This document shows positions 1 through 64,000 of a stretch of 64,000 bases of DNA, in pieces. Below the pieces are notes generated by a model, which saw only the letters and a list, made by a program, of their open reading frames with translations, did not search any database and had not been told where the DNA came from. Position numbers and translations under genes: made by a program. The stretch comes from Astropecten irregularis (taxonomy: Eukaryota > Echinodermata > Asteroidea > Paxillosida > Astropectinidae), in NCBI GenBank assembly GCA_963971285.1, contig OZ020248.1, positions 14,694,001 to 14,758,000 on the forward strand. Direction: 5' to 3'. The stretch's first letter is position 1. Each line of letters starts with the position of its first letter.

Positions 1-204
1 CTGATATTCCAAATTATAATCGTGGATTCCAGAAAATCAGGCAAGTTAAAAAAAATCGCCACGGCCTAGATAGCCTGCTTCAGATCGTAGACATCGTGCT
101 CTGTCTAGCTTTGACGTAATACAATTGTGAAGCTATAAAAACATAATACTGTACACACAGCTACAGCTGATCACGACGCGTCACTTTTACAATATTTCGC
201 GGGG

Positions 205-381
205 TTTTTCTGTAAACAGGATGTGGCCGTGTCAGATTGCGGGATCGAATCCTGCAATTGCCGGATTGAATCTTTGCCGAGAGGGCGATTAAAAAGGGGG
301 ATTGAATCCCGATCGCCCTCGCGTTAACACTTGCCGTTAATCCCGCTTCAATCCCCCTTGCCGGATTCAGTGTAAACGCGG
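205..381. mobile_element. Foldback MITE
   Basis: GTTTTTCTGTAAACAGG / CCGGATTCAGTGTAAACGCG ends, with an inner inverted pair GAGGGCGAT / ATCGCCCTC. Confidence 0.45.
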
Positions 382-489
382 TGCATAAAAAACTGGGTGC
401 CGATTATGATGGTTTGATGTTTGTTTTATTTGTCACAGGGACGGAAGTGTGTTTTGAAGGATTGTTGTTCAATAGCTGATAATACTTAC

Positions 490-572
490 CTGCCTCCAGA
501 GACTGTAGTTCCTCCATTTACGCTGGTTGCAGGCTCACCAGGTTGGTTGATTGTACCTTTCTCTTGCCGAGA
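490..572 (-). CDS. Possible internal exon of an unrecognised gene
   Basis: The minus-strand frame [20 protein letters not shown] then GTTVSGG ends at a strong donor (CAG, GTAAGT). The acceptor (CACTTAG) lacks a good pyrimidine tract. The composition (G, S, T, P rich) is not diagnostic. It may belong to a gene that begins or ends outside the window. Confidence 0.22.
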
Positions 573-594
573 CTAAGTGACTATTCTTTTGTAT

Positions 595-1297
595 TTAAAG
601 GTAGTATCATACTTTGGTAAGAAACAAAAACAGAAATGTTTACTGGATTTATGTATAATGTACAGGGTATGAAGATGGTGCTGGTAGAAACCTACCGTTA
701 ACATTTTTCCGCCTGAAATGGTGTATTTATCCGGAAATTAGTAAAACAACGACTGAAAATCTTGTTGATCTTTTAAAAGATCAAAAATAAAAGAAAAAAG
801 ACTTATAAAGGTAGTATCATACTTTGGTAGGACACCAAAACAGAAATGTTCACAGATTTACGTATAACTTACAGGGTATGAAGATGGTGGTGGTAGAAAC
901 ATACCGTTAAAATTCTTCCGCCTGAAATGGTGTATTTATCCAGAAATTAGTAAAACAACGACCGAAAATCTTAAAAGAGAAAAGACTTAAGAATACTGTG
1001 GCCGTTTTTCACTGTTTTCTCAAAAAGTGGGCATCGTATGGGACTGAAATGTTCACAGATGACTATTACTGTATCGTCCTTAATATTTTTGCCCATTAAT
1101 CTGTATTTCTTTGACAAAAACCAAAGTATGATACTATCTTTAAGAAATACTGTGGCTGTTTTTCACTGTTTTCTCAAAAAGTGGGCACCTTATGGGACTG
1201 GAATTTTCACAGATGACTGTTACTGTATCTGTCTTGATATTTTTGCCCATGAATCTGTATTTCTTTGACAAAAACCAAAGTATGATACTACCTTTAA
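595..1297 (+). mobile_element. M1 TTAA element interrupted by a second M1 copy
   Basis: The outer copy runs from TTAA 595 to TTAA 1294-1297 with inverted ends AAAGGTAGTATCATACTTTG. A second copy (about 805-1143) was inserted at the GACTTAAGAAATAC site of the outer one; its left TTAA has mutated to TATA. M1 interior landmarks are CAGGGTATGAAGATGG, GATCTTTTAAAAGATC and TTTTCTCAAAAAGTGGGCAC. No ORF. The TTAA target suggests mobilisation by a piggyBac-type transposase. Confidence 0.85.
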
Positions 1298-1355
1298 TCA
1301 TGCTTGCTCTTGTCGTTTATCTGCCTGTCCTTCGCCCTAGAATCAGGGCTTCATC

Positions 1356-1520
1356 TTAAAGGTAGTATCATACTTTGGTTTTTTATCAAAGAAATGTAGA
1401 TTCATGGGCACAAATGTCAAGGAAGATACAATAACAGTCATCTGTGAAATTCCCAGTCCGCCTATACGGTGTCCATTTTTTGAGAAAATAGTGAAATCGC
1501 TCACAGTATTTAAAAAAAAA
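1356..1520 (-). mobile_element. M1 partial copy
   Basis: Right end of M1 in reverse orientation, broken after the GTGAAATCGC region. Confidence 0.75.
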
Positions 1521-1559
1521 TTCACAGGATATTGGATCATCCAAAGATCAAATTGTAAT

Positions 1560-1770
1560 ACCGGAATACCGTAGAGCTCTTAACAACTGAGCTATCCAGC
1601 CCTATGTTGGTGTGTCCCAAATAGTTGATTCTCTTTGTTCGAACAACAACAAAGACAATTGATGATTTGGGACACACTGATTAACTCTATTTTTAGTCAA
1701 TTTTTCTTTGTTCTTTTTTCAACGACTTCTAATTCAGTCAGTTTTCCTTGTGGTTATGTAATGACGTATG
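1560..1770 (-). mobile_element. Relic of the tRNA-SINE family
   Basis: Minus-strand remnant of the A-box end (CTGAGCTATCCAGCC on plus), then a spacer with TGTGTCCCAAAT inverted ends. The AGTCAATTTTTCTTTGTTC tail follows, with the downstream GTCAGTTTTCCTTGTGGTTAT seen inverted at 11734. Confidence 0.45.
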
Positions 1771-2119
1771 TCTATTAAATATTTCGTACAGCCCTTTGAT
1801 CTTTTTCTAAACGCACTTCTTTTTTAATATCATTATTCTTTTTGTGATGTGGCACCCCTTCTTCCTCCAGGCGTGGTCGCAGGAGAACTCCCAGAGTGCA
1901 CCCAAGATCTCATGATTGATTTCACACGGGGGTACTACTCTCATTTCCTTCCGGTCCTCGAAGTCAAATGAATTCTCGGCTTGCGAAGTGGAACATGCTC
2001 TCCTTCCACTCAAGCTCTCAACTCAATAAATGACCAAGTGACCAAAGCATCGTGCATCTGAGGTAGGTCCGATATTGGATGGTGTAAATACATCGCTGGA
2101 GAAGGTTTTCTTTTTTTTG

Positions 2120-2670
2120 GTGGCAAATTTTTCTTGACATTCTTAAAGACGTAGTAAAACGGATATTGAAAACAGATGAGAGTTTGCCAATGTGTTATTG
2201 GTGTATTAAGAAAATGTATATGGGAAGTTATATGTTGGTTTTTTTTTTTATAAAAATTGACCTATTTCTGGATGGTTTGATCAAATTTGTGCAATTCTCT
2301 CGCTGAGGGCACTACACATGCATGGATCGGTGCGTGTTGCGTATACGTTGCGTGTGCGTTGAAATTGCCCATTCAAAAGACACACGCAACGTATACGCAA
2401 CGGATGAAAAAACGCACACATGGAAAGGCGCCTTACATTGATGACACGTCATCACCAATGGAAATTAGGTTTTATTACGTCATCACCTTTTTGCACAAAT
2501 GTATTTGGTGCCGGCTCAAAATCGGCAAATTTGTGGTCCTTTTTTCTGGGAAAAGAAATCCTTCAATTTTTTTTTCTTATTATGTAAGTATAGGAAAACT
2601 GTTCAAATAGCCATTCATGGGGAAAAATCGATATTTCTCTATTTGTTTTACTACGTCTTTAAAGCGTTAC
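2120..2670. mobile_element. Long foldback element
   Basis: TTAAAGACGTAGTAAAAC near the left end and its inverse near the right. The centre is a 21-bp-arm perfect hairpin at 2336-2402 built on TTGCGTATACGTTGCGTGTG. Confidence 0.55.
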
Positions 2671-3292
2671 TTTCTGTATGGTACATACTTCAATGACAAA
2701 AAAAAACAAAAACAAGCTTGTTCCGTTTCTATACGAACGCTCACTGTTAACAATGTTGATATTCATTTTCATTCTTCTTGTGAAAAACTGTCACCATCAA
2801 CAAATATCTGCATCAAAATACACCCAACAAGGCATCAGCTGATATTTGCATTTCAGCAATCAAAAAGGAAGCACATTGTTTATGTAGAGAACGTGTCAAA
2901 ATCACATTACAAAAAGCAGAAGTCGTGTAATATTTGTCATTTTCTCGAAAAGACGAACACTGATTTGGGAGAAAATGTTGACCAATCAGTGTAATGACTC
3001 AAGAATCTTATCATGATGCCGTGACAATGGGCAAAATGTACGTCTTTGTGAATACTATGTGAAATATCCCCGAGATAAAGTTATTACTTTTTAGAACAGT
3101 TGACCATAATTTCAGCCGTGGAGGATCTTAACTGAAGTACAATGCAGAATAAGGTGTAGGTTTGGCTGTTTTTGCGAGCCAAGGAGGAATTTGTTTAGCT
3201 CTCTTGGCGACTGGGTTTCTGGTCTCAAAGACCCAGGCAAAATTAGCTACGCTCTACTCCAACCAGTGGCTGTATCATGCTTGTGGTTTCGT

Positions 3293-3649
3293 TTAAAGGT
3301 GGTATCATACTTTGGTAGCATACTGAAACAGACATCTTTACAGATTTACCTATAACTTACAGGGTATAAAGATGGTGATGGTAGAAACCGTGAAAAAAAA
3401 ATTTCTGCCTGATATGTTGGAAAAGAGTAAAACCAGGGACCAAATCTTTTTGATCTTTTAAAGATGCAAAAATAAAAGAGAAAAGACTTAAGAAATACTG
3501 TGATCGTTCTTAACTGTTTTCTCAAAAAGTGGGCACCGTATGGGACTGAAATTTTCACAGATGGCTGTTACTGTATCTTCCTGTATATTTGTGTCCATCC
3601 ATGAGTCTGCATTTCTTTGACAAGAACCAAAGTATGATGTTACCTTTAA
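3293..3649 (+). mobile_element. M1 copy
   Basis: Complete, TTAA at both ends, diverged interior. Confidence 0.85.
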
Positions 3650-4177
3650 TGACGTTTTTCGGTTGTCAGCGCAGACACACCAAGCAAATACTCTTGCCAA
3701 GCTTCGTAATATCTTCAATTGTTTGTTCCGTCTAAGCAATTTTTGGGGGGTAATTTTGAAATTTGTCGGTGTAAAAAGAGAATTTTATCTTCTGACGTGA
3801 CCAAATTGCATTATATTCGAGACTTTGAAAGTTACACGTCCACTGGATATTGTAATTATTTCTTTCTCTACGAAGTTACAGAGGATCTCTGATTCTCTAG
3901 AGTTGGGGAACATAAACAGATAAGACTCTTTGTTTGGGGGTTTATTTTGTTTCATTTATTTGAAAAATAACTGCTCGTGATGTTAATGGGTAGTTATCTT
4001 TTTGTTCACTTTTCTTTTGTAAAATGTTGGTTCTTGGATGGTTTTGAACAAATTTGAGTACTTTATGAAATATTCTCAAATATTAATAACTCTAATCGGG
4101 TTTGGGAGACTCTCTATCTCAGTAGCGTGGTTTCATTGTCACACTGATGCTGTCATGTTTGTGTAAGATAAACAGAT
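3650..4177. other. Gene-free stretch downstream of lipocalin A
   Basis: Nothing recognisable apart from a weak SINE-tail echo (GTTCACTTTTCTTTTGT) near 4009. Confidence 0.6.
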
Positions 4178-4187
4178 TTTATTTATT
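4178..4187 (-). promoter_or_regulatory. Polyadenylation signal of lipocalin A
   Basis: Two overlapping AATAAA hexamers on the minus strand about 145 bases after the stop codon. Confidence 0.55.
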
Positions 4188-4327
4188 TCGAATTTAATAG
4201 CCGAGTATTAGAAATAAAGCATAGATTTTAGTGTCAAAATGAGGCCTGTTGTATAAAGTTGCTTTAATCGCTCTACGGTTATAATTCTTCCTTCCCCGGA
4301 GTCTTTGAGAGTCTGGATCAGACCTTC

Positions 4328-4587
4328 TTAATACTGTTTGCCTCCAGGGGTTGCGTACTTGCAGTCTGTGGTCTGCACTGTCTCGATTGGCTTGTTGTAG
4401 AACTTGTCGAAGTTGTTGGACTTGAGCCACTGCAGAACGTCGGCTTGAAACCGGGAGCGGAACTCGACGGGGTCCCGGGCCAGCACGAAGAGGGTGAAGC
4501 GTTTGGAGTCGGTGACGATGGAGTACTGGTACTGGGGTTCGGTGTTCCCTTGTTTGGTCTCCTTGGGGCCTAGCTGTAACACCCAGT
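4328..4587 (-). CDS. Lipocalin A exon 4 (C-terminal, stop TAA)
   Basis: A pyrimidine-rich acceptor ends in CAACAG. The exon codes for the last barrel strands and the C-terminal helix (EFRSRFQADVLQWLK) and ends in TDCKYATPGGKQY before TAA. The C-terminal tail is longer than in lipocalin B. Confidence 0.92.
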
Positions 4588-7500
4588 CTGTTGAAAGAAG
4601 ACAAGACATGCTCACTTACACACACCGTGTTGGATCAAGACTTGATATTTGGATAGGAGGTTGCCATAATGATGTCATGCAAGCATTCTACACTCAACCT
4701 TGCTTCCAATTCCGTCAAGATGCAACACAGAATTATTCATCATTCCACTATACATGCTATAGGTTTCTTCGTCCCACTCTCCAAAGGCCAGTCCCACAAA
4801 AAATTTACTAGGCCTAAGCTCTCCAAAGTAAAATCCATTAAAGGAAAGGGTAACAGGTGAGTGGGCGTGGTTTATATCGCCTCACTTCGCCCAATAGGCT
4901 TGCAATACTTGTTGGGGTTGTCGGTGGCAGCAGTGGGATCCCATGTGCAATGGCTTCGTCATGACTGTGGCCCAATCACTTTGTTTCGTTTTGTGGGCCT
5001 CAAATGGCGGTAGCAAAATAGGTTTCGCTGAGCCTTGCCTTAAGCTTGGTTTGGTAAAGACCAATGTCATAAGGAACTCTTGTTCTTGTCTAGAGCACCC
5101 TTTGGGGTCACACCAATCAAACTATCGTCACATTAGTATCACATACACTATATAAGTACTGGCAAACTTAGGGCCTTTTTCAAAATAGTGGCTTTGGGCT
5201 GTTGTAGATTCTCTGGTTTGAAAAGGAAAACAGAGCCTCAGCTTCAATGAAAAACCGCAACCTATATTTTTTAGGGTATAGTGACAGAGGCAAAGCTGGA
5301 GCCTGAGCCTGAGCCGAGCTTTGAGAAAGGCCCCAGCTCATAAATTTATCGGAACTATCACATAGACATTCTCCTTTATTCGTTCCCCAAATTCCTCCTG
5401 CTTATAAAAACAAGCCTTCTTTAAATCTCAAAGAGCTGTAAGAAACTTACATTCTCCAGGGACAGGAGCGACCGGGAATTTCACCTCCAGCTTTCCGGGG
5501 TCACTCTGGTTGACCACGTAGGCGTAGCCCCTGATGTCATTCAGTTTGCCCGTCGGACTACCCACCGTGTTGGCGTTGTAGACGGAGATTGTCTTGTTGG
5601 GATTCAGGGCATCTTGTTAGTGAGAAAGAGGACACCACAAACTATGAAATAAAGATTTCCTGTAATGGGGAATATTATTCTTTTTTATTCATTCTAACTA
5701 GCATTGCTAATTAAAGGGAGCATATAGGATTTGCAAGGCCTCAAAGCAAACATTATTGAGTTTCAGACAGAAAATTGACTCAACAGTTCGTAAACAGTGC
5801 AAACAGTCGCCATGGGAAATCTTGGTTCATCAGATGCTGGGGTTTTTCAAGCAAATCAAGATTTTGTGTCTTTTCCAAAGATCGTTCGTCCGAACGATTT
5901 TTGGAACACACATAAAGTAAACTATTCTTCATGTTTTATAAGAAAAATCGAGTCGGGTTTTCGCTAGTTTCTCGTGACTCAGATGTCAGATTGGGCTCAA
6001 ATTTCCACAGGTTTATTATTTCAGGTACATGTTTGATCAGACAAAGTATGAGTGCTGCTCTGTTACCTTTACCAATCATGTATTGTACCTTTAAAGAGTC
6101 TGGCTAAAGCCTTTTTAAAACTATTTTTTGGTTTTCAAATTAATACAATCGTGACTGGGTATTATGTATTATTGCTTGGAGTTAGGAGGGCCTGACGCGT
6201 TTCGATCCTAGCAGGGTCTTTCTCAAAAGCTAAATACGTATTATTGTTGTTGTTGTGGGTTTTTTTTTCCATTTCATTTCAATGCACATTTGTTTCCATA
6301 CCAACTATTAAGATATAGGAAAGAGTAAACTACAGCATGTACATAATTTAAGTGAGTTAAATTAAAAAAAAAATATGATTATGATTATACTAATTAAAAA
6401 GCCGTATCCTCTTTGAGTGATCTCCCATGTACCGTTCCCAGGATGCAGCATTGCTGCGTGTATCATCATGAAATGATCCCTGGGGTATGGCGGTTTTTGC
6501 ATGCTTTTATGGCTTCTGACTGCTTAACGAACAAAGATAATTGACTATTGGGGTCACCACCAACGTAAGGCTGGATGGCTCAGTTGGTAGAGCGCCTGTA
6601 CGATATTCAGGAGGTCGCCGGTTCGAATCTCGCTCCAGTCAATTCTTCTTTGTTTAATGACTTTTAAAGAAAAATATGATTCGAAAATAATATGTTGGTA
6701 CGGAGTCGTCTTCTGGAAGCCTATATGGCTTGTGGTGAGATGCCTTGGGTGGACAAACACAGTTATCAAACTTGATAGACAACTCACAATGAATGCTTAC
6801 ATTAATGATGTTTGTAAAGCCACCTCTTTTGCACTCCACAAAATTGGGTCAATCCGATCATTCTTGACAAACAATGCCACTGAGAGACTTGTACAAGCAC
6901 ATGTAATGTCTCGAATTGATTTTTGTAATAGTGTATTATATGGTCTCCCTGATAAACAAATTGAAAAGCTTCAACGGATTCAAAATTCAGCAGCCAGATT
7001 AGTAACACGCACTGGAAAAAGGGAACATATACCTCCAGTCTTGCGTAAACTGCATTGGCTTCCGGTTAAAAAGCGTATTGACTACAAAATACTTTCACTT
7101 TCATTTTTAAGTTTGCAAGGGTTTGGTCCAATTTATCATCAGTCATTGGTTCAAAAATACAATCCTACAAGAAACCTCCGGTCCTCATCCAAGTCTCAAT
7201 TGGTGTGCCCCCATACTTCAACAAAATCATATGGGTGTAGAGTTTTTTCAGCAGCAGCAGCACAACTCTGGAACACTATTCCAGAGAACATCAAGCAAGC
7301 TGGTACTGTTGAACAGTTTAAGGCGCTCCTTAAAACACATCTATTCTTAAATTGATTGTTTGGTTTATTCTGATATTTTTTACTGTGTTTATGTGAATCT
7401 TCTAGATGTCCATGTTTATTTATTTCTTCCTTCTCTTTCTTACAAGCGCTTAGAGACATGTTTGATTGTGATTTGCGCTATATAAAAGTGGTTTATTATT

Positions 7501-9376
7501 ATTATTATTATTATTATCAAATGATGGCTTTTATGAGCTTTTCCACCTCGAGAAAACGGCGATTTCGATTTAAAATTCAGGCAATGTCAAATCTGCCCCT
7601 ATACTAGTAATGTATCTTACGGAGCAGCATTTATTTACTTACAATCGGCCGTGACACAGTAAGCATTTCTTTCGAAAGTTGCCAGCACCGTCAAATCGGC
7701 AAACATCTGTCATGAAAATGATGGACACAGAAGAATACGAAGCATTAGGAATGGTGAGGTTACTCAGCTTCTCAGCATATTGATATTGTGTGTTATGGGA
7801 CCATTGCAAAATTCATATCCGTTTCAGGATTTGCTATGAACCGAATAACCGGAATCGAAATCTTAAAAAAAAAATGGTCTCCCATTTCTCAACGACATAA
7901 ATACAAAGATTTTATGTGGACTTGTACTTTCTACATGCAAAAGTTTTGAGTGCACGGATTTTGATTTGGTTTTACGGTGTGTTGAAATTTTTTTTTCTGT
8001 CATATACCGCATTGACTTCCAATGCACTCGTATTTGATTTCAGGCTTTGCTTTTTCTACTACTGCGGCGACCAAAGTAATGCAGTGCTTCAGATAATAAC
8101 GATAGCTCTCTACTTAAAAAAATTCCCTTCATAATAATTAATCCACTATTTTAAGTACCGAATAACCGACCGTAAACAAACACGGTTATTCGGTTTGATC
8201 ATAAAATGCTATTTGGTAGGTGCCATCACGTGACATTTTCAGTCCATGTTGATTGGTATAGGCCTAACCAGCCCACGTTTGGAGAACCAATCCTTAATCT
8301 GTTTTAAATTATGTAGGGGCCTACTAAGTCTTTGTTGGTCAAACATGCACCTCTTTTTCGATTTTGTTTGCACATCTCATGATAATTGACATTACAGCTT
8401 TAATGTTTTTCCGTTATGACACAGATAACGTCCAGTGTGCAAGTCCAGTTTTGTTAAGTTGTGTTAATCTTAAATGCGGTAAAAGTAAGAAGGAACAATT
8501 ATCATGCCTAAATATAGACACACGCAATTAAATGTACACACATTACGTAATAATTGAAATAGCTGTTGCGAAGATCATAAATAACGAAATGAAATTGTGA
8601 AACAATGGCTAGACAAATCGAAAAAAAAACCTGATCAAAACCGATACCCGTTGTTTGGTATATTGCGGTTATGTGCGTGGTTTCTTGGCTTCTGACTACC
8701 AAACGAACAAAGATAATTGACTATTGGGAACACCAATAGTTGGTATAGCGCCTGTAAAGCGCCGGTCGCCTGTTCGAATCCTGCTTCAGTCAATCTTTCT
8801 TTCAGGTTCACCTTTCAAAGATTCACAGGTTTATTTTATGGTAATCATTCACTTCAAAAACCTAGATGATTGAAAGGAATGCTTAAACCAAAACAAACGA
8901 ACAAACAACTTGAAACCCACTGTGACAAAACTTTTTAACAGGGGTGAAAGGTGAAAAGTATTGATACAATTTACCTATTAAAGAGCGTTTACGAAACGGG
9001 GGCCTAGGCTCAGGCTCGGGCTCACAAGTATATAGGTTGTGTTTTTTCATTGAAGCTGAAACCCTTTTTTCCTTTTCAAACCAGAGAATCTACTTCAGAA
9101 CCACAGCCGAAATTTCAGAATGGATTCACGAAATGGAGCCGGAGCCTGAGACGGAGCCTGAGCCTCCGTTTCGTAAACTCCTTTAGCCTGAGTCTAAGTA
9201 AATACGCCCAGGGGTACTCCCTTACAGCCCAATTTATACCCCAAACTTACTTGATACCAGCGTCCCAGGTAGCTGGGAAGATCAAGCTCCATAACCGTCT
9301 TGGGCGGTGAGAGGAAGGTAGGAGCCGCCTGGCTGGACCCCACCAGGCACAGGACCATCACCGCTGCGATCATCAT
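4328..9376 (-). CDS. Lipocalin A (apolipoprotein D-like), 4 coding exons, 203 aa
   Basis: Joining exons 9376-9251, 7706-7643, 5612-5451 and 4587-4328 gives one open frame of 204 codons with GTAAGT donors and AG acceptors throughout (phases 0, 1, 1). Residues 1-17 form a signal peptide (hydrophobic core AAVMVLCLVG, likely cut after SSQA). The lipocalin signature GRWYQ is at 38-42, followed by strand-forming segments, the YQYSIVTD stretch near 137-144 (second conserved region) and LARDP near 153-157 (the usual R of the third conserved region). C59 and C193 match the disulfide that ties the C-terminus to the barrel in ApoD-type lipocalins. N69KT and N98QS are N-glycosylation sequons. Length is normal for the family. 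Expected role: a secreted carrier of a small hydrophobic ligand; the ligand cannot be read from sequence. Lipocalin B, 5 kb upstream on the same strand, is its paralogue. Confidence 0.92.
5451..5612 (-). CDS. Lipocalin A exon 3
   Basis: 162 bases, phase 1 at both ends. It contains NKTISVYNA and the GYAYV strand. The acceptor is AACAAG and the donor GTAAGT. It has the same length as exon 3 of lipocalin B. Confidence 0.92.
5713..5910. mobile_element. Element starting TTAAAGGGAGCATAT
   Basis: Shares GGGAGCATATAGGATTTGCAA and CGATCGTTCGTCCGAACGATT-like ends with 45071-45440, where the parts occur in a different orientation. Confidence 0.5.
5925..6096 (+). mobile_element. M4 right-half fragment
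   Basis: Starts at TTCTTCATGTTTTATAAG and ends at the TTAA-like ACCTTTAAAG; intron 2 of lipocalin A. Confidence 0.7.
6508..6655 (+). mobile_element. tRNA-derived SINE copy
   Basis: tRNA-like part from 6568: TGGCTCAGTTGGTAGAGC (A box) and GGTTCGAATC (B box), with complementary ends GGCTGGA/CTCCAGTC. The 60 bases before it (TTCTGACTGC...GGTCACCACCAAC) and the AATTCTTCTTTG tail recur at 8675 and 11857, so the repeated unit extends on both sides of the tRNA. The 9-base anticodon loop argues against a functional tRNA. Confidence 0.75.
6712..7517 (+). mobile_element. 5'-truncated L2/CR1-like LINE (RT C-terminus and 3' tail)
   Basis: The frame up to 7355 codes for the end of a non-LTR reverse transcriptase: LTMNAYINDVCK, MSRIDFCNSVLYGLP, LQRIQNSAARLV, LHWLPVKKRIDYKIL and RVFSAAAAQLWNTIP are standard C-terminal motifs of L2/CR1-type elements. 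The 3' end has GCGCTATATAAA followed by an (ATT)n tail at 7493-7517, also typical. The catalytic core (YADD region) is missing, so it is a dead copy. It sits in intron 2 of lipocalin A, antisense to the gene. Confidence 0.88.
7643..7706 (-). CDS. Lipocalin A exon 2
   Basis: A 64-base exon too short for ORF callers. The acceptor is CATGACAG and the donor is GTAAGT after GATT. It codes for MFADLTVLAT then FERNAYCVTAD and supplies the first conserved cysteine (C59). Its partner in lipocalin B is 67 bases with the same ending (TAD plus T). Confidence 0.9.
8672..8815 (+). mobile_element. Degenerate tRNA-derived SINE copy
   Basis: The same unit as at 6508, with about 20 bases of the A-box region lost. 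B box: CTGTTCGAATCCTGC. It lies in intron 1 of lipocalin A. Confidence 0.65.
8978..9186. mobile_element. MITE in lipocalin A intron 1
   Basis: GAGCGTTTACGAAACGGG and CCGTTTCGTAAACTCC ends with CTGAGCCTGAG stretches. Related copies: 5169-5334, 31228-31480, 33537-33787. Confidence 0.6.
9251..9376 (-). CDS. Lipocalin A exon 1 (signal peptide and GRWYQ)
   Basis: 42 codons. Two ATGs stand in tandem at 9376 and 9373; either would work, and the first is used here. The exon ends CAA followed by GTAAGT, phase 0. Confidence 0.92.
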
Positions 9377-9442
9377 GATGGCTCCAGAAAATCAGACCGA
9401 CAAAGTTTACGAGATAACTTTTGTCAGAGCAATTTATTGCTA

Positions 9443-9457
9443 CCTTATAAACCAATT
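9443..9457 (-). promoter_or_regulatory. Possible TATA box and CCAAT-like motif of lipocalin A
   Basis: On the minus strand GTTTATAAGG lies about 70 bases upstream of the ATG, directly preceded by AATTGGT (inverted CCAAT). Position and order suit a core promoter with a short 5' UTR; this is inference only. Confidence 0.35.
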
Positions 9458-9873
9458 AAGTTTCGTTGTGGCACTGCAGTGCGACCTATAGGTGCCGATC
9501 CTGTTCAGGTCACGTGGGCTGATTACGTAGACATTCACTTATTATCGGTGCAAGGCAGAAGTTAATTAGTTCTGTGATATTACCTGTCTAAATATAACAC
9601 GATAAGTGTGATGCTAGGCCGACTTGATTTTAATGCATGGTAAAGCGTCAATGCCTATATTCATAATCTCGTGTGTGTAGATGTTAATTTTTTTCGACAA
9701 AGGATGACGATAACATTTTATATATAGCTACCTTACGTATTGACTGCCTTTTGATAGGGCAAAGGTCACTCAGCTTTTATAATATAAAATATACAATAGG
9801 ATTATTTAACAATAACTCGCTGTGTATCATAACAATGCCCGTGTACCAACCCAACTAAACATAAACTTGGGCA

Positions 9874-10541
9874 TTAAAGGTAGTATCATACTTTGGTTAG
9901 AAACCAAAACAGAAATGTGCACAGATTTACATATAACTTGCAGGGTATGAAGATGGTGATGGTAGAAACATACCGTTAACACGTTTCCGCCTGAAATGGT
10001 GTATTTATCCTGAAATTAGTAAAACAACGATCGATAATCTTTTTGATCTTTTAAAAGATCAAAAATAAAAGAGAAAAGACTTCAGAAATGCTGTGGCTGT
10101 TTTTCATTGTTTTCTCAAAAAGTAGGAACCGTATGGGACTGAAATGTTCACAGATGACTGTTATTTTATCTTCATAATTATATCATTTTTTTGTGTTCAA
10201 AGAAATGCAGATTCATTGGCAAAAAAATATCAAGGAAGATACAGTGTTATCAGTCCTATACGGTGCTGACTTTTTGAGAAAACCATGAAAAACGTCACTG
10301 CGACTCAGGTAAAAAAAAATCTTACCCTTATTTTTTATCATTAATAAAAAAAGATCAAAATTGTTTTGGTCATTGGTTTTACTCTTTTCAGTGGGTAAAT
10401 ACAGCATTTCGGGCCGAAACATTTTAACGGTATGTTTCTACCATCAACATCTTTATACCCTGTAAGTTATACATGTAGTGCGATATAAATCTGTGGAGAT
10501 TTCTGATTCGGTATGCTACACAAGTATGATAGTACTTTTAA
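9874..10541. mobile_element. Two M1 copies in inverted arrangement
   Basis: A plus copy truncated at its right end (9874 to about 10180) abuts a minus copy ending at TTAA 10538-10541. Confidence 0.8.
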
Positions 10542-10616
10542 AGGGTACCTGAAATAAAAACTCATATGAAGTTGAATACATCTGTATGGTAACCTTTAAC
10601 TTTGTAATTATGCTAC

Positions 10617-11003
10617 TTAAAGGCATTGCATACGTTTGGTAATGACTCTGAAAATTTATGGCAATAAAAACTTACTTGGTGAGAAGTACAGCTGCTTTGG
10701 ATAGTATAATGCATAATTGTTAAACGTTTAATTCGAAGTATACCGCGGTTATGGAAAAATATGTCACTTTTTATCTCCAAAAATTATGAATCTGAGAAGC
10801 GTTATGGCCGTAACGCTTCTCAGCTATTGACTAACTGTTCTCTGGCGTGAAATAACCGATCTAGTTTGTCGCCAAAATCTCAAAAACGCTACCACCTTTT
10901 GAATTGAAACTTTCACAGGTTAGTTTTATGGTATATATATTCAATTATATTGGTTTGAAACAAACAGTAGGCTCACATTACTAAACGTATGCAATCCCTT
11001 TAA
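10617..11003 (-). mobile_element. M2 TTAA element
   Basis: 387 bases with inverted ends AAAGG(G/C)ATTGCATACGTT and TTAA on both sides. It carries a GAGAAGCGTTA/TAACGCTTCTC hairpin. No ORF. Confidence 0.85.
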
Positions 11004-11553
11004 TTGCAGTTAGCACAAAATCTGTTAACCGCTTTGTTACGGTTTGAAAGTGATAATATAATAGCTAGGGTCTATTGCTGAAAATGGTGTGATCGCCTCA
11101 CGGATATCTGTGTTTTCCCCCCAAGGTTATATCACCAACTGATACTGAAAACAACTTATTCAGAATCACGTGCGTGGAAATGGTGCGTAATAATGATTGT
11201 GACATCCAATGCGTTATATAACCGAATGGCCTGATTTTGCAGCGACAAAGGACGTGATTTTGTCGTAAACAACACTTAACTTGTTGATGTCGAAATTGCA
11301 TCCCGTTTGTTATAATATTATCCGATTGGCTACGGCTTGTGACAGAGCCACTGATCGACGGCTGCAGTCATATACTAGATGTTTATGAGTGTGAGTCGTA
11401 GCCATGTGAATTTGAACCGTCAGCCCATGGATGAAGGTAGAAATGGTCGGCCTAATTATAATACTGTGTTGACGAGATAATCCTTGAGATTGATAAACAC
11501 TTGATCTGATAAATCAATATTAAACAGTCAATGCTGGTGATCTGGGGCCAATT

Positions 11554-12101
11554 TAGAGCTGCTAAGTACAAAAATGTGCTTAGCACAAAAATGTCTTGCC
11601 CAATAAAACAATTACCACCGTAAACAATTTCATTTGATATTCATGGTCAGCGAACAACAGCCAAAGAACAATCACATGTTATACACAACATATGGACATT
11701 TGGTTGTTAACCCGTTTTTATTAAATTCGTGAAATAACCACAAGGGAAACTGACTGAGTTATTTTAAGTCATTGAAAAGTGAACAAAGAAAAATTGACTG
11801 GAGCGGGATTCGAACCGGCGACCTCCTGAATACCGTACATGCGCTCTACCGGTGTGTGCGTGGTTTCATGGCTTCTGACTGCCAAACGAACAAGGATAGT
11901 TGACTATTGGGGTCACCACCAACATAGGGCTGGATGGCTCAGTTGGTAGAGCGCCTGTACGGTATTCAGGAGGTCGCCGGTTCGAATCCCGCTCCAGTCA
12001 ATTTTTCTTTGTTCACTTTTCAATGACCGTTTTTATTAAGACAGAAATGTCATTGCTAAGCAATTTTTTGTGCTAAGCAGCTCTATGAAATTGGCCCCTG
12101 G
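11554..12101. mobile_element. M3 element interrupted by the double SINE
   Basis: Ends GGGGCCAATTT and AAATTGGCCCC. Interior landmarks TTCATGGTCAGCGAACAAC and GACAGAAATGTCAT recur in every M3 copy. Confidence 0.8.
11725..12026 (+). mobile_element. Double, inverted tRNA-derived SINE with 13-bp duplication
   Basis: A minus-oriented tRNA-like part (truncated at its A box, 11790-11852) faces a complete plus-oriented one (11933-12001). Both are followed by the same CAATTTTTCTTTGTTC tail, so the ends form an inverted repeat. The whole unit is flanked by CCGTTTTTATTAA at 11712-11724 and 12027-12039. It is inserted into an M3 element. Confidence 0.8.
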
Positions 12102-12252
12102 AAATAAGAGGTGTAACACCTAAATAAAAATAAAAACTCCGGGGATGTGGTCTAATTATTCGGAGTATCTGGGCAGGGGAGGGCTAATTCCACCCCGTCT
12201 GACTTATGTCGATGCTCGGTGAAACTCCCACACCGAGTGGCCACGCCTCGTT

Positions 12253-12370
12253 CGGGGCCGTCCATAAAGTACGTACGCACGAAATGCCGACTTGTTTGAC
12301 CCCCTCCCCATATCTGTACGCAAGGCGTACGCAGTGGTCCCCCCCCCCCCCCCACCCGTACGCATACGCA
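12253..12370. mobile_element. MITE with C-run (GGGCCGTCCATAAAGT end)
   Basis: GGGCCGTCCATAAAGTACGT leads into CGTACGC repeats and a C run. A second copy in reverse lies at 12587-12706. Confidence 0.5.
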
Positions 12371-12586
12371 TTCCACATAAGGTTTTTCACTTTAACGTGG
12401 TACTTTGCTTTATATAGCATCATTAAAATGTCACCGTAATCCGGGCCGGTACCGTTATTAGGACGTCACTTTTAAATTCTGAAATGAATGACTAATAACA
12501 TACATATACAGATGTATTGGAATGTGATGTATTTTTTATTATGTTGAATAAGAAAAAAAAAACAATTGCAAACTATGCAAACTTTC

Positions 12587-12706
12587 GTTTGCGTACGTCC
12601 CGGGTACGCATTGCCCCCCCCTCCCCCCCCCCGTGTACGCATGGCGTACGCATCGGTACCCCCCCCCCCCCCCCTTTCGCACGCACGTACTTAATGGACA
12701 GCCCCT
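12587..12706. mobile_element. Second copy of the 12.25 kb MITE
   Basis: Ends ACGTACTTAATGGACAGCCCC; CGTACGC motifs and C runs inside. Confidence 0.5.
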
Positions 12707-13380
12707 TCGCTGTTTGCTTCTCATTAGTTGGGTACTTACCACTAGGACCTGTATAATTCGCTGCGAATCTCATAATTACAGCAAATTCATGCATTTTATT
12801 TAAAAAGGGAACAAAATAATGATTGATATTCTCTCTTTTATTCAGACTCCCTTGCATTACTCCTATAAAACGAATTTGCCTAACTTATTTTTTAAACGTT
12901 ACACAACCGTCTAATCTTCCCGAACTTGACCGATATTTTTTTTTGTCGAGTTACACAACAACAAAATCAACAACCAACTTCCATGTTGACATAGAATTCG
13001 GTGTATTATATTGACCGTGTATTCAGAGCGACCGCATGGAGTGATCAAAATGTGAAGTGCTCATCAGTGAAGCACAATTATAGTCAATAATTGATAGCGA
13101 TTTTTATATAAATGGTCCAACGGTGATGTTGTGGCGTCAAGGGAGGGACAGGGCTGGCTTGTAGATTGAAGACGAAACTACTTTTTGTTCACCTAGCTTG
13201 AGGATCAAAAAGACCCATATATCTTGCAACTCAGCTCGGTTTACTTATACGACAAACCAACCATTTCATTTCATTCAGTGGCATTTAATTATTTTTCACT
13301 ATATGGCAGTATGAGTCAATATTCAGTCTTTCATTATAAACCGTATTATTTAACCTACATGAAACTAATAACTTTTTTAT

Positions 13381-13744
13381 TTAAAGGTAGTTTCATACTT
13401 TGGTTTTTATTAAAGAAATACAGATTATGGGCACAAATATCACGACAGATACAGTAACAGTCATCTGTGAAAATTTCAGTCCCATACGGTGCCCACTTTT
13501 TGAGAAAACAGTGAAAAACAGCCACAGCATTTCTTAAGTCTTTTCTCTTTTATTTTTGATCTTTTAAAAGATCAAAAAGATTTTCGGTCGTTGTTTTACT
13601 AATTATCTAGATAAATGCACCATTTCAGGCAAAACAATTTAACGGTAGGTTTCTACCAGCATCATCTTCATACCCTGCAAGTTATACGTAAATCTGTGAA
13701 AATTTCTGTTTTGGTCTCTTACCAAAGTATGATACTACCTTTAA
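13381..13744 (-). mobile_element. M1 copy
   Basis: Complete, reverse orientation, TTAA at both ends. Confidence 0.87.
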
Positions 13745-14601
13745 ACAAATCATCTACACTTTGCTTGAACTTCAAAAATTTTATCACCCGTTTAATCGTG
13801 TTGACAGCTGCCCTGTCTTACTTATGAATTTGGCCTATGTTGATTATGAAAGATGTAAGGTAGATAACATCGAAAGATGTGTACATGTTTATGTCTTAAT
13901 ATTTGTCTAATAACGACCGTTGATTTTGTTTTTAATCCTATTATGACTCTGATGTTTTATTCAAATGTTCTCTCAATAATTTTCATATCCTGTGTGAACC
14001 CGTTGTAGTTTTGTCTGTCTCGTTTTTTTATACTAAAATTACCGATGTGGTTGGGATATAATGTATTATTCTTTTACCATGAGGTTTAAAATGTTGAATT
14101 TGATATGATTAGGATGGGACCTTAGGTAGACTTTCCCATAGGATCATGCACAAACTTTACTTATCTATTTCTAAACATCCTCTAAACCAATGAACTTGAA
14201 ATTGACATATTTTCATATTGAGAGCATTCTCTGTGTTCTATTAAAATATGGACAGGATAAAATATGTCTGGTACCTTAGGGAGACATCGAAAAGTCTCCC
14301 TGATTTCTGATGTCTCCCTAATGTCCACTTTTAGATGCTAACGTGTCCCCCTAATACCTCATTTGTAAATATTATACTACATTGATGTATAGGCAAAAAG
14401 ACTGAGTGAAGTTTTTCTAATTTCCCTTTCTTGGATAGGCGGAATATGGGATTTGGTGTTCAAAATGTTTTCGCAAATTGCCCTACGATGCACTTAATTT
14501 GCATAATTATAGGCCTACATGTATAGATATATTGTATCTTCACTACACACTTCTGGCATATCTGGAAACTGAAGGGTCCATGCTAACCAACATGGCGGAT
14601 T

Positions 14602-14834
14602 CTAATCTCTGGTCGTGGGATAGCCACAGTTGGTTGCCTGCAGCAGCGGCCTGGGCTGCTTCAGGAATCCCTGGTACCCGTTCTCGTCCAGAAACTTCAA
14701 GACCTCCTCCTTGTACTTGTCCAAGAATGAGATGGGGTTCCTGGCCAGGACGTAGAGGGCGCGATCACCGCTGCTGGTCACCACCGAATACTGGTACTTG
14801 CCATCAATGACGGGACCCAGTTTAATGACGAGAT
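14602..14834 (-). CDS. Lipocalin B exon 4 (stop TAG)
   Basis: The acceptor TTTCCTAG is followed by YLVIKLGP; the exon ends ATNCGYPTTRD before TAG. No clear AATAAA was found in the next 100 bases. Confidence 0.9.
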
Positions 14835-17275
14835 CTAGGAAAGAAACGGAACCACGTTGGGTCAAAATAATGTCACTGGCTGATTGTTGCCGTACGTGCA
14901 TGAAACTGAAGATCTTCGGGGCCTGTGCTTCGCCAGCCCTGCCTGGGCTAAGGATCATGGTTACCCGTGTCCTTGAGCAAGACACTTTGCGATGTTTTGA
15001 TCTCTCCACCGAGGAGAAAACAACTTAGTGCCTTCGAAGGCAGAAGTTGATTGTTGTGTTTCTACATGGCATCTTTTGGGGACTGTGTTTAGCCTATACT
15101 CACCAGACAACTGAAACAGTCTAGGAAAGGAATATGCCTAAAATGAAATAATAATTGCAGGATATTTCTTTTTCTCAACTGTTTTCTTTGTCATGTTAAG
15201 ATGTTGATGACTAGCCTTGATATCATTGGCCTAGCATTCATTATTTTTTCCATTTGAAAGTTATCGTTGCAAATATTATACGACTATTCTAAACACAAGT
15301 ATATGCTTCGGCAAGTTTGGACTCTGATCCTGTGGATGAACTATATAAGACCAAGGGAAGACAGTGGGGTATGTGAGTGCTCTGCCATGTGTTTCCATGC
15401 TACATTGGTTCCTCGATGGATGCGAACTTACAATCGCCTTCCACGGGCACACCTTCTAGGACCACCTTGAGTCGACCTGGCGCGGATAGATTAGGGATGT
15501 AAGCAAAGCCGGCTATGTCACGCCGTTTGCCCTCTGGCCAACCAACTCGACCGGCATTGTACACGGAAACAAACGTCTGGTTGATCATCTTGTCTTGAAG
15601 AAGAAGATGAGAGCAAAAAGAAGCATTTTTGTAAAAGAACAAGCAATATTTCCGTGTGACATCTCTGACTTTCGAAACAATTTGGTTTTAAGGTTAATGT
15701 GCGCTTTTCTAAACGACTGACGCTTAAAGGTACAGTACAGGATATTGGTAACGTACCAAAACGGAAATGTTCACAGATTTACGTATAACTTCCAGGATAT
15801 ACAAATGGTATACTGGTAGAAACATACCATTGAAATATTTCCGCCTGAAATGCTGTATTTATCCAGAAATTGGTCACTACATAGACCGAAAACAGTTTTG
15901 ATCTCGGGGTAAGATCAAACCATTCTTCATGTTTTATAAGAAAAACGAGTCGGGTTTTCGCTATTTTCTCGTGACTCAGATGTTCGATTGAGCTCAAATT
16001 TTTACAGGTTTATTATTTCATGTACATGTTTGATCAGACAGAGTATGAGTGCTGTCCTGTGACCTTTACCAATCATGTATTGTTCCTTTAAGATGTCTTT
16101 AAAAAAAAGATGGCGGGCGCTTACGTGAACTTGACGGTCACATGGTATTGACGTCAGGTTGGTCGTGCAGCTTTACACAAAAGAATACAAGCGAGGATCG
16201 CCACCTTAAGTATACTTACAATCGGCGGTAGTGCAGACAGAATCCAGGTCCATATTGACAATTTTCGTCCATCCATTCTCATATGGCTGCGAAAAAAACG
16301 CGTCAAAGAAAAAACAGGGTTTTTTTTCAGAATTGGTTTTCAGAATTGATTACCGTATTGCAGACTTTATGTCAAGCACTGCTGGCCTGGCTTGCAAGTT
16401 ATGCCTCAACTTGTGTCATTTATTGTTGTCCCCCTGCCAGTGGCGGATCTAGCTTTTTGGTAAGGGGGGTTTACCCGGAGTGAAGTTTTGTAGCCAGGCA
16501 CTGTGAGGGCGTGGTGGGGGAGGTGTGGGGTCAACCCCCCCCCCCCCCCCCCCGCTTTGGTAGGGAGCTTTTTCAATTTGACATTTGAATTTTTTTTTTT
16601 TTTTTGAAAAAAAAAGGGAATCCAAGGGGGGGGGTGGTTTAAACCCCTTAACCCCCCCATAGATCCGCCCACTGCCTGCGTTTCCCTTTCACAATACTTT
16701 TTCTGCTGTTATTTTACCTAAAGCTTAGCGCTTACTCTAAAATCGAGAATACATGATATGTGATTTTTATGTACAAGACGAGTAATAATTAACTGCTGCA
16801 AAGTGCTCACCAGCCAAAATAATTACATGTACCTGAAATTTATCAAATGCTTGGAGTTAGAAGGCTAGACGTGTCAGGCTTTCCTAACTCTAAGTATTGT
16901 ATGTTTAATAGTCACCAATATTTATTTAGTTTTCTTTTAATCCGAGGGAATTACGAACGTAGCTAGCATGAAGAGTTAATCTGTCATAAGATTAGTCGGT
17001 TTTATTTAATTGTCATCAACTTTGTACCAGCTTTTTTTTCTGTAGTTTTGGAAACCAAATTTTGACGGAGAAAATAAGATTATGGTAACTGTTTTTTCAC
17101 AGTTTCAAAAGTGTTTTATGATTCAAGCAAGTTATACGAGGCTCGACATTTTGTTTACCTGATACCACCGTCCCACGTACGCCTTGAGATCGAGCTTGTC
17201 AACGGTCGGAATTTCCCCGCGGCACACGGTGAACGTAGCCAAAACGAGGAACACCACAATACGCACACGGGTCAT
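14602..17275 (-). CDS. Lipocalin B (apolipoprotein D-like), 4 coding exons, 192 aa
   Basis: Exons 17275-17159, 16286-16220, 15593-15432 and 14834-14602 join into 193 codons with phases 0, 1, 1, the same as lipocalin A. Residues 1-20 form a signal peptide (IVVFLVLATFTVC). GRWYQ ends exon 1 at 35-39. KYQYSVVT near 128-135 and LARNP near 145-149 are the second and third conserved lipocalin regions. C57 and C185 match the conserved barrel-to-tail disulfide. N66QT and N96LS are glycosylation sequons. The C-terminal helix (FLDKYKEEVLKFLDENG) aligns with that of lipocalin A, but the tail after the last cysteine is shorter. The two proteins are clearly homologous but well diverged, so the tandem duplication is not recent. 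It is a secreted carrier; the ligand is unknown. Confidence 0.92.
15432..15593 (-). CDS. Lipocalin B exon 3
   Basis: 162 bases. The acceptor at CTTCAAG keeps phase 1; the later AG at ACAAG would break the frame. It contains NQTFVSVYNA, parallel to NKTISVYNA in lipocalin A. Confidence 0.88.
15724..16091 (+). mobile_element. M4 element in lipocalin B intron 2
   Basis: TTAA ends. The left half shares CACAGATTTACGTATAACTT and TTCCGCCTGAAATG with M1; the right half (TTCTCGTGACTCAGATG, TTTGATCAGACA) is its own, so M4 and M1 are related families. Confidence 0.82.
16220..16286 (-). CDS. Lipocalin B exon 2
   Basis: 67 bases after a T-rich acceptor ending CGCAG. It codes for PYENGWTKIVNMD then LDSVCTTAD with conserved C57, and has a GTAAGT donor. 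Confidence 0.88.
16439..16673. mobile_element. Inverted-repeat element with C/G runs
   Basis: Ends CAGTGGCGGATCTA and ATAGATCCGCCCACTG, CCTGC on both sides. Lies in intron 1 of lipocalin B. Confidence 0.6.
17159..17275 (-). CDS. Lipocalin B exon 1
   Basis: 39 codons from the only suitable ATG, ending TATCAG before a GTAAAC donor, phase 0. An A/T-rich TTTTTATTATC stretch lies about 55 bases upstream on the minus strand and could serve as a weak TATA element. Confidence 0.9.
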
Positions 17276-17802
17276 GATTGGTTCGGATTGATACAATTAC
17301 AACTGTTCGAAAATCAACCCTCGGCAAGATAATAAAAACTGAAAATCAATCGGGGCTGGGTTTTTTTTTTGGAGAGCTAATTAATTCACAGAGGAAGGAA
17401 GTCTGCTTGTTTTTTTCCGGGTGATGGTTTAGAAGTTATTCTTACCATGCCCGGTTATAGATAACGCTAATCAGTGATTATACCAAAATTAGTGCAAAGT
17501 TCACATTTTCAAGGTTTCTAGCATGATTTTCTACGGTGGCATGGGAAGGTCATCGCCCATCGCAAATATTTAATAAGATAATGAACGTAAAATATCAGAT
17601 GACGGCAAGAAAAAAAACCTGACTGGATTTTAAGTCATTGAACGTGAACGCAGTCATTTTTTTGTTCACTTTTCGAAAGATTAAGAACACCGTGAGTACG
17701 AACGTGCGATAATTTACTTACGAAAACAAAAAGGTTTTAATTTTTCCTTCGGAAACATGCACTGTGAGATATTGATCACATGCTGATTTATGATATGTGT
17801 TT

Positions 17803-18173
17803 TTAAAGGTAGTATCATACTTTGGTAAGAAACCAAAACAGAAATGTTCACAGATTTACATATAACTTACAGGGTATGAAGATTGTGATGGTAGAAACAT
17901 ACCGTTAAAATATTTTCCGACCGAAGTGGTGCATTTATCCAGAAATTAGTAAAACAACGACCGAAAATCTGTTTGAACTTTTAAAAGATCAAAAATAAAA
18001 GAGAAAAGACTTAAAGAAATACTGTGGTTGTTTTTCACTGTTTTCTCAAAAGGTGGACACAGTATGGGACTGACATTTTCACAGATGACTGTTACTGTAT
18101 CTTCCTTGATAATCATTTGTGCCGATAAATCTGTATTTCTTTGATAAAAACCAAAGTATGATGTTACCTTTAA
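17803..18173 (+). mobile_element. M1 copy
   Basis: Complete, 371 bases, TTAA at both ends, 0.5 kb upstream of the lipocalin B start. Confidence 0.87.
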
Positions 18174-18987
18174 AACCTTAAAGTTTGTAAGTCCCGGGTG
18201 ATCTAATGTTGATAAAAGCACATTAATAAAATGAACTGTAGTAAAAAGACATTTTGACTGCAACAGCGCCAACAACGTGGGCCTGACTTTTTCTTGTCAC
18301 ATTGAAGTTTACTGAAAAGCAAATGGGCAAATTTCACTCAGCAACTATTATTTGCCAACCGCTGCGGGACGTTGACTTGTAACCTTCTACATAAAATACT
18401 TCCCGGGTACCAGGCACAATCATCCATTGGTTGACAAAAATAGACTTCGATCGATGCTGATGTAGTTTATTTATTTGATAACATAATTACCATACAGTCA
18501 CGGTGAATGTACACAGCACTGTAAACAACTAGTGCTGTACAGCACGATTCTGCAAGGTGTCCTTTTATAAAAAAAAAAAATACTAAGCATCTTCGTAAAA
18601 AAAAACTCGCCACCTACAAAATGATTAGAGAATTGAGGCGCGAGACCAATACAAAGACATTATCTGGGCCATTGTGTTTGAGCTATCTGAACTTTCTGCT
18701 TGTGCCGAGGTAATGGGAATTCGATCTGTAAATTGACAGACACTATTGTTAGAGAAGTTCAGTCTGAAAGGTGATATTGTGAGCGTCTTCTGGAAAATCA
18801 TGTTGGGGCTTTGTCCTTGCGTAGTGTAAATGTGGGTAGGCGTGTTGGTATTATTCCGTGCACTATTTTGACTCGTCTTGATTTGTTTTGCAGACTAGGC
18901 ACTCTTTAATGGGCCCATCAGGAGAACGGATGAAAAAGACTTTAATACACGCATGTTTAGTAAGCAAAGCATCAAGAAATTGTTGGC

Positions 18988-19976
18988 TTAAAGATACAAT
19001 ACATGATTGGTATAGGTCACAGAACAGGGGCCAATTTTATCAAACTGTTAAGCACAAAAATGTGCGCTAAGCATGACATTTCTGTCTTAAAGGGATTGCA
19101 TACGTTTGGTAATTTGAGCCTATTGTTTGTTTCAAACCAATATAATTGTATATATATACCATAAAACTAACCTGTGAAAGTTTCAATTCAAAAGGTGGTA
19201 GCGTTTTTGAGATTTTGGCGACAAACTAGAGCGGTTATTTCACGCCAGATAACAGTAAGTCAATAACTGAGAAGCGTTACGGCCATAACGCTTCTCAGAT
19301 TCATAATTTTTGGAGATAAAAAGTGACATATTTTCCATAACCGCGGTACTTCGAATTGAACGTTTCTCAGTATGCATTATACTATCCAAAGCAGCTGTAC
19401 TTCTCACCAAGTAAGTTTTTATTGCCATAAATTTTCAGTCATTACCAAACGTATGCAATGCCTTTAATAAAACAGGGTTAACAACCAAATTTCCACGTGT
19501 TGTGTATCACTTGTGATTGTTCTTTGGCTGCTGTTCGCTGACCATGAATATCAAATGGAATTTTCAATGGGGGTTTGTTTTATTGGGCGAGTAATTTTTG
19601 TGCTAAGCAATTTTTTGTGCTTAACAATTTTATAAAATTGACCCGCGCATCACTCACACTTTGTCTGATCAAACATGTGCATGAACTAATAAACCTGTGA
19701 AAATTTGAGCTCAATCGGACGTCTGAGTCACGAGAAAATAGCGAAAATCCAAATCAATTTTTCTTATAAAACATAAGGAATTGGTTTCTATCTTAACCCG
19801 AGATCAAAACTGTTTTCGGTCTTTGTTTTACTAATTTCTAAATAAATACACCATTTTAGGTGGAAATATTTTAACAGTATGTTTATATCAGCACCATCTT
19901 CATACCCTGAAAGTTATATGTAAATCTGTGAACATTTCTTTTTGGGTATGTTACCAATCCTGTACTGTATCTTTAA
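18988..19976 (+). mobile_element. Nested M4 > M3 > M2 insertions
   Basis: M4 ends lie at TTAA 18988-18991 and 19973-19976. Inside is an M3 element (about 19025-19645), itself split at its GTCTTAATAAAA site by an M2 copy (19087-19467). The order of insertion is M4 first, then M3, then M2. Confidence 0.85.
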
Positions 19977-20830
19977 CGTGATGGAGTTGTCAACTTAGTT
20001 ACAATTTGGTATTAGTTTATTTCTTCCAAGTGCCCATGCATACTAATATTACCCAAGAAATTGATAAGCAGAAACGTATGTAGTAGCAGCTCGTGTTGTG
20101 CTTGTGATGTGGTAGCACGCCCTCTAACGACATGATTTCATCAACTTGGTTAGGTTCTGAGGACCGTTTTGACTTCCGTAAAGACTGTTGCCGTTAAAAT
20201 AACCTGCCGTAAGATGACATAAATTATAGTTTATTACTTTATTAGAGGAGCGAATGTATACATGATCCACTTTCGACCACTGCCATCTTGACTCTTGAGA
20301 CAATGCAAAGTTACAGCGTGGTGAAGATTCCAATTGCGAATGCCCGAATGAACAATTATTCGTAATGCACGCGGGAGATTTGTAATTGTGGACACATGCG
20401 AGTAATGAAAGGAGCTTCAAAATCCTACAAAATCTCATCCATCCTGAGTGGACGCACATTATGCATGCAAGACACAAGGTAAGTACGACTTGATATGTGC
20501 TTAGCGGGGATTATTTCCCCTTGTATTGTTTCAATTAAGATCTTTAGGCCTACTATACATCTCAAGCTGTTTTCAATTGTGTAAAAGGACTGCATTACGG
20601 TATAAAATGGCGCCCATGTACTGCGCATGCACCGTGGTTTTCGTTGTCAATGCGTATGTGTGCATAAAATCCATTGCGATTTTAATGCATATTGTGATCT
20701 TTTGAGGTCGGTGCTGTCGCACAAAATGCTGTCTTAAGGATGGTTCGGACAGTACTGGGGTGTTCACTGAATCACGTGACTCGGAAAACTTCCTGGCTAC
20801 ACACATAGCCTTTACGAAATGAGGCTTAAG

Positions 20831-21576
20831 TTAAAGGTAGTATCGTACTTTGGAAACCGAAACAGAAATGTTCACAGATTTACGTATAACTTATGGTATG
20901 AAGATGGTAGAAACATATCGTTAAAAATTGTCCGCATGAAATGGTATATTTATCCAGAAATTAGTCAAACAACGACCAAAAATCTTTTTGATTAAAAGAT
21001 CAAAAATAAAAGAGAAAAGACTTAAAGGGATTGCATACGTTTGGTAATTTGAGCCTACTGTTTGTTTCAAACCAATATAATTGAATATATATACCATAAA
21101 ACTAACCTGTGAAAGTTTCAATTCAAAAGGTGGTAGCGTTTTTGAGATTTTGGCGACAAACTAGAGCGGTTATTTCACGCCAGAGAACAGTTAGTCAATA
21201 GCTGAGAAGCGTTACGTACGGCCATAACGCTTCTCAGATTCATATTTTTTGGAGATAAAAAGTGACATATTTTTCCATAACCGCGGTACTTCGAATTGAA
21301 CGTTTCTCAATATGCATTATACTATCCAAAGCAGCTGTACTTCTCACCAAGTAAGTTTTTATTGCCATACATTTTCAGAGTCATCACCAAACGTATGCAA
21401 TGCCTTTAAGTTATACTGTGGCTGTTATTCACTGTTTTCTCAAAAAGTGGGCACCGTATGGGACTGAAATTTTTCATAGATGACTGTTACTGTGTCTTCC
21501 TTGATATTTTTGCCCATGAATCTGTATTTCTTTGATAAAAAAAACAAAGTATGATATACTATGATACTACCTTTAA
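20831..21576 (+). mobile_element. M1 copy split by an M2 insertion
   Basis: M1 left part 20831-21025 and right part 21406-21576. The break is exactly at the internal GACTTAA(G) site, with M2 between duplicated TTAA. Confidence 0.87.
21022..21409 (+). mobile_element. M2 copy inside M1
   Basis: Same ends and hairpin as the copy at 10617; TTAA duplicated at the junctions. Confidence 0.87.
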
Positions 21577-21795
21577 GGCCAGGGTCGGAATTTGTTTTGC
21601 TACGGCCATTCTGTGTTCTAAATGTATGAATGGCTTGAGATACTTGGCGAAGCTGGAGCCGTTCTTCGGCTTCGTCATGATTTTTTATTGTAGCCCAATC
21701 CCTTCGTTTCGTTTTGTGGGCCTCAATGGCGGTAGTGAAATAAGTCATGCCTTGCGTCAAGCTTTTCGTGAAGGCCCGAAGTAATGAGTATGGCA

Positions 21796-22103
21796 CAGGC
21801 GCGGTTCTAGAGCCAAAATTTGGGGGGGGGGGCTAGAAGAGCCATTAATTTTTTGGGGGGCTAGAAGACCCAATATTTTGGGTTCTTCTAACACTCGCTT
21901 CTGCTATGTCTTATTAGGGGTCGAAAAACATGCACATTCTAGCCCACACAACGCGTTATTTATGTAATTGGCGCTTAATAACTGAAAAAATCCAGTATTT
22001 TCAAGAATTTTTTTTTCACTTGCATTTTTTTGGGGGGGCTAGACAAAATTTTTGGGGGGCTACAGCCCCCCCCCCCCCCTAGCCCCCCGTAGAACCGCGC
22101 CTG
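21796..22103. mobile_element. hAT-like element with G/C-run ends
   Basis: Ends CAGGCGCGGTTCTA and CCGTAGAACCGCGCCTG, flanked by GTATGGCA / GTATGGCC (7 of 8 match). Related copies at 30097-30455 and 54631-55087. Confidence 0.82.
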
Positions 22104-22115
22104 GTATGGCCTCCA

Positions 22116-22346
22116 GGGGCAAATTTCACAGAGATGCTTAGCCCAAAAATTCGCTAAGCATGACATTTCTGTCTTAATAAAGACAGGATTAACAATAACA
22201 ACCAAATGTCCATGAATTGTGTATCACTTGCAATTGCTCCTTGGTTGTTGTTCGCTGACCACGAATATCAAGTCGAATTTTCAATGGTGGTTTGTTTTAT
22301 TGGGACAAGCCATTTTTTTGCTAGGCAATTTTTGTGCTAAGCAGTT
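22116..22346. mobile_element. M3 copy, right end damaged
   Basis: Matches the other M3 copies up to GTGCTAAGCAG, then runs directly into the next inverted-repeat element. Confidence 0.72.
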
Positions 22347-22585
22347 CTAGACTGGTTCCCGTCTCAAGTTCGAGTGACAGACGTCACGAGACAGCGGAGG
22401 GAATGGGAACCAGGCTTAATCTTTATACACGCCCACAAAAAGTTGTGAACATCATCTCTATTAATAGAAAAAAAACTTTTTTGCGCTTGCCCAGAGCTCA
22501 CCCAATTAGGAGCCTTCGTCATTCTGCAGCTGGCTAACTGTCCATATAAGTTTATTATTGATTAATGAGACGGGAACCAGTCTAG
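22347..22585. mobile_element. MITE with 19-bp perfect inverted ends
   Basis: CTAGACTGGTTCCCGTCTC and its exact inverse. 239 bases, no ORF, abuts the M3 copy. Confidence 0.78.
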
Positions 22586-22603
22586 CTTGGTAGGAACTTT
22601 TAT

Positions 22604-22747
22604 AAGGCCGTGTCCCAATTCTCTGGCTGCGACCGCCGCGCAAAATAACAACACAAGTCTATGGAAATGGATGCAGTCACTGGCTAGTGGCTGCCATAGG
22701 TACATGCGTAATTTGCAGCCGGAGCCAGAGAATTAGGACACAACCTT
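22604..22747. mobile_element. Short MITE
   Basis: Inverted ends AAGGCCGTGTCCCAATTCTC / GAATTAGGACACAACCTT, about 144 bases. Confidence 0.6.
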
Positions 22748-23950
22748 AGTAGCTCCATGCACGGTTACACAGTCAACACTGTCACTGTTTGTGAGGTTTG
22801 TGTCGCGTTTGCATTATTGGGCTCGTTTTTACTTCCCTTTTCTTGCTTTTTAATCATTGCCACAGTCAAAAGTGCCTTGCTGGGATCAAAACATTTCAGT
22901 TTATCCAATGAACTTTTGTCTCTTATGCCAAACTTTGGAGGATATGTAGTGGGCACTGTATCTTTAAACACCAAGCAATCATCAACAGTCGAAAGTGTTG
23001 ATAATGTAAGCCACGTATACGCCAAGTGCGCAAAATGGAACACGAAAACTCTCAATCGGCCCCACGCATGCAACAAACAAAACCCACTAGGGAAGAGAAA
23101 TTGTGATTACCTCTCAAATCCTCCCCCCAAAAATAGATCTTTCAAGTTACGAACACTGAAATCGAACCCGTGGTGTTTATTCCCTGAAGTTCCACAGGTC
23201 GGAAGCGGGAGGGAGATTGTTGTACTTAACTTGTCAACAAGATCGGCAGTTGCGCTGGCGAGTTTTGCCTGTTTGGCGAATTGCACGTATAACGGGTCTA
23301 TGTCGTCGCGACTTTTATATTCAGCGAATAAACGCCGTGCGTTATTGAGGGGGAGGCAAGTACGGCTTGTGGGTGTGCGTATACGTATACGTCAACGCCA
23401 CGCTCCCATTGGGACGGTACAGACCCGATATACAAGACAAAACACGCCCCGTCTTCGCATAAAACGGCTAATCAAGCCACAGCCAATTTATGACGTGATG
23501 ATTAACACAAACCTGACATTGAAGAATTAGGACTTCGATATGAAACACTGTGGAGTCTAACCATCCCCTTATAACGGTCGACCCAGCGCATGACGCAACT
23601 CGACACGCGCGTGACAAACTTGACCCACAGAGAGATACGAACCTTAGCTAATTAAAATGTCACGGTTCTTCACGGTAACTGCAAGGAACGCATCCAGCGC
23701 AAAGAAAGTTGAATACAGACTGAAAAGTTTTTCAGAAAACCCACAAACTTTTCATACGTGCCTCACCGTTTGTGCACAGATCGACAGCCCTTTTCTAATA
23801 CTGTGGCTCATAGTTCCCATGACATCACAGCTTTGTCATAAATATGGAAATTCTGATTTACATACACATTACAAAGCTTGTGGTTTAAAAGATGAGCGTG
23901 CACTGTCAACATTTTCGGTTACAATGTTGGCCAGTTAGGGCAATACTATG

Positions 23951-24200
23951 GTGTTCCATTTGTGCCGTCAACGCGTCGCATTTATTTTGCCGTTGCATTT
24001 TTTGGGGCCGTCGCATTTGGTTTTTTTTTTTGGGGGGTGCCGTCGCATGTTTTGGGGCCGTCGCATTTATTTTGCCTTTGCATTTTGGGGGCCGTCGCAT
24101 TTTTTTTTTTTTTTTTTGGGGGGGGGGGGGGGCGTCGCATTTTCTTTTTGCCGTCGCAAAAAAAAATTTGCGACGCGTTGACGGCACAAAATACAACACC
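23951..24200. mobile_element. Inverted-repeat element with CGTCGCATTT subrepeats
   Basis: Arms begin GGTGTT and contain TTTGTGCCGTCAACGCGTC and its inverse. The interior has about seven GCCGTCGCATTT-like repeats separated by T and G runs. Confidence 0.7.
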
Positions 24201-24814
24201 TTGGTCCCTGTTTACATTTGCTACATTTTGACCAACATTTTACCGAGGTGGTGCTACGACATTGTTACCAATCTCGCTTTGCTCCGTCTACACTGACAAC
24301 ATTTTCAGCAAAGTACGTACCTACCTGGGCAACATGTTACCGAGATCATTACCGAATATCTTGACTGTGTACACTCTGCTTTAGTCTCATCTTTGGGTGA
24401 TTGTAAGTTGGACAGACATCCGTCTGCCATCTCAGTGTATTCGACAGTAGCCCCATAGGCCCAATCTCAACATTAATCCGAGGCATTGAACTAAAGTCTT
24501 CCAAAACTTATCTCGTGGGAGTGTTCTTCAACTGAACACGATGTTGACTAGACTTGGCTTTGATATAGATAGTATTCTTGTCTGTACTGCCTATCTTAAT
24601 GCCCGCGTAATCTATACAATCCTATAAAATACATGCTATATGCACGTCATTTTGAGGCATCATACAGGCGACGTTTATTCCCAAGTTTACAGGTCTTTGG
24701 TTCTAGTTTCATGTCTTAACTTCTTCTCATGTTTGACATGAGTTTGTTCACATTTTGTTCACATTGTATAATCACTATAGGGAATACCAGGCAAGTTCGT
24801 CTATCATGCGATTC

Positions 24815-25073
24815 AGGGGTGGATTTCACCAAACTCGTCTTTACTTACTATCAATCAGGACTTTTGATGCATTGAAGCCCTACGTGGGATATGTCCCATA
24901 AGACTGGTTATCCTTCGTAACTAGAGTTACGATCGATCGCAGGGCTTTGTGAAATCACTACCCAGGGGTCAATTACACCAAGCTCATCTTAACTTACCAT
25001 CGTAGGGCGTATCCCCCCTTTGTAACTCGAGTTACGATCGATCGTAAGGCTTCGTCAAATCTATACCTCTGGT
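24815..25073. repeat. M5 pair
   Basis: Two adjacent copies of a roughly 140-base unit with a GATCGATCG core and GATTTCACCAAACTC / TTGTGAAATC ends; the second is truncated. Confidence 0.7.
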
Positions 25074-25325
25074 TTTCTGTCTATAGTTTCAGTACTGATG
25101 ACAATCATTTAGGTTGTGTCGTATTGTTCACCAACGCTATGATACCGCGCGTGTAAACAAGGCAAATGAAGTCCTATTTTTCTTCTCAGTAGTTTTTACT
25201 CTGACCATGAATGCCCTTTTTTGTAAGAACCGAATTATTTTATAACACTAGGCGTGAGGTTTAAAGGGAGAGAAAACGGAAACGGCAGAAAAACAGTACA
25301 CAGTAGCAACAAAAGCTGCAGTATT

Positions 25326-25700
25326 GAGTGGTATGCGTAATGGCAGCAACAGCAGCAACTGCAGCAGAAACCGCATCAGCAACCAGAAACAGTAGCAGCA
25401 ACAATAGTGGTATGCCTAATGGCGGCAACAGCAGCCTCACTACCACCACCAACAGCAGCAGCAACTTCAGTAGAAACAGCAGCAGCAGCGACTGCAATAG
25501 AAACTGCAGCAGCAACTTAGGTAGAAGCAGCAACAGAAACAGCAACTGCAGTAGAAACAGCAATAGCAGCAGTATTGAGTGGTATATGCTTAATGGCGGC
25601 GATAAACTCAGCGGGACCAACGAGCGGCAACCAGAAACAGCAGCAGCAGCTGCAATAGCCCAGCTGCAGCAGCAACATCAGCCGCAGCAGCATAGATAGC
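25326..25700. repeat. CAG/CAGCAAC low-complexity tract
   Basis: Imperfect trinucleotide repeats (AGCAGCAAC, AGCAACAG). Translated it reads Asn/Ser- or Gln-rich on plus and Leu-rich on minus, so long frames here carry no weight as genes. Confidence 0.85.
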
Positions 25701-26300
25701 AGCAACAGCACCCAAACAGGCTTGAAAACAAAACGGACACTTTTTCCAACAGTAGTCATACAGATATCCTTCTTAATGTGGTGTGATCGTGGTATATTAA
25801 CCGTGGATCATAGAAGAGAGGTGCCATTATTACTTGTAGCGCGCCCTCTGTTGTTCAGTTGGTTCGCGCTGGGCCCTCCCCCGGATTCTTCTAAGTGACG
25901 GGATGCTTGCAGCCCATTATATTATTTCCCATTTTTGTGACATTAAATGACATTCGGAACATAAGGGACGAGTAGCCCAACTTGAGGTCAAGTCCAATTT
26001 GCATACAACGGGAACATTAATTTTCATCTAGGCAATTTTTCCTTAAGTTGTCTCCAAGATATATTACCTGATAGACGTGTTTTCACAGAGCCAACTTACA
26101 GATAAATAACGCTAAAACACGGCATTTCATTTCTGTAGAAGTCAACTCCATCGCATTTTAATCGGCATCGCTATAGCCTATTATATCGGTATCGATATCG
26201 GCAACCTACTCCGAGTACGTTTTTGTCGATACTTGCCGATAACCTCTTACCCTAACCAATTGGCACTAAACATGCTAATTAGCGATAGTGTAGGCTGCGG
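25700..26300. other. Gene-free stretch
   Basis: No ORF, splice-bounded exon or repeat family was recognised. Confidence 0.5.
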
Positions 26301-26305
26301 AAACA

Positions 26306-26662
26306 TCATAATATCATACTTTGACTTTTATCAACGAAATGCAGATTAATGGATACAAATATCAAGACAGATACAGTAACAGTCATCTGTGAAAATTTCA
26401 GTCCCATACAGTGCCCACGTTTTGAGAAAACAGTGAAAACTACAGCCACAGTATTTCTCAAGTCTTTTCTCTTTTCTTTTTGATCTTTTAAAAGATCAAA
26501 AAGATATTCGGTCGTTGTTTTACTAATTTCTGGATAAATACACCATTTTAGGCAGAAAAATTGTAACGGTATGTTTCTACTACCACCATCTTCATTCTTC
26601 ATACCCTGTAAGTTATAGGTAAATTTGTTAAAATTTCTGTTTTGGTTTCTTACTACCTTTAA
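26306..26662 (-). mobile_element. M1 copy
   Basis: Reverse orientation; the upstream end has lost its TTAA. Confidence 0.8.
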
Positions 26663-27654
26663 TCGGAAAAACGTAGCGGTATTTACCGATATTATTCACC
26701 TACCGCTAAATAGCGATGGGCTTGTGGATACACCGTACGCTCCTATAGTCTAAAGACGAAATGGCGAACCGACTCTCATTATCAGAATCATTATAGTAAC
26801 GTCTCGAACCAAGACTAGAAGACGTTGGACAGATGGACAGCCGTACTGTTTGGCCCTTTTCCTTCTGCCGAACACCAAATTTGATTATTTAAGGGTTCAT
26901 TTCGTTTACTTTGCCGTCCATCGCACTGTCACTCCCGATGAAGCGCGCACCAGCCTGGCACGGACCCTTGCATACGCCGTGCTAATGATGCCCAACGCCA
27001 ACTTGCCTAAATTCATTTTATTTGTCAAATTCCATATGGACGTCCAAGTGTCGGATTAATTTTCAGAGATCCTCTTAGCTAGCTATGTAGGCATTCCATA
27101 TAGCCTATACGCCGTCGTGTACTATCCATATTGAGCCACATTCGACTTGAATCCCGAAAAATCGATCTCTTTTCCCAGTCGTCATTTTTATTTTAAAAGA
27201 AATTATAATCATTTGAAAATTTCTCATCGCACTCTTGAGAGAATTTCCTACTTTCGACTAAACAAAATATAAAGAAGTGGAATGAGGAGTCCATCAGTTT
27301 TGACTGGCGTTATTGCCACAGCTGCGGCGTGATTATCGGCGGTCAGTCCTTATTGACCGGGACTTGAAGTCCCTTTGGGGTATGAAAGAGGACTGGAGGA
27401 CGGGTTGCTTAACACCGCCTAGCCCCTCATCAACGCCGTGGCGACTCGGCATAATTATGTCCAAGTTGCGTCTCCGTGAAAGATAAAAACAAATACCGGT
27501 GATATGACCGTTCGCGCTCCATCGATCGACCGGGACGCGGGCTTGTTGTTGTCGGGGTGTGTCCGGACCGGTAAGTGCCGGTGAGATGGACCGTAGTCGG
27601 ACTGTAATGATTGTGGTCGATTCACGGTGCAGTTGCCATTTGCAAGACACCAGC

Positions 27655-28272
27655 ACCAAATACACGGGTTTACACCATGGCGGCCATCTTAGATTTTGAT
27701 CGCAACTTCAAAACGAGGCACTTCCACGCATGCGCACTTTTCGAAGTGTAAGCCCGTCCAAGTTGTCGAAGACAATACACGGGTTTACACTTCCAAAAGT
27801 GCGCATGCGTGATAGTGCCTCGTTTCGAAGTCGCGATAAAAACCGCAGAAGTGTAAACACGTGTATTGTCTTCGACAATGGACGGGCTTACACTTCGAAA
27901 AGTGCGCATGCGTAGAAGTGCCTCGTTTTGAAGTTGCGATAAAATCCAAGATGGCCTCCGAAGTGTAAACCCGTGTATACACGGGTTTACACTTCCAAAA
28001 TAGCGCATGCGTGATAGTGCCTCGTTTTGAAGTCGCGATCAAAACTGCCGAAGTGTAAACCCGTGTATTGTCTTCGACAATGGACGGGCTTACACTTAGA
28101 AAAGTGCGCACGCCTGGAAGTGCCTCGTTTTGAAGTTGCGATCAAAATCCAAAATGGCCGCCATGGTGTAAACCCGTGTATACACGGGTTTACACTTCGG
28201 CGGTTTTGATCGCGACTTCCAAACGAGGCACTATCACGCATGCGCTTTTTTCGAAGTGTAAACCCGTGTATT
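27655..28272. repeat. Array of alternating inverted ~100-bp units
   Basis: About six units bounded by ACACGGGTTTACAC / GTGTAAACCCGTGT. Units contain TGCGCATGCGT, GTGCCTCGTTTTGAAGT(C/T)GCGAT and either GTCTTCGACAATGGACGGGC or an AAGATGGC / GGCCGCCAT segment. GC and CpG are well above the surroundings. No gene function is visible. Confidence 0.85.
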
Positions 28273-28607
28273 GTGATGATATTTAATATAGGTTTTCCCG
28301 GCCAATTTCAGCAAAGAAGCATTCATTTTAACACGGGGTTCAGTCAAATTCGTTTTAAATTGAATGCTCGTCCACGTACATGGGCATTCCAAATTAAAAC
28401 TAAGTCGTTCAATTTCGTTATTGAAGCATTCTTTCCCTGAATCCGGTCTTTCAAATTCAGATCGTCCTATCGTGCATTCAAATTCGTCAAAGGCCTTAAA
28501 CGGCGACCTGACAAGCATTCAACTTCGTGAATAAGCATTCACTTTTCAAACATGTGCATTCAAATTAAAATCTACATGGCAGGATGCCTTGCATACCAGG
28601 AAATTGA

Positions 28608-28807
28608 NNNNNNNNNNNNNNNNNNNNNNNNNNNNNNNNNNNNNNNNNNNNNNNNNNNNNNNNNNNNNNNNNNNNNNNNNNNNNNNNNNNNNNNNNNNNN
28701 NNNNNNNNNNNNNNNNNNNNNNNNNNNNNNNNNNNNNNNNNNNNNNNNNNNNNNNNNNNNNNNNNNNNNNNNNNNNNNNNNNNNNNNNNNNNNNNNNNNN
28801 NNNNNNN
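28608..28807. other. Assembly gap (200 N)
   Basis: Exactly 200 Ns, a conventional placeholder length, so the true size may differ. Confidence 1.
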
Positions 28808-29116
28808 TACAGGGTATGAAGATGGTGGTGGTAGAGAAACATAACGTTAAAATATGTCCGCCTGAAATGGTATATTTATCCAGACATTAGTAAAAACAAC
28901 GACCGAAAATCTTTTTGAAATCTTTTAAAAGATCAAAAATAAAAGAGAAAACACTTAAGAAATACTGTGGCAGTTTTTCGCTGTTTTCTCAAAAAGTGTG
29001 CAAACGTATGGGACTGACAATTTCACAGAATACTTGTACTGTATCTGTCTTGATATTTTTTGCCCACGAAGTCTGTATTTCTTTGACAAAAACCAAAAGT
29101 ATGATACTACCTTTAA
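28808..29116 (+). mobile_element. M1 copy, left end lost in the assembly gap
   Basis: Starts directly after the N run at the CAGGGTATGAAGATGG landmark and ends TTAA 29113-29116. The gap therefore hides the left 60 or so bases of this copy. Confidence 0.82.
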
Positions 29117-29151
29117 ACACTATAAAATGATTCTTAGTGCTACGAACTTAC

Positions 29152-29266
29152 ATTCACAGTCCGTTCCCACGTAGCCTTGTGTGCATATACATTCGTATCT
29201 ATTGCCTGACGTATCTCGCATGCACGTGCCCGCCATTCTTGCACGGACTTGGTACACAACGATCAC
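29152..29266 (-). pseudogene. Orphan EGF-like domain exon with a one-base frameshift
   Basis: Between a TGCAG acceptor and a GTAAGT donor the minus strand codes for DRCVPSPCKNGG. After a one-base frame change it continues CMRDTSGNRYEC, then ICTQGYVGTDCE. All six EGF cysteines are present across the two frames. Phase-1 EGF exons are usually symmetrical and a multiple of 3 long (114 here would fit); this one is 115 bases, and the extra base lies in GGCGGGCACGTGC. It is either a real exon with an assembly error or a dead or captured exon. No second EGF exon was found nearby, and the exon lies inside the inverted-repeat element at 28273-30839. Echinoderm fibropellin/Notch-like genes carry many such exons. 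Confidence 0.7.
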
Positions 29267-29305
29267 CTGCATTAGAAATTGTTCTTATGGGAGTCATTAT
29301 AAGAG

Positions 29306-29371
29306 TAACAAAATATATCCTGAGCTGGATTCGAACCTACGACCTCCGGGATACGGATTGATGCCAGAACG
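29306..29371 (-). mobile_element. Truncated tRNA-derived repeat
   Basis: On the minus strand a B box (GTAGGTTCGAATCC) is preceded by the end of an anticodon arm; no A box. It lies just upstream of the EGF exon. Confidence 0.5.
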
Positions 29372-30096
29372 GGTTGTTATTGTTAACAATGATATCAAAT
29401 AACCATTTCACACACTGCCATGAAAAAAACAACCATTTGTATTACTGCTACAACAATTAAACTTAAAAGATATCGGAAAATACATAAGTGAATGGCTCTC
29501 CATGAAATAGTAAGACTAAGATGATTTAATAACTAAATGTATGTATTGATTTGTCCAGTCTGTGTTGTTCTGTGCTTCAGTCTTTATTCTTATTTGTTCA
29601 ATTTATCTCGTCAATAGCATGTTCTTCAGCTCCGTAGTACCATCAGTCTTCATCAGTAAAATTTATTTAATCATGAAATGTGCTTTCGAAGAGATGAAAA
29701 TAATTGTTGTATGAATTGGAAACCAAACATGAACACGTTCTTTTTTTTTTCTTAAAGAACTTAATAGTCAAGATCAACGACGTTACCAGGAAATTGAGGG
29801 CTATGCAAAAAACTGTAGAGAAACTAAACACATACAGACAAAATCTGTACAAAGGGCTACAAACATAATTTGAAATGTAATCTTTTCGTTGTAAAATATC
29901 CAATTACCCCTTATGTTTTGTCCATTTTGAAAAGTTTTTAACACGAAGTGAGTGTGAAAACTCGAAACAGTGCCTAAATTTAATTATATAGTATGGGCAA
30001 TAAAGTACAACGATGAGGTTAACTGAAAGTATGTATCATGAAGGCAAACTCGGTTTCACAAGAAATGACCCACAGATTACTTGATTTATCCACGTT

Positions 30097-30455
30097 CTAC
30101 GGTTCTACGGGGGAGAGAGCAAGAAGGAGATTGACGCCCCCCCCCCCACAATAAAAAAAAAAATTTGCTTCTATAAATAGCCCCCACCCCAAAAAAAATG
30201 CAAGTGAAAATACTGGCTCCTTTCAGTTATTACTCACCAATTACATGTAAAACATGTTGTGTAGGCTATAGTGCGTGTATTTTCTATTCCTAATGAGACA
30301 TAAAAGAAGCCAGTGTTAGAAGAATGGTTTTAGCCCCCCCAAAAAATAAGTGGCTCTTCTAGCCCCCCCCCCCCCACCCCCCAAAAAAAAAGGGAAAAAG
30401 AAAGAAAAATTGGCTCTTCTAGCCCCAGAAAATATTGGCTCCAGAACTGCGCCTG
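30097..30455. mobile_element. Copy of the 21.8 kb hAT-like family
   Basis: Reverse orientation; ends TTCTACGGGGG and CCAGAACTGCGCCTG. Nested in the 28.3-30.8 kb element. Confidence 0.65.
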
Positions 30456-32040
30456 GTGACATCTAAATCGAACATTTAAAGTGCTAAATAGAGTGTCTGA
30501 AAACGAAAAAGAAAAGCACGCGCAGACAAAAATAGGTGCTCGCGTCGATGGCTTTTAATTTGAATGCTCCAATCGTCAAAAGACAGAAAAGATCCTATTT
30601 TTGAATGGTGGAAGTGTGGTCTTGAATGCCTATAAACGAAATAGAACGCACCAACGCGAACCTGAATGGTAAGACACAAATCCTGAATGCACGAACACGA
30701 AATAGAATGTAATAATGAGGAAAAAGAAAACTGAGTTTGCACAGAGTTGAAAAATCTGTCCGAATCTGAATGCGTTTTCACGAAAATGAACGTTCTTTTG
30801 CTGAATTTGGCCGGGAAAACCTATATATAATATCATCACGCAGCTAGACGTTGGTATTTTTTTTTAGTATACATGTAATGCCGTTACATGTACATGTGTT
30901 ATGCAGTGCCCGATTCAGAAATTTACCACTTTTTTGACGACTCAACACCAGCATGCGTGTCGATCCCGGGCAGGAGGGATATATCCCCCCAATATTTGAG
31001 GTAGGGCATGGTGTGTATATCATCCTCCAATATTTTGAGGTTGAATGTCATTTAATACCGACAAAATACCAACAAAATAATGAAAAACACAGCTCTAAAA
31101 AAACAAAACACAAATGCTCTAAAACGCGACTTTTTGACTTGGTCGTTTCGCTCTCTCGCATAGGACACCAAATCACCAATCATCCCCCCAATCATGAAAA
31201 AGAAATCGAGACTTATGACCACTAGGCTCATTCTATGTGATGCACCACTGCTTCGGCTCTGGTTCCAAATTCGAATAGGTTTCCTGCATCCATTTTAAAA
31301 AATAACAGGTGTCAATATAGAAACTTTTGGCTACGGCTTGGCAGTAAATACTATGTTTTGAACAAGGAGACAGAGCTTCAGCTTTAACGACAAGCCACAG
31401 CCCTGTATTTTCGGGTTTTGGATGACGAAGACGAAGCCAAAGTAGTAGCCAAAGCCAAAATGTCCAATGGGCCTCGTGATGTTTCATTTGACTGATTGAA
31501 GATCAATTTTTAGTCAAGTCTGTGTTAAACTGCACAAAATCCCTAGATCGCTTTTCGTCTCTATGGGATTCATACAGTGGAACCAAAATGTGTACAAAAT
31601 GGTCAATTGCTAGAGTTGCTCAAGTCGGCATTATACCAGTATTACCAGTATAAGTTTGAATTTAACAGTTTACTGCCTTCTTTTGCCCCGCCCAGTACTG
31701 AGGTTTTCCTAGATTTGTATCATTAATGATTTATGGTTTTCGGAATGTGTAGTTTATAATGACGGCACGCCCTTCCGGGCATAGTGTATTCGTTTTAAAA
31801 CATGAGTGTTACAGTTAAATATCTTTTTGACCATTTCACTTTGGTAAACGTCGAGCATAAAACTGCGTCTCAAATTCCTAAACATCACATGTTTTGTGGA
31901 CTAATAGTACAGTTGATTGCCAAACGCATTGTTCGCTACAATGTGTCAGTCCAAGTCATTGCTAAACAAGTCCCGGTTGAACACCGACACATGTTTACGA
32001 GGTGATGGCTTAAAAACTATACAGAGGAATAATTGATCCC

Positions 32041-32262
32041 TTAAAGGTAGTATCATACCAAAACAGAAAATGTTCACAGATTTACGTATAACTTACAGGG
32101 TATGAAGATGGGTGGTGGTAGAAACATACCGTTTAAATCTTTCCGCCTAGGACTTTCATTTGGGACTGAAATTTTCACAAATGACTGTTACTGTATCCTC
32201 CTTGATATTTTAGCCTATGAATCTTCTTTGACAAAACTACCAAAGTATGATATTACCTTTAA
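32041..32262 (+). mobile_element. M1 copy with internal deletion
   Basis: Both TTAA ends are kept, but the centre (about 140 bases) is missing. A right-half fragment of another copy follows at 32650-32812. Confidence 0.8.
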
Positions 32263-33536
32263 CTCAGTGTTTTTACTCGAGTGTGGAATCTTCACCGTGA
32301 AAGTGCAGTATTATAGGACCAGCCGGTGCGATGTGAGTTGTAATGCACACAAAATCATTGTGGACTTTAAAAAAAGAAGAGATCCTTCACAAACTGCAGT
32401 GTTGAAGAAATGCAGATTTGAAACATAATGATGGCATGGTAAGAGATTAGTGGTAGTTTGGATATGAGCTGTACTACAGTGAGAAGTGAACTATGACCTT
32501 CAACCTGGCCCATGTTTCTTATTGTCTTTTCTTTTTAAATCATCTTCCCCATGTACACATGCGCACTGTTGGCTGTGGTTAGTAGAACGTTTGGCGTTAG
32601 TGACAAGCACTTACGGAGCTCCACGAGTGCCATATTGCGCTTAATATACAGACTTAAGAAAAACTGTGGCTGTTTTTCACTGTTTTCTCAAACAGTGGGG
32701 CAACGTATGGGACTGAAATGTTCACAGATGACTGTTACTGTATCTGTCTTGGTATTTCTGCCCATGAATCTGTATTTCTTCTATAAAAAACAAAGTATGA
32801 TACTACCTTTAAACATGCAATGGACGTCTTACTAAAACCCAGTTAAGCAAGGGTACAGTACATCCTATGGTAGAGATTTTCCCCTTGATCTGTTATGTAT
32901 CCTCTTTGAAACTCTTGGTGAATAGTTCAATACCTTGAGCCTAGAATCTATTTCCCTTTTAATAAGGAGAGCGCCAATTCCTACCTTTCCTTGTGTCTGT
33001 TTGCTAGTTTGTTTGTTCTGTTGGGTGACTACTCCACTGAGGCATGATATTTCCACCGCTCTCTATATTATTAATCTGCTTATCATGTCTAATATCATAA
33101 TATCTCTGGAACTCATTTACCCTGTGGTGGTCTGGTTTCCTTTGGGAAGATCGTCTATTTCTATCTCCCTGTACACGGAGCATAATCCTTCTTGTGTAGG
33201 TTACCTTGGGTCGGCTTCCAGACCTACGGAAACATACTTATCCCCGCAAGGTACAAACAGAATATTGATCACAGTGTTTCGAAGTAAACTTGACAATAAA
33301 ATGAAGAGAACTAGACATTTAGGTGTTCGTGGACGAACACTGAGCTGTTCCGACTTGTTTAATCATCAATTTCAAAGCAGCATGCATTATGATAGAGGAT
33401 CTAACAAAGCTACTATGTACGAATGTCAGATACAATGCGTGCATGCAAATCAGTATGCAACGCGGCACATCAGCCAATCAGATCTGACGGATGATTTTGA
33501 TTGGTCAATTTCGCGTGTCCGCGCGGCAGCAGCTGT

Positions 33537-33787
33537 AGCTACGGACGTTTACGAAACGGAGCCTCAGGCTTCATCTCAGGCTCCGGCGCCATTTTGTGAT
33601 TCCATTCTAAAATATAACGGGTTTCAAAATAGAGGCTTATATTGGCTGCGGTTCGGAAAGAGATATAAAAAGGAAAACAGGGCTTCAGCTTCAGTGTTAT
33701 ACAGCAACCTATATATTTTCAGCACATGGATGACAGAGCTGGAGCCCGAGCCTGAGCCTGATCTGCCGTTTCGTAAACGCCCTTAGT
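33537..33787. mobile_element. Copy of the GTTTACGAAACGGAG MITE
   Basis: GGACGTTTACGAAACGGAG / CCGTTTCGTAAACGCCC ends. It makes up the 3' third of a long chance ORF (32935-33786). Confidence 0.6.
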
Positions 33788-33789
33788 AA

Positions 33790-34830
33790 TAGACGCGCTC
33801 GCCAAACGGTACGATAGTAGATACCCCATGATTGGTCAAAACTAAAAGCAGTGCTGTGCTGGGTTGGTTTGCATAATTAATAATGTTATAGACGCTTGTT
33901 CGCTGTATCGCGTCGAGTGCGTCTATGACATAGACTAGCTTACTGCATGAACGTCATTACAAGCACGAGGGGTCACTACTTGTAGCCATACATGTATATC
34001 TTCCAGTGGAAAACCCAAACTGAATTTTCCTACTGGGTCGTACTTCCATTTACGTTTGTGCACAAAATACATTTTTTTGTACATACAAAATGAAAACCTG
34101 GGGGTGTACCCCCTCCCCCCGTGATCTACCCCCCATTATGCATAATGTACGAGCAACAGACCAATTGGAACACTTTATTGGGGTCCCCTATTCAGCGTGT
34201 GGTACGAAAAAAAATCGAACCCTGCAGCTCCAGGGTGGGAAACACGTCACATGAATTCAAAACAAAACAATTGAATTAGGCAATAACTGTGGATGACGTA
34301 TTTGTGCTACTTGATTGGCAGGAGGCTAAATAATTGCAAGCCTAGCCTCAACTTATAGCATCATTGGTCACACCATTCACACGGCTTCAGGCCGGTGGAT
34401 ATGCCTGCTTACTGCATTAACTTTATTTCAAGCACGAGGGGCCACGGCACCTTTCAAATACATGGAGAATCGTTGCGATGATCATAACCCTTGGTATGGG
34501 ATGAGTCTATGATCGTATAATAAAATCTAATGTTTATGTCCTCGTGTCAGACCATGAGGTTACGATAATCACAACGACATCCCAACAGATATTTGGTTTG
34601 CATCACAGTAGTCAAGCTGAGAGAAATATCATCATAAAAAGACTCTTTTTCTGTGTTCAGTGCGACAAAAATATTTTTCTCATGTCAAGTGATTTATAGT
34701 TCTAACGATAAAGCAAGGTTTGTTAAGTAAAGAACATCCCCTTTAATGCAAAAAAATATCACCCGATTGAACTTCCTGAATTCTTCACTGTGCAGGCCTA
34801 CATGTATAGTGTTTAATTGTCAATTGTTTT
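33790..34830. other. Gene-free stretch
   Basis: AT-rich; a short GGGGGTGTACCCCC hairpin near 34101. Nothing else seen. Confidence 0.5.
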
Positions 34831-34832
34831 AT

Positions 34833-35045
34833 CGATGCACCAATCAATTATTCAATCAATTAATCGATTAATCAATTGATCGACCGATGCATCAATAAAT
34901 TATCAATCAATTCATCGATAAATCAATTCATCGACCGATGTGCCAATAAATTAATCAATCAATTAATCGATAAATCAATCAATAAATCAATTAATCTATC
35001 GATACATCAATCAATCAATTAATCGGTAAATCAATATCGATCAAA
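34833..35045. repeat. ATCAATCA/ATCGAT tetranucleotide tract
   Basis: Degenerate ATCA/ATCG repeats with a loose longer period marked by CGACCGATG. Confidence 0.8.
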
Positions 35046-36062
35046 TTATGATTCCGGTATGGCGCGCGGCGAATATCAGCCAATCGAGCCAGCCCGTCAA
35101 TCTTGTATTTTTAAACATTTATCAATCGATTAATCTGATCGACTAATCGATACCATCAATGAATAAATGAAACATGTAAACCGACTCATCTTTTGAAAAG
35201 GAACTAACCACAAGTATTTAATATGAACATTATGAGGCAACGGAAGTGTCAAATAAAGTACAGTGCTCCCTGATTTACACAATAAAATACCTGTTAATTC
35301 CTGTTGAAATAAAAGACATCCAGTGTATATTATAAGGCCGTTTGTCCAAAACTAATACTGAGTAATATACTGACTCAATACATACTTAAAGTGTAGTTCA
35401 AAAATAATAACCTCTCTTGTTCAACTTAAATTTATAGTGTAATTTACATAATCACTGTAGGCATACCCGTCCTGATAATTTGCATGCATGCAGCTGCCTT
35501 ATTTGGGGAATAAATTTCAAGAGATCTTCATGTAACCGAGAAATTTGCCTATAGGGTCGATTCCAAAATGGCATACAAAACAATGTTTAAAGTTTGAACA
35601 GACCATGGCCAGATAGTACAAAATAGCCCCCAAATGGTATAAATAATATTGCTAATACAAATATTTTGTCGGTGAAAGACATAAGGGTTCTTGCCGTTAT
35701 AGATTTTATACTTTGATTTCTGCACAAACGATCCTGGCTTTTCTTTCATTCTCTTCATAAAGTTTAATAACTTCGGTATAAAATTGATAACAAATAACAG
35801 TACAAAGTTGATACCCTGAGGTTGATATCATATGTTGATATCAGACAATGCATTTACAAAATGTTATTAAATCTAACAGAACTAAGTACATGTACATTAT
35901 GTATTACCACCTGTAGGTGAAGGTGAATATTTTCGAAAACAGATCAAACCCGTATTGTATAATACAAAAATAATATTTGTATCAATGCCCTGCATTGACC
36001 CGCGTACATTGATATTAAACACTGTTTAGAAAAGGTTGTTAATTACACTCAATATTTGCGCG

Positions 36063-36329
36063 TTAAAGATACTATCACACTTTGGTGAAAGATGGTGATT
36101 GTAGAAACATACCGTTAAAGTTTTGGTGCCTGAAATGCTGTATATATCCAGAAAAAAGTAAAACCCAATGACCAAAAACAATTTGATCTTTAAAAGATAG
36201 AAAAAATGGGCACCGTATGGGGACTGAAATTTCACAGATGACTGTTACTGTATCTTTCTTCATATTTTTGCCCATGAATCTGCATTATTATTTTTTTTGA
36301 CAAAACCCAAAGTATAATATTACCTTTAA
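36063..36329 (+). mobile_element. M1 copy, shortened
   Basis: TTAA at both ends, 267 bases, with deletions on both sides of the centre. Confidence 0.78.
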
Positions 36330-36910
36330 TCCGGAAACTTTAGAAGTAGTTAAGAACATCATTGACATTGAATAATATGGCTGTGTGATCAATTAGCAGG
36401 CCTTGAATTTGGTTCTGAAAGGGCCAAGGCCACTTTTCCATTGCAAGGGGCACTTCCATTGGAAAATCATAATGTCTATGGAAACATTTGAAGGGGGCAT
36501 GAAGGCCAAGAACCAGGGCAATGAAGGCCATGGCCTCCGTGGTCTCCGTTAAATTCAAGGCTTGAATTAGATACAATGTCTGTAAATTTATATATAGGCA
36601 GGCCTGAATGAGTTTTCCCAACTGATAAAATATATATTCTTCTACCATAATCTAAAAGACATTAATTCAAGTCTACTGATGAAGTTTTAATGAGCGACCC
36701 AACCAGTATAAATAAAAACCCCAAAAACTGAAATCATTTCATAAACAGCTTCGTGTTGGCTCGAGCGACTTCTGTGCGTCTTTATACGTCTCTGTTTGAC
36801 ATGGGGAAAGACAAAGAAAAAGTGATGGTGTCAGTTTTCCATCGATCCTATTCAAAACCAATGTAATAGAGTGAGTGTATGTGAGTGGTTTCCGCATGAT
36901 TTCTGGCTGG

Positions 36911-36990
36911 CAAGGGGCTGGATAGCTCAGTTGGTAGAGCACCAGTATGATATTCTAGGGGTTGCAGGTTCAAATCCTGCTCCAGTCAAT
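36911..36990 (+). mobile_element. tRNA-like sequence (SINE head or tRNA pseudogene)
   Basis: A box TAGCTCAGTTGG, perfect T arm GCAGGTTCAAATCCTGC, and 7-base acceptor ends that pair (GGCTGGA/TCCAGTC). The anticodon stem has mismatches, so a working tRNA is unlikely. It has the same CAATTTT tail start as the SINEs at 6.5 and 11.9 kb. Confidence 0.6.
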
Positions 36991-37022
36991 TTTAATTGTG
37001 ACTTTAAGGAGAAAAGCTTCAA

Positions 37023-37219
37023 TCCTGATGCTCAAACAATAATAAAGCCTGTCTTCTAAATACTATGACCAATGTGGACTCAATATGTCAATCAATTCAG
37101 TGCCAACAATGGTTCAGGATGCTCCTGATGCTCAACCAATAATAAAGCCTGTCTTCTAAATACTATGACCAATGTGGACTCAATCTGTCAATCAATTCAG
37201 TGCCAACAATGGTTCAGGA
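37023..37219. repeat. 100-bp tandem duplication
   Basis: CCTGATGCTCAA...GGTTCAGGA occurs twice with a 100-base period and only two or three differences, just past the MsrB1 3' end. Confidence 0.9.
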
Positions 37220-37305
37220 CACAGCAGGGGCTCGAAGTTGATAGTTCAAGGCTAGGGATTATAGAAGCCAAAGACCCCAGGCAAAGCCAAGGCCTGGCGG
37301 GGCTT

Positions 37306-37353
37306 TTCAGCGGCAGGGCCTGACCAGCATTCAAGTTTCCCTCCTCCAGTCAT
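37306..37353 (-). promoter_or_regulatory. Candidate SECIS-like hairpin in the MsrB1 3' UTR
   Basis: On the minus strand, about 75 bases after the stop: ATGA (37353-37350), 11 bases (CTGGAGGAGGG), AAA, a five-pair mini-helix (CTTGA with TCAGG), then CCCTGCCGC and TGAA. Order and spacing (ATGA, 11 nt, AA, GA) match a type II SECIS. The main stem has only about seven Watson-Crick pairs, with a mismatch and bulges, so it may be decayed or a chance match. Confidence 0.35.
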
Positions 37354-37425
37354 GATCAATGGATACAGTCCGGCGTTTCACATTTTTTCTTCTTTCCCAG
37401 TCGTGAAGGTTGTGGTCTTACCTTT

Positions 37426-37542
37426 CTAAACTTCCTTAAACTGAAGGGATGATGAGAATATTGAGAATCGTGAGTCACCCGCACCAGGGCCGTCATTCAG
37501 GTATTCATGGCCCAGATCGTTACCACACTTAGCACATGAAAC
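37426..37542 (-). CDS. MSRB1: MsrB1-like exon 3 (second CxxC, RFSIF, stop TAG)
   Basis: The acceptor TTGCAG is followed by [15 protein letters not shown]; the exon ends FKEV before TAG. A GTAAGA donor-like site sits three bases past the stop, so a 3' UTR intron is possible. Confidence 0.92.
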
Positions 37543-39318
37543 CTGCAAGAATCCAATAATTCGTTTGAAAAAAAAAGTTTCAATATTCCAGATGAATTTT
37601 GGAGTGCTGTTTTCTAAAGTACCCTCACTGACGGTAATTATTGATCAAGGCAATGGTCCTGGTGACCTTCCAGCTCTCTGTTCGAGGATCCACTGGATGG
37701 AGTCCAGAATACGAACTTGTAACTTAACAAACAAGTTTTTGCAAAAATGAACTCAGGAGTCAAACCCAAGTCACGAGTGGCCCCTCACCCATCCAGTCTG
37801 ACTCACTTTGTAAACCTGCGGACCCTCGGGGCGCTTGGACACACTATCGAACTGCACCGTATCTGTAAAGGACGGCCATGGTGAGGAGTGCTCGTACTTC
37901 TTCGCGCTGTTGAATAATTCATTGCCGCACTTTGAGCATGCATAGATTCCTGTTAACGTTTTAAAAGCAGACAATTTTATCAATTGACTAACTTTACAAA
38001 AAATCCCATGTAGCATTATACGGCACCTTGACGCAATTGAATATAACCAGTAAGGTAAAGTGTATGTTCAAATTAGAATAACCCTTCAATGATGTGTATT
38101 GAGCTAGCTCAGGTGGGATTCGAACCCACAACCTCCTACCTGACCACTAGACCACCAAGCTTGCCCTAGCTCCATGGTTCAATTTAATCAAATATTACGT
38201 CATGTACTTGTAGATACTACAGGGCTCAACTACACAAAAGTCTCATGAGACAGATCATAACACGCGTATCAATCTTAATTGATATGCAGAGTAGTGTGAT
38301 GTCACAATACTACACTGTACTTTAGAAACAGGAACAACTCAGGAGATGAATCGTAAATCTTTGTGAAATCGACCGCTAACCATACAAGTCATAATGAACT
38401 TCAATCTCAGTTGTGTAAAACTGGGGTAGCATAATATGTCATAAGTGACTTTTAGTTTTACGAGGTGTTTTGAACAGCGGCGTAGCTAGGATTTTTTCAG
38501 CAAGGGGGCACTGGGGGGGCCTTGGAATTTTGTGGGGGGGGCACCCGGAATTTTTTCAAAACTGGAGATTTGCAAAATATGAGAAATGCGGGGGGGGGGG
38601 GCGGATCCAGCGGACGTGGGGCAACCTTTTCTTCAAGCAAAAAAAAAAAAATAAATAAAAAAATAAAAAAAATAAAAGGGAAACAGAAAGACTCCAAAAG
38701 AGCTGAAAAAGAGGGGAAGACAAAATTAGCTAGCTTTGATCGCCCCGAAACGCATCCGTCGCTATTGAATTGGCGTATTTTATTTCCACGCTCCCTGGAA
38801 AATCATGGATAAGCGCGAAGGCCTTGCGGCCGGGGTCCAGGGCCCGCTTAAGGGCCCTGGAAGCTCAGGGGTTCTAGATATTCTTTGGTGCAATCTGAGT
38901 CTTATTTTGGAAGCAATTGTTCCGATAAATTTATTCATTTATTTATATTATTACTTCATTATTTCTTTTTAATCCAACACTCTTGAGCGGGAGAAATTCA
39001 ATCTGGGGACCAGACTAACTAGCTAAACCAGATAAAATGGCAGATGGGCTGTTTTGAAGTTCGCAACTGTTTATAAGCGCGTAAGAAAATTGCATTTTTA
39101 CACTGAAATGTTGCACAAATTTCTTTACTGTAGGGTTTTAAGGACTCAGGAACATTTGCTGAAAGTAAAAAATTTCATTTTGGAACAGTTAAAGCTGTTA
39201 AGTTGTTTTTATTTCCTTTATAGCTATCATACCCTACAGATAACGCTTTTTTTTTTCTATACCCACGATTTTTTGTGGGGGGCACCTTGGGGGGCACGCC
39301 GAATTTGTGGGGGGGCAC

Positions 39319-39354
<36 letters not shown>

Positions 39355-39584
39355 AGGCCCCCCCGTAGCTACGCCGCTGGTTTTGAACTAGGACAATCAT
39401 AAAGATCTCAAAACGCCCTCAGTCGGTCCCACAGTGCTTGTCCACAAGGTCGAAGTAAAAAATATGGCCGTCACCAGTGGAGTTCTTTCCCTGAAATATC
39501 ACGGGGTTAATACTTCGAGAAACACGCCTCACCTGACTCAAAGTGATCCCGGTATACCTCGCCTCCCCAGCCGGCAAATGACAT
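37426..39584 (-). CDS. MSRB1: Methionine-R-sulfoxide reductase B1-like (MsrB1/SelR), serine at the catalytic position
   Basis: Exons 39584-39533, 37949-37807 and 37542-37426 join into 104 codons (103 aa). The start [16 protein letters not shown] matches the MsrB1 N-terminus. CSKC (exon 2) and CAKC (exon 3) are the two zinc-binding CxxC pairs, and [10 protein letters not shown] and GHEYLNDGP are SelR-domain hallmarks. The C-terminus reads [14 protein letters not shown]. In vertebrate MsrB1 the residue after RF is selenocysteine (TGA) and in other MsrB proteins it is cysteine. Here the codon at 37464-37462 (minus strand) is TCA, one base from TGA. The family reduces protein methionine-R-sulfoxide in cytosol and nucleus; with serine, strongly reduced or no activity is expected. 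Every other marker is intact, which argues against an old pseudogene. A base-call error, recent Sec loss or a new non-enzymatic role all remain possible. The terminal hAT copy in intron 1 does not touch the exons. Confidence 0.9.
37807..37949 (-). CDS. MSRB1: MsrB1-like exon 2 (first CxxC)
   Basis: 143 bases after a TTAACAG acceptor, ending VYK before GTGAGT. It holds CSKCGNELF and HSSPWPSF. Confidence 0.92.
38098..38165 (-). mobile_element. tRNA-derived repeat fragment
   Basis: On the minus strand TGGTGGTCTAGTGGTCAGG is followed by a perfect T arm GTGGGTTCGAATCCCAC. The anticodon arm is missing. Intron 1 of MsrB1. Confidence 0.55.
38475..39379. mobile_element. hAT-like non-autonomous element in MsrB1 intron 1
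   Basis: Inverted ends CAGCGGCGTAGCTA / TAGCTACGCCGCTG and a perfect 8-bp duplication GTTTTGAA (38467-38474, 39380-39387), as expected for hAT. Long G and C runs lie near the ends. No transposase frame. Confidence 0.88.
39533..39584 (-). CDS. MSRB1: MsrB1-like exon 1
   Basis: 52 bases: start codon, 17 residues and one base of the next codon, with a GTGAGG donor. The phase-1 join completes the glycine before IYACSKC. Confidence 0.85.
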
Positions 39585-40439
39585 CCTTGCTCAGTGCGTG
39601 TTTACAACAAATCTCCAGGCGAACTTAATGAAATGGTGTAGTATTGGTAGGGCTATATTGCTATATATGTAACCGCACCCAACGTCGACCTATTAACTAA
39701 TAGTACGTTTATCCAACAACCAGACACAGAACAGACTAACCTTGCACTTTGAATAACACCAACCAGGCGCACACAAAAACGTGCACCCAGAGTTTTTCGG
39801 AACTAGATATATAGGTGTTATGTGTTGCGTCTGGCCAGATGAAAGGGGCTACCTGTACATTTCATAGATGTTGTGGCGCATCCGGGAAGGGTGGGGGGGG
39901 GGTGTTGGAAGCATGATGGGTATAGGCATGTGCAAATCCTATTATGCGTGGATATCTCAACAGTAATGAAAATTCTAAATAACTTCATAGGGCCCTTGGT
40001 TTTTTTGTACGTGTTGGAATTGTGCTTAAAACAAACGTTTACATGGTGTTCCTGAGGTGAAGGATATGCAGGATGGTAAGAATGTGGACAAGACATCCCT
40101 CCCCGCCAGAGACCAATAAAAGACAATGACACCATGGACCGTGTGTTGAGTGGCCTGACATAAGAGTAACGTTTATATTTGGGAAAAGTCTGTTGACCTC
40201 CGAAGTATTATACAGTATTTAAGATAATTATTATTTTTGTTATCAATGAGGGTCCAAACGTGAAGCATTTGTGGAGGAGTACATGTATGATCCAGCAGGA
40301 AGTATACTCCCCTCGCAATGGCGATTGCTTCATTGACATTTAATTATGTATGTCCTCACTCACAAGTGAAGCAAGTATGGGAGCAAGGGAACAACCTCTC
40401 GAGAGGAGTATAGGGGAAGTGTCGTGGCAGTATTGGTAT

Positions 40440-40482
40440 GCCCTTATAGGTACACTCCCCTGAAGAGTGTACCTATAAGGGC
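40440..40482. repeat. Perfect 18-bp hairpin
   Basis: GCCCTTATAGGTACACTC, loop CCCTGAA, exact inverse. No T run follows, so it is not a terminator. Confidence 0.9.
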
Positions 40483-40484
40483 AA

Positions 40485-42560
40485 TGTGAACATCAGAATT
40501 CTGCACCAGATGCATGCGTATTTACTGTACGTTGTAAATTAATGACCCGAAATTTCCCGATATTTGAGTATCTTTGGCTTTATAAATCAACGTTTTCTCT
40601 AAGCATGACACAGGCTGCTAAATTTGGTACGAGATGAACACGTAGGGTAAAATAGCCATGATTCGGACACCTAAGCAATTTTGGATTATTTTGACCTTCT
40701 TAATGTTTGTTTCTCTCAACTATTTTCACTTATGAACAACAAAGTGAAGTTATTATATCCAGGTTGATATTTTATGAAAGTTTTTTGTGTCCTTGAAATG
40801 AAATTGACTTGAAAAATAACCTTAATTTTAGCCATGATTCGGACACCCTGTCCATGATTCGGACACACATGAAAAAATGCTGAAAAAACATGCCTTGCAA
40901 AATAAAATAATATCTCATCAATGCAGTGGGCAAATTCTTAAGTTGCCACCATTTATTTTCCCAAAAAAGTGTCATTTGACTGCTCAGAACTCAAAAAAGA
41001 AAATTGGTGCATGGACACATCCAGGACTTATTTTCAGAGTTTTTGAAGGCAATGCCCTGATAAAAACGGGCCATTTCGGCCATATCGTGAAATTGGACTC
41101 CATTCCGTCCGTGTGCTCCCGTGCGCACGACTCTAATGTGTACAAAAGTCAATGGCGTAGATATTAGACTCCAGCCATTGACGAAATGAACGGCAGTCAA
41201 TGGAGTGGAGTGTAAATTCGGGAGATGCCGGCATTTCTTCTAAAATGGAACATACACAAGCCACACAATTATTTTGGCATATTTTTTAGCGACTCTGGGG
41301 GCCTGGGTAGCATAAATCAATGGAGTGTCAGAAATCATATGGCACATATACCTTGGCTTCTGGACAAGGAAATTTATGCAAGTTCAAATTGGCAACGCAG
41401 CTCTCCATAATTTGGACCTTGATGGTATATTGATGAACAGAATATACCAGTTTCATATAAAAAAAATCCTGTTAAATGTAATTAATTTTCTGTGTTTTTA
41501 AATAATGCATTTTCTCACAACCCTATTTTTAACAGGGCTCTTAAGTTAAGGATCACACTTTTTTTAACTTGAGGCTGCACCCCAATTTCCTATCAGAAAA
41601 TGTGACATTTTATAATAGGAATTGGATCATGTAAAGTATGTGGCACCGTTGTTTAGTCTAATAGGCCCTAGTGCACCTATCGGAAAGAATTCCACTGATG
41701 ACCATAATTTGTGCACAACTCTATAGAACCAACAGAGGGCGTTTTGAGCAAACTGGCTTTGTACAGTTTGTAGGTAAAATAACCCTGTAAAACTCACTTT
41801 TCAGATATTCTACGCAAGTTTTCCACACCTGAAATTGAGGTTTATCATAATTTGTATCCAATAAGTTAACTCTTGGAGGATATAATCCTTTTTCCGTAAT
41901 GGTGATCAGTGGAATTCTTTCCCATTTGCATTTGCACATTTCCGAGCATCCGAATGCTTCCGAAAACGTTGCTTCCGAAGACCTGCCGAAGATGACGTTC
42001 GTTGTGACGTCACAGGTCATTTAAATAAAGTAATAAAATCCACTTTTTGGCTCAGGTATATACTGTTTCGTATGTTTTTCAGCGTTTCCAACCCTCTTGA
42101 AACCATTCTAAGGCGTTCCATGCGATACAATGTCAAAATGTTGACTACAACATACATATCTGGGGCATTTTTGGTCATTACCGGATTTTTTTCTACGAAA
42201 GTAATTAAGAGTGTTCCGATAAAGCCCTAGTCGTGTGCAGCGCCACCTACCGGTGGTTCCGGGAACATTGCGTCGAGTTTAAGTTGTAAACAAAACAAAA
42301 CAAAACAGCGTCAAACAAACTGGCATTCCAATGACAACAGAGGGCGCTCGGGGGTAGCGCATTCATCACAGATAAACGTCTGTGAGCGCACTACAGAAAT
42401 GCCTGAAATCAAGTGAAAACATTTTTTAAAAGCACATGTTACCTTCTACACATGTCAAAGATGAGCAAGTGTTACTTCAGTAGTATTTACGATTATTTTG
42501 GGGATTCCAACTTCGACACATTTGTCGCATGCACGAAATAGAATTGTTGAAGACTTAACG
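40485..42560. other. Gene-free stretch, probably old repeat
   Basis: CATGATTCGGACAC occurs three times at 40658-40870 and TCAATGGAGTG-type words at 41195-41330. Otherwise unassigned; no convincing coding exon. Confidence 0.5.
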
Positions 42561-42564
42561 TTTT

Positions 42565-42965
42565 TGAGAGCAGACCACTAAAAGAATAGGCCCAAATCGG
42601 TCCGCGGAGCTCATTATTTTTTTTGTATACCGTCAATGACTGTTTCTCTTATAGCGTCTAGTGAGCCCTACGGGAGAAGTCTTGGAACCCAATCACCAGA
42701 GTTTGCAATTTCACCTTTGAGCCGTTTGGATGAAATCGGGCCGTATAAATTCGCTCTATTTTGACCTGTAGTAGAGGGGTACTATTTTTATTGTAAAGTG
42801 GTTTACGGTAAGAAAGAGTCAGAAGCGGAGTTTGGCAATGGTTTACACGGTCAAACGAGAAAGATTCGTAGTGGAGGGCTACTATTTTTAGTCTGACACC
42901 GGTCAATTCGGCCGTTTTAGGGGTATTTTTCTTTGAATGTACTTTTTAGCAAAAAAATAATTGGT
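42565..42965. mobile_element. Diverged reverse copy of the 62.5 kb family
   Basis: Starts GCAGACCACTAAAAG; carries TCGGTCCGCGGAGCTC and CGGCCGTTTTAGGGGTAT. Confidence 0.6.
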
Positions 42966-43618
42966 ATTTTTTTTTTTAAGTGTTCGTGGACGAAACAGAG
43001 CTGTTCCGACTTTATTTAATTAGCTTGAAGTTTTTTTCCTAAAGTTCAATCATACTCATCACAGAAACAACTAAGTCTTGGAGTAGCACAAACATCGCAC
43101 CTACCAGGTTTCATGACAATCAAACACAAATCAGCATGTTTAATGACGTCATGGTGACGTCACAGGTAATTTCACAGCAGCATACATATCTACAGGATCT
43201 AACAAAGCTTTAACAAAAAGAACCAATACCGTAGCACTTGCCGTTCTCGAGATATGCTGCTAACAATAATATCGGCCTTTTTGATGACGTCATGATGACG
43301 TAAGGGTAAATTTCGTGACAGCATGCACCAATACATGATGATACAAAGCTTTTACAAAAAGAATCATTTCCGTAGCATTTATCGTTCTCGAAATTTGCTG
43401 ATTAAAATATTCAAATGGCTGTCACGTGGCTAATTAATTAAGAAATTTAACAAACTCAGCCTTTTCAGAAACTTCAGCTTATAAGCTTTCATAAGATACC
43501 TCATATAAGCTGATAAGAAAAAGATTAGAAAAGATTAGGAATAAACAAACTTACTACACTTAAGCTATGGAAGGACGCCGATAAAGAATAATAATAAAAA
43601 CCAGAACGAAAACTAAAC

Positions 43619-43647
43619 CTGTTCCGACATCGGAAATGTCGGAACAG
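43619..43647. repeat. 12-bp hairpin CTGTTCCGACAT
   Basis: Loop CGGAA. The word GAGCTGTTCCGAC also occurs at 33339 and 42995 after TTCGTGGACGAA, so it belongs to a dispersed repeat. Confidence 0.8.
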
Positions 43648-44411
43648 CTAATGAGATGTCACGTGAATTGTTTCTAATTCTTAGCAACTTTCATTTCTCA
43701 AGGTATGTTCAATTTTGCCTCCCGCCTGCAGGCCCATCCCAATTCCCGAGCCCCATGGCGAGCGTGCAGCGGCTTCCGGCCTCTCAGCCCCGCCGTCCTT
43801 TTGATCCCTCACCCGGCGTCAAGTTCCTAGGCCACTCAATTCGAGAACAAAAACCTACAAGCCTCATAATAAGGTCATCACGACTTCGCTTATTCTCTCC
43901 CAATGATGATTATAATCCCTGTACAAATCCTTAATCAGTCACCCTGTAAAAAGGCCGTCATCAATACGCAATCTAAGTCAGTGATGTTTTTTTCTGGGTC
44001 CGTTAATAGTATTGTACCTCGCGGGAATAAACGACAAAATGAAATCAAGATCCTGACAGCTATTCTTCTTTCTAATACAAGGACCAAATTTTTATTTTTA
44101 GTGCCGGCACACAAGCGTGACAGGAACACATTCGAGTGAAGATTATCATGCCCGGCTTTGTTGGCAAAAGGCCAGATACCCGTACTTAGCTGGTCTCCAG
44201 GGGGAAAACGCATGCACGCAAATTGAACGAGCCCAGCTAATAAGCTTATGGACGTCCTTTTAAGCCCGCGAAACCAGATCACACGTGTGATACGATTGAA
44301 ATTGTTGTCGTGTTCTAAGAAGAAAAAAATAATAAAAACAAGAAAGGACCTCACGACCCCTAGAGGGCGCTATAATAAGATGACCCATAAACCATTATCG
44401 GCATAATAAAA

Positions 44412-44841
44412 GGGTGCAGACCAGTAAATAATTTCCCATAGGCTCCCATGCTAAATCGTCAATTAAAAAAAATTATTAAAAAATACTCAAAAGTTTCTCA
44501 GACACTCAAGCTATACACCAAAATGAAGCTGAAAACTTCAATTTTCATTTTCATTTCAATTTTCTATAGGGTAACCAATGACCTTTTCAGAAAAATCAAT
44601 CCAAAGGAAAATACATTGAAAACGGCCATGTTGACTGGTGCCAGACTGAAATAGTGTATACCCCTCCCCTACAGGCCAAAATAGAGCGAGGTTAGGGCCC
44701 GATTTCACTCAGACAGCTCAAAGGTGAAAGTCCAAACTCAGGCGATCCATCGATTTTGCCTACAAGACTTCCCACGCTTTAAGAGAAAAGATTTTGAGGT
44801 CCGCGGACTGATTTGGACCTTTTTATTGTTCTGCACCCATA
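44412..44841. mobile_element. Copy of the 62.5 kb family
   Basis: Ends GGGTGCAGACC and GTTCTGCACCC. Confidence 0.72.
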
Positions 44842-45070
44842 ACAATCAGTCTTAAACCCGAAAGATGGAAACGGTTTCAACTTAAGGTGTCACCGACGAA
44901 CATTAAGAAAAAAGCAAACTAGTTCGCAGACGATCGTTAAAGTTGAGCTCGGTCCAACCATAATAATGATTGCGGCAAACAGAAGAAACATATACATTGT
45001 ACATGTAGTCATAAACGTCGCATAACATCCGCTCTTCAAAACGGTTGCCCGTTTTTATCTTTCTATTGCT

Positions 45071-45440
45071 TAAAGGGAGCATATTGGATTTGCAAAAATA
45101 TGCGTTTTGGCTGAATTTGGTACTTAAGCAGAAATGAAGGTCTTAAACTTCCTTACAGACGTTGTTTCATGTAACTTGTTACGCTTTGTTCATCTGGATA
45201 GCAGAAATACGGCCGAAATGATCCTGCCCCCTCCGAATCCGTCTCGGTTACACCACACTTTCGAAATGCTTGTAATTGTAAATCGTTCGGACGAACGATC
45301 TTTTTAAAAGACACTTAATCTTGATTTCCTTAAAAAGCACATCATTCTGATGAACCAAGATTTCCCATGGTGACTGTTTGCACTGTTTACGAACTGTTGA
45401 GTCCATTTTCTGTCTCAAACTCAATATTTTTTCCGAGTAA
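45071..45440. mobile_element. Second copy of the TTAAAGGGAGCATAT family
   Basis: AAATCGTTCGGACGAACGATC is a near-perfect palindrome at its centre; TGGTGACTGTTTGCACTG matches the 5.8 kb copy in reverse. Confidence 0.5.
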
Positions 45441-45454
45441 CAATCTCGATATAC

Positions 45455-45690
45455 GTGTTGCCCAGGTATGTTGTTGCTGAAAATCTGTTCATTGGACACC
45501 GTGACAGTACAACACGAGTTGGGTAACATGTCGCAGCAACATCTCGGTAACATGTTGGCCAAATTATTGCTAGTGTATACACAGGGCCAAAGGTCGTGTT
45601 GCCCAGGTATGTTGCCCTAACTGGGCAACATCATTACCGAAAATCATGTTACCAAAATTGTTGACAGTGTACACTCTGCTTTAATGTCGA
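45455..45690. repeat. GGGCAACATGTTACCGA repeat
   Basis: TGTTGCCCAGGTATGTTG appears twice, with CATGTTACC and AGTGTACACTCTGCTTTA. The same words occur at 24225-24390. Confidence 0.5.
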
Positions 45691-45764
45691 AATGATGAAA
45701 TAGTTATGTACTGGCACCCTAAGAGTAGTAATGAATTTATCTAAATTGCATATTATCTAAATTG

Positions 45765-46018
45765 CATATTAGGGAGACACTTTAGCGTCTAAAAGGTAAC
45801 ATTTGGGAGACATCTGCAAATAGGGAGACTTTTCGGTGTCTCCCTATAATACCAGCTACCTTTTAAAGACACATTTCTACTGTCCATTATTTTAATAGAA
45901 AACAGCGAATGCGCTCCACATGAACATATATCAATTTCAAGTTCATTGGTTTGGAGGATGTTTAGAAATAGGTAAGTAAAGTTTGTGGACGACCCAATGA
46001 GAAAGTCTCCCTAGTGGC
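45765..46018. repeat. AGGGAGAC repeat, also at 14110-14345
   Basis: TTAGGGAGACAC-type words at both ends, with TCAATTTCAAGTTCATTGG inside; the 14.1 kb copy is the reverse complement. Confidence 0.5.
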
Positions 46019-46829
46019 CCATTCCCAGTAAATATAAACCCATAATTATGAGACAATCAGAAAACAATGAAAATCTCATAATCTTCTTTTTTGGTCAGTA
46101 CTAGGTCGATACTCTTATTATGTTATCCATCACAGGTATCTGCACTGTCGGCCCCTTGCGTCCATGAGTGCTGGTTCAGTCCCTGCAACAAAATAACATC
46201 ACATATACCGACTTGAATAATCTAGTTGTTCCACTGCACCATCGTGATTGTAAATCGTGAAATCACATTATTGCTTCCAACGCCCTCACTGCTTTCAATT
46301 GGGTCCGCGTTCACAATGATGATTTTGGTAGTACCGGGCTCCGTCGCGTCAACACGGCACGTCTGACGGCGCGCACAGCGTGTCCAAGCATCCCAAAGAG
46401 CTTTCAGCATAAATACGTGCGGTGATAAACACGAGAATGTCCTTGTTGAATGATATCACATCCCTTTTTGTCTGATGACATCTTGAAGTGAAGCTTCTTT
46501 GGATTAGATAAGCAGATTCTCTCTCTATGTACTTTTTTTCCTTTCAATTCTCGAGCAGCGTCTATATACCGGCCGGCCAGGACGTGCCAGCACGGTAATT
46601 TTAAGTCACGTACGCTCAGTGTGGCATCACCCGCGATTAGGCGGCGTTGAAGGACATCGTGGTATGGGGGTGTTCTAAGGTATAACGTCAACAAATTCTG
46701 AAGAATCCTTCCCGAGACATTTGAGAATCCTAATGTTCACAACCTAATGTTCAGTAACAGTCGGCCAGAACTCCCAGAATGTTTCGCCGAAAATTAATGA
46801 AACCATACAAAATTGAAGTGTCTACGTAA

Positions 46830-46880
46830 TACCGAATTCCGTCCATCTGTACGGCCCGTACAGATGGACGGAATTCGGTA
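46830..46880. repeat. 51-bp perfect palindrome
   Basis: Two 25-base arms (TACCGAATTCCGTCCATCTG...) around a single C; ATTCCGTCCATT direct repeats follow. Confidence 0.95.
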
Positions 46881-47144
46881 TTCCGTCCATTCCGTCCATT
46901 TCTTCGTGAAATGTTAAAGTTTTTTGGGAGTGTTTTTTTTTGGGTACTCTTAAAATGAATTATTTCAATCCGGAAAGACAATAGACAAATGTTACAGGTT
47001 TTGTTTTGTTTGTTTAACTTGCTATCATGTTTGTAACTGCACGTAAGGGTGCAGCGAGCCATGACAGCTTCGCTGTTAGTTAAACAATAAAGTTTACGCC
47101 TTTTTAGGCAGTTTTATCAGATTGAATGTTATTTGAGCACAATC

Positions 47145-47500
47145 TTAAAGGTATCACCATTCTTTGGTTACATACCGAAACAGAAATCTTCACAGATTTA
47201 CCTATAACTTACAAGGCATAAACATGGTGATGGTAGAAACATAGGCCTACCGTTTAAATATTATTTAAATGATTATCCAGAAAAGAGTAAATCCAATTGA
47301 CAAAAGAAAATGATCTAAGGAAGATCCGATCTCCTGTGAATAGATTTAAACAGTATGTGAGCGTTTTTCACTCTTTTCTCAAAAAGTGGGCACCGTATGA
47401 GACTGAAAATTTCACAGATGACTTTTGCTGTATCTCCCTTGATATTTGTTGCCCATGAATCTGTATTTCTTTGATAACAACCATGTATGAAAGTACATTT
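47145..47500 (+). mobile_element. Degenerate M1 copy
   Basis: Left TTAA end present; the right end is mutated (AACAACCATGTATGAAAGTA). Confidence 0.7.
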
Positions 47501-48601
47501 TGACCAGAAAGGCCGTCAGGTCTCGGCATATTAGTATTGTTAAGACGTTTAATCGTGTTATAATATTTGCATCCTTGCAAACTGCCATTATTCCTAGTAG
47601 GATTTCACTGATTTGCCTATAGTTTCACTTTTAAGGAAGTCTATTGGGGTGTAGGCCCAGCTATTCCGAGGTTGGTTTTTCTTGTAAGATCAAAATATTC
47701 ATACTTTGAATTGGCTCATTCTTTTGAGTTTAAATTTGACGTCTTTGAATTAATTTGCAATTATTTTCTTAGCATAAGCACCGACATCCAACTGTTAATT
47801 ACCACAATGAGTAATACATGAATCCGACTTGCGATTTATGTAATTGGTCCTGCGGTGTATCAGGGGACATGCACTCTGGAGTATAGAGTGCGGCGGAGCA
47901 TAAATTATTTTGTTGCTACACGAAAGGCGGACGGGGTCACCGCAGTAATGGCGGATGATATGTCGTGCCGTCGGATCGGTGTGTACATGGTCCATTCTTC
48001 ATTTTTGAGATAATAAACCTCGCCTGTAGATGTATGACCCATTGCGAATTGGCAGTGCTGCGGCGATCGTGAGAACGGGAATCGTTTACTGACAAACATG
48101 TGGAAACGAGGGTGGGGGTTAGACGCGGTACAAGGCTGACAAGCCATCGTCATTTATCACTTGACCTAGTATGGCTTTCAGTCACATGCCCCAAACATTC
48201 ACTGCGCGATAAACATTTCACCTCTTGAAAACATTCAGAGGCATTTGGGCAATTCAAACGAACAGCGAACCATTTCAGCTGCAGACCTCATTGTTGCTTT
48301 TGATGACGTCTCAAAATTAAGGGACAGTACATTTTCAAATTACTACAAATTTACTCAGATTAATCTTTGTAGTCTGCTGACGAATTTGGCGCACACTTTA
48401 TATTTTGTGTACACCAACAAATATGGCGTCGAAAGGGCGCCCTCGTGGGCCATTACGAAATGAGTCTTGATGCTAGGGTTGGGATTTATCAATTCGCTGC
48501 CGCCATGTTGTGTTTTAAATAAAAGGAAGCACCAACATGGCGAAGCTGGAGCCTTTCGTCGGCTTTCGTGTGGTCCAATCCCTTCGTTTCGTTTTGTGGG
48601 A

Positions 48602-48965
48602 CATAAAGGTAGTATCATACTTATTGGTAAGACACCAAAACAGAAATGTTCACAGATTTACGTATAACTTACAGGATATGAAGATGGTTGTGGTAGAAAC
48701 ATACAGTTAAATTTTCCGCCTGAAATGGTGTATTTATCCAGAATTTAGTCAACCAACGACCGAAAATCTTTTTGATCTTTTAAAAGATCAAAAATTAAAG
48801 AGAAAAGACTTCAGAAATACTGTGGGCATTCTTCACTGTTTTCTCAAAAGTGGGCAGAGTGGGACTGAAATTTTCACAGATGACTGTGATTGTATCGTCC
48901 GTGATATTTTATGCCCATGAATCTGTATTTCTTTGACAAAAACCAAAGTATGATATTACCTTTAA
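48602..48965 (+). mobile_element. M1 copy
   Basis: Right TTAA at 48962-48965, abutting an M6 element with no spacer. Confidence 0.85.
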
Positions 48966-49090
48966 GATTAATCTTAAATGAGTTATCAGTATCACCATGA
49001 GTGATTTCTATTGTGACATCACACTTTGCTTTAATTTGGATTGATCTCACGCTTAAGATCAATCTTAGTGCTTCGTGAAATCGGCCCCTG
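48961..49090. mobile_element. M6 element
   Basis: AAGATTAATCTTAA and TTAAGATCAATCTTA near the two ends, TATTGTGACATCACACTTTG centre; a second copy lies at 59365-59521. Confidence 0.65.
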
Positions 49091-49099
49091 GTTTGGTGA

Positions 49100-50290
49100 A
49101 GGCCCCATCATGGTCTGTTAAGAAGATATCGCGAGAAATGTTCGATTACTACTGAAATTTGAGCAACCTTTTTGCAGAAGGAATTGTGAAAAAAAAAACA
49201 TGTCTCCGCTGACCAGTTCTTAAAAATCTAATCGACGGTGTCTAGCTCGCCTTGAACTTGCTGGTCGGGGCAAAACTAACCGACTCAGGCTCTTGTACAT
49301 GATAGATGAAACCGCTGACTACTTGATCGTAAACCCGAGGAGGGTGGGGGGGGGGAGCATGAAGCATAATACATTCATCATTCTCGATCGAAATTTGCAA
49401 TGTGAAACGCAACCGCTTACCGTCGCGTCGCTGTATATAATGATGGTCGTGATGGGTCTGCAATTACGAATGACATCAACTCGCAGTTGAGAACATTATC
49501 CTCTGCGGTATTCAAAGACAGTTCGATAATGGGTTAATTGTCAATATTGACCGTTGAGGGCGCTATTTATAGCCCCATGCGTCTTGGCCGTGAGTTGCTC
49601 GGGTGCGCGTCTCCGTGACGTTGCAAATATCCGTATACAGTATTAAACTGTGCTTGTTTTCGTGCAAAAGGAAATCTGGCCGGGATCTCGATCCCGTGCA
49701 CTATGCAGAATGAGGACGGTAAGGTGGTATCGGACCACGGTCCGAGAAAAGGCTAGACTTTTAGTCGGAACCCCACCATTATTATACCACAGCGCCGGTA
49801 CACGCATACCAGGAACGCGACTTCCGGTGTGCGCAAGCGGTAATGCGAACAGTTGTAACTCCAGCCGTTATTTGTCCTGAGCAAACATGCCAAATGGCCC
49901 CCAGATTCATCAAGCGACGTATACGAAGCGATACATAAAACCAAACAACACAGAATCGAGCATGCCAGGTATATACAGGGAAATGGAAGGTACACTTGCA
50001 GCGCGTGCTCTCATCAATGACGGGAGCTTATACGCGTATCGTATGACCGTACTGAGGAGAAACTTGTGATAGGCGAAGGACAGCGAACTTTTGGCTCTAA
50101 GTGTAACTCTCTGCGGCCATCTTGTTTATTTAGAATAATCTATCAGAGTTCGAGACTCTATATTGTATGCATGCATTGGTAAAACTAGTGGTACATATGT
50201 GGCGTTTAAAAATGAGCTCAGCGCTATCTCATTTGGCGGTGATGATGTTTTATTTTGACCGCCCACGGCTTCAAAAGTTACCCTAGAATC
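49100..50290. other. Unassigned stretch
   Basis: Short ORFs only. The region around 49640-49880 is slightly GC-richer, but no domain or splice pattern was seen. Confidence 0.45.
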
Positions 50291-50521
50291 TGGGGCCAAA
50301 TTCATAGAGCTGCTTAGCACACAAAAAATCGCTAAGCATGACATTTCTGTCTTAACTAAAACATGATTACCAACCAAATGTCCATGTGTTGTGTATCACT
50401 TGTTCGCTGACCATGAAATATCAAATCGAATTTTCAATGCTGGTTTGATTTATTGGGCAATCCATTTTTGTGCTAAGCCTTTTTTCGTAGTGTGCTAAGC
50501 ATCTCTATGAAATTGGCCCCA
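50291..50521. mobile_element. M3 copy
   Basis: Complete, with GGGGCCAAATTCATAGAGC and its inverted match at the ends. Confidence 0.8.
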
Positions 50522-51104
50522 GAACGAAACCCCATGTTGCCAATTGTTGTCAATTGTTTTGTTCACGTCGTAGTGATGCCATAATTATTTCAGTGAAGGA
50601 TTTGGGTTTTTACTTTTTAGTATCGCGTACTCGCAGCGTTTGAGGTCCCACGAAGACAAACTCGTCGACTGAGGTCAGTGCGCTCTAGACAGTGCGCCCC
50701 CAAGAGTTTGCAACGCGTTGGTAAATCACAGCCATTGATCGCCATTATTGACCTTTCTTTTGTTTTTAAAACATTGACATGCTGGTTGTCAATACGTGGC
50801 ATGGGCAGCCACATGTTGCAAATCATTTCGTCTTCTTGACAGACGGCGTGACCAAAATCAAAATTGTTACAAACTGTTCATAGGCCTAGCTGTACAAATA
50901 CAGAGCAACATTGCTTTCTTTCCCATTACATTCAGCAATATATCGTCCAGCTATATCTTCGTGGTCCAGCTAGACACAAGCATTGCACATCACAATGGCA
51001 GTATTCGTTTTGGTGTTGGTTCCAGTTCACCCACGCGATTCCATTTGTATATATCTCTCTCATGGACACGCCGATGAAAACTGAACTCAACTTTCTTGCT
51101 TGCT

Positions 51105-51469
51105 TTAAAGGTAGTATCATACTTTGATACGAAATCAAAACAGAAATGTTCACATATTTACCAGTTTCTTACAGGGTATAAAGATCGTGGTGGTAGAAAC
51201 ATACCGTTAAAATATTTCCGCCTGAAATGGTATATTTGTCTAGAAATTAGTAAAACAATGACCGAAAATCTGTTTGATCTTTTAAAAGATCAAAAATAAT
51301 AGAGAAAAGACTTAAGAAATACTGTGGCCGATTTTCACTGTTTTCTCAAAATGTGGACACCGCATAGGACTGAATTGTTCACAGATGACTGTTTCTGTAT
51401 CTGTCTTGATATTTTTGCCCATGAATGTGTATTTCTTTGATAAAAACCAAAGTATGATATTACCTTTAA
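51105..51469 (+). mobile_element. M1 copy
   Basis: Complete, TTAA both ends. Confidence 0.87.
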
Positions 51470-52848
51470 AGAAAATCGTCAGCTATTTTTACTTTTAATT
51501 ATTTTAATTTTCTTTTAGCTATTCACAGTGTCTAAGTATAGTAAATCTTAACTTCGAAGACGTGGTTTGAAATGTGTACTAATATTCGATGAATATATGC
51601 TCGAGCGAAGAAACAACTTATTATGGGAACAAGTCGCATCCATTTGGGTTGCCATGGTATACGCCTTTCATCAAATAGGGAATATTTGATGAAGGGCAAA
51701 TTATCCCGTATCCCTTGAATACCTGTCGTGGGCTTCAACGAACAGAGCTTTGACCGCAGAGAAGGCTCTCTTCCCGGTATGCCGTCGACTCCAGATGCCG
51801 CTAAAACTCCTAGCTACGGAATCTGTGCTAGTCATACACTCTCGTCTTGTTTGCAGCCGGCCAGCGTGTGTGTACACATGGCCTATCGCTGCATCCTCTT
51901 AATACTCGATCGGAATTCAGCGCGGCATTCCGCACTACTAATATGCAAGAAAATAAATAACTTGAACGAATCTGACCAGCGTGTGCCAGCTGTACACATG
52001 TCGCCAGCCAAAGGTTCAGCGCTGCTAAATCACATTTTTTAGCGAAGGGACGGTCTTATTTTATTGGGAATTCTACATCTATGAATAGTATTATACGGTA
52101 GGACATCCGTGCAATGCAGATTTAGATGTTATTGACCAAGGCCGACCCCGAGCGTGACTGAGAACGGTAACTTAGTGTGGGGAGACCGCAGAACATTGGC
52201 CCTAATTTCATTACAGTGAAACATGTCACCTCACCAAAGTACATAGCCGTATATTGCACTGCTCATCATGGCCGGTATACGGCGGTTGTGAAGAGGGGTT
52301 GTTGGCTTAGGACCGTTACTCGTGTGGGTGGCTGGTGGAGGACCTAAAGCGTCAATAAAACGTCAATAAGTTTATGTTGGCATTTGAGGCCGTTCAGACG
52401 TCGGGTTTAAGATGGATCTGATTCTGAATTGCAGGGGCATGTCTGAACGATCTCTTTTGTGTTATACAAACGATCTATGTATAAAAACCATCAGATGGAT
52501 GTGGTTTCAGGTACGGCGTCCTGGAGAGCACATCCATTTATGTAACATTACATTAATTTAAGAAAGACAATTGGTCGTATGCACTTTATGGGAAATATTT
52601 CAAATAAATAATGCACTGTGAACTTTTGAACAGATTCTAAAATCTCGAAGGCAATCTTGGCCGGCCGCAGGGTCCATGAATTGTATTTAGCAATCAACCA
52701 CTCCAAAATCATGGCCATCGCAATCATCGATGCCTAAATACTGACGTCTGAAAGTTGTTGCTATTCATTCAATTTTAATGCCCCGAACATGGCGACATAG
52801 TTTAAAAGTGACATTTTAAATTTGGTGGCCCCATTGCAGCATCAGAGA
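51470..52848. other. Unassigned stretch
   Basis: One 104-residue plus-strand ORF (51728-52042) without a recognisable domain; nothing else. Confidence 0.45.
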
Positions 52849-53222
52849 TCGATTTCACGAAGCACTACGATCGATCGTAACTCGAGTTACGAAGGATAAC
52901 CCATCGTAACCTACTTAGGGCTGCAATTGCATTCATAAGTCCTACGATTGGTAGTAAATTGCGATGAGTTTGGTGAAATCGACCTCGGTATTATTTTTTT
53001 TCTCGAGAAATATTACCCAAGCTTGCAGGAATACTCCACCTAGGCCTATTTTGTGCAGTTACGTGTGCGGGGTCAGGGGTCAATGTCATGAAGCCCTACC
53101 ATTGATCGTAACTCGAGTTACGAAGGATGACCCATCTTATCAAACGGTACTGCTGATATATGCGTAATTATATAGGTCCTAAGATTTATAGTAAGTAACT
53201 ATGAGTTTGGTGAAATCAACCC
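52849..53222. repeat. M5 pair
   Basis: Copies at 52849-52987 and 53074-53222, same orientation, 86 bases apart. Confidence 0.75.
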
Positions 53223-53512
53223 CAGGTTGTGTAAACAAATACGATCAGACTCAGAAGCTTTGTAGCCAAATAAGTGAATGAGCAAAGAGCCAATCACTTG
53301 AAATATCGTAATACCTCGTATCAGACAACCTGGGTCAGGGATTTTTTTTAAATATAAATGAAAATAGAAATGTCGAAAAAAAAACCAAGCATGCCTGACG
53401 TTGAAAATGGCCTTAAGGACGCACCGTATACTTTTGCCTCACAACGTATATGGATTGTCATTTGGCTCTACAGTGGCATGCAAAATGGTGATTTCATAAA
53501 ACAATCACCCAC

Positions 53513-53895
53513 TTTACAGGCATTGCATACGTTTGGTAATGACTCTGAAAATTTATGGCAATAAAAACTTACTTGGTGAGAAGTATAGCTGCTTTGGATA
53601 GTATAATGCATAGTGAGAAACGTTCAATTCGAAGTACCGCGGTTATGGAAAAATATGTCACTTTTTATCTCCAAAAATTATGAATCTTAGAAGCGTTATG
53701 GCCGTAACGCTTCTCAGCTATTGACTAACTGTTCTCTGGCGTGAAATAACCGCTCTAGTTTGTCGCCAAAATCTCAAAAACGCTACCACCTTTTGAACTG
53801 AAACTTTCACAGGTTAGTTTTATGGTATATATACAATTATATTGGTTTGAAACAAACAGTAGGCTCAAATTACCAAACGTATGCAATCCCTTTAA
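53513..53895 (-). mobile_element. M2 copy
   Basis: Nearly complete; the left TTAA has mutated to TTAC. Hairpin conserved with one change (TTAGAAGCG). Confidence 0.83.
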
Positions 53896-54630
53896 CCGAA
53901 TGTTCAGTAGACTTCTAACAACTTGGAGGGGAAAATAACATAGCCGAACACAATTTCACACAGACACGTCATGCACGCGCATGAATTGATTATTCAGTGA
54001 TAAAAATAATGGGCGCTGCTGGCTGGCGCGCTGAAACAGCCGACAACGATCAAGTCCAACCCACTTCTGTCACTTTGCAGATTTATTCGAAACCGTTTTA
54101 TTTTGGCAGCCATGCACTTCGTGTTTTCGTTCGCAATCTGGCGCCTTGCTATACGTGGTATACTGAAAACGGGTCGCCGTGTGTGTATATTTTTCTCTCC
54201 TTATTCCTTGGCAGTATATTTTATTGAAACATGCATGCTTGGTCGTTCAATTTAGATTCATTCAATTCGAGGTCATTTGCCATGTTTCATATCGTCACCT
54301 TTTTTCGATGTGTTTTTTGGGTGACTATCCCTAGGAATTGCCTCTTCTAAACCTCGAAAATGTCCCCGAGGAGTGTGTCCTCCTTTCATCATAGCATTTG
54401 TTCGTGCTGCAGTTCAATGTTTACTCACGAACAAGCCTTGCATAGCGATGAATAATAGTTGCCTTTTCATGGAGTCGAGCAGCCTTCTGTCGGCTTCCCG
54501 TCCTGAATTCCATGTGTACGGAATCTGTTCGTTTCTTTTCTTTTGTATAAACATTTCTGTACAATGGAAGAGTTATGAGACGGAAGGAGTTAACTCACAC
54601 GTTTTTCTTTCCTAAAATAATAATGTCATC

Positions 54631-55087
54631 GGGCGCGGTTCTATAGCCAATATTATGGGGGCTAGGAGAGCCATTATTATAATTTTTTTTTTTGGGGGGA
54701 GGCTAGAAGACCCAATATTTTGGGTTCTTCTAACACTCGCTTCTGCTATGTCTTATTAGGGGTAGAATAACATGCACCTACAGCCTACGCAAAAGATCCA
54801 ATAAAGAAAATTAAGGTAACACTTAAAGACCAACTTTGGAGAAAAACTACATAAGCTTTCGTAGTATCGTAGTAACAACTACTGTGTTATGTAGTTTTTC
54901 TCCTAGTTAGTCTCTAAGTGTTAGCTTAATTTTCTTTATTATTTCGATAAACTGACACGGCTACCCACAATATTCTCTTGAAAAGATCCAGTATTTTCCA
55001 GAATTTTTTTCAATTGCATTTGTTTGTTTGGTTTTTTTTTTGGGGGGGGGGAGGGCGCTAGACACAATTTGGGGGGGGGGGGGGGGC
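54631..55087. mobile_element. Degenerate copy of the same hAT-like family with a MITE insert
   Basis: Starts GGCGCGGTTCTATAGCC and ends in a G run. Interrupted at 54800-54940 by a 141-base palindromic element with AATAAAGAAAATTAA arms. Confidence 0.65.
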
Positions 55088-55219
55088 TCTTCTTCTTCTG
55101 TTGTTACCTAAACGCACCCAGAGTAAATATCGCGGGTTTCTGTACATTTTTTACTGTTTGGGGAATTGTACTAACTCCCAAAAGATTAAGAAAGATTTGA
55201 GGCTTTGCATGGTGATAAT

Positions 55220-55419
55220 AGGTATGTGGATCGGTTTGCGGAAACACCAAGTAAGAATCGTTCGTACTTTCGCACTTCTACATTGTTTGCACTTCTATAT
55301 CGTTCGCACTTCTCGCATTAGGTCTCAACGAAATGAGGGATGTGAGGATGTGAACGATTTAGAAGCGCGAACGTACGAACGATTATTACATGGTGTTTCC
55401 GCAAACCGTTCCACATCCA
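55220..55419. mobile_element. Palindromic MITE
   Basis: Arms CGGTTTGCGGAAACACCA and its inverse, about 200 bases with GTTCGCACTTCT subrepeats. Confidence 0.65.
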
Positions 55420-55943
55420 AAAACATTACTTGTTGAAATGAAACCGATAGAGTGATGCTATAGCAGGGAATTTCCGCTCCGTCACACTCTATACTGCAGG
55501 GAGTATGTCCACTGATTCACCGAAGGGCAAATTACACGAATCACAAGACGGATTGACACACAAAAGGCGGACGGGGACACTGCAGTAATGGCGGATGGTA
55601 TTTCGTGCCGTCAGATCGGTGTATAGACAGACTAAGAGAATCCAGAGAGCCTAGAATGATCCAGTGCAGCACCTAGAGGTACCGCAGGCTAAAGTTTACA
55701 GTTTGAGCTTGCTTTGCTCTGTTTTTGTGATATTTGTTCAGACGAAAAAAGAATTGTTTAACTAAAATTGTGTTTTTGAATCTCTTGACTGCAGGCAGTA
55801 TGAAAGAAGAAGTGAAAAGAATCTGGACGTTATGTGACACAAGTGGATCGGCATCATCTATTAAAAGAAGGTTAAACATGGAAGAATGATCATCTTTGTT
55901 GAAGTGGTCCGCATGGGTAAGTGCAAGTATGTCATTTGTTCTA

Positions 55944-56311
55944 TTAAAGGTAGTATCATACTTTGTTAAGAAACCAAAACAGAAATATTTCACAGATTTG
56001 CGTATAGCCCTAATGGGTATGAAGATGCTGCTAGTAGAAGCCTACCGTTAAAATGTTTCCGCCTGAAATGATGAATTTTATCCAGCAATTAGTAAAACAA
56101 CGACCGAAAATCTTTTTAATATTTTAAAAGATCCCCCAAAAAAGAGAAAAGACTTAAGAAATACTGTGGCTGTTGTTCACTGTTTTCTCAAAAAGTGGGC
56201 ACCGTATGGGATTGAAATTGTGACAGATTACTGTTACTGTATCTGTCTTGATATTTTTGTCCATAAATTTGTTTTTCTTTGATAAAAACCAAAGTATGTT
56301 ATTACCTTTAA
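55944..56311 (+). mobile_element. M1 copy
   Basis: Complete, TTAA both ends; the central palindrome is damaged. Confidence 0.85.
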
Positions 56312-56335
56312 AAAGACATTTTCGTCAAGTGTACC

Positions 56336-56797
56336 CTATGTAGCTTGTAACATCACGCCCTCTGTTGTCTCGGATTCCATCGAACCTACTCGAACGCGAC
56401 ACGTGTCTTCGAACGCATGCGTACAATCGTCAGGCAAGTTTAGAAGGATAAAACAAAATCGAGAAGGCACAGATTTATTAGCATTCCCTTGAAAAATCAA
56501 ATGTGTTTTTTTTCTTCGGCCCTGGACTAAGTCTCTCGGTTTTTTGGTCTTCTCTGGCAAGATATACGATCTTTCCTTCGTCAAATGATAACCTCCGGCT
56601 ACCAATAAGACGAAAAGCGCAAACACAATCACCCAATTGAAGTGATTTGAAAAACAGCGTTTCCGCTCGGAGGATATGGGACCGTGCCAGGCGACCGGCG
56701 GGCCCCGGGTCAGGAGCAGTCTTGCCCCCCGAGATCGAGACAGAATGAGTCGGGTTCCTCCGGGCGGGATTGGATTGGACTTTCCAACCACAATCAT
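56336..56797 (-). CDS. Unassigned ORF with one membrane-spanning segment (153 aa)
   Basis: This ORF is longer than its neighbours. It lies in a locally GC-rich patch and has a basic stretch followed by a clear transmembrane segment (NWVIVFALFVLLVAGGYHL, about residues 54-72). That layout resembles the N-terminal exon of a type II membrane enzyme, but no family is recognised and no catalytic motif is visible. The part after the membrane segment is less protein-like. It could be a chance ORF. Confidence 0.2.
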   Translation of the reverse strand: MIVVGKSNPIPPGGTRLILSRSRGARLLLTRGPPVAWHGPISSERKRCFSNHFNWVIVFALFVLLVAGGYHLTKERSYILPEKTKKPRDLVQGRRKKTHLIFQGNANKSVPSRFCFILLNLPDDCTHAFEDTCRVRVGSMESETTEGVMLQAT

Positions 56798-56899
56798 TCC
56801 ATTGCTTCTTCTTCTTCTTTCTCCGCGTCTTCGTCTTGTTTTTCAGAAGTTCTTTTCTCGAAAGCCCTATAGGAACGTGTATATCCAGTCACTGGCATT

Positions 56900-58382
56900 G
56901 CCATTGCTCTGAAAATTGGAAATGATTTTTGTTTTGAGGGGATGCATACTTAGGCTAATTTGTTAGATTGGCTCGGCCAACAGCTCTTCCGGTTTAGTTC
57001 GCCCTTGGAGAGAGCAGTAACCTTGTTAGTTAAGAATTCCCTAACCTGTAACGGCTTTTTACAGAAGTTTTTTACCTTTTGGTGTTCACATGGACATTAT
57101 AATGTGGCTGCCGTCGAGACACGCGGGGCAGATATATTTCGACCCCGGGTATACAGCTAGCTGCTTACGAAAAAATAATTGCTAAAGCATGAAAAGTCTT
57201 CCTTGATCAAACAATATTGCCAACCACATTTTCATGTGATGTTTACTGTTTTTGATTTGTATTCGGCCATTGTTTGCTGAGCATAAGATTAAAAAAAAAA
57301 AAAAAAAAAAACCGTGATCGTTTTTCACTGTTTTCTACAGTTTCCGTTGATGACATAAGCTGGACATTTCACAGGTTTGTTTTTAATTCCACGACAAATC
57401 AAATTATGAACAGTCTGCTGCTGTTCTGTCACCTTTTAATACCAATCCTGTGATATGCCATTAACACGGCAAGTAAACGGTCGTAGGCTTGAACCGATGA
57501 TAGAAATACCACAGTCGTATTGACTTCACCCGATGTGCACCCATCACACAAACCACGCATCTAATACACAGAGCAGTGACTTACGACAGTAGTCTTGGCC
57601 AATCAGCATCTTGCAAATTGCCTATGCCCTGAACCAAGGGCGTTCATTGGCCAATAACTTTAGGCGTCATGGGACTTGCGCATTCCTACCAAGATTTCAC
57701 TGGTTCCCTGCATTATCCCATTATTGACGAGTGTGTATATATTGCTCTCTAAACATTGCTGTGGATTTTTTATCTCTACTCAGCGTACGTTCCACTTACG
57801 TCAGGAAGGCGTCTGATGGAGCAATCTATAAATATATCTTGGTATAACATTACCAAAAAAATGTCAAAGTCTAAACCTACAAATTCGCCCATTTGACTTA
57901 AGAGTGGCAAACACTCGTGACGTCACGCTATTTACGTCGATCAGTTTCAGATGTTTTTTTCTTCTCCTTCCCGCCAAAAGTTTCATTGACGTCACGTACT
58001 GGCGGAGCAATATGTTTGTGTCTGCAAAAAAACCGTTCGTTCTGGGTCAGAACGAACGTTTTTAACTTCTGAGTGCTGTAGTTTGTAAAGTTACTATTTC
58101 AGTGTGAACTCAAATAGTTTGCCTATCTTGTACCATGACGACGCCACAATAAGGATTCGCTCAACGTGATGGGGGATCGGAGTTGTGTGTATCAGGTTAT
58201 TACTGAAATCTATGGTGCTTTTATTTTAAAGTTGCTTTCTTCTTAAGACGGCTGGTTCCTACTGGTCGCAACGTCGGGTTGAGTTTTGTTTTAGAACCTC
58301 AAGTCCCCGGGACGATTCAGCGTCCAAATGACATTCAATGTACCAGCTGTATTTTGACTTCGTCGGTATTCAAGATTCACCA
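56900..58382. other. Gene-free stretch
   Basis: A poly-A run at 57291, a short AACGTTCGTT-type inverted repeat at 58032-58062 and a possible donor at 57590. No supported gene. Confidence 0.45.
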
Positions 58383-58621
58383 GGGGCCAATTTCATAAAA
58401 CTGTTAAGCACAAAAATTTGTTTAGCACAAAATGTCTCGCCCAATAAAACAAACCACCATTGAAATTTACATTTATATTCATGGTCAGCGAACAACAGCC
58501 AAAGAACAATCACAAGTGATACACAACATGTGGAAATTTGGTTGTTAACCCTGGTTTTATTAAGACAGAAATGTCATGCTTAGCAAATGTTTGTGCTTAA
58601 CAGTTATGAAATTGGCCCCAG
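58383..58621. mobile_element. M3 copy
   Basis: Complete, about 239 bases, ends GGGGCCAATTTCAT. Confidence 0.82.
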
Positions 58622-59364
58622 ACTTTATACACTGCATGTTCCATTTTCATCCGTGTTAGTTTAATCAATTTATTGATTAATTAAATTTTTTGAGCAATCG
58701 GTGAACTTGGACATAGATTATATATTCAAATTACAAGTATAAGCTTTAAATCTAATTAAATGCAGAAATATCATACATTTCTTTTTTGGGGGCGTAATGA
58801 AAATTTCGGCGTATAACTCATAATTCAAGATGGCGCCAATAGGGAGCCAGCAATAGCTCAAACCTAATGGCCTAACGCCTTATTATTGAAATGCGTGTAA
58901 CACATAGGCCTATGTTTTACACCTATACCGACCTATTGCGTGTTGTGATACCCATATCACCAGTCTGTTTTTCCAGCCTTAAGACAAGTTCGTGCAGTAT
59001 AAGACAGCCACGGCGTTCGTTACTCCGCCCACGTTCCGAGTTGATGAGAGACTAGTCTCTATTTATACCGACAGACCGGCCGGATGACGGATCACGGGTT
59101 TGGATCGGAGGGGACAGACTCAGCATCAACCCGGTACCGTAAAACGGCGCGCGGTCACCGTTAATTTATCACCTCTCACGGACGGACAACCCTGCAGCCC
59201 TTCGTTAAAGGTAGCAATTGGCCTTTACGGTCAAGTCGCTGTTGCCGTAGAAAGCATTTAATTATCAATCTGAGCAAATTTCATCAAAACCTGTTCCCGT
59301 GAACTACTTGGGGCTGCTGCGTTGGAATTTGTAGCTTGGAGTTATAACTTAATATACGAGAGCC

Positions 59365-59521
59365 AGGACTGGATTTCACCAAACACTGAGATTAATCTTA
59401 AGATGAGTTGTCAGTATCACCGTAATATCGTGATTTGTATTGTGACATCACACTTTGCTTAATAATTAAGATTGATTTTACACTTAAGATCAATCTTATA
59501 GTGCTTTGTGAAATCGGCCCC
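59365..59521. mobile_element. M6 element
   Basis: Complete copy, from GATTTCACCAAACACTGAG to GTGAAATCGGCCCC. Confidence 0.68.
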
Positions 59522-59685
59522 TGCTGACGTTTCGACCCTATAACAGGATCTGCCTAAAAGGCTAAAATTACATTTTGACAAGAACGTGCAAATGACGATA
59601 CACATAAATGAATGAGAAGAGAAGAACACAGCTTCATGAGAGTTGAACACTGCACTAGATATTCCCTAACACACACAAGTTATAT

Positions 59686-59952
59686 GCAAATTAGACTTGC
59701 CCCTCACCGACGTGGATGAGCACTGTATACTCAGTGCTTGTGGGAGCTCATGAAAAAAATCGCATGCTGGCTTAGGTGGGATTCGAACCCACGGCCTCCT
59801 GCTCACTAGTGCAGATGTTATACCGCTAGGCCAGCATGTGATTTTGTTCACGTGCTCTTACAAGCACTGAGTATACAGTGCTCATCGTCGGTGAAGGGCA
59901 AGTCTAATTTGCATATTATCTATTTCCCGACCAAAATAATTTAATATTCATG
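59686..59952 (-). mobile_element. Foldback SINE-like element with a tRNA-like core and 13-bp duplication
   Basis: The tRNA-like part (minus strand, about 59838-59762) has GTGGGTTCGAATCCCAC as a perfect T arm and GCTGGC/GCCAGC ends. It sits at the apex of long inverted arms that start ATGCAAATTAGACTTGCCC on the left and mirror this on the right up to 59914. ACACACAAGTTAT flanks the unit at 59673-59685 and 59953-59965. Confidence 0.75.
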
Positions 59953-60371
59953 ACACACAAGTTATCTTTAGCAAAGCAAGGTTACAAAGCACAATGCAAC
60001 TGTATATTTTGATAGCTACTGGCATTAAGGCCCAAGGCTGGCATATTAATTCCACATAGACAGACAGGTAGACAGACAGCTCACATTCTTAAAAAAAAAA
60101 TGAAGAAGAGGAAATGGCAAGCAGTTTATATACTGAGTGGATTATTGAGAGTTAAACCGTGCAATGCATCTCACTGTTATTGAATTAGTATGGATGATTC
60201 TGTATATTATACGGCTCCATGTGTGTGTGTTGCACACCGAATGGGTCTGACATTGCATCCTTACACGCAGATATAATTACATACTGATAGATCCATTGGC
60301 CCGTCCCGTCTGCAGGCAGCTTCACAGGGTGTTTAAAAAGCAGTCACCCGTGCTTCCGAAGAGTTATAGCT

Positions 60372-60728
60372 TTAAAGATATAATAATACATGATTGGTAA
60401 AGGTCACAGAACAGCACTCGCACTTTGTCTGATCCAATATGTGCATGAAATGATAAACCTGTGAAAAGTCGAGCTCAATCGGACATCTGAGTCACGAGAA
60501 AACAGCCAAAAAAAACGACTCCATTTGTGTTATAAAACAGAAAGAATGGTTTTGAAATTACCCCGAGATCAAAACTGTTTTTCTAATTTCTGGATAGATG
60601 CAACATTTCAGGCGGAAATATTTTAACGGTATGTTTACCAGCATCATCTTCATACCCTGAAAGTATTGTAATATAGTGTGAACATTTTCTGTTTGGGTAT
60701 GTTAACAATCCTGTACTGTACTTTTAGA
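60372..60728 (-). mobile_element. M4 copy
   Basis: Reverse orientation, left TTAA intact, right end mutated. It also shows the uninterrupted target of the M3 insertion at 19025. Confidence 0.78.
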
Positions 60729-60946
60729 GTCACAAAACAATCTGGATAACTATTTAAACACATGCCAATGTTTTCAAAGATGCAAAACTCTTTCGCATTT
60801 TTCTGTCATTTTTAACATCTTAGGGTTGTTTACGAAAGGAAATATACGCAATGTGGTAAATTGATATTCAAATTGTCACGTGTGTACGTACCGTGATGAA
60901 ATCAGTTGAGTTTATGTCTTCAACCGACTACGCTTCTGTAACGGTC

Positions 60947-61272
60947 TTAAAAGTAATACTTTGGTTTTTATCAAAGAAATACAGATTCATTGGCAAAAAT
61001 ATCAAGACAGATACATTAACAGTAATCTGTGAAAATTTCAGTCCCATACGGTGCCCACTTTTTGAGAAAACAGTGAAAAACGGCCACAGTATTTCTGAAT
61101 TTTTTTTTTTTTAGGTAGTTGTTTTACTAATTTCTGGATAAACACATCATTTCAGGCAGAAAGACTTTAACGGTATGTTTCTACCACCACCATCTTCATA
61201 CCCTGTAAGTTAAGCGTAAATCTGTGAACATTTCTGTTTTGGTCTCTTACCAAAGTATGATACTACCTTTAA
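60947..61272 (-). mobile_element. M1 copy
   Basis: Reverse orientation, right TTAA intact; a poly-T run replaces the central palindrome. Confidence 0.82.
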
Positions 61273-61455
61273 TTCAAAATCAGAGACAAATGACTTACCA
61301 ATAATGACAGATGATTTTGGTTCTGTGCTTATCCTCTCGAGTGGGTCTTATTTGGAAGCTAAAAGCCTCGATACTTAGCAGTGAAATCAAATACGATTAA
61401 CGTTGACCATAGCACGAAAGAGCCATTGGGCGTGCAATAGCTGTAGCCCTTTGGG

Positions 61456-61748
61456 TCGATTTCACAAAGCCCTACGATCGATCGTAACTCGGTTTACGAA
61501 GGATAACCCATCGTATCCTACGTAAGGCCGCAATGTCTCCTATAAGTCCTACGATCACGAATAGTAAGTAACGATGACTTTGGTGAAATCTACCCCTAGG
61601 GTCTATTTCACGAATCCCTACGATCGATCGTAACTCGAGTTACGACGGATAACCCATCGTAGGGGGCCTATCCTAATAGGGCTGCAATGCATCATTAGTC
61701 CTAAGACTTATGGTATAAGTTACGAAGAGTTTGGTGGAATCGACCACA
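61456..61748. repeat. M5 pair
   Basis: Two head-to-tail copies (about 143 and 150 bases) with ACGATCGATCGTAACTCG and TTTGGTGAAATC. Confidence 0.78.
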
Positions 61749-61780
61749 GTGTATAAGTACACGGTGATATAATAGATCCA

Positions 61781-62023
61781 GGGGCCAATTTCATATAACT
61801 ATTAAGCACAAAAATTTGCTATTCATGACATTTCTGTCTTAATAAAAACAAGGTTAACAACCAAATTTCCACGTGTTGTGTATCACTTGTGATTGTTCTT
61901 TGGCTGTTGTTCGCTGACCATGAATATCATATGGAATTTTCAATGGTGGTTTGTTTTATTGGGCGAGACATTTTTGTGCTGAGCAAATTTTTGTGCTTAA
62001 CAGTTTTATGAAATTGGCCCCAG
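61781..62023. mobile_element. M3 copy
   Basis: Complete, ends GGGGCCAATTTCAT, opposite orientation to the copy at 58383. Confidence 0.82.
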
Positions 62024-62521
62024 ATGCGTGCAGTCTGCTATTAACGATGCGCCATTACTTCAACGCGTGATAAATTCTCAAATATACCCTTTAAAAAACG
62101 CGAGCGAAAATGCTATAATCAGACCGATCATTCTATTTCCTCAGAGATAGAAACCATAGCCCCTAGCCAGTCACAATAACTCAATTTGCGAAAACACACT
62201 GATTTATTTCTTTCTCCCCGTTTTTCTTTCGCTCAATTCCTGATTAGCCGTGGTTTCACTCGCGGGATCGGAGCAGATATAACGGGCATCAGAGCCTCGT
62301 AAAATGGCCCTGGAATCATAATAGCGCATCTTCAATTTGGAGTGAATCGGGCTTGTTACTCGGGGCAAGGCCTTAAACTGCCTCGATTTGTTGTGCGTGG
62401 GGGCTTGAACAGCGTCAAAATTAACCCATGCATAAGAACAGCACGTCTGAAGCGCTGCGTTTATTAATCTGCTTATCGGCTGGTGTCGATCGTCTGGCTC
62501 TCGTACTGGCTCTCGTATGTA

Positions 62522-63003
62522 GGGGTGCACCCCATAGTAAATCATTTCCCATAGGCTCCCATGCTAAATGGCCATTTTCAAAAATTAAATTTATTAAAAA
62601 TACTCAGAAGTCTCACAGGCAATCAAGCTATACACCAAACTTAAGCTGAAAACTTCAATTTTTATTTTCATTTCAAGTTTATATAGGGTGACCATTGACT
62701 TTTTGAGAAAAGTCCATCCAATGGAAAATACCCTGAAAACGGCCATGTTGACTGGTGCCAAACTTAAAAAAAAGTACCCCGCCACAAGTCATGCCAAAGT
62801 AGAGCGACTTTACCCGATTTCATCCTAACAGCTTAAAGTGGAAAGTATAAACTCTGGCGACCGAGTTCCATCCATTTTCTCTACAAGACTTCCCATGTAG
62901 GGCCCAGCAAATGATTTTATACAAAAAAGATTTTGATGGTATACAAAATATTAGTGAGCTCCGCGGACTGATTTGGACCTATTTACTGGGGTGAACCCAT
63001 AGT
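62522..63003. mobile_element. Element with GGGTGCACCC / GGGGTGAACCC ends
   Basis: About 480 bases. Shares CATTTCCCATAGGCTCCCAT, AACGGCCATGTTGACTGGTG and CTCCGCGGACTGATTTGGAC with the copy at 44412-44841 and, in reverse, a diverged copy at 42565-42965. Confidence 0.7.
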
Positions 63004-63739
63004 GTCGCTGCCGTTGACTTAACTTTGTTTGGTTCCGTGTGTTTGACACCGTGTGGTCCCCGCCTCTGAGTCTGAGGGACCTGTACCGTTCTTCACCACA
63101 CTGTGGGTTGAACTCACAATGTTCCTCCTTTTTTTTCTTACTTGACTCTTTTTCTGTCGCTTCATCTCACTTTTGAATTGTACCCACACTCCTACAGACA
63201 TCATGATGTTAAAGGTGGAAAATTACGATGGGTAAACAAAATTTACAAATACAAATCCTCGTTTATAAGACACTCAAGAACTTTCTCATAATATACAATG
63301 GTGCTATTCTTTTTTATTAGTTAGTAATATTGGTATTGGAAATAAAATTTGATAATTATTTTAAATTTTGGGGACTCTTTACCCAAACTGGCCGTTGGTG
63401 GAACTATTTAAATTTATGTCAATGTGTGACGTAGTCGAGGGGATACGGTCCACGAACGAACCCACGCGGCGCGCGGGAGTTCTATGGGTCGACTCCCAAC
63501 TTGCGCGATTCCTTTTTAATTTGCTGCACTTGTTTATGCTTGACATTGCAATATGTTATACCAATTTAATCATTTGAGATGATCCTATGGGTCTTCGGAC
63601 CAAAGGAGCAAAGCTCCTGCATAGACAATACAACAACAATCAGTTTGATAGATCCAGCATCTTATCTTAATAGTGGACATTCGTCTTTCTAGTTATAATA
63701 CTCAAGATGTGGAATGAAAAATGGATTGTCGTGGCAAGC

Positions 63740-63940
63740 ACGCTGCTGCGCTGCTGTAGCCAAGCTGTTGTGGGTTTTCACAGTCAACCATGAGTTAGCG
63801 TTGATTGTGTCCTTGGGCAAGATGCTTTGTCACATATTGCTCCTCTTCACCCAGGTGTAAATGGGTACCTGTGAGGGTAGAGATGACTTTGTGGTTGATT
63901 AGCCTTCGTGAGCTAACACCATGCCGAGGTTACTCCCCTG
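63740..63940. repeat. Dispersed repeat fragment (CCTTGGGCAAGATGCTTTG)
   Basis: CCTTGGGCAAGATGCTTTG followed by CACCCAGGTGTAAATGGGTA is a widespread repeat wording in invertebrate genomes. A weaker relative (CCTTGAGCAAGACACTTTG) occurs at 14971. Confidence 0.45.
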
Positions 63941-64000
63941 GGAGCTGAGATGGTTTCAGGGGTGAATTTTTCTTTTCGTTCAGTGACCAAAATTGGCTGC

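Follow-up and report, generated by a model that had tools for sequence, protein, structure and literature searches.

The locus studied here raises the question of how an otherwise intact MsrB1 gene comes to encode serine (Ser) at the catalytic position, where selenocysteine (Sec) or cysteine (Cys) would be required, and of what its product could still do. The window, i.e. the whole stretch of 64,000 nucleotides that was analyzed (C11:14694001-14758000), carries on its minus strand a three-exon MsrB1-like gene with a spliced frame of 103 amino acids (Table 1). A sequence-only reading of this DNA had described three cleanly splicing exons, intact MsrB1 landmarks and a TCA codon between RF and IF. 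All of these were seen in the spliced minus-strand frame: both introns are of the GT-AG type (GTGAGG..ACAG and GTGAGT..GCAG), both zinc-site CxxC pairs are kept together with HSSPWP, GHE.LNDGP, RF-x-IFSSSL and FSSSLQF, and residue 92, flanked by RF and IF, is encoded by TCA.

Table 1. Features of the Ser MsrB1 gene and of its counterpart with a Sec codon (Sec copy). Positions are those of the window unless a contig is named; L006 is the second-locus sequence used for comparison with the window copy.
Feature	Position	Strand	Remarks
MsrB1-like exon 1 (coding from ATG)	39584-39533	minus	donor GTGAGG
MsrB1-like exon 2 (coding; first CxxC zinc pair and HSSPWPSF)	37949-37807	minus	acceptor ACGTTAACAG, donor GTGAGT
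MsrB1-like exon 3 (second CxxC pair)	37542-37429, with stop to 37426	minus	acceptor ATTCTTGCAG
Catalytic codon TCA (Ser, residue 92)	37464-37462	minus	TGA at the second locus
Stop TAG of the Ser MsrB1 gene	37428-37426	minus	
Vestige of the exon 3 donor, AAAG/GT	37420-37425	minus	now behind the stop; intact AAAG/GTAAGT in the Sec copy
Homology blocks flanking the missing stretch	36738-36841 and 36662-36727	minus	colinear
10 bp replacing 1,411 bp of the Sec copy (L006 2514-3924)	36728-36737	minus	blastn; SECIS within the 1,411 bp
Sec-copy MsrB1 exon 3	C11:24337826-24337939	minus	74% identity to window exon 3; one TGA inside

The predicted protein matched the Pfam domain SelR with 72 bits (cut-off, 24.9). 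In a phmmer search of the PDB, in which 21 sequences matched, the best two were the MsrB1 chains 3mao (E = 2.8e-40) and 2kv1 (E = 6.1e-40), which we take to be MsrB1 of human and mouse, and MsrB3 came next (E = 1.8e-14). Such similarity to MsrB1 cannot be due to chance, and the SelR domain and the closer match to MsrB1 than to MsrB3 place the gene in the MsrB1 family by descent. It is a multi-exon gene with GT-AG introns, and its intron and flanking sequence is common to both loci, so it is not a processed copy. Nor does it look like a pseudogene, as the three exons contain no stop, frameshift or broken splice site. The only cysteines of the protein (residues 22, 25, 68 and 71) all lie in the CxxC pairs, and outside the zinc site there is neither a catalytic thiol nor a reserve or resolving Cys; the Sec or Cys nucleophile expected of a methionine-R-sulfoxide reductase is replaced by Ser. 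Exon 1 encodes no Cys, and 2kv1 reads SFCSFFGG at the same place, its Cys being presumably the resolving Cys4. The absence of a resolving Cys was given supporting weight only; some MsrBs may work without one.

A second MsrB1 locus, for which the sequence-only reading had advised a search, is present on the same contig at a distance of 9.6 Mb. When the assembly (475.7 Mb in 168 contigs) was searched with the 103-residue protein, five matches were obtained, namely the three window exons, a bacterial-type MsrB on contig C71, and exon 3 of the Sec copy. The sole TGA of this exon sits exactly at the catalytic residue, and the exon reads on in frame to its intact donor. Exons 1 and 2 of the Sec copy were not among the assembly matches by protein, DNA or SelR family searches, of which the DNA search may overlook a copy at 75% identity. 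The Sec-copy homology stops at a gap of 200 N (L006 5565-5764; C11:24338564-24338763), approximately where exon 2 is expected to start, and no convincing exon 1 or 2 was found in the 14 kb past the gap; the gap probably explains why these exons are missing. A weak exon 1 match (L009 2842-2804, E 0.012, 7/13 residues) was taken as chance. According to a passage of PMC2901347, human MsrB1 has four exons and the mammalian MsrB1 SECIS element lies in the 3' UTR; by analogy, the Sec copy would be expected to have either an additional exon or an extended 3' UTR, exon 3 being the exon recovered for it.

The Rfam model SECIS_1 matched the Sec copy at L006 2949-2882, on the correct (minus) strand and 1.9 kb downstream of exon 3, with 25.3 bits, which lies below the gathering cut-off of 35 bits. 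The E-value was 0.22 across all 4227 families with a 9.9-kb query, and approximately 5e-5 for this family alone by our own arithmetic. In a scan of L006 for SECIS cores, 2940-2894 ranked second of 34 overall and first on the minus strand. The 108-nt stretch that contains the element (L006 2866-2973) gave one match only in the genome, and it folded only somewhat better than shuffled sequences (z -1.40; 14 of 200 did as well). In a genome-wide SECIS_1 scan, with 150 of 13,076 candidates scored, two of the six matches listed were above the cut-off (43.6 and 42.3 bits), and the Sec-copy element was not among these six. The 42.3-bit match is found on C17, some 3 kb downstream of a GPx exon that bears a TGA. 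On C28, a match of 24.9 bits was located 1.6 kb downstream of a GPx that likewise contains a TGA, indicating that a SECIS_1 score near 25 bits can belong to a real element in this genome. Because about three chance matches per genome are expected at this score (E 2.8-3.3), and because the model also gave sub-cut-off matches in 4 of 14 prokaryote control genomes, we base the case for the Sec-copy element on its position and strand.

At the window copy, there was neither an in-frame TGA nor a SECIS_1 match, whereas the second locus has both; no SECIS_1 match at E<=10 was obtained in the 64-kb window or in 50 kb of other loci. Strand-matched blastn aligned the two loci in colinear blocks across 2,884 bp of the window (37789-34906, against L006 5554-161), or 2,443 bp when the last block, a CAAT-rich repeat, is left aside, with 67% identity in the aligned stretch around the copies. 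Repeats yielded many additional off-diagonal matches between the loci. Within the colinear series, the stretch of the Sec copy that bears the SECIS element is replaced by a few base pairs (Table 1). Of the two flanking blocks, that at 36662-36727 is short (66 bp, 73%). Repeats in other parts of the window match L006 3477-3852 and the greater part of 2658-2863, so that the unique part of the missing stretch is smaller than its full length. Furthermore, the window copy has its TAG 4 nt ahead of the old donor, followed by AAAG/GTAAGA. Sec-containing SelR is listed for six invertebrates in a section of PMC3473315. Because animal MsrB1 commonly carries Sec, we infer that the window copy lost the SECIS-bearing stretch rather than never having had it.

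Several other elements were observed in the window. tRNA-like SINEs are present on the plus strand at 6569-6641, 11928-12000 and 36916-36988. The last of these is also found at the colinear place in the Sec locus (L006 4379-4464) and, being common to both loci, is probably older than the duplication. A tandem duplication of 100 bp (two copies, 97% matches) lies just downstream of the Ser gene at 37023-37219, and its unit is a single copy in the alignment at the Sec locus. Lipocalin-like exons at 4331-4615 and 14605-15024, both on the minus strand, scored 28.9 and 13.6 bits with Lipocalin_10 (cut-off 27, the second being below it) and are perhaps a local duplicate pair. An open frame of 254 amino acids at 6591-7352 on the plus strand resembles by eye the end of a LINE reverse transcriptase; it gave no Pfam match.

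We looked for traces of a SECIS element that once served, or still serves, the Ser copy. A weak SECIS-like fold just after the stop (37352-37306) lies on the right strand and has 8 pairs and an ATGA..AAA..TGA core; when both strands of the window were scanned, it ranked 9th among 190. However, it had no SECIS_1 support in the Rfam search, the corresponding stretch of the Sec copy preserves it poorly (-2.8 kcal/mol), and the 76-nt stretch did not fold better than shuffled sequences (z +0.43; 131 of 200 did as well). We give almost no credence to a past or present SECIS function of this fold. When the Sec-copy SECIS was aligned locally to the 3' region in the window, a score of 29 was obtained, which was equalled by 6 of 200 shuffles; the alignment adjoins a tRNA-like SINE, off the colinear place, and was rejected.

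The anatomy of the two copies also bears on whether the TCA codon is real. As TCA and TGA differ by one base, a base-call or assembly error could in principle have disguised the TGA of an ordinary Sec MsrB1. However, the window contains no SECIS_1 match at E<=10, the SECIS stretch is absent between colinear blocks, the stop stands ahead of the old donor, and the Sec form is supplied by the other locus; a TGA at this codon without a SECIS element would remove the last 12 residues. Because TCA, the stop before the donor and the missing SECIS stretch are linked in the window copy, a lone error is highly improbable. Among the explanations that the sequence-only reading had offered, loss of catalysis, here in a duplicate, fits the three linked features. 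Another explanation is an allele, with TGA or a Cys codon at the window copy in some individuals, and the comparison does rest on one assembly. However, a TGA form without a SECIS element would be truncated, and the window copy has long diverged from the Sec copy, which makes a polymorphism of this kind very unlikely.

The change from Sec to Ser would have occurred in a genome that still seems to have a Sec machinery. The tRNA-Sec model gave 75.4 bits on C20 (cut-off 47); three weaker C24 matches and 5 of 14 control genomes also passed this cut-off, and the C20 match scores far above those on C24. In all, six matches of the model with 46.5-49 bits lie within 8 kb at C24:1346774-1354374, and these are probably other long-armed tRNAs, e.g. 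a tRNA-Ser array. In the GPx family search, one in-frame TGA was present in five of the eight matches, and in all four that were translated (L024-L027) the TGA is at the catalytic site. Two TGA-bearing GPx matches were seen on opposite strands, about 2 kb apart, at C28:13043704-13046393. Judging from tRNA-Sec and the TGA-bearing GPx genes, selenoproteins still seem to be made in this animal, and the change to Ser would thus be local.

The SelR family search (10 candidates) gave eight matches, on C71, in three exons on C1, in two window exons, on C8 and on C16. Exon 3 of the Sec copy escaped it, so a search of this kind fails to pick up single exons, and the genome may contain more MsrB exons. 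The three C1 exons belong to a Cys-type MsrB (RYCINSSSLKF) with Cys at the catalytic site; the single TGA recorded inside this match is intronic, before the exon, and was rejected as a Sec codon. The C8 match (23.0 bits, below the cut-off of 24.9) is Yippee-like by eye, and the C16 match (17.7 bits, below the cut-off) showed no MsrB motif; both were set aside. The C71 match was also set aside, as the contig looks bacterial: in C71:79000-86000 (L007), an MsrB-MsrA pair stands beside an ileS-like frame (names given by eye). Another contig of bacterial look in this animal assembly, C131, has a COX1 match without stops at 32162-33484, and both contigs are possibly from a symbiont or a contaminant. 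A partial COX1 match with seven TGA at C25:9951047-9952018, on a 14-Mb contig, is probably a nuclear copy of mitochondrial DNA. The mitochondrial COX1 itself, on C168, can be read with AAA as Asn at conserved Asn positions; this code is of the echinoderm type, although some other animals use it too, and the animal is probably an echinoderm. A search for the GFP family, as a mark of amphioxus, gave no match, from which absence does not follow. No MsrB1 relatives were confirmed among 46 and 7 pattern stretches from prokaryote and viral collections, respectively.

To compare the two copies, 36 codons of exon 3 were used, with one gapped codon and the Sec codon left out. They differ by 19 nucleotides (5, 3 and 11 by codon position). 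The NG86 method gave dN 0.103 and dS 0.670 (dN/dS 0.15), LWL85 gave dN 0.101 and dS 0.611, and YN00 gave dN 0.137 and dS 0.320 (dN/dS 0.43). When the changes were polarized by mammalian MsrB1, with the catalytic position excluded, two were assigned to the window copy and one to the Sec copy; given the six that could not be placed, the window copy has kept between 29 and 35 of 37 residues. Exon 3 of the window copy has probably been constrained for part of its separate history, which is clear by NG86 and less so by YN00, and this constraint may be mostly older than the change to Ser.

These values are also relevant to the explanation that the window copy is a functionless, dying duplicate, whose SECIS element and catalysis were lost recently and which is still intact only because of the short time elapsed. 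In neutral simulations of one branch (20,000 runs each), at least 31 of 37 residues were kept in 35% of runs at 0.1 substitutions per site, which speaks for this explanation, and half of the YN00 dS is 0.16. On the other hand, the same number was kept in only 0.8% of runs at 0.2 per site and in none at 0.33, which is half of the NG86 dS. Moreover, the exons, the splice sites of both introns, and the zinc and pocket motifs are all intact, against 67% identity in their surroundings. We regard a dying duplicate as a rather doubtful explanation.

We consider it likely that the window gene is a diverged duplicate of selenoprotein MsrB1 that lost its SECIS element, exchanged Sec for Ser, and is most likely a non-reducing paralogue. 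In this scheme, an old segmental duplication would have given two MsrB1 genes in an animal, probably an echinoderm, still making selenoproteins. One copy would have retained the Sec codon, the exon 3 donor and the downstream SECIS element, and the window copy would have come to lack the SECIS-bearing stretch, to stop before the old donor and to read TCA instead of TGA. With these three features, its full length could be translated without selenium, as an ordinary protein with Ser. The sequence and anatomy of the two copies are those observed in the assembly; the direction of change would have been from Sec to Ser.

Ser cannot form a selenenyl or sulfenyl intermediate. The Ser protein should be unable to reduce methionine-R-sulfoxide, because its catalytic site offers neither Sec nor Cys and a resolving Cys is missing as well. 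Part of PMC10298544 describes Cys forms of MsrB1 as 100-1000 times less active than the Sec form, and PMC7475093 reports that, after 15 min with MetSO, an MsrB3 whose catalytic Cys126 had been replaced by Ala showed no oxidation of its resolving cysteines. The fold appears to tolerate Ser at the catalytic site, as the MsrB1 chain 3mao carries Ser there and its structure was nonetheless solved. A retained non-enzymatic role of the Ser copy is possible. As the zinc site and the substrate-pocket motifs are intact, the most likely role, if one exists, would be that of a pseudoenzyme that binds methionine-R-sulfoxide proteins or MsrB1 partners beside the Sec enzyme, which is the least certain step of the scheme. 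More specifically, and only tentatively, a conserved and expressed MsrB1 pseudoenzyme might bind methionine-R-sulfoxide or MsrB1 partners (e.g. on MICAL-oxidised actin) without reducing them, and so protect or read a mark which its Sec counterpart removes.

When a selenoprotein gene loses Sec, the usual description is of a replacement by Cys, which preserves the chemistry. The window copy resembles animal MsrB1 (SelR/SelX) in its SelR domain, zinc CxxC pairs, HSSPWP, GHE.LNDGP and RF-x-IFSSSL, and differs in having Ser for Sec, no SECIS element found, no Cys beyond the zinc site, and a C-terminus shortened by the stop ahead of the old donor. It shares the domain family of the Cys-type MsrB2 and MsrB3, but in these Cys occupies the position of its Ser. 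In evolutionary terms, the nearest parallel is the origin of SPS1 from SPS2, in which, according to part of PMC4561486, a Sec gene was duplicated, and one copy lost its SECIS element, changed UGA to a codon for neither Sec nor Cys, and was kept with a function. However, SPS1 belongs to a different enzyme family, and the residues named in that part of PMC4561486 are Arg, Thr and Gly, not Ser. Furthermore, the retention of SPS1 is backed there by conservation and knockout-rescue, whereas the window copy is known from its sequence. We found no report of a natural Ser-MsrB1 in the open-licence PMC literature, from which we make no claim of absence. A Ser copy in a Sec-making genome that keeps the Sec form looks like a natural, catalytically dead version of a much-studied repair enzyme. 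Should it prove conserved, it would parallel SPS as a case in which duplication has set a Sec enzyme apart from a paralogue without Sec, and one could then examine whether a 'reader' of methionine sulfoxide exists.
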